Source: an uncultured Saprospiraceae bacterium
GTDB lineage: Bacteria > Bacteroidota > Bacteroidia > Chitinophagales > Saprospiraceae
Direction of reading: 5' to 3'
DNA length: 50,714 nt
Assembly (NCBI GenBank): GCA_938002665.1
Contig: CALLAE010000094.1
Span: 1 to 50,714 of the forward strand
In this document: in pieces, positions 1 through 50,714 of the stretch
How the letters are laid out: each line of letters starts with the position of its first letter
Numbering within the stretch: the stretch's first letter is position 1
The notes under the pieces: generated by a model
Database searches by the model: none
The model's input: the letters and a program-made list of their open reading frames with translations, nothing else
Told to the model about the DNA's origin: nothing
Made by a program: the position numbers and the translations under genes

Positions 1-2111
1 CCATCAACTAGTTCATCAGTGGAGATAATGTGATTATTATTGTTTCCATTGAGCTTCGCTTCTTTTACCATAGTACCAGAAAGATTATAGAAACGATAAG
101 ATTTAATATCCGACCTGCCTTCATAGTTTAGAAATAATACCCCCTGAACAGGGTTAGGGTATAATTGTAAACTATAGTTTGCAAGTTCTGCTGTCCCTGT
201 AAAGCAGTCTGCTTCTGAAACTGGCAATACTTCTAGTATTAAAGTTCTCATGGAATCGCAACCTAAGTCAGTAATATAGTTGTCTACATATTCACCACTT
301 TCTATATAGCCTTCGTAATCTTCTCCTTCGCAGATGGTGGTGCTGATTACTGAGTTGGTATGCTTGCATTTATAATAAGTTTCTACTGTATTTGTGATTA
401 TAGGCTCGTTAAAATCAAAAAATATTGCAGCCGTATTGTTAACGATGGCTCCAGGTTCAGGTCTTTGGTCCCTGAGATCTACTTTGAATTTAATGAAGCC
501 ATGTGATCCTTTTTCATTTGTTGTGCTGTCCACTAGTAGAATGTCATTAAAGGTGACGACAAGATTTCTGTCTCTTTCTATGAACCATTCGTAGTCGTGA
601 GAAGCGGAAACAGGAATTACAGAACTCAGGTCAAGATCTGTACTTAGTACATCTTCTATTCTAACAGTAAAGGCGGTATCCGTACCTGTATTTTGAAAAC
701 GGATGAGATATTCTAGTTCGTCATTTTCTCCTAGTACATCCTTATCTGCTAAGCCATTTATATAGCTGCTTTTATCGTTTGGATCATAGGAGCCGATGTT
801 CATTCTGCATTCAAAAACTTGCAAAGTGTCAGATAAAAAGCTGCAAGCATTAGCGTAGTCCAACTTCGCTGTTAAGTAATGTTCTTGTCCAAGATCGGCA
901 TCACAGGATAACGTAAAGTTTATTTTTTTCTGTATAATTTCATTAGGAGCAATAGCATCTACGAGATATGTGTACACAGAGTCTTGGACAGAAAGTAGTT
1001 CCATGTCTGATTCTATTTCTTCAAAGAAGGGATCCATAATAATCGATACTCTAGCATCTTCTGAAGCTATTGTTCCTTCATTAACTAATTCAATGTGATA
1101 GACATTTTTAAAGCACCTTCTTAATCTAGGTATTGTGGCACCTATACTTAGGTCAGCACATTTCTCCAAGACTTCGATGGGGATGTACATTGTATATTCA
1201 TCTTGTTCTAAGTCTATTAGCTGCATGTTGTTGCAAGATGAGTATAGTAGTGGGTTTACTTCCGCAGTAAAGGTATGTGTACCTTTTCTGGGATAAAAAG
1301 TAGCCTTGCCATTGACGGTAGTGAGTCTATAGATCTTATCATCCATGTTGACTCTGATGTTGTTTAGATGTGGTTCTTGTGGATCATACAGGCAGTCTCC
1401 ATTTAGGTCTTCGAAAACTATCACATCTACTGTTATGCATTCATCATTTGGAACGACTGTTAGATCTAGATACTCATAACAATCACAGCCATTAGAATCA
1501 AATTTTATATAAGAATAGAAACCTGTGTCAAAATAGTCATTGCCATTCCATGTGAAAAAGTCTCCATCACAGATCTGAGCAGTCGTGGTAATGTCTGGTG
1601 TTGTGGGCAGGACAGTAACATTAAGTATTTGTTGGTAGGGACAGGGGCCCATGTCATATGCCTCTATAGAGTATGTGCCTGATTGTGTAATGGTAATACT
1701 GTCCCAAATGGTGAAGGTTTCACCATCACATATGCTGATGTTTGTTATTACGTCAGCAGGCTTAATTCTTACGCTGGTGACTAACTGGTAGTTGCAACCA
1801 TTGCTGTCTATGAGGTTTTCTACGTATGTGCCTGGAGTATAATTTGGGTCATTAGCCAAAATACAAATAAGTTCTGTCTGATTTGGTGTGGCCTCGTGTA
1901 CAATTAGTTCTAGGGTAGTAATAGTGCAAGTGTCATTAGAAACTGTAGTATCTGTATAAATTCCAGATTCATCATAGCCCCAAAATTCATCTCCTTGACA
2001 AATAGTTACTGTGGTGTCTAATAATATTGTGGCCCCAAGTGAATCCACATTTTCAGCCGAAATAGCTTGATAATACATAGACGTGAAAAGGATGAGTAGG
2101 AAGTGTTTCAT
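1..2111 (-). CDS. Secreted T9SS repeat protein with SdrD-like and DUF11-like domains (3' end cut by window)
   Basis: The ATG at 2111 opens a frame with no stop for 703 codons, running off the left edge. Order seen: signal peptide (MKHFLLILFTSMYYQAISA), several repeats with the pattern ICxGD/E..., GxY and GC(D), an SdrD B-like stretch (VFEDLNGDCLYDPQE), a DUF11/DUF7619-like region containing SYDPNDK and LEYLIRFQNTGTDTA, one more repeat starting ICEGEDYEGY, then a T9SS type A sorting domain starting LYPNPVQG. Only the last few residues are missing. It is inferred to be exported by T9SS and attached to or released from the cell surface. The repeats match those in the di-heme peroxidase fusion at 39567-42668. 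Function is unknown; adhesin or matrix protein is a guess. Confidence 0.85.
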   Translation of the reverse strand, partial: MKHFLLILFTSMYYQAISAENVDSLGATILLDTTVTICQGDEFWGYDESGIYTDTTVSNDTCTITTLELIVHEATPNQTELICILANDPNYTPGTYVENLIDSNGCNYQLVTSVRIKPADVITNISICDGETFTIWDSITITQSGTYSIEAYDMGPCPYQQILNVTVLPTTPDITTTAQICDGDFFTWNGNDYFDTGFYSYIKFDSNGCDCYEYLDLTVVPNDECITVDVIVFEDLNGDCLYDPQEPHLNNIRVNMDDKIYRLTTVNGKATFYPRKGTHTFTAEVNPLLYSSCNNMQLIDLEQDEYTMYIPIEVLEKCADLSIGATIPRLRRCFKNVYHIELVNEGTIASEDARVSIIMDPFFEEIESDMELLSVQDSVYTYLVDAIAPNEIIQKKINFTLSCDADLGQEHYLTAKLDYANACSFLSDTLQVFECRMNIGSYDPNDKSSYINGLADKDVLGENDELEYLIRFQNTGTDTAFTVRIEDVLSTDLDLSSVIPVSASHDYEWFIERDRNLVVTFNDILLVDSTTNEKGSHGFIKFKVDLRDQRPEPGAIVNNTAAIFFDFNEPIITNTVETYYKCKHTNSVISTTICEGEDYEGYIESGEYVDNYITDLGCDSMRTLILEVLPVSEADCFTGTAELANYSLQLYPNPVQGVLFLNYEGRSDIKSYRFYNLSGTMVKEAKLNGNNNNHIISTDELVD

Positions 2112-2325
2112 GATTGCTTTTGATGATGAAAAGAAGGAGTTTTCTGAGAAACTCAATTCAATACAGGATGGATTGAAATAATGGAATTGCTAAGTTATGG
2201 TATTTTGTTGAATATTAAAAGCAGAGATTGATGACAGTTTGTTTAGGAGTGAGGAATAAAACCTGCATAAGGTGGGGATTCTAATCTGAATAATCAAAAG
2301 TAAATACTGCTTGCTTTGACTTAAA

Positions 2326-2357
2326 GTAAAAAGGCCATCTTCACAAGAAGACAGCCT
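2326..2357 (-). terminator. Rho-independent terminator after the Omp28-like gene
   Basis: The minus strand reads AGGCTGTCTTC, a short loop, GAAGATGGCCT, then TTTTT. Two positions pair only as G-U wobbles on the minus-strand RNA, where the plus-strand version would mismatch. This supports minus-strand use, about 25 bp after the stop at 2383. Confidence 0.75.
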
Positions 2358-2382
2358 CATTTATATTATTCTTAATCTTGTC

Positions 2383-3354
2383 TTACTTCACAAACACCTG
2401 CTGTGATAATACTTTATTGCCACTTCTAATTGTTGCAACGTACATACCTGTGGTCAAGGTATTCTTAGAAATACTTGCCTCATTTTGGAATAAACTAGAA
2501 CTAACCAGACGTCCCTGTATGTCCGTGAAACTTAGCTGATAAGTGTCTTTGTTTTCGGTAGATATAAAGAGGGTAGATCCTGTATCTATAAAGGTAAAGT
2601 CTGAACTGTTTAGGATTTCATCAGTTGAAGAAAGGCCAGAAATACCATTTATAAATCTTGAGTATACAAACTCCTGATTTCCTGCATTCTCCTCCCAGAT
2701 CACTATCAGTACGCCTAGTTCCTCCTTATTCCATGAAGGATCTACTGTATATTCAAAATCATAAGTACCATGGTTAATAATGTGCTGTCCTTTAAATTCA
2801 TCGCTCATGCTTGCTCTCAGTACGTTAGGATGCATGGCATTGGCTCCTTGTTGAGATTGATTGTTCACTACATTATTTTCATAGACATACATTCCTAAGT
2901 TCAGTTGATTAGGAACTGCAGGAATTGTTACGATGTCTACTGTTGCTTTGATAACATCATCTTCCATGTATAACACAGGTAAGGTAAAGTCAGCCTTGTC
3001 ACCTGTTGCTAGTTCATCTGCCATAGTTTTATGAGAAGCTACAGCATTTTGCCAGGTACTAGGACCTACTGAAAGTCTTTCGTTGTTAAGAAAGAAAACC
3101 GGTTGTCCAGAAGAATTTAGATTGTTTGCCCACCAGCTGCTGGTAGGATTTTCCAGATCACCACTATGATGCACTCCCAAAGCCAAGGCTGGCCCACTTG
3201 CAAACTCATCTTTCATCGCTTCCATATAATCCCATCCCCATGCACCACAATTAGGACACCAGGTAGCAGTAACTTTAGATAGCACAGGGTTATGCTGACT
3301 AAGGCCTGTAGCTAAAAAACAAAAACTAAAAAAGGCTAAGTAAATAATTCTCAT
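2383..3354 (-). CDS. Omp28-related secreted protein with thioredoxin-like CPNC motif and T9SS sorting domain
   Basis: A 323-residue protein. The start at 3354 is chosen over an in-frame ATG ten codons upstream because it begins directly with a signal peptide (MRIIYLAFFSFCFLATGLSQ). The N-terminal half carries VTATWCPNCGAWG, a CxxC motif in a thioredoxin-like setting typical of the Omp28 family. The last ~75 residues form a T9SS sorting domain ending TGMYVATIRSGNKVLSQQVFVK-like. It is probably exported to the surface or medium. A redox role from the CPNC motif is possible but unproven. It is last in a minus-strand run, 46 bp after the M28 lipoprotein gene, and is followed by a terminator. Confidence 0.85.
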   Translation of the reverse strand: MRIIYLAFFSFCFLATGLSQHNPVLSKVTATWCPNCGAWGWDYMEAMKDEFASGPALALGVHHSGDLENPTSSWWANNLNSSGQPVFFLNNERLSVGPSTWQNAVASHKTMADELATGDKADFTLPVLYMEDDVIKATVDIVTIPAVPNQLNLGMYVYENNVVNNQSQQGANAMHPNVLRASMSDEFKGQHIINHGTYDFEYTVDPSWNKEELGVLIVIWEENAGNQEFVYSRFINGISGLSSTDEILNSSDFTFIDTGSTLFISTENKDTYQLSFTDIQGRLVSSSLFQNEASISKNTLTTGMYVATIRSGNKVLSQQVFVK

Positions 3355-3400
3355 TGTAATATATGTTTTGAATGTATAAATCAATTTGTTTTACTTTTTT

Positions 3401-4390
3401 TTAAAAATGTCCTGTCGACTCTTTATAAAGAGCTGCTGTTATCACTTGTCCTACTACTCTCAGTGATCTTTTGTCTATTGCAGAAATATCATCGTCATGC
3501 GTATGCCATTCTTCAATAAATGAACCAGTAGAGGCTGGCAGATTTATAATATCGATCATCGGAATTTTCGCTATTTGATTTACAAAAAGATGATCATCTA
3601 CAATTTGCCCTACCTGATCATTAACAAACATATCTGAGTAGCCCATCCCTTGTGCCATCTCCCACAATTTATCAAGTAACTGGCCTGCATATTTTTGAGA
3701 AAAGTATTCTTTAGGGAATCTCGGATTTTTGCCTCCTATCATATCTAGGTTGATCCCATACTTTGCTCTATAGTTCTTTTTATGCTTATTCTTAGACCAA
3801 TATTGCGAACCCAGACACCATAATTCTTTTGGCTCCGTTGCCCCTCTCTTCCCTTGGTCCTCGGCGTCCCATAAAATTATATCTACACCTAGGTCTATAG
3901 GATTTTTTTGTAGTACTCTAGCCAGTTCTATCAGTACAGCAGTACCTGAGCCACCATCATCAGCACCAGGAATGGGTTTGTCTTTCATCTTAGAATCTGG
4001 ATCTTCTTCTCCGATAAATCTAGTGTCCCAGTGGGCAGATAGAATAACTCTCTTTTTCTTTTCTGGATTTATCTGAGCTATGATATTCCATGCAGGATAA
4101 CTATCTCCTGTGTAAAGCTGCGCATTGAAACTCTGAGCAATTACTTCTGCACCAAATGAGGTAAACTTTTCTACCATCCAATCTTTGCAGGCTACATGTC
4201 CAACTGAGCCTGGATTTCTAGGACCGAAACTAAGCTGTTTTTCCAAATAAGCATAGGCAGAATCCTGAGAGAATGCAGGAATCTTCACTGGCTGCGTTTG
4301 GACGACAGTTTCAGATTTAGTGGTCGAGTCATTACAACTATACAGACCAAAACCTAGAACAACTAGGGTGAATAGATAGATGCGTTTCAT
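3401..4390 (-). CDS. M28-family zinc hydrolase lipoprotein, glutaminyl cyclase-like
   Basis: A 329-residue protein with a lipoprotein signal ending LYSC (Cys19). The fold signature is M28/glutaminyl-peptide cyclotransferase: SAHWDTR with His120, GADDGGSG with Asp144, WDAEDQG with Glu177, NLDMIGG with Asp216, DDHLF with His267 and a late EWHTHDD. These fit a metal site and catalytic acid/base. Glutaminyl cyclases convert N-terminal Gln to pyroglutamate, which is common on proteins exported by Bacteroidota; an aminopeptidase role is the alternative. The Cys19 lipid anchor places it at a membrane. It lies 30 bp after cysS, probably co-transcribed. Confidence 0.85.
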   Translation of the reverse strand: MKRIYLFTLVVLGFGLYSCNDSTTKSETVVQTQPVKIPAFSQDSAYAYLEKQLSFGPRNPGSVGHVACKDWMVEKFTSFGAEVIAQSFNAQLYTGDSYPAWNIIAQINPEKKKRVILSAHWDTRFIGEEDPDSKMKDKPIPGADDGGSGTAVLIELARVLQKNPIDLGVDIILWDAEDQGKRGATEPKELWCLGSQYWSKNKHKKNYRAKYGINLDMIGGKNPRFPKEYFSQKYAGQLLDKLWEMAQGMGYSDMFVNDQVGQIVDDHLFVNQIAKIPMIDIINLPASTGSFIEEWHTHDDDISAIDKRSLRVVGQVITAALYKESTGHF

Positions 4391-4420
4391 ATGATAGATA
4401 ATTTAGGATTCATAGTTATT

Positions 4421-5899
4421 TTAATTCATAGTCCAGCTAGAACCATCTTTGCCATCTTTGACAACGATCTTTGCTTCTGCTAAGGCATCTCTTATCTTAT
4501 CAGAAATTGCCCAGTTCTTGTTAGCTCTTGCATCTTGTCTGAGATCTAGTACTAGTTGCATGACACCTTCTAGCTCGCCATTATTTCCAGCTTCTATTTC
4601 GTTCTTTAGCCCTAGCACTTTTGAGATATAACAAGGAAAATCTTTTTGCAGCCTAGCAAGTGTATCCACTGATATTTTATTGATATCTAGGTGGCCTTCC
4701 TTGAAACTATTGATTTTTGTCACCAGCTCAAAGAGCTGAGCGATTGCTCTTGGAGTATTGAAATCATCACACATTTCTGTGATAAATTTATCAAGCGGTC
4801 CAGTCACGTCAGTATCTAATTCATTGCCAGCTCCAGTAGTCTGGAGCTCAGCCAGGGTCTTCTGTGCTTCCATCAGTCTACGATACCCCTTCTCTGCTGC
4901 TAAGAGGCCATCGTCCACCAGATCATTGGTAGAGCTATAGTGCGACTGTAGCATAAAGAACTTAATGACCATGGGTGAGTAGGCCTTAGTGATGTGCGGA
5001 CTATCTCCCGTAAAGAGTTGGTCAGGTGTAATAGTGTTGCCATCACTCTTAGACATCTTTCGACCGTTCATGAGTAGCATATTAGTATGTAGCCAATAGT
5101 TAGCAGGCTGACAATTACATGCCCCAACGTTCTGTGCAACTTCGTTTTCGTGGTGCGGAAATTTCAGATCATTTCCACCACCGTGTATGTCAAAAGTTTC
5201 TCCTAGGTATTTGGTACTCATGACAGAACATTCTAGATGCCAGCCAGGAAATCCTACAGACCATGGGGAGTTCCACTTCATAAGGTGTTCTGGTGCTGCT
5301 TTCATCCAGATCGCAAAATCTGAAGGATGTTTCTTATCACTTTGGTTTTTAAGATTATCTCTTGTTTCTACAAGCAACTCATCTATGACTCTTCCTGATA
5401 ATTTGCCATAGCACTTTTTCTCTTCGTGAAATTTTAAGGTATCAAAATAAACAGAGCCATTAGCCTCATAACCGTAACCGTTGTCTATAATCTGCTGCAC
5501 CATTTCTATCTGTTCTAAGATATGTTGCGTAGCTCTAGGCTCTATGCTGGGTCTGTGAGTATTGAAGATGTCCATCATCTTATGGAAGCCATTTGTGTAT
5601 TTTTGGACGACCTCCATAGGTTCTAGTTTGTCCGCTCTCGCCCCCTTAGATATACGGTCTTCCCCATCATCTAGTAGGTGTCCTACATCAGTTATATTTC
5701 TGACATACCGCACCTTGTATCCCAGATGCAATAGAAAACGATACATGATATCAAAACTGATAAAGGTTCTCACATTACCTAGGTGCACATCGCTATACAC
5801 AGTAGGCCCACAGACATACATCCCTATAAATCCTTCCGTGATGGGCTTAAATAATTCTTTCTTCTTAGTAAGACTGTTTTGAAGATATAATTCCTTCAT
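4421..5899 (-). CDS. cysS: Cysteine--tRNA ligase
   Basis: A class I aminoacyl-tRNA synthetase that charges tRNA-Cys in the cytoplasm. YVCGPTVYSDVHLGN holds the HIGH-type signature (HLGN), GWHLECSVM and FPHHENEVAQ hold zinc-binding and active-site residues, and GRKMSKSDGN is the KMSKS loop. The start at 5899 (MKELYLQNSL) is preferred because the family begins just ahead of this segment; ATGs at 5914 and 5926 would add 5 or 9 residues. The chosen form has 492 residues, normal for Bacteroidota. It sits 54 bp after the endonuclease/phosphatase gene. Confidence 0.97.
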   Translation of the reverse strand: MKELYLQNSLTKKKELFKPITEGFIGMYVCGPTVYSDVHLGNVRTFISFDIMYRFLLHLGYKVRYVRNITDVGHLLDDGEDRISKGARADKLEPMEVVQKYTNGFHKMMDIFNTHRPSIEPRATQHILEQIEMVQQIIDNGYGYEANGSVYFDTLKFHEEKKCYGKLSGRVIDELLVETRDNLKNQSDKKHPSDFAIWMKAAPEHLMKWNSPWSVGFPGWHLECSVMSTKYLGETFDIHGGGNDLKFPHHENEVAQNVGACNCQPANYWLHTNMLLMNGRKMSKSDGNTITPDQLFTGDSPHITKAYSPMVIKFFMLQSHYSSTNDLVDDGLLAAEKGYRRLMEAQKTLAELQTTGAGNELDTDVTGPLDKFITEMCDDFNTPRAIAQLFELVTKINSFKEGHLDINKISVDTLARLQKDFPCYISKVLGLKNEIEAGNNGELEGVMQLVLDLRQDARANKNWAISDKIRDALAEAKIVVKDGKDGSSWTMN

Positions 5900-5953
5900 T
5901 TCTTTATTTCTCATTATGCTTTGCAAAAATACTTATAACCCGAGTAATTGTTC

Positions 5954-6970
5954 TCAGGGTTTCTTTCCTTCGAGCCCTATCGTTGTCACTACTGGGTAGT
6001 GGTCAGATAGGGGAGTCTTGATTATATCATGATCTAGTATTGTGACAGATTCATCTGTAAAAGTATAGTCTATTCTAAGGCCTAGAAATCTAGACTTATA
6101 GGTCTGACTTAGTCCTTGTCCTTTTTCTATAAAGGCATCTTTGTATTTCTCATCTATCATCCTGTATACATAAGATTGTGGAACATCATTGAAGTCACCA
6201 TTAAAGATGACAGGATAGGGTGAAGATTCTGCATGCTGTAGGACTTCTTTGAGCTGGCTAGTTCTCATCACTGCGTGGACATTGTACTTGTCCAAAATAT
6301 ATTTTGATTCATCCCAGATTTCTTTGACATTGTCTGTGAGGTTAGGGACCCTATTGGAGCTGAGGTGCATGGAGTAGATTCTGAACTTTTTGTCTTTTAC
6401 TTCTATGTCTACCCAGGTGGCATTATGTGACTTAGTGTCAAAGGCGAGATTGCCAGCATTAATTATTGGGTACTTAGAATAGATGGCAGTTCCTATATCG
6501 TCAGCCGCGGGATGCAGCGTATAGCCGATAAATATTTCTTTGTAATACTTTAGATGCCTGGGTAGTCTTTCTTGAATGCAGATGACATCTGGTTGTTCTT
6601 TCTTTATAAAATCTCTAAAGGCCGCTATTTTCTTGTCTCTGTTTTTGTGATGAAAATCTATCCTCGTCTTGCCGATATTATAGGTCATTACGGTAAGACC
6701 TTCCTGGTCAGTCACTGTAGGATTGAAACCTATAGTTCTTGTTACAGCTCCAAAACCGAGTGCTAAAAAAATGCCAGGCAGTAAAGCGTATTTAGGTTCG
6801 AAGGCGAGCCACAAAAAGAAGAAGAGGATATTGATTACCAATAAAAATGGGAAACCTAAACCAAAAAAGGAAAACAGCCCTGTCATCGCTGGGTCTATAT
6901 AAGGAGAGATGTATGCAAAAAGCATAGCCAAGACTGTGAGACAGTTTATACCATAAAGGAGTTTGCTCAC
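5954..6970 (-). CDS. Membrane-anchored endonuclease/exonuclease/phosphatase-family protein
   Basis: A 338-residue protein. Two or three hydrophobic segments fill the first ~90 residues, followed by an EEP catalytic domain with MTYNIGKTRI (metal-binding Asn), QPDVICIQE (catalytic Glu), NGDFNDVP (Asp/Asn) and a terminal SDHYPV (Asp-His). The family includes DNA nucleases, sphingomyelinases and phosphoinositide phosphatases, so the substrate cannot be read from sequence. It starts on the base right after the rhomboid stop, so translation is probably coupled. This arrangement recurs in Bacteroidota. Confidence 0.87.
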   Translation of the reverse strand: MSKLLYGINCLTVLAMLFAYISPYIDPAMTGLFSFFGLGFPFLLVINILFFFLWLAFEPKYALLPGIFLALGFGAVTRTIGFNPTVTDQEGLTVMTYNIGKTRIDFHHKNRDKKIAAFRDFIKKEQPDVICIQERLPRHLKYYKEIFIGYTLHPAADDIGTAIYSKYPIINAGNLAFDTKSHNATWVDIEVKDKKFRIYSMHLSSNRVPNLTDNVKEIWDESKYILDKYNVHAVMRTSQLKEVLQHAESSPYPVIFNGDFNDVPQSYVYRMIDEKYKDAFIEKGQGLSQTYKSRFLGLRIDYTFTDESVTILDHDIIKTPLSDHYPVVTTIGLEGKKP

Positions 6971-7882
6971 CTATTTCTTTTTGCTGGCTTTGTATAGAAA
7001 ATCCTTTTCTTCATCCGTGAGCTTATCGTATCCTTCGGAATTAATTTTGTCTAGGATACGATCTAGTTCTGCTTGCTGATTGAAAGCAGTGCCGGGGTTG
7101 TTAGCAGCGTCACTCTTGGCATTGTTATGGACAACTCTGAATTTATTTCTGGCAGTCTTTGTGATTTTCTTTTTTCTTGGCGCATTATAACTGTTGGTCG
7201 CTCGTACAAAGGGGGCAGTAATGTCAGTGCCGTTGCGTAAGAGATAGACGAATACGATACCGAACAGTGCTCCTCCCATATGAGCGAAATGCCCACCTTG
7301 ATTAAGGTTGCCGGCAGATCCCACTAGGTCCATAAACAGTAAGCCTAGTGCAATGTATTTTAGCTTAACAGGTCCCAGGAAAAGCAGATTCATTATATAG
7401 TCTGGTGAGAGCATCGCTGCTGTCCACACTATCGCCATCACTGCTGCTGAGGCACCGAGTGCTAGCGCAAGTCCGCCTGTGCCACCTAGATACAGATCGT
7501 GTATCATAAAAACCAGACCACCAAAAAGTCCACTGAATATATAGAGGGGTAGTATTTTACTATCTCCGATAAGATCTCCGACTATCTGACCAAACCAATA
7601 GAGCATCAACATATTCCAAAGTAGATGCCAAAAGCCAGCATGCAGAATCATGTGAGTAAAGAGACTCCAGGGTTGCTTGATCAATCTTGAAGGGCTAGAT
7701 GGAAGGGACAAAGTGTTCTTGACTGTGTTATAAAAACTATCTGGGTCAGATCCTGACTGAAAGTCGAAGACAAACAAAAGATTGATAATAATATACAAAG
7801 CGACATTGACGATTATGATCTTCGAAATCATATTGCCACTCTGAAAAGTCCTCTTTATATCGTTTACTATCGAGTCTACCAT
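6971..7882 (-). CDS. Rhomboid-family intramembrane serine protease
   Basis: A 303-residue polytopic membrane protein. The start at 7882 (MVDSIVNDIK) is preferred; a longer form from 7966 would add an odd hydrophobic leader. Rhomboid hallmarks are HAGFWHLLWNMLMLYWFG, the nucleophile in LALGASAAVM (Ser145) and the His of HFAHMGG (His201). The residue after Ser is Ala where Gly is usual. The soluble tail ends with a DUF6576-like segment (ILDKINSEGYDKLTDEEKDF) often found on Bacteroidota rhomboids. It presumably cleaves membrane proteins within the inner membrane; substrates are unknown. First gene of the run that includes cysS. Confidence 0.9.
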   Translation of the reverse strand: MVDSIVNDIKRTFQSGNMISKIIIVNVALYIIINLLFVFDFQSGSDPDSFYNTVKNTLSLPSSPSRLIKQPWSLFTHMILHAGFWHLLWNMLMLYWFGQIVGDLIGDSKILPLYIFSGLFGGLVFMIHDLYLGGTGGLALALGASAAVMAIVWTAAMLSPDYIMNLLFLGPVKLKYIALGLLFMDLVGSAGNLNQGGHFAHMGGALFGIVFVYLLRNGTDITAPFVRATNSYNAPRKKKITKTARNKFRVVHNNAKSDAANNPGTAFNQQAELDRILDKINSEGYDKLTDEEKDFLYKASKKK

Positions 7883-8033
7883 AAAACTTAAGAGATATAG
7901 CCTTTTTTCTAAGTCTGAAACTGAGGCCAAAAACAAGACCAAAATTAGATAATTATAACATAACAAAGGGCTTATATATTAAAAATAGATACAATATGAC
8001 CTATTCATTCTGCCATCTTTTTGTCAGCAATTC

Positions 8034-8051
8034 CATATAAGCACTTATATG
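8034..8051. promoter_or_regulatory. Perfect 8-bp inverted repeat upstream of the histidine kinase gene
   Basis: CATATAAG and CTTATATG flank a 2-bp centre (CA). The dyad lies 45 bp before the TTG start of the kinase, in the divergent gap with the rhomboid gene. It looks like an operator for a dimeric regulator, possibly the LytTR protein encoded here, but that assignment is inference. Confidence 0.4.
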
Positions 8052-8096
8052 TAATAAAGATTAGCTCTATTTTGTTTCTTCATCAAAGGAAAGCGC

Positions 8097-9770
8097 TTGT
8101 TGTATCTCCGTAGATATATATGCTTAACGGTACTGCTAAGTTGCCTCATCTCGGGGGTTTACTCACAATTTCCTGTGACTCATAACAAGAATATAACAGC
8201 TCTCAGTGTGGATAGCCTAGGTTATCTCGTGCTGAAAGATGAGCGAGCTTACCATGGGCTGAGGGGCCGTAATCTCATTCCTAAACCGCAGTCTTTTACA
8301 CCTGCTTATGAAAAAGTAGAGTATGAAATAGCTAATGGGCAGTTAAGAAAAAATATAGGAGATAATTTTTCCTTCTACCCGCTGCCCTTTACGCCATTAG
8401 CAGTTGTGCCGCAAGGAGACCTTCTCTTATGTAGTTCTGTAGAGGGCTTATGGACAGTAAGTGAGGGTCAGGCCAAAAAACTCTATCTGCCAGGACAAAA
8501 ATTTCCTGAGAATATAATATCGATGAAATGTGGTGAAGGCATGATCGGTATGCTGACTGCTGACAAAAATTTGTTTGTCTATGATACGAACAGACAACTC
8601 CTACAACTGATCAATGAAAAGGTAGATCACTTTGCGATAGACAGGTGGAATGTACTATGGTATAATCAGGAACGCTGGTTGAGACAGGATACAACTTACG
8701 TTAATAATCAGCTGCCTAGCATAGAACTTATCCGCATCATGGATTCCTATGGAAAGGCCTATTCTAGTCCTGTGAGCTTAGGAAAAGATCATGGTCTTCT
8801 TATTGTACATTACACTGGGAGTTATCCTCCTAGTTATGACGAACTAGACTATAGTTATAGTATAGACGGTGGCCCGTGGCAAGCTTGCGCTGAAGATATA
8901 GCCTTTATCCCTGAGCTAGCTGACAATAATCATGAAATTATTTTTCGCGCGGCTAGCTCTGAGGAGTTAGTAAGTTTATCAGAACCTATAATAGTTGAGG
9001 TAGAATCTGAAGATATAAATTGGTTATGGCCCCTGTTTTTTGGAGGGCTAATTTTGCTGGGTCTTGCTGTATGGTTTTCGCAGCGACGTATGCAAAGATC
9101 ACTGGCAGAGTTAGCTGCTCAGAAAGAGAAAATTCTGATGGAGTTACAACTAGCCAATGAGAAGCAAAAGGCTGGACAGTTACAGATGAATCCCCATTTT
9201 ATTTTCAATACCCTCAACAGCATCAGTGGACTTATAGCTTTGAATGAAAACAAACTGGCAAGGACTCAGCTCAATAAATTTTCGACAATGATGCGTGGCG
9301 TACTATCCAGCTCTGTGAAAGAATATGTACCTATAAAAGAGGAGCTGAGTTTTTTAGAGGATTATCTGAGTCTGGAAAAACTGATACGGAATGATAAGTT
9401 TAACTTCACTATAGAATCAGATGTTGCGGAGACAATGATGGTGCCACCTATGATTTTGCAGCCCTTCTTGGAGAATGCGATCGTACATGGCTTGAATAAA
9501 AAAGATATCGAAGGTCAGCTCCTATTGCAGCTGGTAGACATGGGCAAGTACATCAGAGCGACGATAGAGGATAATGGTGTAGGGCGGGAAGCTGCTAAGC
9601 AAGACAAAAAAGAAGGACATGAGTCGGCTGCTCTAGAGATTATAGAAGAACGTCTAAAGGCGCTGAATAAGTGGAATGATATAGGGCTGGTCTATACGGA
9701 TCTAGAAGATACTGAAGGGCGACCTAGTGGCACTCGTGTTACCTTACATTTACCTACAAAAAAACAATAG
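8097..9770 (+). CDS. LytS-type sensor histidine kinase
   Basis: A 557-residue protein. The start is TTG at 8097, with AAAGGA ending 6 bp upstream, and it opens with a signal peptide (LLSCLISGVYSQ). A periplasmic sensor of ~290 residues ends in a Y_Y_Y-like domain (LDYSYSIDGGPW). One membrane segment (LWPLFFGGLILLGLAVWF) and a short coiled coil follow. The His_kinase domain has QMNPHFIFNTLN with phospho-acceptor His367, and the ATPase domain has FLENAIVHGL and DNGVGREAA. The sensor is much shorter than the beta-propeller sensors usual for this class. The response regulator follows after one base, so the two are translated together. Confidence 0.93.
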   Translation: MLYLRRYICLTVLLSCLISGVYSQFPVTHNKNITALSVDSLGYLVLKDERAYHGLRGRNLIPKPQSFTPAYEKVEYEIANGQLRKNIGDNFSFYPLPFTPLAVVPQGDLLLCSSVEGLWTVSEGQAKKLYLPGQKFPENIISMKCGEGMIGMLTADKNLFVYDTNRQLLQLINEKVDHFAIDRWNVLWYNQERWLRQDTTYVNNQLPSIELIRIMDSYGKAYSSPVSLGKDHGLLIVHYTGSYPPSYDELDYSYSIDGGPWQACAEDIAFIPELADNNHEIIFRAASSEELVSLSEPIIVEVESEDINWLWPLFFGGLILLGLAVWFSQRRMQRSLAELAAQKEKILMELQLANEKQKAGQLQMNPHFIFNTLNSISGLIALNENKLARTQLNKFSTMMRGVLSSSVKEYVPIKEELSFLEDYLSLEKLIRNDKFNFTIESDVAETMMVPPMILQPFLENAIVHGLNKKDIEGQLLLQLVDMGKYIRATIEDNGVGREAAKQDKKEGHESAALEIIEERLKALNKWNDIGLVYTDLEDTEGRPSGTRVTLHLPTKKQ

Positions 9771-9771
9771 C

Positions 9772-10488
9772 ATGTCCCTTACAGCAATTATTATAGATGA
9801 TATGAATCTCGCTATAGCTAGTCTCAAAGCAGATATAGAAGATAGCTTCCCAGAAGTGAATATATTAGGAACTGCAGAAGGCGTCATGGAAGGGGCCAAG
9901 CTTATCAAGAAGCTAAAACCTCAACTACTCTTCCTAGATATTCATATGGGCGATGGTGATGGTTTCGACTTATTAGAAATTATCGAGGACGAAAAAGTCA
10001 TGGTTATTTTCACCACTGCTTCTAAAGAGCATGCGGTGAAAGCTTTTAGATTCAAAGCCCTAGATTACTTGCTTAAGCCAGTAGCAGCAGAGCAATTAGA
10101 GCAGGCTATATCTAAGGCAAAGGCAGCACTGCTAAAAACTCAAGTGTCCACTGACGATGCTGCCTTGGTTACTGGTACCATCGCGCTCAATACTCAAGAG
10201 GAAATCAGGATAGTAGAAATAGACCAGATAATAAGACTGGAAGCGATGGGGAATTATACCACTTTCTACTCAGCAGATGGCAATAAGATTTTGGTGACTA
10301 AGACCTTAAAAGAATTCGAAACATCTCTCCCTGCTAGTTTTATAAGAGTACATCAGTCTCATCTAGTCAACCGTGCTCAGATCAAAGCATATATAAAGAC
10401 AGAGGGTGGCTATCTCAGAATGAAGGATGGAAGTGATGTGCCTGTATCTACCAGGAAGAAAAGCTATGTGATGGATTTGTTGAAATAA
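9772..10488 (+). CDS. LytTR-family response regulator
   Basis: A 239-residue protein. ATG at 9772 is chosen because the receiver domain begins immediately (MSLTAIIIDD). The acidic pair is at residues 9-10, the phospho-acceptor is Asp56 in LLFLDIHMG, and the conserved Lys is in YLLKPV. Residues ~135-239 form a LytTR DNA-binding domain (IRLEAMGNYTTFY, FIRVHQSHLVN). It is presumably phosphorylated by the adjacent kinase and binds paired sites in promoters. Targets are not evident; the dyad at 8034-8051 is one candidate. Confidence 0.94.
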   Translation: MSLTAIIIDDMNLAIASLKADIEDSFPEVNILGTAEGVMEGAKLIKKLKPQLLFLDIHMGDGDGFDLLEIIEDEKVMVIFTTASKEHAVKAFRFKALDYLLKPVAAEQLEQAISKAKAALLKTQVSTDDAALVTGTIALNTQEEIRIVEIDQIIRLEAMGNYTTFYSADGNKILVTKTLKEFETSLPASFIRVHQSHLVNRAQIKAYIKTEGGYLRMKDGSDVPVSTRKKSYVMDLLK

Positions 10489-10505
10489 GAGAAGCGGGCA
10501 GAGGC

Positions 10506-11063
10506 TTACTTAGCTTTGCTGGTTGCTTTCTTTGTAGACTTTTTAGCAGCAGTTTTTTTTGCTGCGGGCTTCTTTGCAGCTATTTTTTTAACGGCAGTTT
10601 TTTTAGCGGCTGGTTTTGCTGCAGTGGTCTTTTTGTCAGCAGCGGCTTTTGTTGTTCTTTTCTTTCTTGTTTTCTTTGGCTTTGTAGGGTTAGCGGCTTC
10701 TTCTGCTTCTCTTTTTATTCGCGCCTCCTCTGCGAGCTTAGCTTTCACAACGGCTTGTTCAGCGACTGCTTTAACAAGATTTTTGTAATTAGCTTCGTAT
10801 TCTTCTTTCTTGACCGTTTTTAGAATACCGTTTTCGTTGTAGTCATCATCAGCTATTATAATTGCATTCGCTTTTTCTCTGGTCATCTTAATAAGAAAAT
10901 GCCTGTCTTCAGTTTCGTATGGTAAGGCACTGATAAGATGCTTTTTATGATTTTTAAAACTTATAAGGTTTTTTTCAAAGCCATAAGGGTGGCTGAGTTT
11001 GATAAGTTGCTTGAGCTCTTCCTCTAGTTTTTCGAATTCTGTAATGACCCTTGGTTTGCTCAT
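10506..11063 (-). CDS. Histone H1-like protein with lysine/alanine-rich tail
   Basis: A 185-residue protein. Residues 1 to about 120 form a folded, mixed-charge part starting MSKPRVITEFEKLEEELKQ, with a short acidic patch (ADDDYNENG). Residues ~130-185 are almost only Lys, Ala and Thr in AAKK-type units, like the tails of histone H1 and bacterial Hc1-type proteins. Such tails bind nucleic acid non-specifically. I recognise the layout from Bacteroidota proteins but know no characterised function. A nucleoid or RNA-binding role is inferred from composition only. It converges on the LytTR gene with 17 bp between stops. Confidence 0.8.
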   Translation of the reverse strand: MSKPRVITEFEKLEEELKQLIKLSHPYGFEKNLISFKNHKKHLISALPYETEDRHFLIKMTREKANAIIIADDDYNENGILKTVKKEEYEANYKNLVKAVAEQAVVKAKLAEEARIKREAEEAANPTKPKKTRKKRTTKAAADKKTTAAKPAAKKTAVKKIAAKKPAAKKTAAKKSTKKATSKAK

Positions 11064-11421
11064 GGATTATTGTAGTAACGGGTAATAATTTGCATTAATA
11101 AAGTAAAAAATTGCTAGTATTTAATAGTGCGGTAAATAAAGCGAAATATTCCTAATAATAAGAATAAACAGATAGTATTTTTAGGAATACGTAGATAAGT
11201 AGTTATAAAGCTACTATGCAGTTTTTAGTTCTTGATATGCAGAAGGCTGTATCTGTTAAGAACTATTGATTAAGTGGTCAAGATATTTTCACGAGACCTA
11301 AATTCAAGATATCTATCTATTCTTTCCAAGAAACAATGAAGTTTGCCACTGCTTCAATTTGATTTTAAACCACAACAGCTATCTGAATTCGGTACAACAA
11401 ATAAACGCTATCGATTTACTA
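11064..11421. other. AT-rich gap with two short inverted repeats, no gene seen
   Basis: No convincing reading frame. Two inverted repeats are visible: ATTCCTAA/TTAGGAAT between about 11148 and 11188, and AGTTCTT/AAGAACT between about 11226 and 11264. They could be leader or terminator structures of the flanking minus-strand genes. No recognised RNA family. Confidence 0.4.
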
Positions 11422-11904
11422 CTATTTCATTTTTCTGACATAGTCGTGAATAGCCTGTGCATACTTTTGGTCAAAGACTTTCTTATCTGCTAGGTACTGC
11501 TTCTGCATTTGCTTTAGCACTTTACTAGGTACTCTACTGACATCTAGTCTGTACTCATTGATGATGTTTTCTATGCCTTTAGCAGCTTGCTTACGCGGTT
11601 TTTCTTCTACTGACCTAAGGATGTCTTTAAAAACAGACTTAGGAGCAGTTTTGACATTCGGGTCTTGCTTATTTTGGTTTTTAACACCTTCTATTTCTTT
11701 TCTTATTAGGTCTAGAATACTGTTAGGGGATTTTCCTTTTGCAGCTCTGTTGGATCGGTTTTTATTGTCTAGATCTCTAAGTTTGTCTTTTAGTAAGTCG
11801 AAAACATTAGCATCTGCAGTTCTTGTATTAGGATCGTTTCTGTTTTGATTTTGCACATCACCTATTGTTTTCAGGAGGATGTCTATGATGTTTTTCTTTG
11901 CCAT
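11422..11904 (-). CDS. Small basic protein built of an internal duplication, unknown function
   Basis: A 160-residue basic protein that I do not recognise. Two copies of a ~45-residue unit can be aligned: IIDILLKTIGDVQNQNRNDP then VFDLLKDKL in the first, and ILDLIRKEIEGVKNQNKQDP then VFKDILRSV in the second. Each has an amphipathic helix, a conserved Q/K-NQN..DPN..T linker and a second helix. The last third (INEYRLDVSRVPSKVLKQMQ) is a separate helical part. No signal peptide or membrane segment, so probably cytoplasmic. Tandem helical repeats suggest a scaffold or nucleic-acid-binding role, which is inference. Confidence 0.7.
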   Translation of the reverse strand: MAKKNIIDILLKTIGDVQNQNRNDPNTRTADANVFDLLKDKLRDLDNKNRSNRAAKGKSPNSILDLIRKEIEGVKNQNKQDPNVKTAPKSVFKDILRSVEEKPRKQAAKGIENIINEYRLDVSRVPSKVLKQMQKQYLADKKVFDQKYAQAIHDYVRKMK

Positions 11905-12007
11905 TTTTAGGTAAGTTGAAGTGAGAGAAAGTTGATTAAGACGTAAGTTAATTTTTCAGAGTCAGACTAAGAAGATTATCCAGGATATTAACAGTCAGGG
12001 TATTTAG

Positions 12008-12047
12008 AAAAGAAAAGCCTAACTCAGAGTTATCTGAATTAGGCTTT
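12008..12047 (-). terminator. Rho-independent terminator of tRNA-Val
   Basis: The stem AAAGCCTAA/TTAGGCTTT (12014-12047) contains an inner TCAGA/TCTGA extension, followed on the minus strand by TTTTCTTTTC. It starts at the encoded CCA end of the tRNA. Confidence 0.8.
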
Positions 12048-12124
12048 GGTGGGTGATGAGAGACTCGAACTCCCGACCCCCTCGGTGTAAGCGAGGTGCT
12101 CTGAACCAACTGAGCTAATCACCC
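12047..12124 (-). tRNA. tRNA-Val (anticodon UAC), CCA encoded
   Basis: The minus strand folds as a full cloverleaf: acceptor GGGTGAT/ATCACCC, D stem GCTC/GAGC, anticodon stem CCTCG/CGAGG with loop CTTACAC (anticodon TAC), T stem GGGAG/CTCTC around TTCGAGT, discriminator A, and encoded CCA at 12047-12049. A promoter lies upstream and a terminator directly downstream, so it is a single-gene transcript. Confidence 0.97.
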
Positions 12125-12150
12125 TGGTAAAGCTTCCTTCGAAGCGAGTG

Positions 12151-12182
12151 CAAATATATATGCCCCCCGCACTACTTGCAAA
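12151..12182 (-). promoter_or_regulatory. Bacteroidota-type promoter of tRNA-Val
   Basis: On the minus strand TTTG (12179-12182), a 20-bp spacer, then TATATTTG (12151-12158). This matches the Bacteroidota primary sigma consensus TTTG-N19-21-TAnnTTTG. The -7 box lies 26 bp upstream of the mature tRNA 5' end. Confidence 0.85.
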
Positions 12183-12220
12183 TTATACTCCAAATTTTAT
12201 TATCTAGTTATTTTAGCCGA

Positions 12221-12793
12221 ATGAAAGAAGAAAATCCATGGAAAACACTGAAAACCAGTCAGATATACGATAATGCTTGGATTACGGTGTGGCATGATGA
12301 GGTCCTGACACCAGGAGGCTCTAACGGAATCTATGGTCATGTGCATTTCAAAAACTTGGCTGTAGGAGTTATTCCTCTTGATGAAGAGAACAATACCTGG
12401 ATAGTCGGACAGTATAGATACCCATCAGATGTCTATAGTTGGGAAATACCCGAAGGGGGCTGTCTCGAAGGCGCTGACCCCCTAGAAGGCATCCAGCGAG
12501 AGCTAAAGGAGGAGACAGGCATCCAGGCAAGAGACTGGACAAAAATAATGGAGCTGCATACTTCTAATTCTGTCTGTGATGAAGTAGCCTATCTGTATCT
12601 AGCCAGAGGATTGACCTTTGGAGCAGCAGAGCCAGAGGACACGGAAGACCTGCAGCTCAGGAAGTTGCCTTTTGCAGAGCTTGTGGGAATGGTACATGAA
12701 GGCATAGTCACTGATGCTATGTCTGTAGCGGCCATTCTAAAAGTAGATTGGTTACTTAATCGATCCCAAAATTCTGGAGATGCTGAACTCTAA
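12221..12793 (+). CDS. NUDIX hydrolase, ADP-sugar pyrophosphatase-like
   Basis: A 190-residue protein. ATG at 12221 (MKEENPWKTLK) is chosen over an in-frame ATG 45 bp upstream, which would add an unrelated hydrophobic leader. The NUDIX box is GGCLEGADPLEGIQRELKEE-TGI. The metal-binding REL.EE core is intact, but the Glu at box position 7 is Ala. The IVGQYRYP...WEIPEGG stretch ahead of the box is typical of ADP-ribose/ADP-sugar pyrophosphatases. It probably hydrolyses a nucleoside diphosphate linked to another moiety in the cytosol. It overlaps the DNA glycosylase gene by 14 bp. Confidence 0.9.
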   Translation: MKEENPWKTLKTSQIYDNAWITVWHDEVLTPGGSNGIYGHVHFKNLAVGVIPLDEENNTWIVGQYRYPSDVYSWEIPEGGCLEGADPLEGIQRELKEETGIQARDWTKIMELHTSNSVCDEVAYLYLARGLTFGAAEPEDTEDLQLRKLPFAELVGMVHEGIVTDAMSVAAILKVDWLLNRSQNSGDAEL

Positions 12794-13391
12794 ACCAGCA
12801 CTCAAGAAACTCCGACAAGATCCATTAATGAAAATGGTCATCAAGGAGGTAGCGTATTTACAACTAGAAAGATCAGGCAATGTCTTCAATGAATTAGTTA
12901 AGAACATTGCTTACCAACAGATTTCCTACAAAGCAGCAGATACTATTTATGGCCGCTTTCTAAAATTAGTAGGCGGAGTATTTTTTAGTCCTGATGAATT
13001 ATTGATTCTAGATCAAGAGGAAATAAGGAACATAGGATTTTCGAGACAGAAAGCTGCTTACGTTCTTAATATTGCTCGTTTTTTTAAGGAGAGGGACTTA
13101 TTCACCTTTGAGTGGGCTCAATTGTCAGACAATGAAATCATAAAGTTGCTCACTAAAATAAAAGGAGTCGGAGAGTGGACAGTGCAGATGGTGCTCATCT
13201 TTGAGTTGGAAAGACCAGATGTATTTCCTGAAAAGGACTTAGGTATTCAGCAAGCGATGATGGGTATCTACGATTTTCGTTTAGAAAAAAAAGCCTTGCT
13301 AGAGCGCATGAGAGAAATTTCTGTTACATGGACACCTCATAGAACCTTGGCTACTTTGTATCTTTGGGCTTGGAAAAGAAAGAATCCTTAG
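12780..13391 (+). CDS. AlkA-like DNA-3-methyladenine glycosylase (HhH-GPD)
   Basis: A 203-residue cytoplasmic base-excision-repair enzyme. NIAYQQISYKAA matches the AlkA/MAG segment, KIKGVGEWTVQM is the helix-hairpin-helix, and FPEKDLGIQ carries catalytic Asp153. It lacks the N-terminal AlkA domain, as many short bacterial forms do. It presumably removes alkylated purines. The start lies inside the end of the NUDIX gene, which suggests coupled translation. Pairing with a NUDIX enzyme hints at nucleotide-damage handling, which is inference. Confidence 0.9.
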   Translation: MLNSKPALKKLRQDPLMKMVIKEVAYLQLERSGNVFNELVKNIAYQQISYKAADTIYGRFLKLVGGVFFSPDELLILDQEEIRNIGFSRQKAAYVLNIARFFKERDLFTFEWAQLSDNEIIKLLTKIKGVGEWTVQMVLIFELERPDVFPEKDLGIQQAMMGIYDFRLEKKALLERMREISVTWTPHRTLATLYLWAWKRKNP

Positions 13392-13406
13392 AAACACAAG
13401 CTAACA

Positions 13407-14345
13407 TTGATAAAGGCGAACAGAATAATAGGCCACTATGAAGGACAAGAAGAAGGCCCTCTTTTTATCTGTCTAGGTGCCATGCATGGAAACGAACCTG
13501 CAGGTGTGCGGGCTATAGAGTTGGTCGTAAAGATGCTGGAGGTGGAGCCTATCAGAAATCCACACTTTCGCTACCGAGGAAACTTTGTAGGTCTGGTAGG
13601 AAACCTTAAGGCCTATGAGGAGGGCAAGCGCTACTTAGATAAAGATCTGAATAGAAGTTTCGATGCTGATAAATTATCTTTCCTAGAGACTCAGGACCCT
13701 CAAGAGCTGGACAATGAGGATAGAGAATTTTTAGAATTGGATAGGGAGGTAAGAGTGCTGATCGCACAATACCAGCCATCTAAAGTTATACTTTTAGATC
13801 TGCACACAACTTCTTCTCATGGCGGCATATTTACTATCTGTAGAGAGCGGGAGGAGGATATAGAACTGGGAGCCGCGATGCATGCGCCTATTGTCCTAGG
13901 TATGCTCAGTGGACTGAAAGGCACGACGCTACATTATTTCACAACCGAGAATATGGGAGTAGAAACTATCCCTATCACCTTTGAGTCAGGTCAGCATGTG
14001 GAAGGACTTTCTGTAACTAGAGCGGTAGCTGGTATTATCAATTGTATGAAAGCCATAGACTCTGTGGATTCTGATGTTGTAGAAAATCACCATGAGGAAA
14101 TTCTAATAAAGTACTCAGAAAGCTTACCTCGTGTCACAAGACTGATAGAGCGGCATGCTATAGCAGAGAATGATGCGTTTGTCATGAAACCGGGTTTTCT
14201 TAATTTCCAGTCAGTGGCAAAAGGAGAAGTGGTTGCTACTGATAAGAATGGCCCAGTCACAGTGTCCGAGAATGGCAGATTACTGATGCCGCTGTATCAG
14301 TTGCAGGGGGAAGATGGATTTTTCTTAGTAAAAGAAGTAACATGA
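13407..14345 (+). CDS. Succinylglutamate desuccinylase/aspartoacylase-family zinc hydrolase
   Basis: A 312-residue protein. The start is TTG at 13407; no in-frame ATG fits the N-terminal beta strand. Zinc ligands are visible as GAMHGNEPAG (His27, Glu30) and LLDLHTTSS (His133), with catalytic Glu likely in TFESGQH. The C-terminal beta-rich domain is typical of M14-related AstE/AspA enzymes. The amide substrate is unknown: N-acyl amino acids are typical, but arginine catabolism genes are not nearby. It is followed by a gene overlapping by ATGA. Confidence 0.85.
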   Translation: MIKANRIIGHYEGQEEGPLFICLGAMHGNEPAGVRAIELVVKMLEVEPIRNPHFRYRGNFVGLVGNLKAYEEGKRYLDKDLNRSFDADKLSFLETQDPQELDNEDREFLELDREVRVLIAQYQPSKVILLDLHTTSSHGGIFTICREREEDIELGAAMHAPIVLGMLSGLKGTTLHYFTTENMGVETIPITFESGQHVEGLSVTRAVAGIINCMKAIDSVDSDVVENHHEEILIKYSESLPRVTRLIERHAIAENDAFVMKPGFLNFQSVAKGEVVATDKNGPVTVSENGRLLMPLYQLQGEDGFFLVKEVT

Positions 14346-14791
14346 TAACAGAAGAAGATATAGAAGAGGTCATAGCCTTATTTGAGTCAGAAGATTTTGA
14401 AGACAGCTTTGCAAGCGAGGAAGAACTGTATTGGAACTATCTGAATTCTGACAGTTTCAAAGGTTTATCTAGTGCAGAACATCAGATGTTGTTCTTTATT
14501 AATTCTGTCATCTATCATTCTTGTAAAGATCTGTTATCAGATGCATACGAGTTTGACATAGAGGAATACCAGACTTATGAAGAGGATAACTGGGCTATCA
14601 GGGAAGACACTAAAAAGTGGGGAGACACCTTAGACCTATATTTCGAGGACTACTCACAGGAAGATCTTCTGGCCTTTGTAGAAGACATGTTAGCACAGGA
14701 TGAGGATGAAGCTGAGTTATCGGATCTGGGTAGAGAAGTTATTTTCATCACTGCTAAAAGCTATATTGATTTCTTTGTTGGAGATGACTAA
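14342..14791 (+). CDS. Highly acidic hypothetical protein
   Basis: A 149-residue protein that I do not recognise. It is extremely rich in Asp and Glu (MITEEDIEEVIALFESEDFE at the start, LAQDEDEAELSDLG near the end), aromatic in the middle, and has no signal peptide or membrane segment. Its start overlaps the upstream stop as ATGA, so it is translated with the aspartoacylase-like enzyme and may partner it. Acidic charge could also suit a DNA mimic, but nothing specific supports that. Confidence 0.75.
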   Translation: MITEEDIEEVIALFESEDFEDSFASEEELYWNYLNSDSFKGLSSAEHQMLFFINSVIYHSCKDLLSDAYEFDIEEYQTYEEDNWAIREDTKKWGDTLDLYFEDYSQEDLLAFVEDMLAQDEDEAELSDLGREVIFITAKSYIDFFVGDD

Positions 14792-14868
14792 GTTACTCAG
14801 AAACACAACAAAGAAGTCAAGTCTTACGTCTATGTAGTACTTATCTTCCAAATTCAAAAAAAGAAGAA

Positions 14869-15477
14869 ATGAAGATGTCTAAAGTAATGCTGATACTATT
14901 TTGTTTAGGACCTGTCATGATTTATGCTCAGCGATATGAACTCGGACTGAGAGGAGGTGCTAACTTCGATTATTCTTCGATACAGATTGCCACTTCTGGC
15001 GGAAGTTTTTCTGAAGTATCTGATACCAGAACAGGTTTTCTTTTTGGTGCCTACACAGAAATTAAGGCAGGCCTCATCAGTATCCAACCAGAAGTCTATT
15101 ATTCTGTACAAGGTACTGATGTTACCCTAGATGGTGTAAAAGGAGCCATCAAGACGAATTACCTACAAGTGCCCATCTTAGCTAAGCTCAATTTTCTTAG
15201 GTTTTTCAATGTGCATCTCGGACCTCAGTATGGCATTTTACTCTCTAGTAACAGTGATATAGGTGGGGTCGTTTCAGACCTAAAGAGCCAAACCAAAAGT
15301 GGAGATTTTTCTGTACTTGCAGGAATAGGAATCAAGCTTCCCGCACGTCTCCATGCTAATCTCCGTTATGTCAAAGGTTATACTGAAATGGTAGATGGTG
15401 TTAGAGACACTGGCTTGCAATCCCTCAAGAATGCCATGCTACAAGTTACGGTGGGCTACGCCTTTGTGGGAAGGTAA
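14869..15477 (+). CDS. PorT-family outer membrane beta-barrel protein
   Basis: A 202-residue protein with signal peptide (MKMSKVMLILFCLGPVMIYAQ) then alternating beta strands: YELGLRGGANFDYSS, GFLFGAYTEIK, IQPEVYYSVQG, TNYLQVPILAKLNF, FNVHLGPQYGILL and a C-terminal aromatic strand ending VGYAFVGR. This is the opacity/PorT-like outer membrane barrel of Bacteroidota (PF13568 type). The role is probably structural or in secretion, not defined. It lies 77 bp after the acidic gene with AAGAAGAA before the ATG. Confidence 0.88.
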   Translation: MKMSKVMLILFCLGPVMIYAQRYELGLRGGANFDYSSIQIATSGGSFSEVSDTRTGFLFGAYTEIKAGLISIQPEVYYSVQGTDVTLDGVKGAIKTNYLQVPILAKLNFLRFFNVHLGPQYGILLSSNSDIGGVVSDLKSQTKSGDFSVLAGIGIKLPARLHANLRYVKGYTEMVDGVRDTGLQSLKNAMLQVTVGYAFVGR

Positions 15478-15499
15478 ATTTCTTTTCTCCTAGAACCCA

Positions 15500-15534
15500 A
15501 ATAAAAAAGGGAGACCATATATTACGCAGTCTCC
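15500..15534 (-). terminator. Minus-strand terminator downstream of the Abi gene
   Basis: The stem GGAGAC/GTCTCC (15510-15534) is followed on the minus strand by CCTTTTTTAT. It ends minus-strand transcription about 90 bp after the Abi stop. The plus-strand side lacks a T-run, so it is weak for the barrel gene. Confidence 0.6.
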
Positions 15535-15568
15535 AGTTATTCTAATGGAAGTTATAGCCTAACTAAGC

Positions 15569-15636
15569 TTATTGTTTAGTCAGGATCACTACCGTTTCTG
15601 TAGCGACTTGACTCGGACTGGAAACTAGCTCCATAA
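15569..15636 (-). pseudogene. Possible 3' remnant of a host gene
   Basis: In a frame different from the Abi gene, the minus strand reads NPALMELVSSPSQVATETVV then ILTKQ and a TAA stop (15569-15571), about 35 bp before a terminator. It looks like the natural C-terminus of a chromosomal protein. With about 22 codons, chance cannot be excluded. Confidence 0.3.
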
Positions 15637-16557
15637 GGGCTGGGTTTCCCAATTAGGTGGAAAGTTCATTGCACCAATATTGATGGTCGGGAAATCAGTA
15701 AAAAGTGTTGTTAGTTTAGCCTTGAAAGTATTAATAGGATTTATTGTTTGTAGGAAGTATGCAATTATTGAAATAGGCATATATAATCTTTTGATATGAA
15801 TACCTGTTGTGTTAATCCAATCTTTAGAAGGAAATGGATATGCTCTTCTTGACCTTGGATTCACTAATCTTGGTTTTTGAGGTGAAATTTGCAACTCTTT
15901 GTTCCAAAGTCTTGAATGATGTGCACAAACATTTCGGATATATGCTAAAGAGTGAATCCAACTTTCAAATTGATTTTCATTTAAACCATAAAAGTTAGCG
16001 ATATTTCTTTTGTGATTTGATGGTTTCAAATTACTGTAAATCATAGATATAGTACCGAATGAACTGACTTCAAAACTTATCCAACTTGGAGGTAAGGAAT
16101 TGCTATATTTTACTTTAAAATCTTTTATAAAATCCTCGTCACTTCGATTGACTTCAGAATTAATCTTTCCTAATGTCCTACCAAATTTAACGACATTCTT
16201 GAAGTTTGAAGAATCACAAAACCAATATGGACCAATCCCATGAGCTAAAATATAAATCATTTTAGCTCTAATAGAAATTTCAATTTTCTCTAATTCAGCA
16301 AGAATTAATGACCTTAATTTTCTGTCAAAACAATACATTTTAAATGCCTCATCAAACGTAGAGTTAGGTTTAAATTGATGTGCATTTTTGGGCGTATCTA
16401 AAAGAGGATACCAGTAACCGCTTAATCTATAGTAGCTAAGTTGTTCGAGAAGATGTACTGCTTTTGCATCGTTCGCAGTATTTAAGCCTCTTGCTTTTAA
16501 TCGGGCTAATTGATCAGAATAACTAAGAGGGGGCTTGGTGTAGGGTACTTTAGCCAT
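15625..16557 (-). CDS. AbiF/AbiD-like HEPN abortive-infection protein (Abi_2 family)
   Basis: A 310-residue protein. ATG at 16557 (MAKVPYTKPPL) is preferred; a form from 16605 would add a leader inside the upstream T-tract. Abi_2 hallmarks are KPPLSYSDQLARLKARGL at the N-terminus, LLEQLSYYRLSGYWYPL, and the HEPN RNase motif RNVCAHHSRLWN with Arg208 and His213 (R-x4-H). The C-terminus NFPPNWETQPLWS is usual for the family. Such proteins are thought to cleave RNA upon phage infection and cause growth arrest. The gene stands alone among decayed mobile DNA. Its leader contains a strong hairpin with T-tract (16580-16632). Confidence 0.88.
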   Translation of the reverse strand: MAKVPYTKPPLSYSDQLARLKARGLNTANDAKAVHLLEQLSYYRLSGYWYPLLDTPKNAHQFKPNSTFDEAFKMYCFDRKLRSLILAELEKIEISIRAKMIYILAHGIGPYWFCDSSNFKNVVKFGRTLGKINSEVNRSDEDFIKDFKVKYSNSLPPSWISFEVSSFGTISMIYSNLKPSNHKRNIANFYGLNENQFESWIHSLAYIRNVCAHHSRLWNKELQISPQKPRLVNPRSRRAYPFPSKDWINTTGIHIKRLYMPISIIAYFLQTINPINTFKAKLTTLFTDFPTINIGAMNFPPNWETQPLWS

Positions 16558-16579
16558 AAAAAAGAACCTAACTTTAAGA

Positions 16580-16632
16580 GCAAAAAGAAAGCCTTCCCTG
16601 AGCACGCTGATCTAACGAGAAGCGGGGAAGGC
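16580..16632 (-). ncRNA. Hairpin plus T-tract leader RNA upstream of the Abi gene (putative small RNA or attenuator)
   Basis: On the minus strand GCCTTCCC (16625-16632) pairs perfectly with GGGAAGGC (16591-16598). Inside, CGCT and AGCG form a second stem. TTTCTTTTTG follows directly at 16581-16590. This is a terminator-like structure 20-25 bp before the Abi ATG. Together with the -7-like box at 16643-16650 it would yield an RNA of about 55 nt that stops before the toxin. No homology search was possible. Confidence 0.5.
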
Positions 16633-16642
16633 ACGTTAATAG

Positions 16643-16650
16643 CAAATATA
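16643..16650 (-). promoter_or_regulatory. Putative -7 box for the Abi leader
   Basis: TATATTTG on the minus strand matches the TAnnTTTG consensus, about 10 bp before the leader hairpin. No TTG is found 19-21 bp upstream, so the promoter would be weak or activated. Confidence 0.4.
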
Positions 16651-16689
16651 TAAAATATTTTTTTATAATGTATTCTATGGTGTACCCTA

Positions 16690-16757
16690 TTTGCACGATT
16701 GCAAATCTTACCACTTGGAAAGTTTTTGTAATAAATCTTACCATAACGTAAGATTTA
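16690..16757. promoter_or_regulatory. Cluster of palindromes between the Abi gene and a plus-strand reading frame
   Basis: TTTGCA-CGAT-TGCAAA (16690-16705) is followed by a half-site AAATCTTACC (16703-16712) and a perfect 10-bp inverted repeat TAAATCTTAC/GTAAGATTTA (16732-16757, 6-bp centre). The last ends 6 bp before the ATG at 16764. The layout fits operator or recombinase arm sites. Confidence 0.5.
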
Positions 16758-16763
16758 CACCTA

Positions 16764-16994
16764 ATGGCAGATATTTATCAAACTATCAAAAAGGGGAATG
16801 ACCCAAAATCCAGAGCTAATTGGATTCCTTTAAACGACAAAATGGTGAACCAGTTAGATGAGTTCATTATTAATCAGAAGGAGATACAAGCCTTACTTTC
16901 TGAAAAAAGAATCAAGCAGTCCAATAATGACATTACCTATAGAATGCTTAAAGCACTTTGGTTATTTGAAAATGAAAGTGTTACCAGGGCATGA
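16764..16994 (+). CDS. Small hypothetical protein, possibly a fragment
   Basis: A 76-residue reading frame starting MADIYQTIKKGNDPKSRANW. I do not recognise it. It has no signal peptide or membrane segment. Its only support is the strong palindrome just upstream and the fact that a second frame with recombinase-like sequence begins where it ends. It may be the N-terminal piece of a decayed gene; frames switch near 16980. No Shine-Dalgarno is visible. Confidence 0.35.
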   Translation: MADIYQTIKKGNDPKSRANWIPLNDKMVNQLDEFIINQKEIQALLSEKRIKQSNNDITYRMLKALWLFENESVTRA

Positions 16995-16999
16995 TGCAG

Positions 17000-17527
17000 C
17001 GGCGGTAGATGAAATGGTCAAACAGAACATAGATGAAAAGTCAATAGTGTTCAGTGATAAGAGTGCCAATTATATATTTGGGGATATTTACGATACTTGG
17101 CTTGATGGTTATGAGACTTGGTTAGTAGATGTTGCAAAAAAGAGAAATGGAAAATCCTATTCAATAAGTACAGTTGGCGTCTACACTAGAAACTTGAGAT
17201 CTATTTTCAATAGCTATCTCTAAAGGTGCTATTCCCTCTGAGGGATGCCCTTCGGCAAACATAAGTATGTGCCACCTTAGAGCCTCAACCTAAAAAGAGC
17301 ACTTACTTTCAGAAAAATACAGGAATAAGATAAGCAAGAAGCTAGGTTTTGATTTCTCAGTTACCTACCAATATGCTTGACATAGTTATGCCTCAATTGC
17401 ACTAGACAAAGAAACAGATCTAAAGAAGATAAGTTCCACGCTAGACCACAAGTCCACTAAGACGACTGAAAAATATATCAGCTTCTTTGATAAGGATACC
17501 TGCGAGAGCACAGTAAAATTTAATTGA
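17000..17527 (+). pseudogene. Decayed tyrosine recombinase/integrase
   Basis: Pieces of one integrase family appear in order but in different frames. A SAM-like core-binding segment is at about 17085-17223 (ISTVGVYTRNLRSIFNSYL, then a stop). PFGKHKYVPP is followed by a stop and SLNLKRALTFRKI at about 17250-17325. A C-terminal catalytic part runs from about 17318 to 17527: NKISKKLGFDF, then A-stop-HSYASIALD, then KISSTLDHKSTKTTEKYISF. The conserved Arg of the A-R-H-S/T box is replaced by TGA at 17378-17380, a single change from CGA. Roughly 100 or more residues between the second and third pieces are missing. AAVDEMVKQNIDEKSIVFSD at the left resembles IS1595-type transposases, but weakly. It is non-functional. 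Confidence 0.75.
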
Positions 17528-17578
17528 TATGGGTTATAAGTCTAGGCTGAATGTTAGACATAAGGCCGGGGTGAAGAG

Positions 17579-18326
17579 CTAAGTCATTATGGCGTTATAT
17601 CTGTTTTGATATAGTACAAAAAAACAATAATAAAAAGACGCAACTGGAAATATCGGAAAGACTTCTAGCTTTTTCGCTTTGAGCCAATTAATGTGCTGTT
17701 TCTTTATTTCAACAACAGAATCATCTATTGATGCTATTCCAGTGTCAGTTTCGTAGCCATGTGGATTGGCCATGTCTAGTATCAAATTCATGGCTAAATA
17801 AAAACTCAATTCAGCATTAATGATCCTTCTTTGTTTTTTATCTAGAATTTGCCCGCCTATCTGAAAAGGTTGCTCTTTATTAGTAACCAATGCTGTGACT
17901 GAGCCCATTTTAAATTTGTTCACATTCTTAGGGACTAGTGGTTTTACGTCCCTGAGTAATATATGCTCATAAATGCCACCGATTTTTAAATGTGCATCAG
18001 GGTCAATTACTAAATGTAAATGTGAATTGTATGAATTAAATTGGTCTATACCTCGTTTAATCTCAGTTGTTCTTTTTTGGAGGTCAAATTTTGGATGTAT
18101 CACTCCTGACGCCACTATAATTAATTTTGGGTTATGCTTTAACCATAGCCATAGCAATATCTGAATTGCTCTTAGAGGTGAATAGCTCGATTCCGTCAGA
18201 ATTAACTTCACTATTATTTATCAGAAAACCCATAGCTCTAGCATAATCTACATCAACACCAGTGTCAACTATTGAGTTAGACTCAATATATGCTTTCAGC
18301 TCTTCCATTTTTTTTGCGAATTCCAT
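17579..18326 (-). pseudogene. Hypothetical island gene split by a frameshift
   Basis: From ATG 18326 the frame gives 64 residues (MEFAKKMEELKAYIESNSIV...) and stops at 18132. An overlapping second frame continues from the same region to the stop at 17579 (HNPKLIIVASGVIHPKFDLQ..., ~190 residues). The second frame has only a GTG in the overlap as start, and its first residues look unlike a real N-terminus, so one gene with a +1 or -1 shift near 18130-18145 is the simplest reading. I do not recognise the product; its tail has one hydrophobic segment. A promoter and palindromic leader lie upstream. A sequencing error or programmed frameshift are alternatives. Confidence 0.55.
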
Positions 18327-18362
18327 AACAGTTTGTTTAAGTAAAACTTAATCAGGTTGCAA

Positions 18363-18394
18363 AACCTAGGTTCCTTATCCTAAAATTAGGATAA
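18363..18394 (-). promoter_or_regulatory. Two palindromes in the leader of the frameshifted gene
   Basis: TTATCCTAA/TTAGGATAA (18375-18394, 2-bp centre) and AACCTAGGTT (18363-18372) lie between the -7 box at 18410-18417 and the ATG at 18326. They may act as operators or as a 5' UTR hairpin. Confidence 0.4.
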
Positions 18395-18409
18395 ATTTCA
18401 AAAGGAGCG

Positions 18410-18438
18410 CAAATGTATTTAGTTTCTTCTCCTTGCAA
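18410..18438 (-). promoter_or_regulatory. Putative promoter of the frameshifted island gene
   Basis: On the minus strand TTG (18436-18438), an 18-bp spacer, then TACATTTG (18410-18417). This is a slightly short version of the Bacteroidota consensus and is placed about 84 bp before the ATG. Confidence 0.55.
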
Positions 18439-18970
18439 CCCTTTTCGTTGAATATTAACAACAATCAGAACTTTTACGTTCCTGAAGGGGCCGTTTAACA
18501 GACAATTAGCTGTTAGGTACCTGCTTTGTCGAAATTTCAATGAAGATACTCCCGCTCTATACCTTTTCGATCGCCTAAATTGCAACTTTAACGTTCAAAT
18601 TGTTGGATTTAAGCCTTGTCTGCCTCTTATCAAATCACATTGGTTCTTTTCGCCTTAACTGTCATTGTTTTGGCTAATAGTCGCTCGTAACATTGCAATT
18701 ACAAAACATAATATTTATCAGCACTTCTAAAGAAATATTCACATTAAAAGAGTTATCGACAAAGTATATGAAGTATGCCAGCTTCAACCAGTAGACGTTT
18801 CAGCTTGTGATTTTACAAGACATCTTTTTTTTAGATTCTATCAGCTTGCCTTCTGAACGGACTTTAGTCCGAAGAGGACAGATTTAATTCACTAGCGGCT
18901 AAAAAGATGAGTGAAAATTTGGATGATGAAGACTAAGAAGAGAAAGTAATACAGTATCAAATAAAAAAGA
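18439..18970. other. Gene-free stretch of the island with short hairpins
   Basis: No convincing gene on either strand. Visible structures are TTTAACAG/CTGTTAGG-type dyad around 18493-18517, GAAC-GTAAAA-GTTC around 18470-18483, and the perfect palindrome CGGACTTTAGTCCG at 18858-18871. A short plus-strand frame ending SENLDDED near 18935 may be a scrap of coding sequence. Confidence 0.4.
18858..18871. repeat. REP-like palindrome CGGACTTTAGTCCG
   Basis: A perfect 6-bp inverted repeat with a TT centre. GGACTAAAGTCC-type palindromes occur as dispersed REP-like elements, sometimes with RAYT transposases, in Bacteroidota genomes. Only one copy lies in this window, so repeat status is inferred. Confidence 0.35.
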
Positions 18971-18995
18971 GGTTTCAAGCTATAAGCCTGAAACC
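18961..18995 (-). terminator. Terminator of tRNA-Asn
   Basis: The stem GGTTTCAAGC/GCCTGAAACC (18971-18995) is followed on the minus strand by TCTTTTTTAT. It begins 13 bp after the tRNA 3' end. Confidence 0.75.
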
Positions 18996-19008
18996 CCCGT
19001 ATCTAAAG

Positions 19009-19082
19009 CGCTTCCTCAAGGACTTGAACCTTGGACCCTCTGATTAACAGTCAGATGCTCTAACCAGCTGAGCTAAGGAAGC
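19009..19082 (-). tRNA. tRNA-Asn (anticodon GUU), CCA not encoded
   Basis: Cloverleaf on the minus strand: acceptor GCTTCCT/AGGAAGC, D stem GCTC/GAGC, anticodon stem TCTGA/TCAGA with loop CTGTTAA (anticodon GTT), T stem CAAGG/CCTTG around TTCAAGT, discriminator G. The next bases are CTT, so CCA must be added after transcription, unlike tRNA-Val in this window. Confidence 0.97.
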
Positions 19083-19100
19083 GTGCTGTATAAGCGGTGG

Positions 19101-19131
19101 CAAAAATATGTGGATTATCCTAGTTCTGCAA
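19101..19131 (-). promoter_or_regulatory. Bacteroidota-type promoter of tRNA-Asn
   Basis: Minus strand TTG (19129-19131), a 20-bp spacer, then TATTTTTG (19101-19108), 18 bp before the tRNA 5' end. It uses the same architecture as the tRNA-Val and rpmH promoters. Confidence 0.8.
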
Positions 19132-19351
19132 TCTTTTAGAAGGTAATTTTTACTTCTTATATCCATTACATATTCTCATATATATAAGCCCCTATATGCA
19201 AGTCCTTATTTAACGCTTTTGACTAAACATGGCGAATAGCCTTGTTCTACAGCCAATTCCTTGCCTAAAGTTCTAATCGCACCTAATTTGCAGTCTGATT
19301 GCTAATAAGAACATTAAGAGCAATTCTCAATATTAAGGGTGTTAATGATAA

Positions 19352-19375
19352 GGTCCTCGGAAAAGTTCGAGGACC
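19352..19375 (-). terminator. Terminator after the TPR gene
   Basis: A perfect 8-bp stem GGTCCTCG/CGAGGACC with an 8-nt loop lies 27 bp after the TPR stop. The following T-tract is weak on the minus strand (TTATCATT) and better on the plus strand (TATCTTTTAACTTTT). Confidence 0.6.
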
Positions 19376-19402
19376 TATCTTTTAACTTTTAAAGTCAATT
19401 AT

Positions 19403-20908
19403 TTACCTCTCCTCCAGTCTTTGTAGTCCAGAACGGGCTTTTTGATGAAGACTCTTTTTATATTCCTTAGGATTTATCTTTAGGCAAGCTGTATAAGAAG
19501 CTATAGCCTTTTCATACTCACGGATCGACTCATAGATCAGTCCAGTATTCAGAGCTGCGCTACAAGCAAAATACATAGGTTGCTCCGCACCATTATCTAT
19601 TGTTACACGGTAGTTCTCTAGGGCTTCAGGGTAATTTTTTAACGCTTGGGTAATTCTGCCCATCCTGTAGCTAAACTCTATGGCATACTTACTTGCTCCA
19701 GTATATCTGTAAGCCTTCTGCACTAGTAAAGCATATGCTTTCTCGTGATAACCGCCGTCAGATAAGAGTCTGGCACGCAGTAGGTCAGGATCAGGCATCT
19801 CATGTGATGCCTCCTCCCGCTTGGCTTGTTGGTCACCATCTACAAGGTCATGACCTTGTTTTTTGACCTGGCTCAGATAATACTTGTAACCTGGGATATC
19901 TTCCTCAAAAACCAACTTTGACCAAGCCAATTTCTGATACGCTTCCTTGATATAGTGTCGACCTTGAAAATTTTCAAGATAAATACGGATGTGTGCTAAG
20001 GCAGTAGGGTCTAGCTTGCGCAGTTTGCAGAGGCCTATTTGTAAGTCCATATAGGGGAATGAGGCATAATCAGCTCCCACAGGCTTTCCCTCAAGGGTGC
20101 TCAGTGCCTTCTCATTCAGACCACTGCGCTGGTATATTTTAGAGACAAGGAAGGCGGAGAGTAAGCTTGTTTTAGGTTGTAGTCTAGCTTTTTTGAGATA
20201 GGCTAGTGCAGCAGCTTTGTCATTGGCTTGGTACATGAGGATGTACAGGTAGATGGCGTCTACCTCTTCTTTAAATAGGAAGCCAGGCTTTGCATGAGAA
20301 TAGCTTATAACTTCTTCTATTTCGCTAAGACCTTGTTGTAGGGAGCCATTGATGCCGAATAGTTTTTTTAGTATACTTGGGATAGAGACGGTTTCCGCTA
20401 GCGAGTGGATGACACTGAGACTTTTTTTATTGAGTATAAAATCTGGGAAGGCACTCTGATTTTCTTTCAGTAGGTTATAGGCAGATAAGATTTCTTTTGC
20501 GGACTTGAATAACTGATCGAACTTAGAACGATTGATGGCAGAATGGAGTTGGATTTCTGCAAGAGCGAATTTCTTGTAGGGGTTATCATCAGGGAGCCGT
20601 GACCTAAGCTGGTGGAGATAAGATTCTTTCTTTTTCTGTGCTTGCTTAAAATAGGCTTCGTCCTCAGAGATAAAGAGTTGGAAGAAATCCTTGTAGCTGT
20701 ATAGGTGCAGATAAGAAAGATTATAGGGCTCTGCTTTTATGCGCTCATCTAAGGACTCAGTTGCCTTATCTAACTTCAGATCGATGATGTCTTGGTAGAT
20801 TTGTTGTCCCTGTTCTGTGTACTGGAAAGTATACGCTTGGCTACTCAAGGTCGAGTGGGCCAGGGTGATGGCAAAAAGTAGTATGCTTAACTTAGCTAAG
20901 TGTCTCAT
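19403..20908 (-). CDS. Secreted or periplasmic tetratricopeptide-repeat protein
   Basis: A 501-residue protein. ATG 20908 is chosen because it begins a signal peptide (MRHLAKLSILLFAITLAHS) and is preceded by AAGGAG with 6-bp spacing. A longer form from 20986 lacks both. Helical TPR-type repeats fill the protein, clearest at the C-terminus (ALKNYPEALENYRVTIDNG, CLKINPKEYKKSLHQKA). TPRs mediate protein contacts, so the role is probably scaffold or assembly at the periplasmic side; no partner is evident. It is monocistronic, flanked by a terminator. Confidence 0.85.
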   Translation of the reverse strand: MRHLAKLSILLFAITLAHSTLSSQAYTFQYTEQGQQIYQDIIDLKLDKATESLDERIKAEPYNLSYLHLYSYKDFFQLFISEDEAYFKQAQKKKESYLHQLRSRLPDDNPYKKFALAEIQLHSAINRSKFDQLFKSAKEILSAYNLLKENQSAFPDFILNKKSLSVIHSLAETVSIPSILKKLFGINGSLQQGLSEIEEVISYSHAKPGFLFKEEVDAIYLYILMYQANDKAAALAYLKKARLQPKTSLLSAFLVSKIYQRSGLNEKALSTLEGKPVGADYASFPYMDLQIGLCKLRKLDPTALAHIRIYLENFQGRHYIKEAYQKLAWSKLVFEEDIPGYKYYLSQVKKQGHDLVDGDQQAKREEASHEMPDPDLLRARLLSDGGYHEKAYALLVQKAYRYTGASKYAIEFSYRMGRITQALKNYPEALENYRVTIDNGAEQPMYFACSAALNTGLIYESIREYEKAIASYTACLKINPKEYKKSLHQKARSGLQRLEER

Positions 20909-20914
20909 TATCCA

Positions 20915-20920
20915 CTCCTT
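20915..20920 (-). promoter_or_regulatory. Strong Shine-Dalgarno before the TPR gene
   Basis: AAGGAG with 6-bp spacing to the ATG at 20908. It is unusual in this window, where most starts lack one, and it decides the start of this gene. Confidence 0.6.
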
Positions 20921-21041
20921 AAGGAGTAAGTGCTGATACCAAAAGTAAGCAATATGCGGGTGGCATGTCGGTTTAGTAGAGGCCATTAAAAAAGCCCGAA
21001 CATAGATGCTCAGGCTTTAGTTTTTTCCTATTATACAGGCT

Positions 21042-21809
21042 CTAAGCCATTTCTTCTTCTGCTATTCCAGCTATATCGTGATCTATCAGTACTCTTCCAC
21101 AGTGTTCACAGGCAAGAATTTCTTTTCTCATACCTATTTCTATCTGTAGCTGTGGTGGTATTCTATTGAAGCAGCCTCCACAAGACCCTCTTCTATAGGT
21201 GACTACTGCTAATCCATTTCTGTAAGCATGTCTTGCTTTGTCATATGCCTTTAGCAACCTGTCTTCTATTTTAGCTCTCTGCTTTTCAGACTTGTTCTTA
21301 AGGGTAGTCTCTTCCTTCTCAGTTTTTTCTATAATCTTTTCTAACTCCTCTTTTTTCTGAGCAAGGTCAGCATTTTTAGTCTCTTTCTTTTCTGCTGTTA
21401 CAGTTAGAATTTCTTGCTTCTTATCTTTTTCGTCAGTTGCTTCTTTAATTCTCTTTTGAGACAGCTGGACTTCTAGCCCTTGTAGTTCTATCTCTTTTTG
21501 TAGAGCCTCGAATTCTCTGTTATTCTTTACATCATCTAGCTGCTTCGTATATCTTTCACTCAAGGTTTCAGCAGTCTTGATGTTCTCATTGTGCTTTGCA
21601 ATTTTCTCGTCTATGTCAGCGATTTGGCTATTGAGCTTTTCTATTCTTGTATTGATACCAGATATCTCATCTTCCAGATCACTCACTTCTATAGGAAGTG
21701 CACCTTTGAGTAATTTTACCTCATCGGTTTTAGAATCTATCGACTGTAACGCAAATAGATCTCTTAGTTTTTCTTCGACGGTTGTTGATACTACTTTCTT
21801 CTTTGCCAT
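21042..21809 (-). CDS. Coiled-coil protein with C4 zinc ribbon (zf-RING_7 type)
   Basis: A 255-residue cytoplasmic protein. Residues ~30-200 are a long charged coiled coil. The tail is a zinc ribbon with Cys210, Cys213, Cys234 and Cys237 (SCGGCFNRIP and ACEHCGRVL). This architecture is widespread in bacteria and usually sits beside Nif3-like genes, as here (27 bp). Nucleic-acid or protein binding is proposed for the family, but its function is not settled. Confidence 0.9.
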   Translation of the reverse strand: MAKKKVVSTTVEEKLRDLFALQSIDSKTDEVKLLKGALPIEVSDLEDEISGINTRIEKLNSQIADIDEKIAKHNENIKTAETLSERYTKQLDDVKNNREFEALQKEIELQGLEVQLSQKRIKEATDEKDKKQEILTVTAEKKETKNADLAQKKEELEKIIEKTEKEETTLKNKSEKQRAKIEDRLLKAYDKARHAYRNGLAVVTYRRGSCGGCFNRIPPQLQIEIGMRKEILACEHCGRVLIDHDIAGIAEEEMA

Positions 21810-21836
21810 ATCTAAGATTTTTGGTGGATTTCCTAC

Positions 21837-22628
21837 CTATTTGAGATATAGGACAGGATTTGTGTTCACTTTCGTATAATGGGCTGCAAAAATAGTAAAT
21901 TTCTTGGTCAATAGTTGCCATAGCATTTGAGTCGTAAACTGCTCACTTTCAAAGTGTCCGATGTCTGCAATGACTATCTGTCCATCTGCATCAAAGAACT
22001 CGTGATACTTGAAATCTGAGGAGATAAAAAGGTCAGCACCTTTAGAGATAGCATCTGGGAGCAAAAAACGACCAGATCCACCACAAATGGCCACTCTTGT
22101 GACCTTTTTGCCTCTTAACTTGGTGTATTTGATACATTCTACCACCATTTTGGCCTTCAAATGCTCCAAAAAAGCCATCTCGTCCATAGCTTCTATTCTT
22201 CCTATGACCCCTGAGCCTACTTTTTCATCTCCTAACCCCACCTTAGGTCGGAGTATTTCGACATGTTGTAAGCCTAGAATCTTGGCAATATTAGTATTCA
22301 CGCCATGCTCATAGACATTGTCTAAATTGGTATGGATGGCAAAAAGATTGAGATCATTTTTGATAGCTAGTTTTATGATCCTCTGGACATAGTTACTATC
22401 GGTCAGTCTTTTGACACCACCAAAAATGATAGGATGATGAGAAATAATCAGATTACAACCCCGGCTGATGGCCTCTTCCAGAACCGCCTCCGTCACATCT
22501 AGGCTCACCAGGGCAGCCCTTATTTCATCTTCATAGGAACCGACTAGTAGGCCACTGTTATCGTACTCTTCCTGATATTGGTTGGGGGCGATGGTATGCA
22601 GATAATCTATGACTTCCCTTACTTTCAT
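21837..22628 (-). CDS. Nif3-like dinuclear metal centre protein (GTP cyclohydrolase I type 2 homolog family)
   Basis: A 263-residue member of the DUF34/Nif3 family. Metal-binding motifs are ISHHPIIFGG (paired His), HTNLDNVYEHG (Asp) and a C-terminal DIGHFESEQ (His, Glu). It has the short form, without the PII-like insert seen in longer homologs. Members form toroidal hexamers with two metals; proposed roles include metal insertion and hydrolysis, none firm. It lies 9 bp after rfaE2 within the panC-to-zinc-ribbon operon. Confidence 0.93.
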   Translation of the reverse strand: MKVREVIDYLHTIAPNQYQEEYDNSGLLVGSYEDEIRAALVSLDVTEAVLEEAISRGCNLIISHHPIIFGGVKRLTDSNYVQRIIKLAIKNDLNLFAIHTNLDNVYEHGVNTNIAKILGLQHVEILRPKVGLGDEKVGSGVIGRIEAMDEMAFLEHLKAKMVVECIKYTKLRGKKVTRVAICGGSGRFLLPDAISKGADLFISSDFKYHEFFDADGQIVIADIGHFESEQFTTQMLWQLLTKKFTIFAAHYTKVNTNPVLYLK

Positions 22629-22637
22629 AATTCTAAG

Positions 22638-23111
22638 TTATAGCTTCTTGATCTTATCTATAATTGCGCTGGAGGAGTAGCCTTGCTTAAAAGGTATTAC
22701 CTCTACTTTTCCACCCTTGCTTTCTACAAAATCAGCTCCTACTATATCTTCTTTACGATAGTCGCCACCTTTGACTAAAAACCGAGGCAGGACTAGTTTA
22801 ATCAATTCCATAGGTGTCTCTTCATCAAAATCTACTACAAGATCTACTGACTGTAAGGCTGCGAGCATAGCCATCCTATCTGCTAAGCCGTGTATGGGTC
22901 TGGTGTCGCCTTTGAGTTTCTGGACTGACGCGTCTGAGTTGACGCCTACGATCAGAAAGTCTCCTAGTGCCTTGGCTGCGGCTAGGTATTCAGCATGTCC
23001 GGGATGCAAAAGGTCAAAACAACCATTGGTAAATACTAGGTCTAGATCCATCTTCCTAAGCATGTCCAACTCTTGATGCAGCTTTTGGGCAGTGGTGATT
23101 TTCCCATACAT
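22638..23111 (-). CDS. rfaE2: D-glycero-beta-D-manno-heptose 1-phosphate adenylyltransferase
   Basis: A 157-residue nucleotidyltransferase that activates heptose-1-phosphate with ATP to give ADP-heptose for LPS core. TNGCFDLLHPGHAEYL is the GCFD/HxGH active site, GVNSDASVQKLKGDTRPI and KGGDYRKEDIVGA are family motifs. It is stand-alone (not fused to the kinase as in HldE), so the kinase should lie elsewhere. Together with lpxH in this window it supports a lipid-A-based outer membrane. Confidence 0.93.
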   Translation of the reverse strand: MYGKITTAQKLHQELDMLRKMDLDLVFTNGCFDLLHPGHAEYLAAAKALGDFLIVGVNSDASVQKLKGDTRPIHGLADRMAMLAALQSVDLVVDFDEETPMELIKLVLPRFLVKGGDYRKEDIVGADFVESKGGKVEVIPFKQGYSSSAIIDKIKKL

Positions 23112-23120
23112 AGGGCAAGA

Positions 23121-24158
23121 TTATTTTCTATTGAAAAAAGGTAAGGCTATAAAGAAGAACAGACCGAAGATAATATTCCCGAATATATTGATGGTAAAGA
23201 AGACTATGTTAGAGAAGGAGAATGCATCGGCGCCATTGATTCCATAGATAATGAGGCCCTGACTGATAAGGAGGTGGTAGCTACCCATTCCTCCTGGTGA
23301 AGGGAAGACCATCCCTAGAGTCCCAAAGACAAAGACTATCAGGCCCGCAACAGGCCCTAGATGGGCTACGGGCTCGAAAGAAAAGAAACAGAGATAGGTC
23401 ATAAGATAGTACATCAGCCATATGCCTACTGTATATAGGACGAGCAAGGGCAAGCTTTTTACCTTTCTCAGTGAACCAAAACCATCCTTAAATCCAGTCC
23501 ATAAGGTTTGGAATTTCTTGAGAACAGGGTTATCAAAATTCTTTTTTTGTAAAATGAGGTTGAGGATAAAAATGCCGATAAGGCCTACTAGCGCTATGCC
23601 ACCTAACAAGTAAAGTTTCTCATTGCTTGGTGCTACAAAGTTTTCTCTAAAGTAATCTCTGAAAGTGCCGAAGGAAAGTAAGAGTGATAGCCCTATGACA
23701 AAGAGGAGGGCAATAACATCTAGAATTCTGTCGACCACTACAGTACCAGCAACTTTTTCAAATGGGATATCTTCATATTTAGAAAGGGTGCCAGTCTTGA
23801 TAAGTTCGCCTATACGAGGGAAAGCCATGTTAGTAAAATAGCCTATCATAAGTGCGCCTATAGAATTGAATACTTTAGGCTTGTAACCTAAGGGTTCTAG
23901 CATCTGATTCCATCTCAGGGCTCTGAAAACATTGCTCAACATATACAGAACGATGATGACGAGTAACCATATAACTTTGACGGATTTGAAATCCTGCCAT
24001 ATCTTATCTATCAGGGAACATTCTGATTCTGGAATACCTTTCTTAGCACATTCTTCTAGATAAGAACCTTCAAAATTTTTGAATAGTACATAGAAAATAA
24101 TGAGGCCTATGCCTACGAAGATGATAAACTTGAGAACAGATTTTATGGAGACCTTCAC
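23121..24158 (-). CDS. Flippase-like integral membrane protein (LPG synthase TM family)
   Basis: A 345-residue polytopic protein with about eight membrane segments. NVFRALRWNQMLEPLGYKP, AFPRIGELIKTGTLSKYE and FPSPGGMGSYHLL are signature stretches of the UPF0104/lysylphosphatidylglycerol synthase transmembrane family (PF03706). The catalytic aminoacyl-transfer domain is absent, so it probably moves a lipid or polyprenyl-linked glycan rather than making lysyl-PG. It lies 10 bp after panD and 9 bp before rfaE2. Confidence 0.88.
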   Translation of the reverse strand: MKVSIKSVLKFIIFVGIGLIIFYVLFKNFEGSYLEECAKKGIPESECSLIDKIWQDFKSVKVIWLLVIIVLYMLSNVFRALRWNQMLEPLGYKPKVFNSIGALMIGYFTNMAFPRIGELIKTGTLSKYEDIPFEKVAGTVVVDRILDVIALLFVIGLSLLLSFGTFRDYFRENFVAPSNEKLYLLGGIALVGLIGIFILNLILQKKNFDNPVLKKFQTLWTGFKDGFGSLRKVKSLPLLVLYTVGIWLMYYLMTYLCFFSFEPVAHLGPVAGLIVFVFGTLGMVFPSPGGMGSYHLLISQGLIIYGINGADAFSFSNIVFFTINIFGNIIFGLFFFIALPFFNRK

Positions 24159-24168
24159 TAGAAGAGCT

Positions 24169-24516
24169 CTAAGCTAATTGGTTCTTCTCAGTAGGGAAGA
24201 CGGTAATAGCTTTGTGGTTTTTTGCTTCTTCTGGTGTCATCCACCCATAAGAAATGATGATGACGATGTCTCCTACTTCGCATTTTCTAGCAGCTGCGCC
24301 ATTAAGGCAGATAACACCAGAGCCTCTTTCGCCAGTGATGACATAAGTCTCTAGTCTTTCACCATTGTTATTATTAACAATCTGGACGCGTTCGCCATCC
24401 ATGATGTTGGCAGCTTCTAGTAAGGCCTCGTCTATGGTGATAGAACCCACATAATTGAGATTGGCCTGTGTAATGGTGGCCCTGTGTATCTTTGACTTGT
24501 GTATCTGTAGTAACAT
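24169..24516 (-). CDS. panD: Aspartate 1-decarboxylase proenzyme
   Basis: A 115-residue pyruvoyl enzyme that makes beta-alanine from aspartate for pantothenate synthesis. The self-cleavage site is Gly24-Ser25 in NYVGSITID, and conserved [20 protein letters not shown] follows. Upstream, TAAATTTG ends only 5 bp before the ATG, so the mRNA may be almost leaderless. It follows panC with a 110-bp gap, so the two beta-alanine steps are adjacent. Confidence 0.96.
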
Positions 24517-24626
24517 GGGCGCAAATTTATATAAAAAGACGCTGCCAAGTTTAAGTTTAAGTCGAACTTTAAGTCTTAAAGTATGGGTAAATCAGTATAA
24601 ACTTAATCTTCTACTTGTACCTAGAC

Positions 24627-25472
24627 TTACTTTAGAATCATATTATCTATCAGGCGTACTTCCCCAGCCCACACAGCGGTACAGGCGACTACAAATTTGT
24701 GTTTTGAGATATCACTCACTGGCGCTAGGGTTTTACCATCTACGATGGAGAAGTATTCTGGCCTGAAAGATCTAATATCAAGCATCTCAAGAGCCTTTTT
24801 TTCAAGGGTCTTCACTTTGTATTTATTCTGGTTCTTTTTGACAAAAGAGAGGGTCTGAAAGAGGATGGGAGACTTGGCTCTATTAGCTTTAGTGAGGCGG
24901 ACATTTCTGGAACTCATCGCCAGGCCATCTTCTTCTCTCATGATATCACAGACCACTAGTTTGGTTTTTAATTTCAGCTTTTTGAGCATGTACGCTATTA
25001 TGCTGAATTGCTGAAAATCTTTTTGACCCATATACAGATTATCGGGTACTACTATCTCTAGCAGTCGATGTACAACTTGTACCACGCCTTCAAAGTGGCC
25101 TGGTCTATTAGGACCTTCCATGTACTGAGTAAGCTGAGAAATATCTAGCTGAATGGTCTCTTGGTCACCTTTGGGGTATACTTGTTTTGGGCTAGGTGCA
25201 AATAGGTAAGCACAGCCATGATCAGCAAGCATCTTAGCATCTTTTTCTAGTGTGCGGGGATATTTTTTCAGGTCTCCCTTGTCATTGAATTGGGTCGGAT
25301 TGACAAAGACACTAGCAACTGTGATATCCGTCTGGCTAGTAGATTTTTTTATCAGTGACATGTGACCAGCATGTAGGGCACCCATAGTGGGGACAAAACC
25401 GATGGACTTGCCATTTTTCCTTTCTTTATCCAATTGTCTTTGCAGACCACGGACAGTCTTATATACTTTCAC
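24627..25472 (-). CDS. panC: Pantothenate synthetase (pantoate--beta-alanine ligase)
   Basis: A 281-residue enzyme that ligates pantoate and beta-alanine with ATP in coenzyme A biosynthesis. FVPTMGALHAGHMSLI is the HxGH nucleotide-binding segment, MGQKDFQQF binds pantoate/ATP, and MSSRNVRL is the KMSKS-like loop. Normal length. The product of the neighbouring panD is its substrate. Confidence 0.97.
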   Translation of the reverse strand: MKVYKTVRGLQRQLDKERKNGKSIGFVPTMGALHAGHMSLIKKSTSQTDITVASVFVNPTQFNDKGDLKKYPRTLEKDAKMLADHGCAYLFAPSPKQVYPKGDQETIQLDISQLTQYMEGPNRPGHFEGVVQVVHRLLEIVVPDNLYMGQKDFQQFSIIAYMLKKLKLKTKLVVCDIMREEDGLAMSSRNVRLTKANRAKSPILFQTLSFVKKNQNKYKVKTLEKKALEMLDIRSFRPEYFSIVDGKTLAPVSDISKHKFVVACTAVWAGEVRLIDNMILK

Positions 25473-25508
25473 TTAGTTGGGTTTTAAATATAGCTAGAAG
25501 ACAAAAGC

Positions 25509-25865
25509 TTACTCTCTCCCTTGTCTTGCTTTTTTAGCTGCAATAAAACTCATCACGAAAGCAATCATAGAAATGACGCCAGTGACTACCATTGCTATGA
25601 TTCTGTATAGACCAGGCCCGCCACCTCTTTCTATAGCAGCAGGTAGAGGCTTAGCTATAAGTGCAACAAGAGCTAGTAGGGTGAGCACTACCGCTATGTG
25701 TGCTACAGTCTTGTTGTGATTTCTTATACTATTAGTAAAATAAAGGAGTATAGCTCCAAAACCGAGAGGAATAAGCGCCGTAGGAGAGCCTCCAGCCTTG
25801 TAGCCCCAGATACTCATGGCAATCAGTGTCACGGCATTTAATAAGTTAGCATTTCCAGCATTCAT
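25509..25865 (-). CDS. Small four-helix integral membrane protein, unknown function
   Basis: About 119 residues from ATG 25865 (MMNAGNANLLNAVT); an in-frame upstream start at 25949 would add 28 polar residues that do not resemble a membrane N-terminus. Four hydrophobic segments are visible, including SPTALIPLGFGAILLYF and a C-terminal IIAMVVTGVISMIAFVMSF. I do not recognise a function. Stop lies 36 bp before panC, so it may lead the panC operon. Confidence 0.7.
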   Translation of the reverse strand: MNAGNANLLNAVTLIAMSIWGYKAGGSPTALIPLGFGAILLYFTNSIRNHNKTVAHIAVVLTLLALVALIAKPLPAAIERGGGPGLYRIIAMVVTGVISMIAFVMSFIAAKKARQGRE

Positions 25866-26033
25866 CATATCAATTGAACTTTTGTAATCATATGTCTGCA
25901 ACCTATAAAAATTCTGTGAATTAGCAGAATAGGAATAATTTTTTTGCAATTGTAAGGATAGACAAATATTGGTTTTTGGAAGACTGATATTGAGCGAAGA
26001 ATATAACTTTTTTAAATGAAAAAAAATCCAAAT

Positions 26034-26182
26034 TATTTTTGCACATCTTCAGTCAAATTCCTTGTCAATTTCGTTTTATCTACGGAATAACTGTATCTTA
26101 TACTTGGTTTTAAGATAGGAACATATATACTGTGATCCACCTTCTTTTTGCCAGTAATAGGACCTCTCAGTTGCAATGAGAG
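26034..26182 (+). promoter_or_regulatory. Putative recQ promoter and leader hairpin
   Basis: TATTTTTG (26034-26041) matches the -7 consensus without a clear upstream TTG. It would give a ~195-nt leader before recQ. A perfect hairpin CTCTCA/TGAGAG with a 7-nt loop is at 26164-26182. No known riboswitch class is apparent. The remaining gap 25866-26241 shows no gene. Confidence 0.35.
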
Positions 26183-26241
26183 TTATAATGGTCAATCCTT
26201 AATCGTAATTTTTTAATTCGAATAATTCAACCTCAAGAGGA

Positions 26242-28458
26242 ATGGAAGTACAAGAAATAGGTACAAGCACTAAGGAGCTAAAAGGAGCCCTAGATAAATA
26301 TTTTGGATTCAGTGATTTTAAATTAGATCAAGAAAAAATTATCAAAAGCATCTTGCAAGGGCAAGACACTTTTGTCATTATGCCCACTGGTGGTGGTAAG
26401 TCTCTTTGTTATCAGTTGCCTGCTCTTATGATGGAGGGCACTGCTCTTATTATCTCTCCGCTGATCGCGCTTATGAAGAATCAGGTGGATTCTATAAGAA
26501 GCTTTAGTGATAACAATGCTGTCGCACATTTCCTTAATTCTTCTCTGAACAAGACACAGATGAAGGAAGTGAAGGCAGATATTGTTTCTGGTGTAACCAA
26601 GCTGGTATTTATCGCTCCTGAGACCCTTACTAAAGAAGAAAATATCAAGTTTTTTAAGGATGCTAATGTCTCCTTTATTGCTGTAGACGAAGCGCATTGT
26701 ATCTCAGAGTGGGGCCATGACTTCAGACCAGAGTACAGGAACATCAGAAGAATGGTCAAAGGCATATCCGAATCCATTCCTGTGGTGGCACTGACAGCTA
26801 CAGCGACACCTAAAGTAAGAACCGATATTGTCAAGAACTTGCAGATGAGAGATGTTCAGTCTTTTGTCTCTTCATTCAATAGAGATAACCTATATTACGA
26901 AGTCCGACCTAAAATCAATAAGCCTCAGGCTCAGAAGGAAATTGTACAGTTTATCAAAGCTCAAAATGGCGCTTCTGGAATAATCTATGTGCAATCTAGA
27001 AAGTCCACTGAGGAAATAGCAGAAGTCCTTCAGATAAATGGTATCAATGCAATGGCCTACCATGCTGGACTAGATGGTAAAACAAGAAATAAAGTGCAAG
27101 ATGATTTTCTGATGGAAGATCTCGATGTCATAGTAGCCACTATTGCCTTTGGTATGGGTATAGATAAGCCGGATGTACGTTTTGTGATTCACTATGATAT
27201 TCCTAAGAGTATAGAAAATTATTACCAAGAAACTGGTAGAGGCGGTAGAGATGGTTTGCCAGGACATTGCCTCGCATTCTATTCTTATAAGGATATCATG
27301 AAACTGGAAAAGTTTCTTCGTGATAAAGGTGTAGCAGAAAAGGAGTTGGCAGGACAGCTGATGGAAGAAATTATTGCTTATGCAGAAACGAGTACTTGTA
27401 GAAGACAATTTTTGCTACATTACTTTGGAGAACAGTATCCTGTAGAAAAGTGTAACAAGAACTGTGATAATTGCAAGCATCCTAAAGAGCAACAAGTCGT
27501 CACTGATGAAATGCATCAGGCGCTAAAAATAGTAGAAGAGCTGAAGCAAAACTATGGTGTCAAAATCATAGTAGACTTTATCATAGGAAGAGTATCTAAA
27601 GAAATAAAAACGGTTTCTTTCCAGGAGAAAGCAAACTTTGGAATGGGCAAAGAAAAGGGAGAGTTATTCTGGCACTCTATTCTGAGACAAGCTATCCTTA
27701 AGAATTTTTTGTACAAAGAGATAGAGCAGTATGGCCTCTTAAAAATGACCGATGCAGGGAAGGCCTTCCTAGCTAAGCCATTCGATGTCAAGATTCCTCT
27801 GAATAGAGATTTCAGTACAGCAGAAGGTGATGCTGTGATGACAGGTGCTTCTGGAGGTTCTGCACTAGATGGTACTTTACTATCTATGCTCAAAGACTTG
27901 AGAAAAGCTGAAGGTAAGCGTTTAGACCTGCAGCCATGGATAATCTTCTCAGAAGTATCCCTTCAAGATATGGCTACTTACTATCCTATCAGTAAGGATG
28001 ATATCCTAAAGATAAGTGGTGTGAGCCATGGTAAAGCCGGGAAGTTCGGTAAGCCTTTCTTAGAAATGATAAAGGAGTACGTAGAGGAAAACGAAATCTC
28101 AAGACCAGATGACATAGTTGTCAAGCAAATGGCTAATAAGTCCAAATCTAAAGTGACTATCATCCAAGGTATAGATAGAAAGTTACCTCTAGAAGACATA
28201 GCATCTAGTCTTTCTATGGATCTCAATCAGCTACTGGAGGAGATGAATATCATTGTCAGCTCTGGAACTAAACTAAATATCTCTTACTATACTGATGAAA
28301 ACATAGACGAAGGTGTCACAGAAGATATCTACGACTACTTTTCAGAAGCAGAGTCAGATTCTGTAGAGGATGCTCTAAAGGAATTATCTGAAGATGACAT
28401 CACCTTAGAAGAAATTCAGATGATAAGAATCAAGTTCATGTCAGAAATGGCTAACTAG
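26242..28458 (+). CDS. recQ: ATP-dependent DNA helicase RecQ
   Basis: A 738-residue 3'-5' DNA helicase. Walker A is MPTGGGKSLCYQ (residues ~47-58), the DEAH box is VDEAHCISEWGHDFRPEY (~149), and motif VI is QETGRGGRDG. The RecQ zinc site follows (CRRQFLLHYFG, EKCNKNCDNC). The RQC winged helix is next, then HRDC (~542-615, ISGVSHGKAGKFGKPF) and a C-terminal helix-turn-helix region with an acidic tail. Full length for Bacteroidota RecQ. It is followed 28 bp later by aroQ. Confidence 0.97.
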   Translation: MEVQEIGTSTKELKGALDKYFGFSDFKLDQEKIIKSILQGQDTFVIMPTGGGKSLCYQLPALMMEGTALIISPLIALMKNQVDSIRSFSDNNAVAHFLNSSLNKTQMKEVKADIVSGVTKLVFIAPETLTKEENIKFFKDANVSFIAVDEAHCISEWGHDFRPEYRNIRRMVKGISESIPVVALTATATPKVRTDIVKNLQMRDVQSFVSSFNRDNLYYEVRPKINKPQAQKEIVQFIKAQNGASGIIYVQSRKSTEEIAEVLQINGINAMAYHAGLDGKTRNKVQDDFLMEDLDVIVATIAFGMGIDKPDVRFVIHYDIPKSIENYYQETGRGGRDGLPGHCLAFYSYKDIMKLEKFLRDKGVAEKELAGQLMEEIIAYAETSTCRRQFLLHYFGEQYPVEKCNKNCDNCKHPKEQQVVTDEMHQALKIVEELKQNYGVKIIVDFIIGRVSKEIKTVSFQEKANFGMGKEKGELFWHSILRQAILKNFLYKEIEQYGLLKMTDAGKAFLAKPFDVKIPLNRDFSTAEGDAVMTGASGGSALDGTLLSMLKDLRKAEGKRLDLQPWIIFSEVSLQDMATYYPISKDDILKISGVSHGKAGKFGKPFLEMIKEYVEENEISRPDDIVVKQMANKSKSKVTIIQGIDRKLPLEDIASSLSMDLNQLLEEMNIIVSSGTKLNISYYTDENIDEGVTEDIYDYFSEAESDSVEDALKELSEDDITLEEIQMIRIKFMSEMAN

Positions 28459-28486
28459 CTCGACTGACTATACTAGTTCTGATAAA

Positions 28487-28909
28487 GTGAATATCCTTAT
28501 CCTCAATGGTCCCAACCTTAACTTACTGGGAACTCGTGAGCCTGAGATATATGGGAGTAAGACCATGGATGAGGTCGTGGGTGCACTCAGAGAAAAGTAT
28601 CCAGACTTACAGATCCACCATGCACAATCTAATCATGAAGGTGTACTTATAGATAAGTTGCATGAGGTAGGCTTTAGTTATGAAGGCATCATTCTGAATG
28701 CTGGTGGTTACAGCCACACTTCCATAGCGCTAGGAGATGCCGTTGCAGCAATTAGCACGCCAGTTATAGAGCTTCATATTTCTGATGTGAGTAAGCGGGA
28801 AGCATTCAGACATCATTCTTATATCAAGGCTAATGCTGTCCATTGCATAATAGGAAAAGGGACAGCAGGCTATGAGGAGGCCATCCTTTATTTAAGAGAC
28901 AGACTCTAG
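28487..28909 (+). CDS. aroQ: 3-dehydroquinate dehydratase, type II
   Basis: A 140-residue shikimate-pathway enzyme that dehydrates 3-dehydroquinate. The start is GTG at 28487, giving MNILILNGPNLNLLG, the family's exact N-terminus. Other motifs are QSNHEGVLIDKLHE, NAGGYSHTSIAL and ELHISDVSKREAFRHHSYI. The catalytic Tyr is in EIYGSKT. It probably forms a dodecamer. Transcribed with or just after recQ; its stop is 4 bp from a convergent gene. Confidence 0.97.
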   Translation: MNILILNGPNLNLLGTREPEIYGSKTMDEVVGALREKYPDLQIHHAQSNHEGVLIDKLHEVGFSYEGIILNAGGYSHTSIALGDAVAAISTPVIELHISDVSKREAFRHHSYIKANAVHCIIGKGTAGYEEAILYLRDRL

Positions 28910-28913
28910 GTGG

Positions 28914-29453
28914 TCACGGCGTTTCAAATTTTGGTTGCGGAAATCTGATATCCATAATCCTGACTCTGTAGAATTTATCCATAGGATATTTTTTCTTGCC
29001 GAAGAGTTTTCTCATGCCTTTGCCGATGAAGGCAGCGACCACTCCTATAACCACTTCTGTCCAGCTCATCTTATAACCTTGATCTGCGATAGATGCATAA
29101 GCTCCAAAGACAAGCCATCCTGCTGCAAATTTTGACAGTGCATGTCCAAAGATGAGCACACCTTTGTTATTTCTTTGTAGGCTATGAATTTCCTCAGGTC
29201 TCAAATAATTATCTTGGAGAACGATGAGATTATCTTCTGGTATAATATTGACGATTTTAGATTTTCTCCATGTGTCAGGATACTCTTTGGTGGAGTAAGT
29301 GAGGGTTTGGCCGAGATAATATTTGATGAGGTCAGTACTATTGATTTCTTCTACCTGAATATATATTGGTTGTAAGGCTTGTTGCCCATAGCTTAAGGTG
29401 GCACTGGCTAATAAGACAAGGCTTAGTATCCATTTATAGTTCAGAGACAGCAT
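28914..29453 (-). CDS. Exported membrane protein of unknown function downstream of rnpA
   Basis: A 179-residue protein. Signal peptide MLSLNYKWILSLVLLASATLSYGQ sets the start at 29453, which overlaps the end of rnpA by 20 bp. A predicted beta-rich domain (LTYSTKEYPDTWRKSKIVNI) is followed by one hydrophobic segment (MSWTEVVIGVVAAFIG) and a basic stretch (GMRKLFGKKKYPM). I do not recognise the family. It takes the place where yidD or yidC often follows rnpA. Confidence 0.75.
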   Translation of the reverse strand: MLSLNYKWILSLVLLASATLSYGQQALQPIYIQVEEINSTDLIKYYLGQTLTYSTKEYPDTWRKSKIVNIIPEDNLIVLQDNYLRPEEIHSLQRNNKGVLIFGHALSKFAAGWLVFGAYASIADQGYKMSWTEVVIGVVAAFIGKGMRKLFGKKKYPMDKFYRVRIMDIRFPQPKFETP

Positions 29454-29847
29454 CGTAGAGTTTTTTCAACAGTCTTAGAACGGCCTTCTCTGTCTCCGCA
29501 TATGGAACAGGTTTGTTTTCAATATATATTAACATTAGCGATAGCTGCTGTGTCTCTTTATCGAAAAGTAGTTCTTGAAGCGGGGCTTTGTGCAAGCGGT
29601 AGGCCTCTCGGATTCTACGCTTGATCAGATTTCTTTTGACGGCGGATTTTACTTTTTTCTTTGGGACTGATACACTGAAGAGGAGTGGCCAGTCCGTCGC
29701 AGTTCTTGGTCTGAATTGGAAGAGGAGCTTTACAGGATGGGCAAACTCAGAGCGACCACCATCAAACAAGCTCTCTAAGAGTATCTTACTCTTTAGACGT
29801 TCGTGTTTCTTCAGCGACTGCTTGGGAGAATTGTGTTGAGCCATCAT
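29434..29847 (-). CDS. rnpA: Ribonuclease P protein component
   Basis: A 137-residue basic protein that assists the RNase P RNA in trimming tRNA 5' ends. The RNR signature is AVKRNLIKRRIREAYRLH; SVSVPKKKVKSAV is also typical. An ATG one codon later (29844) is equally possible. It lies downstream of rpmH in the conserved rpmH-rnpA order. Confidence 0.93.
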   Translation of the reverse strand: MMAQHNSPKQSLKKHERLKSKILLESLFDGGRSEFAHPVKLLFQFRPRTATDWPLLFSVSVPKKKVKSAVKRNLIKRRIREAYRLHKAPLQELLFDKETQQLSLMLIYIENKPVPYAETEKAVLRLLKKLYDAVSEL

Positions 29848-29995
29848 ATAGACTCAATAAAACCCACATGAGGTGGAAATCGCTAGCAGGAATACAAATC
29901 CCGATATCGATCTGAGTGATACAAAAGAAATTACAGCTTGCTTAGACTTATAGGAAAAATAAGACTTAGTAAAGAGAGGGTTAGCGCTAGTGGGC

Positions 29996-30151
29996 TTACT
30001 TAGAATACATTTCATCAGAGACAGTCAACTTTGCTCTGCCCTTCTTTCTTCTGAGAGATAATACTTTACGTCCATTCTTAGATGCCATTCTAGCTCTGAA
30101 TCCGTGCTTGTTGACTCTTTTTCTTTTTGAAGGTTGAAATGTACGTTTCAT
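29996..30151 (-). CDS. rpmH: 50S ribosomal protein L34
   Basis: A 51-residue reading frame: [20 protein letters not shown], then [20 protein letters not shown], ending TVSDEMYSK. This is unmistakably L34, with the family start MKRT(F/Y)QPS. It is on the large ribosomal subunit. A strong promoter lies upstream at 30214-30244, and rnpA follows with a 148-bp gap. Confidence 0.97.
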
Positions 30152-30213
30152 TGTAAGTAGTATTTAAATCTTTGTTTTGAGTCCTTATGGTGTTTTAATT
30201 TCCAAAAGGACTG

Positions 30214-30244
30214 CAAATGTATGCTATTTTTTAAGAATTGACAA
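30214..30244 (-). promoter_or_regulatory. Bacteroidota-type promoter of rpmH
   Basis: Minus strand TTG (30242-30244), a 20-bp spacer, then TACATTTG (30214-30221). A leader of roughly 55 nt precedes the rpmH ATG. Confidence 0.8.
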
Positions 30245-30297
30245 TCGGACAGAAAAAAAATGTAAGTAACTGATTATGAGGGTCTAGCCATAGAAGA

Positions 30298-31878
30298 TTA
30301 GCCATTCATAGTTACTAGGAATTCTTCATTAGATTTCGTTCCAGCCATGTGCTTTCTGAGGAAATTCATTGCTTCATCAGGTTTCATGTCTGCTAAGTGA
30401 TTTCTCAGACCTCTCATTCTCATTAAGATACCATCCTCTAGTAGGAGATCTTCTCTTCTTGTACTAGACTTAGTCAGATCTACAGCTGGATAGATACGCT
30501 TGTTAGCTAATGATCTATCTAATTGTAATTCCATGTTACCGGTACCCTTGAATTCTTCAAAGATAACTTCGTCCATTTTAGAACCTGTATCAGTAAGAGC
30601 AGTAGCTAGGATAGTCAGAGATCCTCCTCCTTCTATATTTCTCGCTGCTCCAAAGAATTTCTTTGGCTTCTGTAAGGCGTTAGCTTCTACACCACCTGAA
30701 AGTACTTTTCCTGATGCAGGAGCTACTGTATTATAAGCTCTTGCAAGTCTCGTAATCGAGTCTAGTAAGATAACAACATCGTGTCCACTTTCAGTCATTC
30801 TCTTCGCCTTTTCTATGACGATATTAGCAACTCTTACGTGGTTATCTGCTAACTGATCAAAGGTAGAGGCAATCACTTCACCCTTGACACTTCTTTTCAT
30901 ATCTGTAACTTCCTCTGGTCTTTCATCTACTAGAAGAACTATGAGGTAACATTCAGGATGATTAGTCGCAATGGCATTAGCGACATCCTTGAGTAATACT
31001 GTCTTACCAGTCTTAGGCTGTGCTACTATAAGACCTCTCTGACCTTTCCCTATAGGGGCAAACAAGTCTATCATTCTATTACCCATATCCTTACCCTCAG
31101 GATGGCAAGTCAGTTTTAGCTTTTCATCGGGGAATAATGGTGTAAGATATTCGAATGGAATTCTTTCTCTTGTTTTTTCAGGATGCAGTCCATTAATAAG
31201 GGATACTTTCAGTAGTGCAAAGTATTTTTCACCTTCTTTAGGAGGTCTTATAGCTCCGAGTACGGTGTCTCCTGTCTTAAGTCCAAAGAGCTTTATCTGA
31301 GAAGGAGATACATATACATCATCAGGACTAGTTAGGTAATTATAATCTGCTGATCTTAGAAATCCATAACCATCAGACATCATTTCTAGTATACCAGTGC
31401 CTTCTATAACACCATCTAAGTCTACATTGAATTTCTTGACATCATCTTTTGGCTTTCTCTCTTCTCTTTTGTTATCCCTTCTATCGTTATTTCTGTCATT
31501 ACGAGGGGCTCTTTTTTCTCTAGGTTCTCTTTTGTTATCCCTTCTTTCGTTTTTCTCTTCTTTGCTTGGCTGCTCTTCTTTACTCTCTTCTTGAGGAGTG
31601 GCATCTTCAGCTGGGGCTGCTTCTTTAACGGCTTTAGGTTCTCTAGGTTTTCTTTCCTTTGGCTTTCTGGGTTCTCTTGGTTTAGATTCTTTTTTGGCCT
31701 TAGGGGCAGCAGCTTCCTCTACTTCTGAATCATCTCCACCGACTATGGCTTGGTGATCTAGTATCTTATATATGAGGTCTTGCTTAGAAAGTCTTTTGTA
31801 GCTTTTTAATTCTAGTTTTTCAGCTACTTCTTTTAGCTCAGGAACGAGCATTTCATTCAATTGTAGAATATCGTACAT
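30298..31878 (-). CDS. rho: Transcription termination factor Rho
   Basis: A 526-residue hexameric RNA helicase. Residues 1-45 form the Rho N-terminal domain ([20 protein letters not shown]). Residues ~50-150 are a long insertion rich in Lys, Arg, Glu and Pro. RNA-binding [15 protein letters not shown] follows. The ATPase core has Walker [13 protein letters not shown], Walker [16 protein letters not shown] and Q/R loops. The insertion is also seen in other Bacteroidota Rho proteins and probably extends RNA binding. The gene has its own leader of ~120 nt, divergent from serS. Confidence 0.96.
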
Positions 31879-32250
31879 GGTAGGAATAAGTAATTGTAAT
31901 TAATTAGGACGGATTTTTTGTGTAATAAACCTTGATAATAGTGGGAATAAAGAAGAAGAAATACGATTGAGAAAAGTCAGATTTACGTATTTCTAGCGCA
32001 AATATAGCCTTTTCGACGATAAGTTGAAAATATGACTCACAATTGCCTGATATCTAGTCAGTTAGTTTTCCACATTAGGTTAATTACTACTAAAAAGCAA
32101 AGAAATATGCGATTTTGACTCTCTTTTAGCTAGGATTTAAAAATGCAACTGTCTAAACCTTAACAGCTAGCAGGAGGGAAAAGCTATTTTATAGCTATGT
32201 ATATTTGAACCTAGAAAGAGAACTCTTAAGCAAAAAAGAAAATCCAGCAC
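31879..32250. other. Divergent regulatory region between rho and serS
   Basis: 372 bp without a gene. On the minus strand TATATTTG at 31999-32006 is a probable rho -7 box, giving a leader of about 110-120 nt. On the plus strand TATATTTG at 32200-32207 is a probable serS -7 box, just after a GCTATTTTATAGC dyad. Neither has a clear TTG at 19-21 bp. Confidence 0.5.
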
Positions 32251-33531
32251 ATGTTGCAAGTATCAAGAATCAAAGCTGAAAAGAATAACATAATAACTGC
32301 CTTAGGTAAGCGAGGGTGGTCCTCAGACCGTATGGCTATTCTGGATCAAGTAATAGAATTGGATAACAGTAGAAAGAGCATCCAGACGGAAAATGACTCC
32401 TACTTATCAGAACGTAATAGTTTATCTAAAGAAATAGGACAACTATTCAAGGCAGGTAAGCAAGATGAAGCTAATGAGGCAAAGAAAAAGGTAGAACTTC
32501 TTAAAACTCAGATTGCTGAGACAGAAGAAAAGTTGGGTAGGGCAGTAAGCAAATTAGAAGAGCTGTTGCTCGAGATACCTAATATCCCACATAGCTCAGT
32601 TCCTGCGGGACAGACGGATGAAGATAATGAAGTCGCTAAGCCCTGGTCTGATGCACTGCCTGAGCTGGGTTCTGAGGCACTCCCTCACTGGGAACTAGCC
32701 ACTAAGTACAATATCTTAGACATGAAACTAGGTGTAAAAATAACCGGTGCTGGTTTTCCTGTTTTCAGAGGTAAAGGTTCCAGACTACAGAGAGCACTGA
32801 TCAATTTTTTCTTGGATGAAGCTTCTAAGGCAGGCTATGAAGAAATAGTCCCTCCACTCCTTGTTAATGCTGATTCTGCCAAGGCGACTGGTCAGCTACC
32901 AGACAAAGAAGGTCAGATGTATTATGTGGAAAAAGATGATCTATATCTGATACCTACAGCCGAAGTTCCAGTCACAAATATATACAGAGGCGATATCGTC
33001 AATGTAGCTGATTTTCCTATCAAACTGACAGGTTATACCCAGTGTTTCCGTAGAGAAGCAGGGTCCTATGGTGCAGATGTGAAAGGCCTAAATAGGGTAC
33101 ACCAGTTCGATAAGGTAGAAATCGTACAATTTCAGCACCCTGACCAGTCTTATATTGCTCTAGAAGAGATGGTCCAGCATGTAGAAGGATTATTGCAAAA
33201 ATTGGAACTGCCATACCGAATTTTGCGTTTATGTGGTGGTGACTTGAGTTTTGCCTCCGCTTTGACTTACGATCTGGAGGTCTATTCAGCAGCCCAGAAG
33301 AGATGGCTAGAAGTGAGTTCGGTCTCTAATTTTGAGACTTTTCAGAGTAATAGGCTCAAGCTGAGATATAAAGATGCTGATGGAAAGAAACAACTGGCAC
33401 ATACTCTGAATGGTAGTGCATTAGCTTTAGCAAGAATCATTGCTGCGCTATTAGAAAACAACCAGACAGAAAAAGGAATCGTTATTCCTGAAGCGCTTCG
33501 TAGCTATACAGGATTTGATATAATAGATTAA
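32251..33531 (+). CDS. serS: Serine--tRNA ligase
   Basis: A 426-residue class II synthetase charging tRNA-Ser. Residues ~30-105 form the tRNA-binding coiled coil (LKTQIAETEEKLGRAVSKLE). The core has TAEVPVTN, motif 2 in CFRREAGSYGADVKGLNRVH and motif 3 in NGSALALARIIAALLEN. Normal length. ATG 32251 begins MLQVSRIKAEKNNI, as expected for the family. The zinc peptidase gene starts 38 bp downstream. Confidence 0.97.
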   Translation: MLQVSRIKAEKNNIITALGKRGWSSDRMAILDQVIELDNSRKSIQTENDSYLSERNSLSKEIGQLFKAGKQDEANEAKKKVELLKTQIAETEEKLGRAVSKLEELLLEIPNIPHSSVPAGQTDEDNEVAKPWSDALPELGSEALPHWELATKYNILDMKLGVKITGAGFPVFRGKGSRLQRALINFFLDEASKAGYEEIVPPLLVNADSAKATGQLPDKEGQMYYVEKDDLYLIPTAEVPVTNIYRGDIVNVADFPIKLTGYTQCFRREAGSYGADVKGLNRVHQFDKVEIVQFQHPDQSYIALEEMVQHVEGLLQKLELPYRILRLCGGDLSFASALTYDLEVYSAAQKRWLEVSSVSNFETFQSNRLKLRYKDADGKKQLAHTLNGSALALARIIAALLENNQTEKGIVIPEALRSYTGFDIID

Positions 33532-33569
33532 TACAATAGAAATTAACTAAACTTAAAAACTAGAAAATT

Positions 33570-34259
33570 ATGATGGGTTACATGATTATCATGGGAGTAT
33601 TTACAGTGCTCGGCATGATTATAAGTGGTAAACTGAAATCAGTCTTTAAAAAATACAGCCAGTATGGTACCAGTAGTGGTAAATCTGGTAAAGAGATAGC
33701 ATTAGATATGCTAGCACATTACGGAATCACGGATGTGAAAGTTGTACCAGGAAAAGGATCTCTTACTGATCACTATAATCCACAGACTAAGACTATCGCT
33801 CTCAGTGAGCCAGTCTATAATGCAAGGAGTATCTCAGCAGCAGCAGTAGCAGCCCACGAGTGCGGCCACGCTGTTCAGCATGCCACTGCTTATCCTGCAC
33901 TTACTATGAGATCTAAGTTGGTACCTGTTGTCAACTTTTCTTCTAAGGCACAGCAGTTTGTTATGATGGGTATGATGATGGGAATAGGAGCAGGCTTTGT
34001 TAATCCTACTTTGATGCTAGGGATTTTAGCGGCAACTTTTGGTGTGACAGCTTTCTTTAGCTTAGTGACCTTACCAGTAGAGTTTGATGCTTCTAAGAGA
34101 GCACTAGTCTATCTAGATGAGTCAGGTATCACTCAAGGTGCAGAATACGATGGTGCTAAGACCGCCTTATGGTGGGCAGCGATGACTTATGTGAGTCAAG
34201 CATTGATGGCCTTGGCTATGTTCTTATTCTTTGCTCTAAGATTCATGGGGAGCGACTAA
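33570..34259 (+). CDS. Neutral zinc metallopeptidase (Zn_peptidase_2), copy 1
   Basis: A 229-residue membrane protein. An N-terminal anchor (MIIMGVFTVLGMIISG) and two later membrane segments flank HECGHAVQH (His96, Glu97, His100), a HExxH-type zinc site. The SLTDHYNPQTKTIALSE stretch is typical of PF04298 (YugP-like). Substrates are unknown. The paralog at 34396 shares this layout residue for residue around the active site. A strong terminator separates the two. Confidence 0.9.
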   Translation: MMGYMIIMGVFTVLGMIISGKLKSVFKKYSQYGTSSGKSGKEIALDMLAHYGITDVKVVPGKGSLTDHYNPQTKTIALSEPVYNARSISAAAVAAHECGHAVQHATAYPALTMRSKLVPVVNFSSKAQQFVMMGMMMGIGAGFVNPTLMLGILAATFGVTAFFSLVTLPVEFDASKRALVYLDESGITQGAEYDGAKTALWWAAMTYVSQALMALAMFLFFALRFMGSD

Positions 34260-34294
34260 GACTTGCAATACATTATTTTTGAAAAACATAAATG

Positions 34295-34335
34295 AATTAA
34301 CTGACATGCCTAAGCGCTGTCAGTTAATTTTTTTT
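34295..34335 (+). terminator. Strong Rho-independent terminator between the two zinc peptidase genes
   Basis: A perfect 12-bp stem AATTAACTGACA/TGTCAGTTAATT (34295-34329), 11-nt loop, then a run of T. It ends the serS-peptidase transcript, so copy 2 needs its own promoter or read-through. Confidence 0.9.
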
Positions 34336-34395
34336 CACCACTGATCTAAATCCCATTTCCATTAAACAAGCAACCAAAAAATCATAAATCAGCAT

Positions 34396-35106
34396 ATGTT
34401 CGGATACATAGCTATAGTAGCAATCTCCTCACTGGTAGGAATGGTCATCAGTAAAAAATTGAAAAGCACCTTTGCAAAGTATGGGACTGTAATAATGAGC
34501 AATGGGATGAATGGTGCCCAAGTTGCACAGGCCATGCTGGACTATTATAATATCAATGATGTCAAAATTGTCCCACGTAAGGGCATACTTACAGATCATT
34601 ATAATCCACTGACAAAAACGATAGCGCTTTCAGAACCTGTATATAATAGTTACAGTGTATCTGCAGGGGCGGTGGCGGCCCATGAGTGCGGCCATGCGAT
34701 CCAGCATGCCAGTAAGTATCATGCGATGCACATGCGTTCTGTTATGGTCCCATTTATTCAGTTTTCGTCACGGATACAGCAGTTTTTGTTTTTTGGAATC
34801 TTGATGGGGATAGGGACAGAGATTATGACTAGTGTATGGGGGCTGGGGATACTGACGGCGACCTTTGGAGCGACAGCCTTATTTGCCTTGGTGACCTTGC
34901 CTGTAGAGTTCAATGCCTCTAAAAGAGCGCTGACTTGGCTAGACGATACGGATGTTATGAAAGATGGGATAGAGTATGATGGAGCAAAGGAAGGACTGAA
35001 GTGGGCAGCTATGACCTATGTGGCAAATGCACTGAGCGCACTGGTTATTTTCTTATATTTCGGGTGGAATATGTTAACAAATAGGAACAAAGGACGGTTA
35101 GTATAG
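34396..35106 (+). CDS. Neutral zinc metallopeptidase (Zn_peptidase_2), copy 2
   Basis: A 236-residue paralog of the preceding gene. HECGHAIQH is at the same position (residues 96-104), with the same ILTDHYNPLTKTIALSE block and membrane segments. Divergence is spread through the whole protein, so the duplication is old and both copies look functional. Its base composition is more G-rich in the second half than copy 1. Followed by frr after 62 bp. Confidence 0.9.
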   Translation: MFGYIAIVAISSLVGMVISKKLKSTFAKYGTVIMSNGMNGAQVAQAMLDYYNINDVKIVPRKGILTDHYNPLTKTIALSEPVYNSYSVSAGAVAAHECGHAIQHASKYHAMHMRSVMVPFIQFSSRIQQFLFFGILMGIGTEIMTSVWGLGILTATFGATALFALVTLPVEFNASKRALTWLDDTDVMKDGIEYDGAKEGLKWAAMTYVANALSALVIFLYFGWNMLTNRNKGRLV

Positions 35107-35168
35107 TGCTAGGCAGTCTTAATTTGTTTTGTTTAGCAATAATTTTATAAATAATAAATACAGTAAAA

Positions 35169-35732
35169 ATGAGTGAACTAATAGACATGGCCCTAGCAGA
35201 AGGAAAGCAGTCTATGGACGGTGCTCTAGATCATCTTAATGCGGAACTGACCAAAGTAAGAACCGGAAGAGCAAATGTCTCTCTGGTCAAAGATATTATC
35301 GTAGAGTACTTTGGAGTGCCTACACCTCTATCGCAGGCTGCAAATCTATCCACACCTGACTCTAAGACTATCTCTATTCAGCCCTGGGACAAGAGTCTTC
35401 TTGGCGTCATAGAGAAAGCCATCTTTGAAGCCAACATTGGAATCACTCCGATGAACGATGGAGAATTTGTCAGAATATCTATTCCACCTATGACTGAGGA
35501 AAGAAGAAAGGAGATGGTGAAAAAAGCTAAGTCACTAGGAGAGGATAGCAAAGTGAGTCTGAGAAATGAAAGACAGAAAATGATGTCTATCATAAAGTCT
35601 GAAGTTAAAGATGGTTTTCCAGAAGACATGGGCAAGAAAATGGAAGGCCAAGTAGAAGGCCTCATAAAAAGCTATGTAGAAAAGATAGGGAAGATGATAG
35701 ATGCAAAGGAAACAGATATCATGAAGGTCTAA
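35169..35732 (+). CDS. frr: Ribosome recycling factor
   Basis: A 187-residue protein that splits post-termination ribosomes with EF-G. Motifs are LNAELTKVRTGRANVSLVKD, PLSQAANLSTPDSKTISIQP and IRISIPPMTEERRKEMVKKAK-type text (RISIPPMTEERRKEMVKKA). Normal length and full domain set. A terminator follows. Confidence 0.97.
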   Translation: MSELIDMALAEGKQSMDGALDHLNAELTKVRTGRANVSLVKDIIVEYFGVPTPLSQAANLSTPDSKTISIQPWDKSLLGVIEKAIFEANIGITPMNDGEFVRISIPPMTEERRKEMVKKAKSLGEDSKVSLRNERQKMMSIIKSEVKDGFPEDMGKKMEGQVEGLIKSYVEKIGKMIDAKETDIMKV

Positions 35733-35755
35733 AATAGACAGAAAGAAATATAACG

Positions 35756-35792
35756 GCGAGGCTCAGATGAAATCTGGGTCTCGCTTTTTTTT
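35756..35792 (+). terminator. Terminator of frr
   Basis: GCGAGGCTCAGAT pairs with ATCTGGGTCTCGC through one wobble and small bulge, followed by eight T. Confidence 0.85.
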
Positions 35793-35922
35793 GGCATTGT
35801 CAGAAGGCACTATTTTTTATGAGTTTAGCCTCTTGCGAGTATTGGTCATGTGATATTAACTGTTGGTCGAATTGCTTGAACTCTTGTTTCCAATATGATG
35901 GTTAGAGTAAGAAAGTGAAGCC

Positions 35923-36144
35923 ATGTTAAAGAAAATTAGATCAATAAATGAAGGATGGTTTTTAGTTATGATGGGTATAGGAATTATCCTTGCAGGCTTA
36001 GGGATGATGGAAAATTCTGGCAGTGGAAATACTTTACTTTGTTTTGATGCGGGATGCATTTACGTTCAAGGGATAAGCAATATTTTCTTGGGTCTCGTAA
36101 TGATAGGATTTGGGGTTTATATTAGATTTTTCCAGTTTAGGTAA
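35923..36144 (+). CDS. Small two-helix membrane protein
   Basis: A 73-residue protein with AAGTGAAG before ATG 35923. Two hydrophobic segments, WFLVMMGIGIILAGLGMM and ISNIFLGLVMIGFGVYI, are joined by a short loop with two Cys (LLCFDAGC). I do not recognise it. The coding look and the bidirectional terminator after it support a real gene; function unknown. Confidence 0.55.
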   Translation: MLKKIRSINEGWFLVMMGIGIILAGLGMMENSGSGNTLLCFDAGCIYVQGISNIFLGLVMIGFGVYIRFFQFR

Positions 36145-36203
36145 GCTTCTGTTTTATCCCATTGGTTGAAGGTTTGCAGCTTCAGTCTCATTTAAGATGT
36201 TGC

Positions 36204-36246
36204 CAAAAAAAAGGCTGCTAAATAAATTAACAGCCTCTTTTTGTGG
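36204..36246. terminator. Bidirectional terminator between the small membrane protein gene and katG
   Basis: AGGCTG (36212-36217) pairs with CAGCCT (36231-36236), with an extra TAA/TTA pairing inside. The minus side is followed by eight T, the plus side by CTTTTTGT. Confidence 0.8.
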
Positions 36247-36277
36247 TGATTTTTTTTGGTATGAATCCAAGCACAAG

Positions 36278-38550
<2,273 letters not shown>

Positions 38551-38556
38551 GTATTT

Positions 38557-39501
38557 ATGTTATCAATATCTATAAGTCAGATAAAATACATACTTGCGCT
38601 GCACAAGACGGGAAGTTTTAGTGAAGCTGCAGCACAGTGCTTTGTCACTCAGAGTACCCTCAGTACCATGATCAAAAAACTAGAAAATCAGTTTGACTTC
38701 AAGCTTTTTGATAGGAATTCTAAACCCATACGATTGACCAAAGAAGGACATTTAGTTATAGCACAGTTTAAGAATATAGATAGCCAATTTGAAAAACTAG
38801 AAGAGCTGGTACAAGAGACAAAAGATGAGATGCATGGCACCTTGTCTATAGGAATTATACCGACCTTAGCACCCTTTCTGCTCCCTTTGTTTTTAGATAA
38901 ATTGGTCTCTAGTTATCTTAATATCAATTTTCACATCCATGAGATTACAACTCGAGAGATAGTTACACGATTAAGATCTAAGGATTTGGATATCGGTATC
39001 TTATCCGTACCCATTACCGAAAAGGATCTGATTCAGAAAACTTTGTTTACGGAAGAGTTTTTTGTATACGACGCTTCTGATAACATCAAGCCAAATAAGA
39101 TTTTCAAGATAGAAGATATAGATGTATCTCGATTGTGGTTGCTAGAGGAGAGCCATTGTCTGAGCCATCAGATAGATCAGATTTGTCATCTGAAGAAAAA
39201 AAGAACCCAAGCTAATAACCTTATCTATAATGGCGGTTCCATCCATTCTTTGTTAGAGTTTGTTAAGATTAACAAGGGCCTCACTTTGGTTCCTAAGCTT
39301 GCGATAGCCAATAAGGTTCTAGTAGACAGTGATTTGATCTTTAAGTTGAAAAGTCCAGTACCTGCCAGAGAGATCGGCATAGTCACCCATCCTGACTTCG
39401 TCAAGAGAAGAATCCTTAAGGCCTTAGAGAAAGAGATTAAGTCAGCCGTCAAGCCTTTTTTGAGTAAGGCCAGAAAGGTTTTTATTGTGAAGCCCGACTG
39501 A
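38557..39501 (+). CDS. oxyR: Hydrogen-peroxide sensor and transcription activator OxyR
   Basis: A 314-residue LysR-family regulator. The helix-turn-helix is at residues ~15-45 (SFSEAAAQCFVTQSTLSTMI). The sensor domain has LLEESHCLSHQIDQICHL with Cys201 and Cys210. The spacing of eight residues between the cysteines equals that of the redox pair Cys199/Cys208 in E. coli OxyR. It should form a disulfide with peroxide and activate katG, which is divergent from it. The peroxidase fusion gene begins 65 bp downstream and may be in the same regulon. Confidence 0.95.
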   Translation: MLSISISQIKYILALHKTGSFSEAAAQCFVTQSTLSTMIKKLENQFDFKLFDRNSKPIRLTKEGHLVIAQFKNIDSQFEKLEELVQETKDEMHGTLSIGIIPTLAPFLLPLFLDKLVSSYLNINFHIHEITTREIVTRLRSKDLDIGILSVPITEKDLIQKTLFTEEFFVYDASDNIKPNKIFKIEDIDVSRLWLLEESHCLSHQIDQICHLKKKRTQANNLIYNGGSIHSLLEFVKINKGLTLVPKLAIANKVLVDSDLIFKLKSPVPAREIGIVTHPDFVKRRILKALEKEIKSAVKPFLSKARKVFIVKPD

Positions 39502-39566
39502 TAGGACTACCTATTTAGTAACCTTTCACCTTTTAGTGACATAAAGAGGGACTAAAACGGATTCCT

Positions 39567-42500
39567 ATGAATAAGAAGGCTTTACTTCTAGGTATAATAG
39601 CTTGTATTATTGTCTCCATTCAGGCTGTTCCGGCCATATTAGACGGGATATTAGACACAGGTGTCTTGTATAATTACGAAGATCAAGCTATCCCTGACTA
39701 CATATTTAGGGAGGATGTGCATCAGAGACCTATTTCTGATGAGGTATCCACGCTAGGTAGAGTCTTATTCTACGACAAGCAGTTATCACTCAATAGTTCT
39801 CTAGCTTGCGCTGGTTGTCATAAGCAGGAATTCGCTTTTGGGGATACCCTTGTAGCTAGTCCAGGTTTTGATAAAATCAATACTGAAAGGCACTCGACTC
39901 GGCTAGTCAATCTCAATTTTAGTCATATGCCAGAAGTTTTTTGGGATAGGCGCGCGGGACATCTAGACAGTCTACCGCTGATGGTTTTGTCTAACTCTAT
40001 AGAGATGGGATTCAGTGGTAAAGATGGCCAGCCCGCTGTAGATTCTTTGATAAAGAGATTGGAAGCGGTGCCTTACTATGATGAATTATTCCAACTGGCC
40101 TACGACGATGAGCAGATCACAGAGGCCAAAGTTAATTTAGCTCTTACAGAATTTGTAAGGTCTATCGTTTCTTATGATTCTAAATATGATGTAGGAAGAA
40201 CGATGGTAGATAGCGTCCAGCAGTTGTTCCCTAATTTTACGGCAGAGGAGAATCGTGGGAAAGAATTATACTTGTCTCCCTTCAGTGATCCTATACCTCA
40301 ATTTTTCGTACACGATATCCGCGAGCGAATGGAAGATAAGATGGGTTGTGCCGACTGTCACGGCATAGATAATTTCACCAGCAGGAAAACTTCTTTGACG
40401 GGTAATAATGGTATCGTAGGCGTTATAGACCATCCCAACGAAGTGGACACTACAGTCAAGCGGTCCCCTAGTCTCAGAGACTTAGTAAATAGAGACGGTA
40501 TAGAGCTAGGCCCTTTTATGCATGATGGCAGCCTGAGCTCATTAGCAAAAGTAGTAGAGCATTATAACACTATAGGCATAAGAGAAAAAACGATAGGGCT
40601 ACATCCTAACTTGAATATCGATGTTCCGAACGGAACTTATACAGATCCCACTGGGGGTGGCGCACAGGGGCCTTCTGGGTTTTTTATTCCTAGTACTAGA
40701 ATAGACCTTGAAGAGGAAAAGGCACTGGTCGCTTTTCTTAAGACGCTGACAGGAAGCAACATCTATACTGATCCTAAATGGTCTGATCCTTTTGATGAAG
40801 AGGGGAGGCTGAGAGTGGAGACTGCTTGTGCAAGTCTGATCCAGCATCATGAAACGATGGAAATCTGTGAGGGTGATAGTTACAGAGGCTTTTTCACTCC
40901 AGGTATACACAAAAAGAGAATTGCTAATCCAACTGGTTGTGACTCATTAGTAACTGTCGAAATAGCAATCAGACAATCGCCAGAGAAAACAGAAACAGTG
41001 ACCATTTGTGAATCAGAAGATTACTATGGACATACAGATGCTGGTTCGTATGTAGATATGTTGCCTTCAACAAATGGTTGTGATACTATAAGATATCTGG
41101 AAATGGAAGTTATCCCTCTGCAGAGGCAATATAGGTATGAATATTTTTGTGCAGGAGATAGTTTTGAAGGTTATACCGAGCCAGGAACCTACTATGATAC
41201 CATACCTAACTCTGATGGGTGCTATACACAAGTATACATGAGACTTAGATACCAGAGACTCAATCTCCAAAGAGAATATGTAGAAATCTGTCCAGGTTCC
41301 AGCTACAACGGATATACACGGCCAGGATGGTATACAGACACCTTAGATTGTTATAATGGGATCAGGACACAAATTGTTTTCATTGATGGTTATGAAATTT
41401 CTGAGGAGCATACTATCTGTGAAGGAGAAAATTTATATGGTTATAGTACTTCAGGAGAATATACTGATGTCTTTTCTTCTGTAGGAGAATGTGATTCCAC
41501 TAGATATCTTACGCTGCATGTTGCCCAGCCTTCAGAATCCTATCAGCTCATAGAAATCTGTGAAGGCGAATCCTTTATTAATTATTCTACGACAGGTTTG
41601 CATCACGACATTTTTGTCAATGCCGAAGGTTGTGACTCTACTAGATATATAGACCTGATAGTATTGCCACATTCTGAGTCTTACCTTTCTGAGAGTATCT
41701 GCGAGGGCGAGACATTGTATGGCTATGATGTTTCGGGATCATATACAGATGTATTTACTAATGCTTTAGGTTGTGATTCTACCAGACATCTTCATTTAGA
41801 AATATTAGAATCTACAGAATCATTTATCCCTATTGCTATCTGCGAGGGGGAGTCATATGAAGGCTATACTAAAGCAGGCGTCTACACTGACCTATTGACT
41901 AATCTGGCAGGCTGTGATTCTACAAGACAGATAGAGCTCGTAGTGTTAGAACATACACAGTCAGAAATAGAACTCGAGTTATGTTTAGGAGAGGAATATG
42001 AGAGCTATAGAGAATCAGGTCAGTACGAAGATGTTTTCCAGAATGCAGCAGGTTGTGACTCCACTCGTTATGTTAGTTTGGAAATACTACTGCCTTCTGA
42101 ATCTTATACAGAAATGAGTATCTGTGAAGGTGAGGAGCAGTGGGGCTATGATCGTGCAGGGGTCTATGAGGATGCCTTGACTAATGCAGTTGGCTGTGAT
42201 TCTTTTAGAGTGCTAGATCTGAGTATCTTAGAACATTCAGAAAGTTATGAAGAAGTGCATCTCTGTCCAGGTGAAGAGTATGAAGGTTACAGCGAGGGCA
42301 GCCATGAGGAGTCCTATGTCAATGCAGTCGGTTGTGATTCACTCAGACAGATAGAAATTGTAAAAATTGCTTATGATGATGCAATCTGCTCTCCGCAATA
42401 TGATAAGCAACCAAAGATGATGAGCGAGACAGCCTATATGTCAGCAAGTCCTAATCCTGTGGTAGATTACCTTAATTTGAATATTAGCAAAGCCGAACGC

Positions 42501-42668
42501 TTACCAGCTGAAGTCAGAATCTATGATAGTAATCATCGTATGATCTTTGCTGTGATAGTACATAATATGGAAACCAGTATAGATTTTACGGGCTACGATG
42601 CAGGACTGTATATCGTCCACGTCAAAGATGGAGAAAACATGTTCTTGACCAAGGTGCTGAAGATGTAA
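39567..42668 (+). CDS. Secreted di-heme cytochrome c peroxidase (CCP/MauG-type) fused to eleven repeats and a T9SS domain
   Basis: A 1033-residue protein. Signal peptide at 1-23. Residues ~50-410 are a di-heme CCP/MauG domain with CAGCH at 81-85 and CADCH at 261-265, plus FMHDGSLSSLAKVVEHY. Residues ~427-960 hold eleven repeats of about 47 residues with consensus ICEGExYxGY, GxYxD, N-x-x-GCDSTR; each carries two Cys. The last ~70 residues are a T9SS sorting domain (ASPNPVVDYLNLNI to the end). Stand-alone CCP is ~350 residues, so the fusion triples the length. Exported by T9SS, it would act at the surface, reducing peroxide or oxidising a protein partner. It follows oxyR by 65 bp. Confidence 0.93.
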   Translation: MNKKALLLGIIACIIVSIQAVPAILDGILDTGVLYNYEDQAIPDYIFREDVHQRPISDEVSTLGRVLFYDKQLSLNSSLACAGCHKQEFAFGDTLVASPGFDKINTERHSTRLVNLNFSHMPEVFWDRRAGHLDSLPLMVLSNSIEMGFSGKDGQPAVDSLIKRLEAVPYYDELFQLAYDDEQITEAKVNLALTEFVRSIVSYDSKYDVGRTMVDSVQQLFPNFTAEENRGKELYLSPFSDPIPQFFVHDIRERMEDKMGCADCHGIDNFTSRKTSLTGNNGIVGVIDHPNEVDTTVKRSPSLRDLVNRDGIELGPFMHDGSLSSLAKVVEHYNTIGIREKTIGLHPNLNIDVPNGTYTDPTGGGAQGPSGFFIPSTRIDLEEEKALVAFLKTLTGSNIYTDPKWSDPFDEEGRLRVETACASLIQHHETMEICEGDSYRGFFTPGIHKKRIANPTGCDSLVTVEIAIRQSPEKTETVTICESEDYYGHTDAGSYVDMLPSTNGCDTIRYLEMEVIPLQRQYRYEYFCAGDSFEGYTEPGTYYDTIPNSDGCYTQVYMRLRYQRLNLQREYVEICPGSSYNGYTRPGWYTDTLDCYNGIRTQIVFIDGYEISEEHTICEGENLYGYSTSGEYTDVFSSVGECDSTRYLTLHVAQPSESYQLIEICEGESFINYSTTGLHHDIFVNAEGCDSTRYIDLIVLPHSESYLSESICEGETLYGYDVSGSYTDVFTNALGCDSTRHLHLEILESTESFIPIAICEGESYEGYTKAGVYTDLLTNLAGCDSTRQIELVVLEHTQSEIELELCLGEEYESYRESGQYEDVFQNAAGCDSTRYVSLEILLPSESYTEMSICEGEEQWGYDRAGVYEDALTNAVGCDSFRVLDLSILEHSESYEEVHLCPGEEYEGYSEGSHEESYVNAVGCDSLRQIEIVKIAYDDAICSPQYDKQPKMMSETAYMSASPNPVVDYLNLNISKAERLPAEVRIYDSNHRMIFAVIVHNMETSIDFTGYDAGLYIVHVKDGENMFLTKVLKM

Positions 42669-42680
42669 TCTGTGATGAGC

Positions 42681-43040
42681 TTACATCTTAATGACCTTCT
42701 TGCTGTATGTTTTTCCTGAAACAAAATGTAGAACAATAATATAAGCTCCTGACTCAAACTCGCTCAGATTTGGTAGTTTGAGTCGGGTTTTGTTGTTAAT
42801 TCCAGTTCAAGATCTTTAAACACAAATTCTCCATTTGCGTTTGTACTGAAAGACTCAATAAAGCCATTTGAAGAATTATATAACTTCACAAGCTGACCTT
42901 CTTTTTTACTGTCTGAGGATTGGTAACAATTATCATGATCAAGATCATAAAAGAAAAAGCCAGATATGGAATCTATGGGGTTTGCAAAAACTGATGTCTC
43001 AGTAACAAATAGAATCAGTGTTACAAGCTGTAATTTTCAT
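42681..43040 (-). pseudogene. Shrunken T9SS/SdrD-like secreted protein remnant
   Basis: On the minus strand ATG 43040 starts a signal-peptide-like frame that is broken by a one-base shift, continuing as LILFVTETSVFANPIDS. Then comes an SdrD B-like unit (FFFYDLDHDNCYQSSDSK, NANGEFVFKDLELEL) to a stop. In another frame, LSEFESGAYIIVLHF and TYSKKVIKM give the end of a T9SS domain, stopping at 42681. Two shifts and a large internal loss are needed, so it cannot be functional. It converges on the peroxidase fusion with 12 bp between stops. Confidence 0.6.
42751..42784 (+). terminator. Inverted repeat that may end the peroxidase fusion transcript
   Basis: A perfect 10-bp stem GACTCAAACT/AGTTTGAGTC with 14-nt loop, followed on the plus strand by GGGTTTTGTTG. 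It lies 82 bp after the stop at 42668. It also sits at the frame break inside the T9SS remnant. Confidence 0.45.
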
Positions 43041-43222
43041 TAGTGTAAGGCTTTTATCAGAAATAGCCGTTAGATCTCTGGTTGATAAGAGGAGGTATTA
43101 CTTCCCAGATAATGAGGTTGGATAACTAAAATTATACAATTTTGGCCGCAGTTAGAATGACTATCTCTTATTTCACTTAGAATTCTAGATTTAAGCAATA
43201 TATTACTTCACAAATATGATAC

Positions 43223-44572
43223 ATGGATTTTAGAGTAATCGGAATAATAATAGTGAGTTGTCTCATTGCTTGTAGCCCTAGAATAGTACCTGCTGACGAA
43301 AGTGCAAGTGCGGAAGAAATAAAGATGCCATCGATGTTTCCAGATTCTATACCTGCTGTGAGGATAGAGCTGGCCTCCACGATGGTAGGACCTTGCGAGC
43401 CTTCCATCTGTATCAATCCCACCAAGCCGACACAGATAGTTGCAGGTTCTGTACTGAATAACTTATATGTATCTAACGATGGCGGTGTCACCTGGACTAA
43501 AGACAAGCTCAGCTCTAGCTGGGGAGTCTATGGAGACCCAGTCATCAGAGCCAATTACAAAGGTGATTTTTTCTATGCCCATCTCTCCAATCCTGACGGC
43601 GCACCCTACGCCAGCGAATCTTTCCTTGATAGAATAGTCATCCAAAAATCTGAAGACGGTGGCAAGACCTGGGATGATGGCTCCTACACTTTGCCGCGCT
43701 CTCCCAAAGACCAAGATAAACAATGGTTAGCCATAGACCCTAGAGATAATACTGTCTATATTACCTGGACAGAATTTGATCTCTATGATAGCCCTAAGCC
43801 AGAAGACAAGTCCAGAATCCTCTTCTCCAAATCCACTGACGATGGTGAGAGTTGGACAGATCCCATCATGCTAAGTCAGTACGAAGGCAATTGTCTGGAT
43901 AGCGATGACACGACCGAGGGGGCAGTGCCGGCGGTAGGCCCCAATGGAGAAGTCTATGTAGCTTGGGCTTATAACGAAAAGATATATTTTGATAAGTCTT
44001 ATGATGGCGGGAAGACCTGGCTGGAAGAAGATCTCGTCGTGTCAGACCAACCAGGTGGCTGGGATATTATGATACCCGGAATCATCAGAAGTAACGGCAT
44101 GCCTATCACCTGCGTGGATAGATCTAGCAGTCCACACAAAGGCACCATCTATGTTAACTGGAGCGACCAGCGTAATGGCGAAGACGACACAGATATATGG
44201 GTAGCAAGCAGTAATGATGAGGGCCAGAGCTGGTCAGCACCTGTCAGAGTAAATGATGATGCACGAGGCAAGCAACAGTTCCTTACATGGATGGAAGTGG
44301 ATCAGAGTAATGGCTATGTGTATTGTGTTTTTTATGACAGGAGAAATCATGAAGATGTGACCACTGATGTTTTTATAGCAGTATCCAAAGATGGCGGCAA
44401 GACCTGGGAGAATAGAAAGGTAAACTCTAAAAGCTTCACTCCCAATCCCTCCATTTTCTTTGGTGATTATAATGACCTCAGTGTCGTAGATGGTATCGTC
44501 CGACCGATATGGACGCAGCTGGAGGGCTGGCAGTTAAGTGTCTGGACAGCGCTGGTGAATGTGAAAGAGTAG
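43223..44572 (+). CDS. Sialidase-like BNR-repeat lipoprotein
   Basis: A 449-residue protein with a lipoprotein signal ending LIAC (Cys17). At least six Asp-box (BNR) motifs occur at regular spacing: SNDGGVTWT, SEDGGKTWD, STDDGESWT, SYDGGKTWL, SNDEGQSWS and SKDGGKTWE. This fits a six-bladed beta-propeller of the sialidase/neuraminidase superfamily. The Arg triad and FRIP motif of true sialidases are not obvious, so glycan binding or another hydrolase activity is possible. Surface or periplasmic. Confidence 0.85.
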   Translation: MDFRVIGIIIVSCLIACSPRIVPADESASAEEIKMPSMFPDSIPAVRIELASTMVGPCEPSICINPTKPTQIVAGSVLNNLYVSNDGGVTWTKDKLSSSWGVYGDPVIRANYKGDFFYAHLSNPDGAPYASESFLDRIVIQKSEDGGKTWDDGSYTLPRSPKDQDKQWLAIDPRDNTVYITWTEFDLYDSPKPEDKSRILFSKSTDDGESWTDPIMLSQYEGNCLDSDDTTEGAVPAVGPNGEVYVAWAYNEKIYFDKSYDGGKTWLEEDLVVSDQPGGWDIMIPGIIRSNGMPITCVDRSSSPHKGTIYVNWSDQRNGEDDTDIWVASSNDEGQSWSAPVRVNDDARGKQQFLTWMEVDQSNGYVYCVFYDRRNHEDVTTDVFIAVSKDGGKTWENRKVNSKSFTPNPSIFFGDYNDLSVVDGIVRPIWTQLEGWQLSVWTALVNVKE

Positions 44573-44723
44573 GGGAAAGTCACATTTTTGGAGTCGGTCC
44601 AGCTCTGACTTATGTATACTAATAGAAACCTAGGTGGATATTCACTTGTCTATTCTGTGAGTCACTATAAGTCAAAAATATTCTATTAGAGTAAGCGTTT
44701 AGTTAGCAGAAAATCAGAGATCT

Positions 44724-46952
44724 GTGTTAAAATCATTTTTGCGAATCATCTTTCTATTGTCAGCATGTTCTTATGTTTTCTCACAAGAAGTAGTTGTAAA
44801 ATATAACGAAGCGAATAATATAGCTGGAATAATATATGATGATATTAAAAGACCAAAAACGTCTGAAAGATCAAGAATTCTATCTTATCCAGCTACTGGT
44901 AGTTATTCTCCAACACATTACGCTAATCCGCCTTTAGGCATAGACAAGAATGTAGGAGCTTGCAATTATCTCTACTTTCCGACGGATGGGAAATTGATGC
45001 CAGGAAAGCAGTATAACCTGAAACTCAAAATAAAATTTGATGAAAGTTACGATGGGATGTCCTTTTATCAAGATAATTTTGGAATTGCTCTGACCACTGA
45101 TTTGTATCCCAATTCATTTCCATCCTACTGGGGTCTTTGGGATCACACAAATGAATCTTTAGGCCTTTTTGAAGGTGGCAGAATAATCGAAATAGAGCAA
45201 GAATTCAGACCTTTATGCACATCTAAGTATATTGTACTTGGCGTATTCAGAAATAGTGAGTTGGAGCACCTCCACTGTTTTATGTGCTATTACCCATTCG
45301 AAGTATATGAGCTAAGTGTTACAGAATCCATTAACCCAAATAAAGCTTGCAAGTATTTTGGTGATGCTTTCAAGAAAGAGGAGCAAAAGGACTTCACAAA
45401 AAAGGAGTACAATATTTATTTTGAGAGTGGATCGTCGCAAATTTCCCCCTTGTACTATATGCTCATTGATTCTCTCAGCAATAAATTAAAATCTTCAAAT
45501 GAAATAGTAGCACTAATGGGTCATACGGATATGAGTGGCAATGATAATGTAAAGCTAGGTGCTGCTAGGAACGCTGTCGTAAAATCAGCCTTAGTCAGAG
45601 GCGGTGTAGATTCTTCCAGAATTAAATTGTATAACCTTGCCGATAACCAGGCTGCTGATTACATCTTGAATACTGATCGACGTGTAGAACTAAGTCTAGT
45701 CAGAGGAGAGGAACACAGAAAAATATATGAAGAAGCTCTGTCAGCAATAAGAATTAAGAACTACCCCTCCGCACATAAATTACTTTGTAATTCTTGGCTA
45801 GAAAAAGTTCCACCTAAAAAGGCTTTGACGGCAATTTTCGATTGTTGGGCTGATGAAGAAAGAGAAATTTTTTTAAAAAAAGAACTGCTAAGAAGAGTGA
45901 GATCTAAATTCTACGGGAAAAGAGCTTTGAATTTTACACTAGATTCTCTTCACCATGAATGGCTAAAAGGTCGAGGCCTTGAAGCCCAGCTCAGTATGCT
46001 CCGTATGCCAACCTCAGATCATAACTGCAGTTTTAATACTGATATTCTAAGAGACTCTTTACTAAGAAATGAAGCAGACAAAATCTACCTGAGTGAGGGC
46101 TTTCCTCAGCGTGGTAAAGTAGGGCCCAAGGTAAGTCAAGTGCTGCCAGAATTAATCTTGACTAGTGATAATCCAGTTTATCTTGCAACCTACCTTCCCA
46201 AATTCAAGACGGCCTGTGAACTTAAAGAGTTAGAGTGGCCTTACTATGCTAGACTCTATGATAAGATAAGCATCCTGAAAAGTGGACTTCAGCGGTATGG
46301 GACTCAGATGATTTGGGGCAAAACACCTCCTGTTCCTCTCCATCCTTTTGAAAATCCTGAGCTAGTGGATGAATATCGTAGACAAGTCAAACTTGCTCCT
46401 TTTACAAAGCATACTTCAGTCTACCATAATGATAAGCAAGTAATAATAGATAAGGAATTGGTCAAGCAATTGAACAATATTTACATAGCTGATCAGTTCT
46501 ATCGAAATCAAGTCCATACTTTAACCAGGAATTTCCCTAAGATGGATGAAACAGATTCATTGAACCAAATCCAGGTGAGGAAAATTCTAGACGAACGAGG
46601 ATGGCTAGGACCAGAAGTAGTAGGCGAAAGAGGAAATGCAACTCTGTTTTTAGTAATACAACATGCAGATTTAGAAACTCAAATCAAATATTTGCCTATG
46701 ATGCGAAAGGCGGTATCTAAAGGAAATGCGAGAGGACGAGATTTAGCCTTGCTAGAAGATAGAGTAGCACTTGGCCAAGGCAAGCAACAAATTTATGGAA
46801 GCCAAATTTGGGAAAATAAGGAAACTGGCTTGCCTTATGTTGCTCCATTGAGAGATCCTGAAAATGTAAACCAAAGGAGAAAAGAAATCGGATTAATGCC
46901 TATAGAGCTGTATTTAAGGAGATGGAAGATTGAGTGGAGAGATGGAAAATGA
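44724..46952 (+). CDS. OmpA-domain protein with C-terminal DUF6624 region
   Basis: A 742-residue protein. The start is GTG at 44724, opening a signal peptide (LRIIFLLSACSYVFSQE). Residues ~30-210 are beta-rich with paired Cys. Residues ~225-330 form an OmpA C-terminal domain (YNIYFESGSSQISPLYYMLI, VALMGHTDMSGNDN, NTDRRVELSLV), which binds peptidoglycan. The last ~230 residues resemble DUF6624 (DERGWLGPEVVGERG, LVIQHADLETQIKYLPMM, LEDRVALGQGKQQIYGSQ). It probably tethers to the cell wall; the DUF6624 role is unknown. Confidence 0.8.
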   Translation: MLKSFLRIIFLLSACSYVFSQEVVVKYNEANNIAGIIYDDIKRPKTSERSRILSYPATGSYSPTHYANPPLGIDKNVGACNYLYFPTDGKLMPGKQYNLKLKIKFDESYDGMSFYQDNFGIALTTDLYPNSFPSYWGLWDHTNESLGLFEGGRIIEIEQEFRPLCTSKYIVLGVFRNSELEHLHCFMCYYPFEVYELSVTESINPNKACKYFGDAFKKEEQKDFTKKEYNIYFESGSSQISPLYYMLIDSLSNKLKSSNEIVALMGHTDMSGNDNVKLGAARNAVVKSALVRGGVDSSRIKLYNLADNQAADYILNTDRRVELSLVRGEEHRKIYEEALSAIRIKNYPSAHKLLCNSWLEKVPPKKALTAIFDCWADEEREIFLKKELLRRVRSKFYGKRALNFTLDSLHHEWLKGRGLEAQLSMLRMPTSDHNCSFNTDILRDSLLRNEADKIYLSEGFPQRGKVGPKVSQVLPELILTSDNPVYLATYLPKFKTACELKELEWPYYARLYDKISILKSGLQRYGTQMIWGKTPPVPLHPFENPELVDEYRRQVKLAPFTKHTSVYHNDKQVIIDKELVKQLNNIYIADQFYRNQVHTLTRNFPKMDETDSLNQIQVRKILDERGWLGPEVVGERGNATLFLVIQHADLETQIKYLPMMRKAVSKGNARGRDLALLEDRVALGQGKQQIYGSQIWENKETGLPYVAPLRDPENVNQRRKEIGLMPIELYLRRWKIEWRDGK

Positions 46953-46982
46953 AATTATTGAAATATTAAGTTAGAATAACCC

Positions 46983-47699
46983 TTGCAAGCACTAAATAAA
47001 GTTCCAAGAATAAAATGTTACAGCTGCATGAGACCTTCAAGCTCATGTATATGTAAACATGTTAATCCTATCCATTCCAAGACTCGGTTTGTTCTTCTTA
47101 TGCACCCGAAGGAGTACAAAAAAGAAAGGAATGGAACTGGGCATATGACAAAACTTCAACTAGAAAATTCTGAGATTATTGTTGGAGTTGATTTTTCTGA
47201 TAATGCACGTGTAAATGAAATATTGGAGAATGAAAAGAATTCCTTTTTACTATATCCAGGGAAAGATAATTTCAATTTATCGTTAAGAAAAAGCTCCGAA
47301 ACTTTATCAGTTATGGGTAGCAATCCCTATCTCTTCATTCTCGATGGCACCTGGCCTTGCGCCCGCAAAATGCTTAAGTTGAGTAAGAACTTACAACGAC
47401 TAAAAAGAGTGAGTTTCGACAATAGAATAAAATCAAAATTTATCATCAAGCAGCAGCCTGCTTCTCTTTGTCTAAGTACCATTGAGTCAGTCTATACTGT
47501 TTTAAATTTACTTAAGGAAAGTGGCGTAGAGCAATGTGATACGGGGGCCTTTCTGCTTCCTTTTGAAAAGATGATTGAGTACCAAGTCGAATGTATCCTT
47601 GATCCGAATAACAATAGCTATCGTGAAGGTATGCGACGTGAGCTTATTCCTAAGAACAGGTATAAACAAAATCCACTAATCAGTATTTTCTACGAATAA
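46983..47699 (+). CDS. DTW-domain tRNA aminocarboxypropyltransferase-like protein
   Basis: A 238-residue protein. TTG 46983 is the only start that includes the zinc motif CYSCMRPSSSCICK (Cys12, 15, 22, 24). The signature LDGTWPCARKML is the DTW motif in its DGTW form. The family (TapT/YfiP, Tsr3-related) transfers the aminocarboxypropyl group from SAM to uridine in tRNA. Activity here is inferred from the family. It lies 30 bp after the OmpA-DUF6624 gene. Confidence 0.88.
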   Translation: MQALNKVPRIKCYSCMRPSSSCICKHVNPIHSKTRFVLLMHPKEYKKERNGTGHMTKLQLENSEIIVGVDFSDNARVNEILENEKNSFLLYPGKDNFNLSLRKSSETLSVMGSNPYLFILDGTWPCARKMLKLSKNLQRLKRVSFDNRIKSKFIIKQQPASLCLSTIESVYTVLNLLKESGVEQCDTGAFLLPFEKMIEYQVECILDPNNNSYREGMRRELIPKNRYKQNPLISIFYE

Positions 47700-47745
47700 A
47701 GAATTATCTGGTTGATTTAGAAGCGGTTTTGATTTTAGTCACATT

Positions 47746-48588
47746 CTATTTCTGAAAATCTTTTAGGTAATATCCCGACTCATCTATAAGATGTAGTGCC
47801 TTCATTCCATAATGAAAATCTCTAACCCCTGCTTCTACCTTCCCCAGACTACTCACTGGATTTTTAAATTCTACTTTCGTCGCATAACTCTTAAGTTCAG
47901 TACCCTTCTGAAAAATAATCTGGCCATCCACTAGCTGTAGCGCAGAATTTTCTATCGGGTAATTTCTCAGCCAAGTGCCATATTCATCAAATACTTTGAC
48001 CTTCTTGCTGTCGTACAAATAGACAACTTGATCTCCTACTTTTATTTTAGGAGAAAAGTCTTCAAAACCATAAGCGTATAATTCGTTAGAGCTCAATACT
48101 GACTCTCCGCTTTGATTTATTTTTATGAGCTTGACATTGACGGGATCATAGATCCAGATGAAATTATCTCTGGATAAGGCGACGCCTTGCACATCCCAGT
48201 AGCCTAGGCCTTCGAGATCTAGTTTCATTATTTCTGACAGAGTATTATCTAGAAATAGAATCTGATAATAATCCCCGAAGTAGACTAAGATTTTTTGTGG
48301 ATTTGTAACATCTAGTTGGCTGATGTTTCCCAGACGCTTGGAGGAAAACCTGAATAGAATTTCTTTGCCTTTTAGTTTGATGATTTCATTGGCAGAATTG
48401 ACTAGATAGGTATAACCTAGTTTGTCTACTTCTAGAATCTTGTAGTCTCCTTTGCTGAGATAATTTATAGGTACCTGCGTAGTGTCTGATTCTTGTATTA
48501 GTGGTTTTTTGGCCTGACAAGAAGAAAGGGTGGCGCTGTAGCAGAAGACGAGTAAGAGATAATATTTTATACAGTCCTTTGCTTTCAT
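47746..48588 (-). CDS. Lipoprotein of unknown function, beta-propeller-like
   Basis: A 280-residue protein with lipoprotein signal ending LSSC (Cys24). The rest is regular beta strand text with repeated F/L-D-x-x-G-x-x-L turns (KILEVDKLGYTYLVNSANEI, NFIWIYDPVNVKLIKINQSG, KVKVFDEYGTWLRNY), as in NHL- or WD-like propellers. I do not recognise a specific family. Its start shares one base with the lpxH stop (TAATG), so translation is coupled. A role at the outer membrane next to lipid A synthesis is a possibility only. Confidence 0.75.
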   Translation of the reverse strand: MKAKDCIKYYLLLVFCYSATLSSCQAKKPLIQESDTTQVPINYLSKGDYKILEVDKLGYTYLVNSANEIIKLKGKEILFRFSSKRLGNISQLDVTNPQKILVYFGDYYQILFLDNTLSEIMKLDLEGLGYWDVQGVALSRDNFIWIYDPVNVKLIKINQSGESVLSSNELYAYGFEDFSPKIKVGDQVVYLYDSKKVKVFDEYGTWLRNYPIENSALQLVDGQIIFQKGTELKSYATKVEFKNPVSSLGKVEAGVRDFHYGMKALHLIDESGYYLKDFQK

Positions 48589-49334
48589 TAAGAGAATTTC
48601 TTGAGTTCTACCTTGCCCTGATGATAGATGACATAGGTATTATGGTTTATCCAGTCACCACAATTAATATAACGTGCAGGGGCCTCAGATAATTCATGAT
48701 CTATAGGTAAATGTCTATGCCCAAAAATATAGTAGTCTACTGCATTACTTTTCAGATGCTTTTCGCAGAACTGTACCAGCCACTCCTTTTCTGCACCTAG
48801 AAATAGATTCTGTTCATCCTGTGAGTCTCTACTTGTCTTGCTCATCCGTTGCATAAGACCTATTCCAAAGTTAGGATGCAGCCTGGCAAAGAGCCACTGG
48901 TTTATCTTGCTTCTGAATACTTTCTTGATGAACTTATAGCCATGATCTCCAGGCCCTAGGCCATCGCCATGCCCGAGAAAAAACTTCTGACCTCCCAGCT
49001 CTCGTAGGATGGGCTCGCGATAGATATTAGCGCCGATTTCGTTTTCCAGATAATCAAACATCCACATGTCATGATTGCCTGTGAAGATATGGAGGGGGAT
49101 ATCTCTTTCGGTAAACTGGGAGAGCTTAGCCAGCACTCTCACGAAGCCCTTTGGCACAACCTTCTTATACTCAAACCAGTAATCAAAGAGGTCTCCTAGG
49201 ATGTAGAGCTCCGCAGCGTCTTCTAGTATAGAATCCAGCCATCGGATTATTCTATCCTCCCTCTGACGACTCGTGCCAGAAGCACTGTCTAGACCTAGAT
49301 GAAAATCTGAAGCAAAGTAAATCGGTTTGGTCAC
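48588..49334 (-). CDS. lpxH: UDP-2,3-diacylglucosamine diphosphatase
   Basis: A 248-residue metallophosphoesterase that makes lipid X in lipid A synthesis. Motifs in order are ASDFHLG, LGDLFDYWFEY, TGNHDMWMF, GHGDGLGPGD and FGHRHLP. GDLFDYW and the FIKKVFRS-type helical insert separate LpxH from generic phosphoesterases. Peripheral to the inner membrane. The product confirms that the host has a Gram-negative outer membrane. Confidence 0.92.
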   Translation of the reverse strand: MTKPIYFASDFHLGLDSASGTSRQREDRIIRWLDSILEDAAELYILGDLFDYWFEYKKVVPKGFVRVLAKLSQFTERDIPLHIFTGNHDMWMFDYLENEIGANIYREPILRELGGQKFFLGHGDGLGPGDHGYKFIKKVFRSKINQWLFARLHPNFGIGLMQRMSKTSRDSQDEQNLFLGAEKEWLVQFCEKHLKSNAVDYYIFGHRHLPIDHELSEAPARYINCGDWINHNTYVIYHQGKVELKKFS

Positions 49335-49372
49335 TGCCTTAGGTAGCTTTTATAGAGATATAGTAGAGTAGC

Positions 49373-49909
49373 TTAGTTAGCTTCTACAAAACGCTGGTCC
49401 ACTTCCATAATGGTACCACAGTTGCCACATTTTCTGAGATCCTCTGAAGCATAGTAATCTTTGAATCGTGGCAAAAAATCTTTTTCTATGTTGTTCAGTT
49501 TGAAATAAGACTCATGGAGCTTATTGTTGCAGTTATCACAGTACCACTGCAGACCATCGGTTTCGGTACCTGTTCTTTTAAGTTCTACGACTAGGCCGAT
49601 ACTGCCCTCAGAACGCATAGGAGAGTGCGGCACCTTGGCAGGGAGTAAGAACATTTCTCCTTCCTTGATCGGGACATCTATGGCTTTGCCATCTTCTTGG
49701 ATTCTGACAACAATATCTCCTTCTAGCTGATAGAAGAGTTCTTCTGTCTCGTTATAGTGAAAGTCTTTTCTGGCATTAGGACCAGCCACTATCATGACTA
49801 CATAATCACCAGCATCTTTATATAGGTTTCTATTACCCACAGGCGGCTTGAGCTCGTGTCTGTGTTCGTCTATCCATTTTTGGAGATTAAAAGGTTTTGC
49901 TATAGCCAT
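49373..49909 (-). CDS. nbaC: 3-hydroxyanthranilate 3,4-dioxygenase
   Basis: A 178-residue cupin that opens 3-hydroxyanthranilate in the kynurenine pathway towards quinolinate and NAD. The iron ligands are His51, Glu57 and His95, with substrate-binding Arg47 and Arg99 in place. The second, rubredoxin-like iron site is complete: Cys124, Cys127, Cys161 and Cys164. These positions agree closely with characterised bacterial enzymes. No other kynurenine gene lies in the window. Confidence 0.95.
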   Translation of the reverse strand: MAIAKPFNLQKWIDEHRHELKPPVGNRNLYKDAGDYVVMIVAGPNARKDFHYNETEELFYQLEGDIVVRIQEDGKAIDVPIKEGEMFLLPAKVPHSPMRSEGSIGLVVELKRTGTETDGLQWYCDNCNNKLHESYFKLNNIEKDFLPRFKDYYASEDLRKCGNCGTIMEVDQRFVEAN

Positions 49910-49978
49910 AGGTAGTTATCTTTTTTGCCAAGATAGGGATATAGTTAGAAATAAGCTAGAGGGGTATTCTCAAATATT

Positions 49979-50714
49979 TCAGGCAGTTTCTAGATGGAAG
50001 ACTGTTATCTCAGGCCTGACATTAAAGCGTACTTGCCATAAGTGACCTAGAGCTCTGTTAATATAGAGACTACGTCCATCTTCTAGGTCTATGACGCCAG
50101 CACTGTATTTTTTGTTTTTTACAGGCAGCATGGGAGGCGTTAGGAAGGGCGCTTTGCACTGACCTCCATGTGTATGGCCTGCTAAGATCCACCCCTGGTA
50201 ATCACTCCAGATAGGCAGATCGCAGACGTCTGGGTTATGGCAGAGCACTAGATGAGCCTTAGTATGATCCAGATTTTGGAAGACGGGCTGAGGCTTAAAA
50301 TTAGTGCCCCAGTAATCATCTAGACCTATGATGTTGAGTCCATTAAAATTTCTGGCTTCGTTTCTCAGGACAGTGATGCCGACACTGCTGAGCTCTTGTA
50401 TTACCTTATCCGCTACTGTCTGCTGTGACCAGGCGATACCATAGTCGTGATTTCCTAGAATGGCTGCTGTGCCGAGTCGGCCTTTTACAGCAGAGCCTAG
50501 CACTTCTTTGAGCTGGAGTAGTTGCTTGTCATCTTGGTAACTGATATAGTCACCGGTGTAGACGACATAGTCTGGCTGGAAGGTTTGTGCTTTTTGAAGA
50601 GAAGAGATCAGGTATTTATAATCAAATCTATTTCCGACATGCATATCACTGATCTGCATCAAGGTCTTACCTGCTAATGCTGTGGGTAGCTGCTTTATAG
50701 CTAAGGGCTGATGG
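49979..50714 (-). CDS. Metallophosphoesterase (5' end outside window)
   Basis: At least 245 residues. The frame is open to the window edge with coding-like sequence ahead of the first internal ATG (KQLPTALAGKTLMQISDMHVG), so the true start lies beyond 50714. Motifs are ISDMHVG, YTGDYIS, LGNHDYG and AGHTHGGQ, a calcineurin-like phosphoesterase of the YkuE type. Upstream membrane segments are usual for these proteins. Substrate unknown. Confidence 0.88.
   Translation of the reverse strand, partial: HQPLAIKQLPTALAGKTLMQISDMHVGNRFDYKYLISSLQKAQTFQPDYVVYTGDYISYQDDKQLLQLKEVLGSAVKGRLGTAAILGNHDYGIAWSQQTVADKVIQELSSVGITVLRNEARNFNGLNIIGLDDYWGTNFKPQPVFQNLDHTKAHLVLCHNPDVCDLPIWSDYQGWILAGHTHGGQCKAPFLTPPMLPVKNKKYSAGVIDLEDGRSLYINRALGHLWQVRFNVRPEITVFHLETA

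Follow-up and report, generated by a model that had tools for sequence, protein, structure and literature searches.

Di-heme enzymes of the CCP/MauG type

Canonical bacterial CCPs use a Met residue as the sixth ligand of the high-potential heme. MauG oxidises preMADH at long range, and MbnH acts likewise on MbnP. In the accessible part of one study (PMC6405878), Tyr-His heme ligation is described for MauG and BthA, the distal-pocket residues Gln103 and Pro107 (MauG numbering) together with a Glu are given as conserved across bCCPs, MauG and BthA, and BthA is reported to be Tyr-ligated and yet a peroxidase with an artificial donor. For MauG and BthA it also describes a near-infrared signal at about 950 nm when H2O2 is given. 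Two MauG-family cytochromes of Methylococcus capsulatus, MCA2590 (SACCP) and MCA1906, were recovered from the cell surface, according to the accessible part of a further report (PMC4831470).

We analysed a stretch of 50,714 nucleotides (the window) from an uncultured Saprospiraceae bacterium (contig CALLAE010000094.1), in which positions 39567-42668 of the plus strand form a single intact ORF of 1033 aa. Its features and those of two neighbouring genes are as follows:

36278..38503, minus strand: katG catalase/peroxidase gene, divergent from the oxyR-like gene (NF011635, 1254 bits, cut-off 981)
38557..39501, plus strand: OxyR-like LysR regulator gene, upstream and on the same strand as the enzyme gene (NF008361 is the best NCBIfam match)
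39567..39626, plus strand: predicted signal-peptide-like N-terminus, about aa 1-20 (translation by eye: Met/basic, then hydrophobic)
39747..40190, plus strand: CCP_MauG domain, N-terminal heme half, aa 61-208 (PF03150, E 1.2e-33)
39807..39821, plus strand: heme site 1, CAGCH, aa 81-85 (C81 and H85 conserved in 61/61)
39942..40004, plus strand: inter-heme Trp126 and altered distal pocket with Leu136, Val140 and Glu146 (61-enzyme alignment)
40347..40361, plus strand: heme site 2, CADCH, aa 261-265 (C261 and H265 conserved in 61/61)
40518..40568, plus strand: MHDGS motif and Tyr333, aa 318-334, candidate sixth heme ligand (Tyr333 in 60/61)
40854..42386, plus strand: eleven two-Cys repeats of about 47 aa, aa 430-940 (repeat HMM, AF2 tri-repeat model)
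42450..42656, plus strand: T9SS type A sorting domain, aa 962-1030 (PF18962, E 1.4e-7; TIGR04183)

A preliminary description of the gene, made from its letters, had recognised a di-heme enzyme of the CCP/MauG type with two CXXCH motifs 180 residues apart, and this is borne out: PF03150 reaches 117.3 bits on the window ORF (cut-off 25.6; E 1.6e-32 when the whole genome is searched) and 180 residues separate CAGCH (aa 81) from CADCH (aa 261), which together place the protein in the CCP_MauG superfamily. The tail passes both sorting cut-offs (PF18962, 32.1 bits, cut-off 27; TIGR04183, 30.1 bits, cut-off 23), and these models and the repeat HMM agree with the earlier account that eleven two-Cys repeats and a T9SS tail follow the enzyme. 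The repeats themselves extend over 511 aa; the figure of 600 residues given at first counts the tail too.

With moderate confidence we read this protein as a MauG/MbnH-like di-heme enzyme that is held at the cell surface by a stalk and an anchor and performs peroxide-driven oxidation outside the cell. Sec would export the MauG/MbnH-type di-heme c enzyme, its two hemes would be loaded in the periplasm by the cytochrome c assembly system of the cell, and the T9SS would then carry it out, where the type A sorting domain would anchor it at the cell surface and the eleven repeats, presumably braced by disulfides, would act as a stalk. With peroxide from outside the enzyme would most likely oxidise a donor or a surface substrate, and extracellular peroxide would thereby be removed or exploited.

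Placement within the family

The closest solved chain to aa 43-409 is 6e1c ('Di-heme enzyme'), which we take to be MbnH, with E-values of 4.2e-22 (search by protein) and 1.2e-26 (search by a three-row profile); CCPs and MauG entries are the next matches. The best NCBIfam family is TIGR04039 'MbnH family di-heme enzyme' (aa 53-409), the score of 142.4 bits being far under the cut-off of 362.85, which was also missed by the six relatives tested (156.6-176.2 bits); the cut-off of MauG TIGR03791 is missed as well (105.8 vs 443.85 bits). Aligned to solved chains, Tyr333 shares its column with a Tyr in 6e1c and with a Met in CCP 1iqc, presumably the CCP heme ligand, and the window enzyme thus has a Tyr where a canonical CCP has its Met ligand. 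Because of this Tyr at the sixth-ligand position and of the nearest relatives, the enzyme appears to be MauG/MbnH-like rather than a canonical CCP, a more precise placement than the original CCP/MauG label, which stands. As far as sequence tells, it would work like a protein of the MauG/MbnH type, but it belongs to neither curated family.

The comparison with described enzymes shows both sides. With the MbnH type it shares the best solved relative (6e1c), both CXXCH motifs, the Tyr at the sixth-ligand position and the distal Glu, but it lacks the distal Gln/Pro and a linked MbnP, and repeats and a T9SS tail are added. The search of the genome for MbnP (PF20243) and the clustering of neighbouring genes revealed no MbnP partner linked to the enzyme; the one PF20243 match lies on a contig (C141) with no PF03150 match. 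The canonical CCP 1iqc has the fold family PF03150, Trp126 and Glu146 in common with the window enzyme, which differs in having Tyr333 for Met and a surface-export tail. MauG and BthA resemble it in the Tyr at the Tyr-His ligation position, to judge from the accessible part of PMC6405878, and in the distal Glu, and MauG also in the inter-heme Trp, whereas the equivalents of Gln103 and Pro107 are Leu136 and Val140 in the window enzyme. No mau genes were noticed among the ORFs neighbouring the window gene. The surface cytochromes of M. capsulatus can be likened to it by description, as di-heme proteins of the CCP/MauG type, although what is accessible of the report describes them as non-covalently attached (PMC4831470).

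Heme ligation and distal pocket

In an alignment of 61 enzymes (the window enzyme and the 60 best-ranked family loci), both CXXCH motifs, Trp126 and Glu146 are fully conserved, and Tyr333 is present in 60, a Val occupying its position in the remaining one. Position 136 is Gln in 53/61 enzymes and position 140 is Pro in 57/61, and the set of Gln, Pro, Glu and Tyr is complete in 51/61. The window enzyme has Leu136 and Val140 at the Gln and Pro positions (ungapped against 1iqc), so that Glu146 alone remains of the distal-pocket residues Gln, Pro and Glu of MauG and BthA. Leu136 and Val140 occur together in all three enzymes with long repeat arrays and in none of the 58 others; the other variants are Thr136 (three enzymes), Thr140 (one) and Leu136 alone (two). 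All seven enzymes of the basal clade with ICEG repeats depart from the Gln/Pro pair, vs 2/54 others, the seven being rows of one clade and not independent events. A paralogue in the window genome (L001), a lipoprotein-like di-heme protein of 389 aa, keeps Gln, Pro, Glu and Tyr, as judged by eye.

Since the distal-pocket Gln and Pro are replaced, peroxidase activity of the window enzyme cannot be taken for granted. The peroxidase reading of the preliminary description is weakened by the change of two of the three conserved distal-pocket residues. This altered pocket is the strongest caution on peroxidase activity and at the same time the most interesting handle on the enzyme. It bears on a rather unlikely but serious alternative, by which the long-repeat enzymes have drifted off peroxide chemistry and serve at the surface as di-heme proteins for electron transfer or ligand binding. 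The exclusive occurrence of Leu136 with Val140 in the long-repeat enzymes, the departure of the whole basal ICEG clade from Gln/Pro and the existence of a separate di-heme paralogue with Gln and Pro in the same genome are consistent with such a drift; the retention of Glu146, Trp126, Tyr333 and both heme sites, despite only 58-64% identity among the three proteins, argues against it.

A somewhat unlikely but likewise serious reading is that of a protein- or polymer-modifying enzyme. Its Tyr-ligated di-heme site would reach a high-valent state and, in the manner of MauG and MbnH, act over a distance to oxidise aromatic side chains in a partner at the surface. Tyr333 in place of the CCP Met, the inter-heme Trp126, TIGR04039 as best NCBIfam family and three relatives whose enzyme chain also bears MopE-type metal-binding motifs point in this direction; yet the TIGR04039 and MauG cut-offs are missed, the contig with the sole MbnP match of the genome has no di-heme gene and the neighbourhoods hold no conserved partner gene. 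Tyr ligation alone is moreover not decisive, because BthA is Tyr-ligated and still a peroxidase in the accessible part of the source (PMC6405878). The results speak neither for nor against the cross-linking of surface polymers at which the preliminary description had guessed. In an unlikely extension, a surface MauG-class enzyme with a natural Gln-to-Leu and Pro-to-Val pocket would sit on an adhesin-type stalk and oxidise aromatic residues or other groups in surface polymers of its own or neighbouring cells; if this were true, it would be a di-heme enzyme that modifies proteins outside the cell and whose active site has been re-tuned.

Our preferred reading, peroxide-driven oxidation at the surface, is favoured by the domains, the heme sites, the conserved Trp126, Glu146 and Tyr333 and the match to 6e1c; Leu136 and Val140 in place of Gln and Pro speak against it. 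The structure prediction of the catalytic domain, made from a three-row alignment, reached a mean pLDDT of only 27.9 and hence supplies no heme-pocket model in its favour.

Each part of the protein is of a known kind; no description of an enzyme, stalk and T9SS tail combined with such an altered peroxide pocket was found in the literature searched, which covered few subscription papers. Two pocket residues to which a critical role in MauG is ascribed are changed together in one clade and the other catalytic residues are kept, which amounts to a natural experiment.

Recurrence in other genomes

The preliminary description had proposed to look for the same architecture elsewhere. Enzyme, repeats and T9SS tail recur in two other Saprospiraceae MAGs of the genus, L006 (G338:C425) and L007 (G368:C20), each with nine repeats by the repeat HMM, and the architecture is thus not unique to the window genome. 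The L006 copy reaches the contig edge inside its T9SS tail, and the tail of L007 stays under the PF18962 cut-off (E 0.0018, 19.0 bits). The identity among the three long-repeat proteins given above refers to the aligned part. As two other MAGs of the genus carry the gene, the architecture is confirmed as real and recurring and is no assembly accident. A chimeric ORF arising from metagenome assembly, for which one could cite the fragmented draft genome (180 contigs, 87.5% complete), is contradicted by the two other assemblies and extremely improbable.

The long-repeat form was found in 3 of the 14 genus genomes searched. Across Saprospiraceae, 153 of 398 genomes match the enzyme at E <= 1e-40; sequences were fetched for the 60 best-ranked loci besides the window, and the remaining matches were judged by open-frame length, no open frame exceeding 626 aa beyond the best 60 among the matches listed. 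In a tree of the 61 enzymes (quick ML, with SH-aLRT support only and a midpoint root), the three long-repeat enzymes form one group (support 99) and have L040, with a single repeat, beside them (98), inside a group of seven ICEG-repeat enzymes (96).

Export and spacers

A T9SS tail at E <= 0.001 is found in 35/61 enzymes. Class-wide, 51 of 395 genomes match the enzyme at E <= 1e-40, and six of nine newly fetched loci end, by eye, in a T9SS-like tail. Because of these tailed relatives, T9SS display would be common for this enzyme type and not peculiar to the window gene. The window genome itself has 150 scored PF18962 tail matches among 264 candidates, and with its tail over the cut-off in a genome so rich in T9SS cargo the enzyme qualifies as a putative type A cargo. 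The surface exposure suggested at the outset thus finds support, as a prediction from the sorting tail. The accompanying statement that CCP enzymes are normally periplasmic needs qualifying in view of the tails in 35/61 enzymes and of the surface MauG-family cytochromes of M. capsulatus in the accessible part of PMC4831470. Two cytochrome c assembly genes (PF01578) are present in the genome; together with its T9SS tails and the tailed relatives they would fit heme loading and export of the enzyme, as our preferred reading has it.

What lies between enzyme and C-terminus varies. Sorted by script rules, 20 of the 61 enzymes have no tail region, 15 a short one, 11 have ICEG repeats (1 to 11), 8 a 'LPIE' spacer, 3 MopE-type motifs and 4 another kind. 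The 'LPIE' spacer gave no Pfam match in the one example tested (L052), the MopE-type class is backed by Pfam in L070 and in 3/61 enzymes overall, and fn3 was found by Pfam in 2/61. The gene is a pointer to a wide and apparently unstudied set of MauG/MbnH-like di-heme enzymes that Bacteroidota export by the T9SS; in them, chemistry of this kind would be taken out of the periplasm and onto the cell surface.

Genomic neighbourhood

A gap of 65 bases separates the oxyR-like gene from the enzyme gene that follows it in the same orientation, and no terminator-like site lies between the two. The product of the oxyR-like gene scores 163.6 bits with NF008361 (OxyR), below the cut-off of 329. Both katG and this regulator gene adjoin the enzyme gene in the window genome, which suits peroxide-driven oxidation. 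Among the 14 genus genomes searched, the oxyR-like gene lies beside katG in all 8 in which the regulator was found, and the enzyme gene adjoins this pair only in the window genome, not at the seven other pairs. At the other 60 enzyme loci, where contigs or flanks are often short, no KatG homologue was found. An OxyR/KatG regulon was accordingly discarded as proof of function, and the missing linkage elsewhere weighs against our preferred reading. Clustering of neighbours revealed no family common to more than 8 loci and no conserved partner gene in the enzyme neighbourhoods. A promoter and terminator scan of 38400-43300 gave 12 and 2 sites vs 14.6 and 2.4 expected, nothing above chance.

The repeats

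The eleven repeats match the repeat HMM with domain E-values from 1.1e-13 to 1.9e-22, the HMM being built from the repeats of the window protein, L006 and L007, so that it checks their register and is not independent proof. They are 45-47 aa long, with first Cys residues spaced by 47 aa, except for repeat 4, which has 43 aa and a displaced second Cys. In the 29 repeats of the three proteins the first Cys never varies, the second hardly ever, and no CXXC motif was seen in the window protein outside the heme sites. At the DNA level the copies have diverged, a tandem-repeat finder giving only a 13-bp two-copy array in 40700-42700.

The repeats are not confined to the enzyme. With the 29-repeat profile, 17 more open frames in the genome gave a match at E <= 0.01, and the repeat HMM matched at least 15 other ORFs at E <= 1 (in regions from 14 of the contigs involved). 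When 14 of these other repeat-bearing ORFs were scanned, 11 matched a T9SS type A/B sorting model at E <= 0.001, five of the 11 passing the curated cut-off, and three had no match; a fifteenth (C43) is among the PF18962 candidates of the genome. The preliminary description had suggested that a chain of disulfides or redox-active thiols could lie beside the enzyme. As unrelated ORFs contain the repeat too and the relatives of the enzyme use other spacers, a redox chain was dropped as a lead, and a special coupling of the repeat cysteines to the enzyme is not borne out, each repeat having one paired-looking Cys set. A self-crosslinking Tyr stalk was set aside too, as enzyme-linked repeats do not differ clearly from the others in how often they carry Tyr: position 19 has Tyr in 37/45 vs 39/49 and position 10 in 27/45 vs 17/31, and position 13 (36/45 vs 23/40) is the sole one leaning towards this idea, the HMM behind the comparison being biased towards enzyme-linked copies. 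A redox-active thiol or Tyr array reacting with the enzyme is on the whole very unlikely: the two Cys that each repeat has and the many Tyr residues at positions 10, 13 and 19 would suit it, but the repeats of other proteins show the same Cys pair and similar Tyr use, and enzyme relatives have other spacers or none.

Structure prediction of the repeat, likewise proposed at the outset, was carried out with AF2 on three repeats, from an alignment made of related repeats only, and gave a confident beta model (mean pLDDT 90.1, pTM 0.59), predicted to be all beta with about three strands per repeat. Its best PDB match by Foldseek is the neck of the Aureispira grappling hook protein A (GhpA; 9flp_A, E 4.9e-5, probability 1.00), although the overall superposition is poor, with 14% identity, an rmsd of 11.0 and a TM-score on the query of 0.32; another piece of this protein, 9flw_A, was also matched (E 2.7e-3). 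Aureispira belongs to Saprospiraceae as well, but a sequence match is lacking and the likeness would be one of fold rather than shown homology. Two repeat profiles gave no match in the PDB set up to E 10, and a single repeat sequence gave two chance-level viral capsid matches (E 1.5 and 1.6). The repeats are best read as a generic adhesin-type stalk braced by predicted disulfides and not as a redox chain; their occurrence in other T9SS-type proteins, the beta model and the match to the GhpA neck would all agree with the stalk of our preferred reading. In the viral library, the repeat model matched most strongly a protein from an uncultured marine phage that is named 'putative signaling protein' (TM-score 0.44, E 5.4e-9).

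Fusions and gene neighbourhoods of the related enzymes

MopE-type 'Cu-binding' motifs (PF11617) were found by Pfam on the same chain as the di-heme enzyme in three of the 61 enzymes, each from a locus of a relative of the window enzyme:

L070, 6911-8956: di-heme and MopE-type fusion (PF11617, E 9.4e-36)
L066, 3848-6004: di-heme and MopE-type fusion (PF11617)
L079, 3173-5182: di-heme and MopE-type fusion (PF11617)

These fusions are of interest because a copper site that involves kynurenine is described for the Methylococcus protein MopE (PMC3423442), and one chain could thus unite the enzyme with a possible substrate or metal site. Copper binding by the three proteins is putative, as a match to PF11617 is in itself no proof of it.

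Clustering of the neighbours of the di-heme gene at the 60 other loci placed ECF sigma factor genes nearby in up to eight, FecR genes in up to seven and TonB-dependent receptor genes in up to five; the loci named for such neighbours are L044, L071, L056, L060, L048 and L045. At L060, a lipoprotein-like CCP_MauG gene lies close to the T9SS-tailed one.

L044, 3565-7728: ECF sigma/FecR/TonB-dependent receptor trio (Pfam-checked)
L060, 6492-7691: second CCP_MauG gene, lipoprotein-like (PF03150, E 5.9e-45)

Downstream of the window enzyme, the Pfam scan of the window made no link evident between the enzyme and either of two genes:

43223-44572: BNR/Asp-box repeat protein
44724-46952: OmpA and DUF6624 protein

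Repeats and collagen-like insert

Repeats of the same kind as those of the enzyme were found by domain scan, together with DUF7619, in a second protein of the window, whose ORF is incomplete, extending past the left edge, and whose T9SS tail scores slightly under the cut-off:

3-2111, minus strand: second repeat protein (five repeat-HMM matches, some weak)

The fold of the three-repeat model of the enzyme (41547-41969) is matched by the protein model of A0A8D9FS04 from an uncultured marine phage (E 5.4e-9), better than by any PDB entry.

The enzyme also carries a collagen-like Gly-X-Y insert (residues 350-375, about 40614-40691) after Tyr333, the candidate sixth heme ligand, and before its last helix; in the alignment, this insert is longest in L007, a relative with nine repeats.
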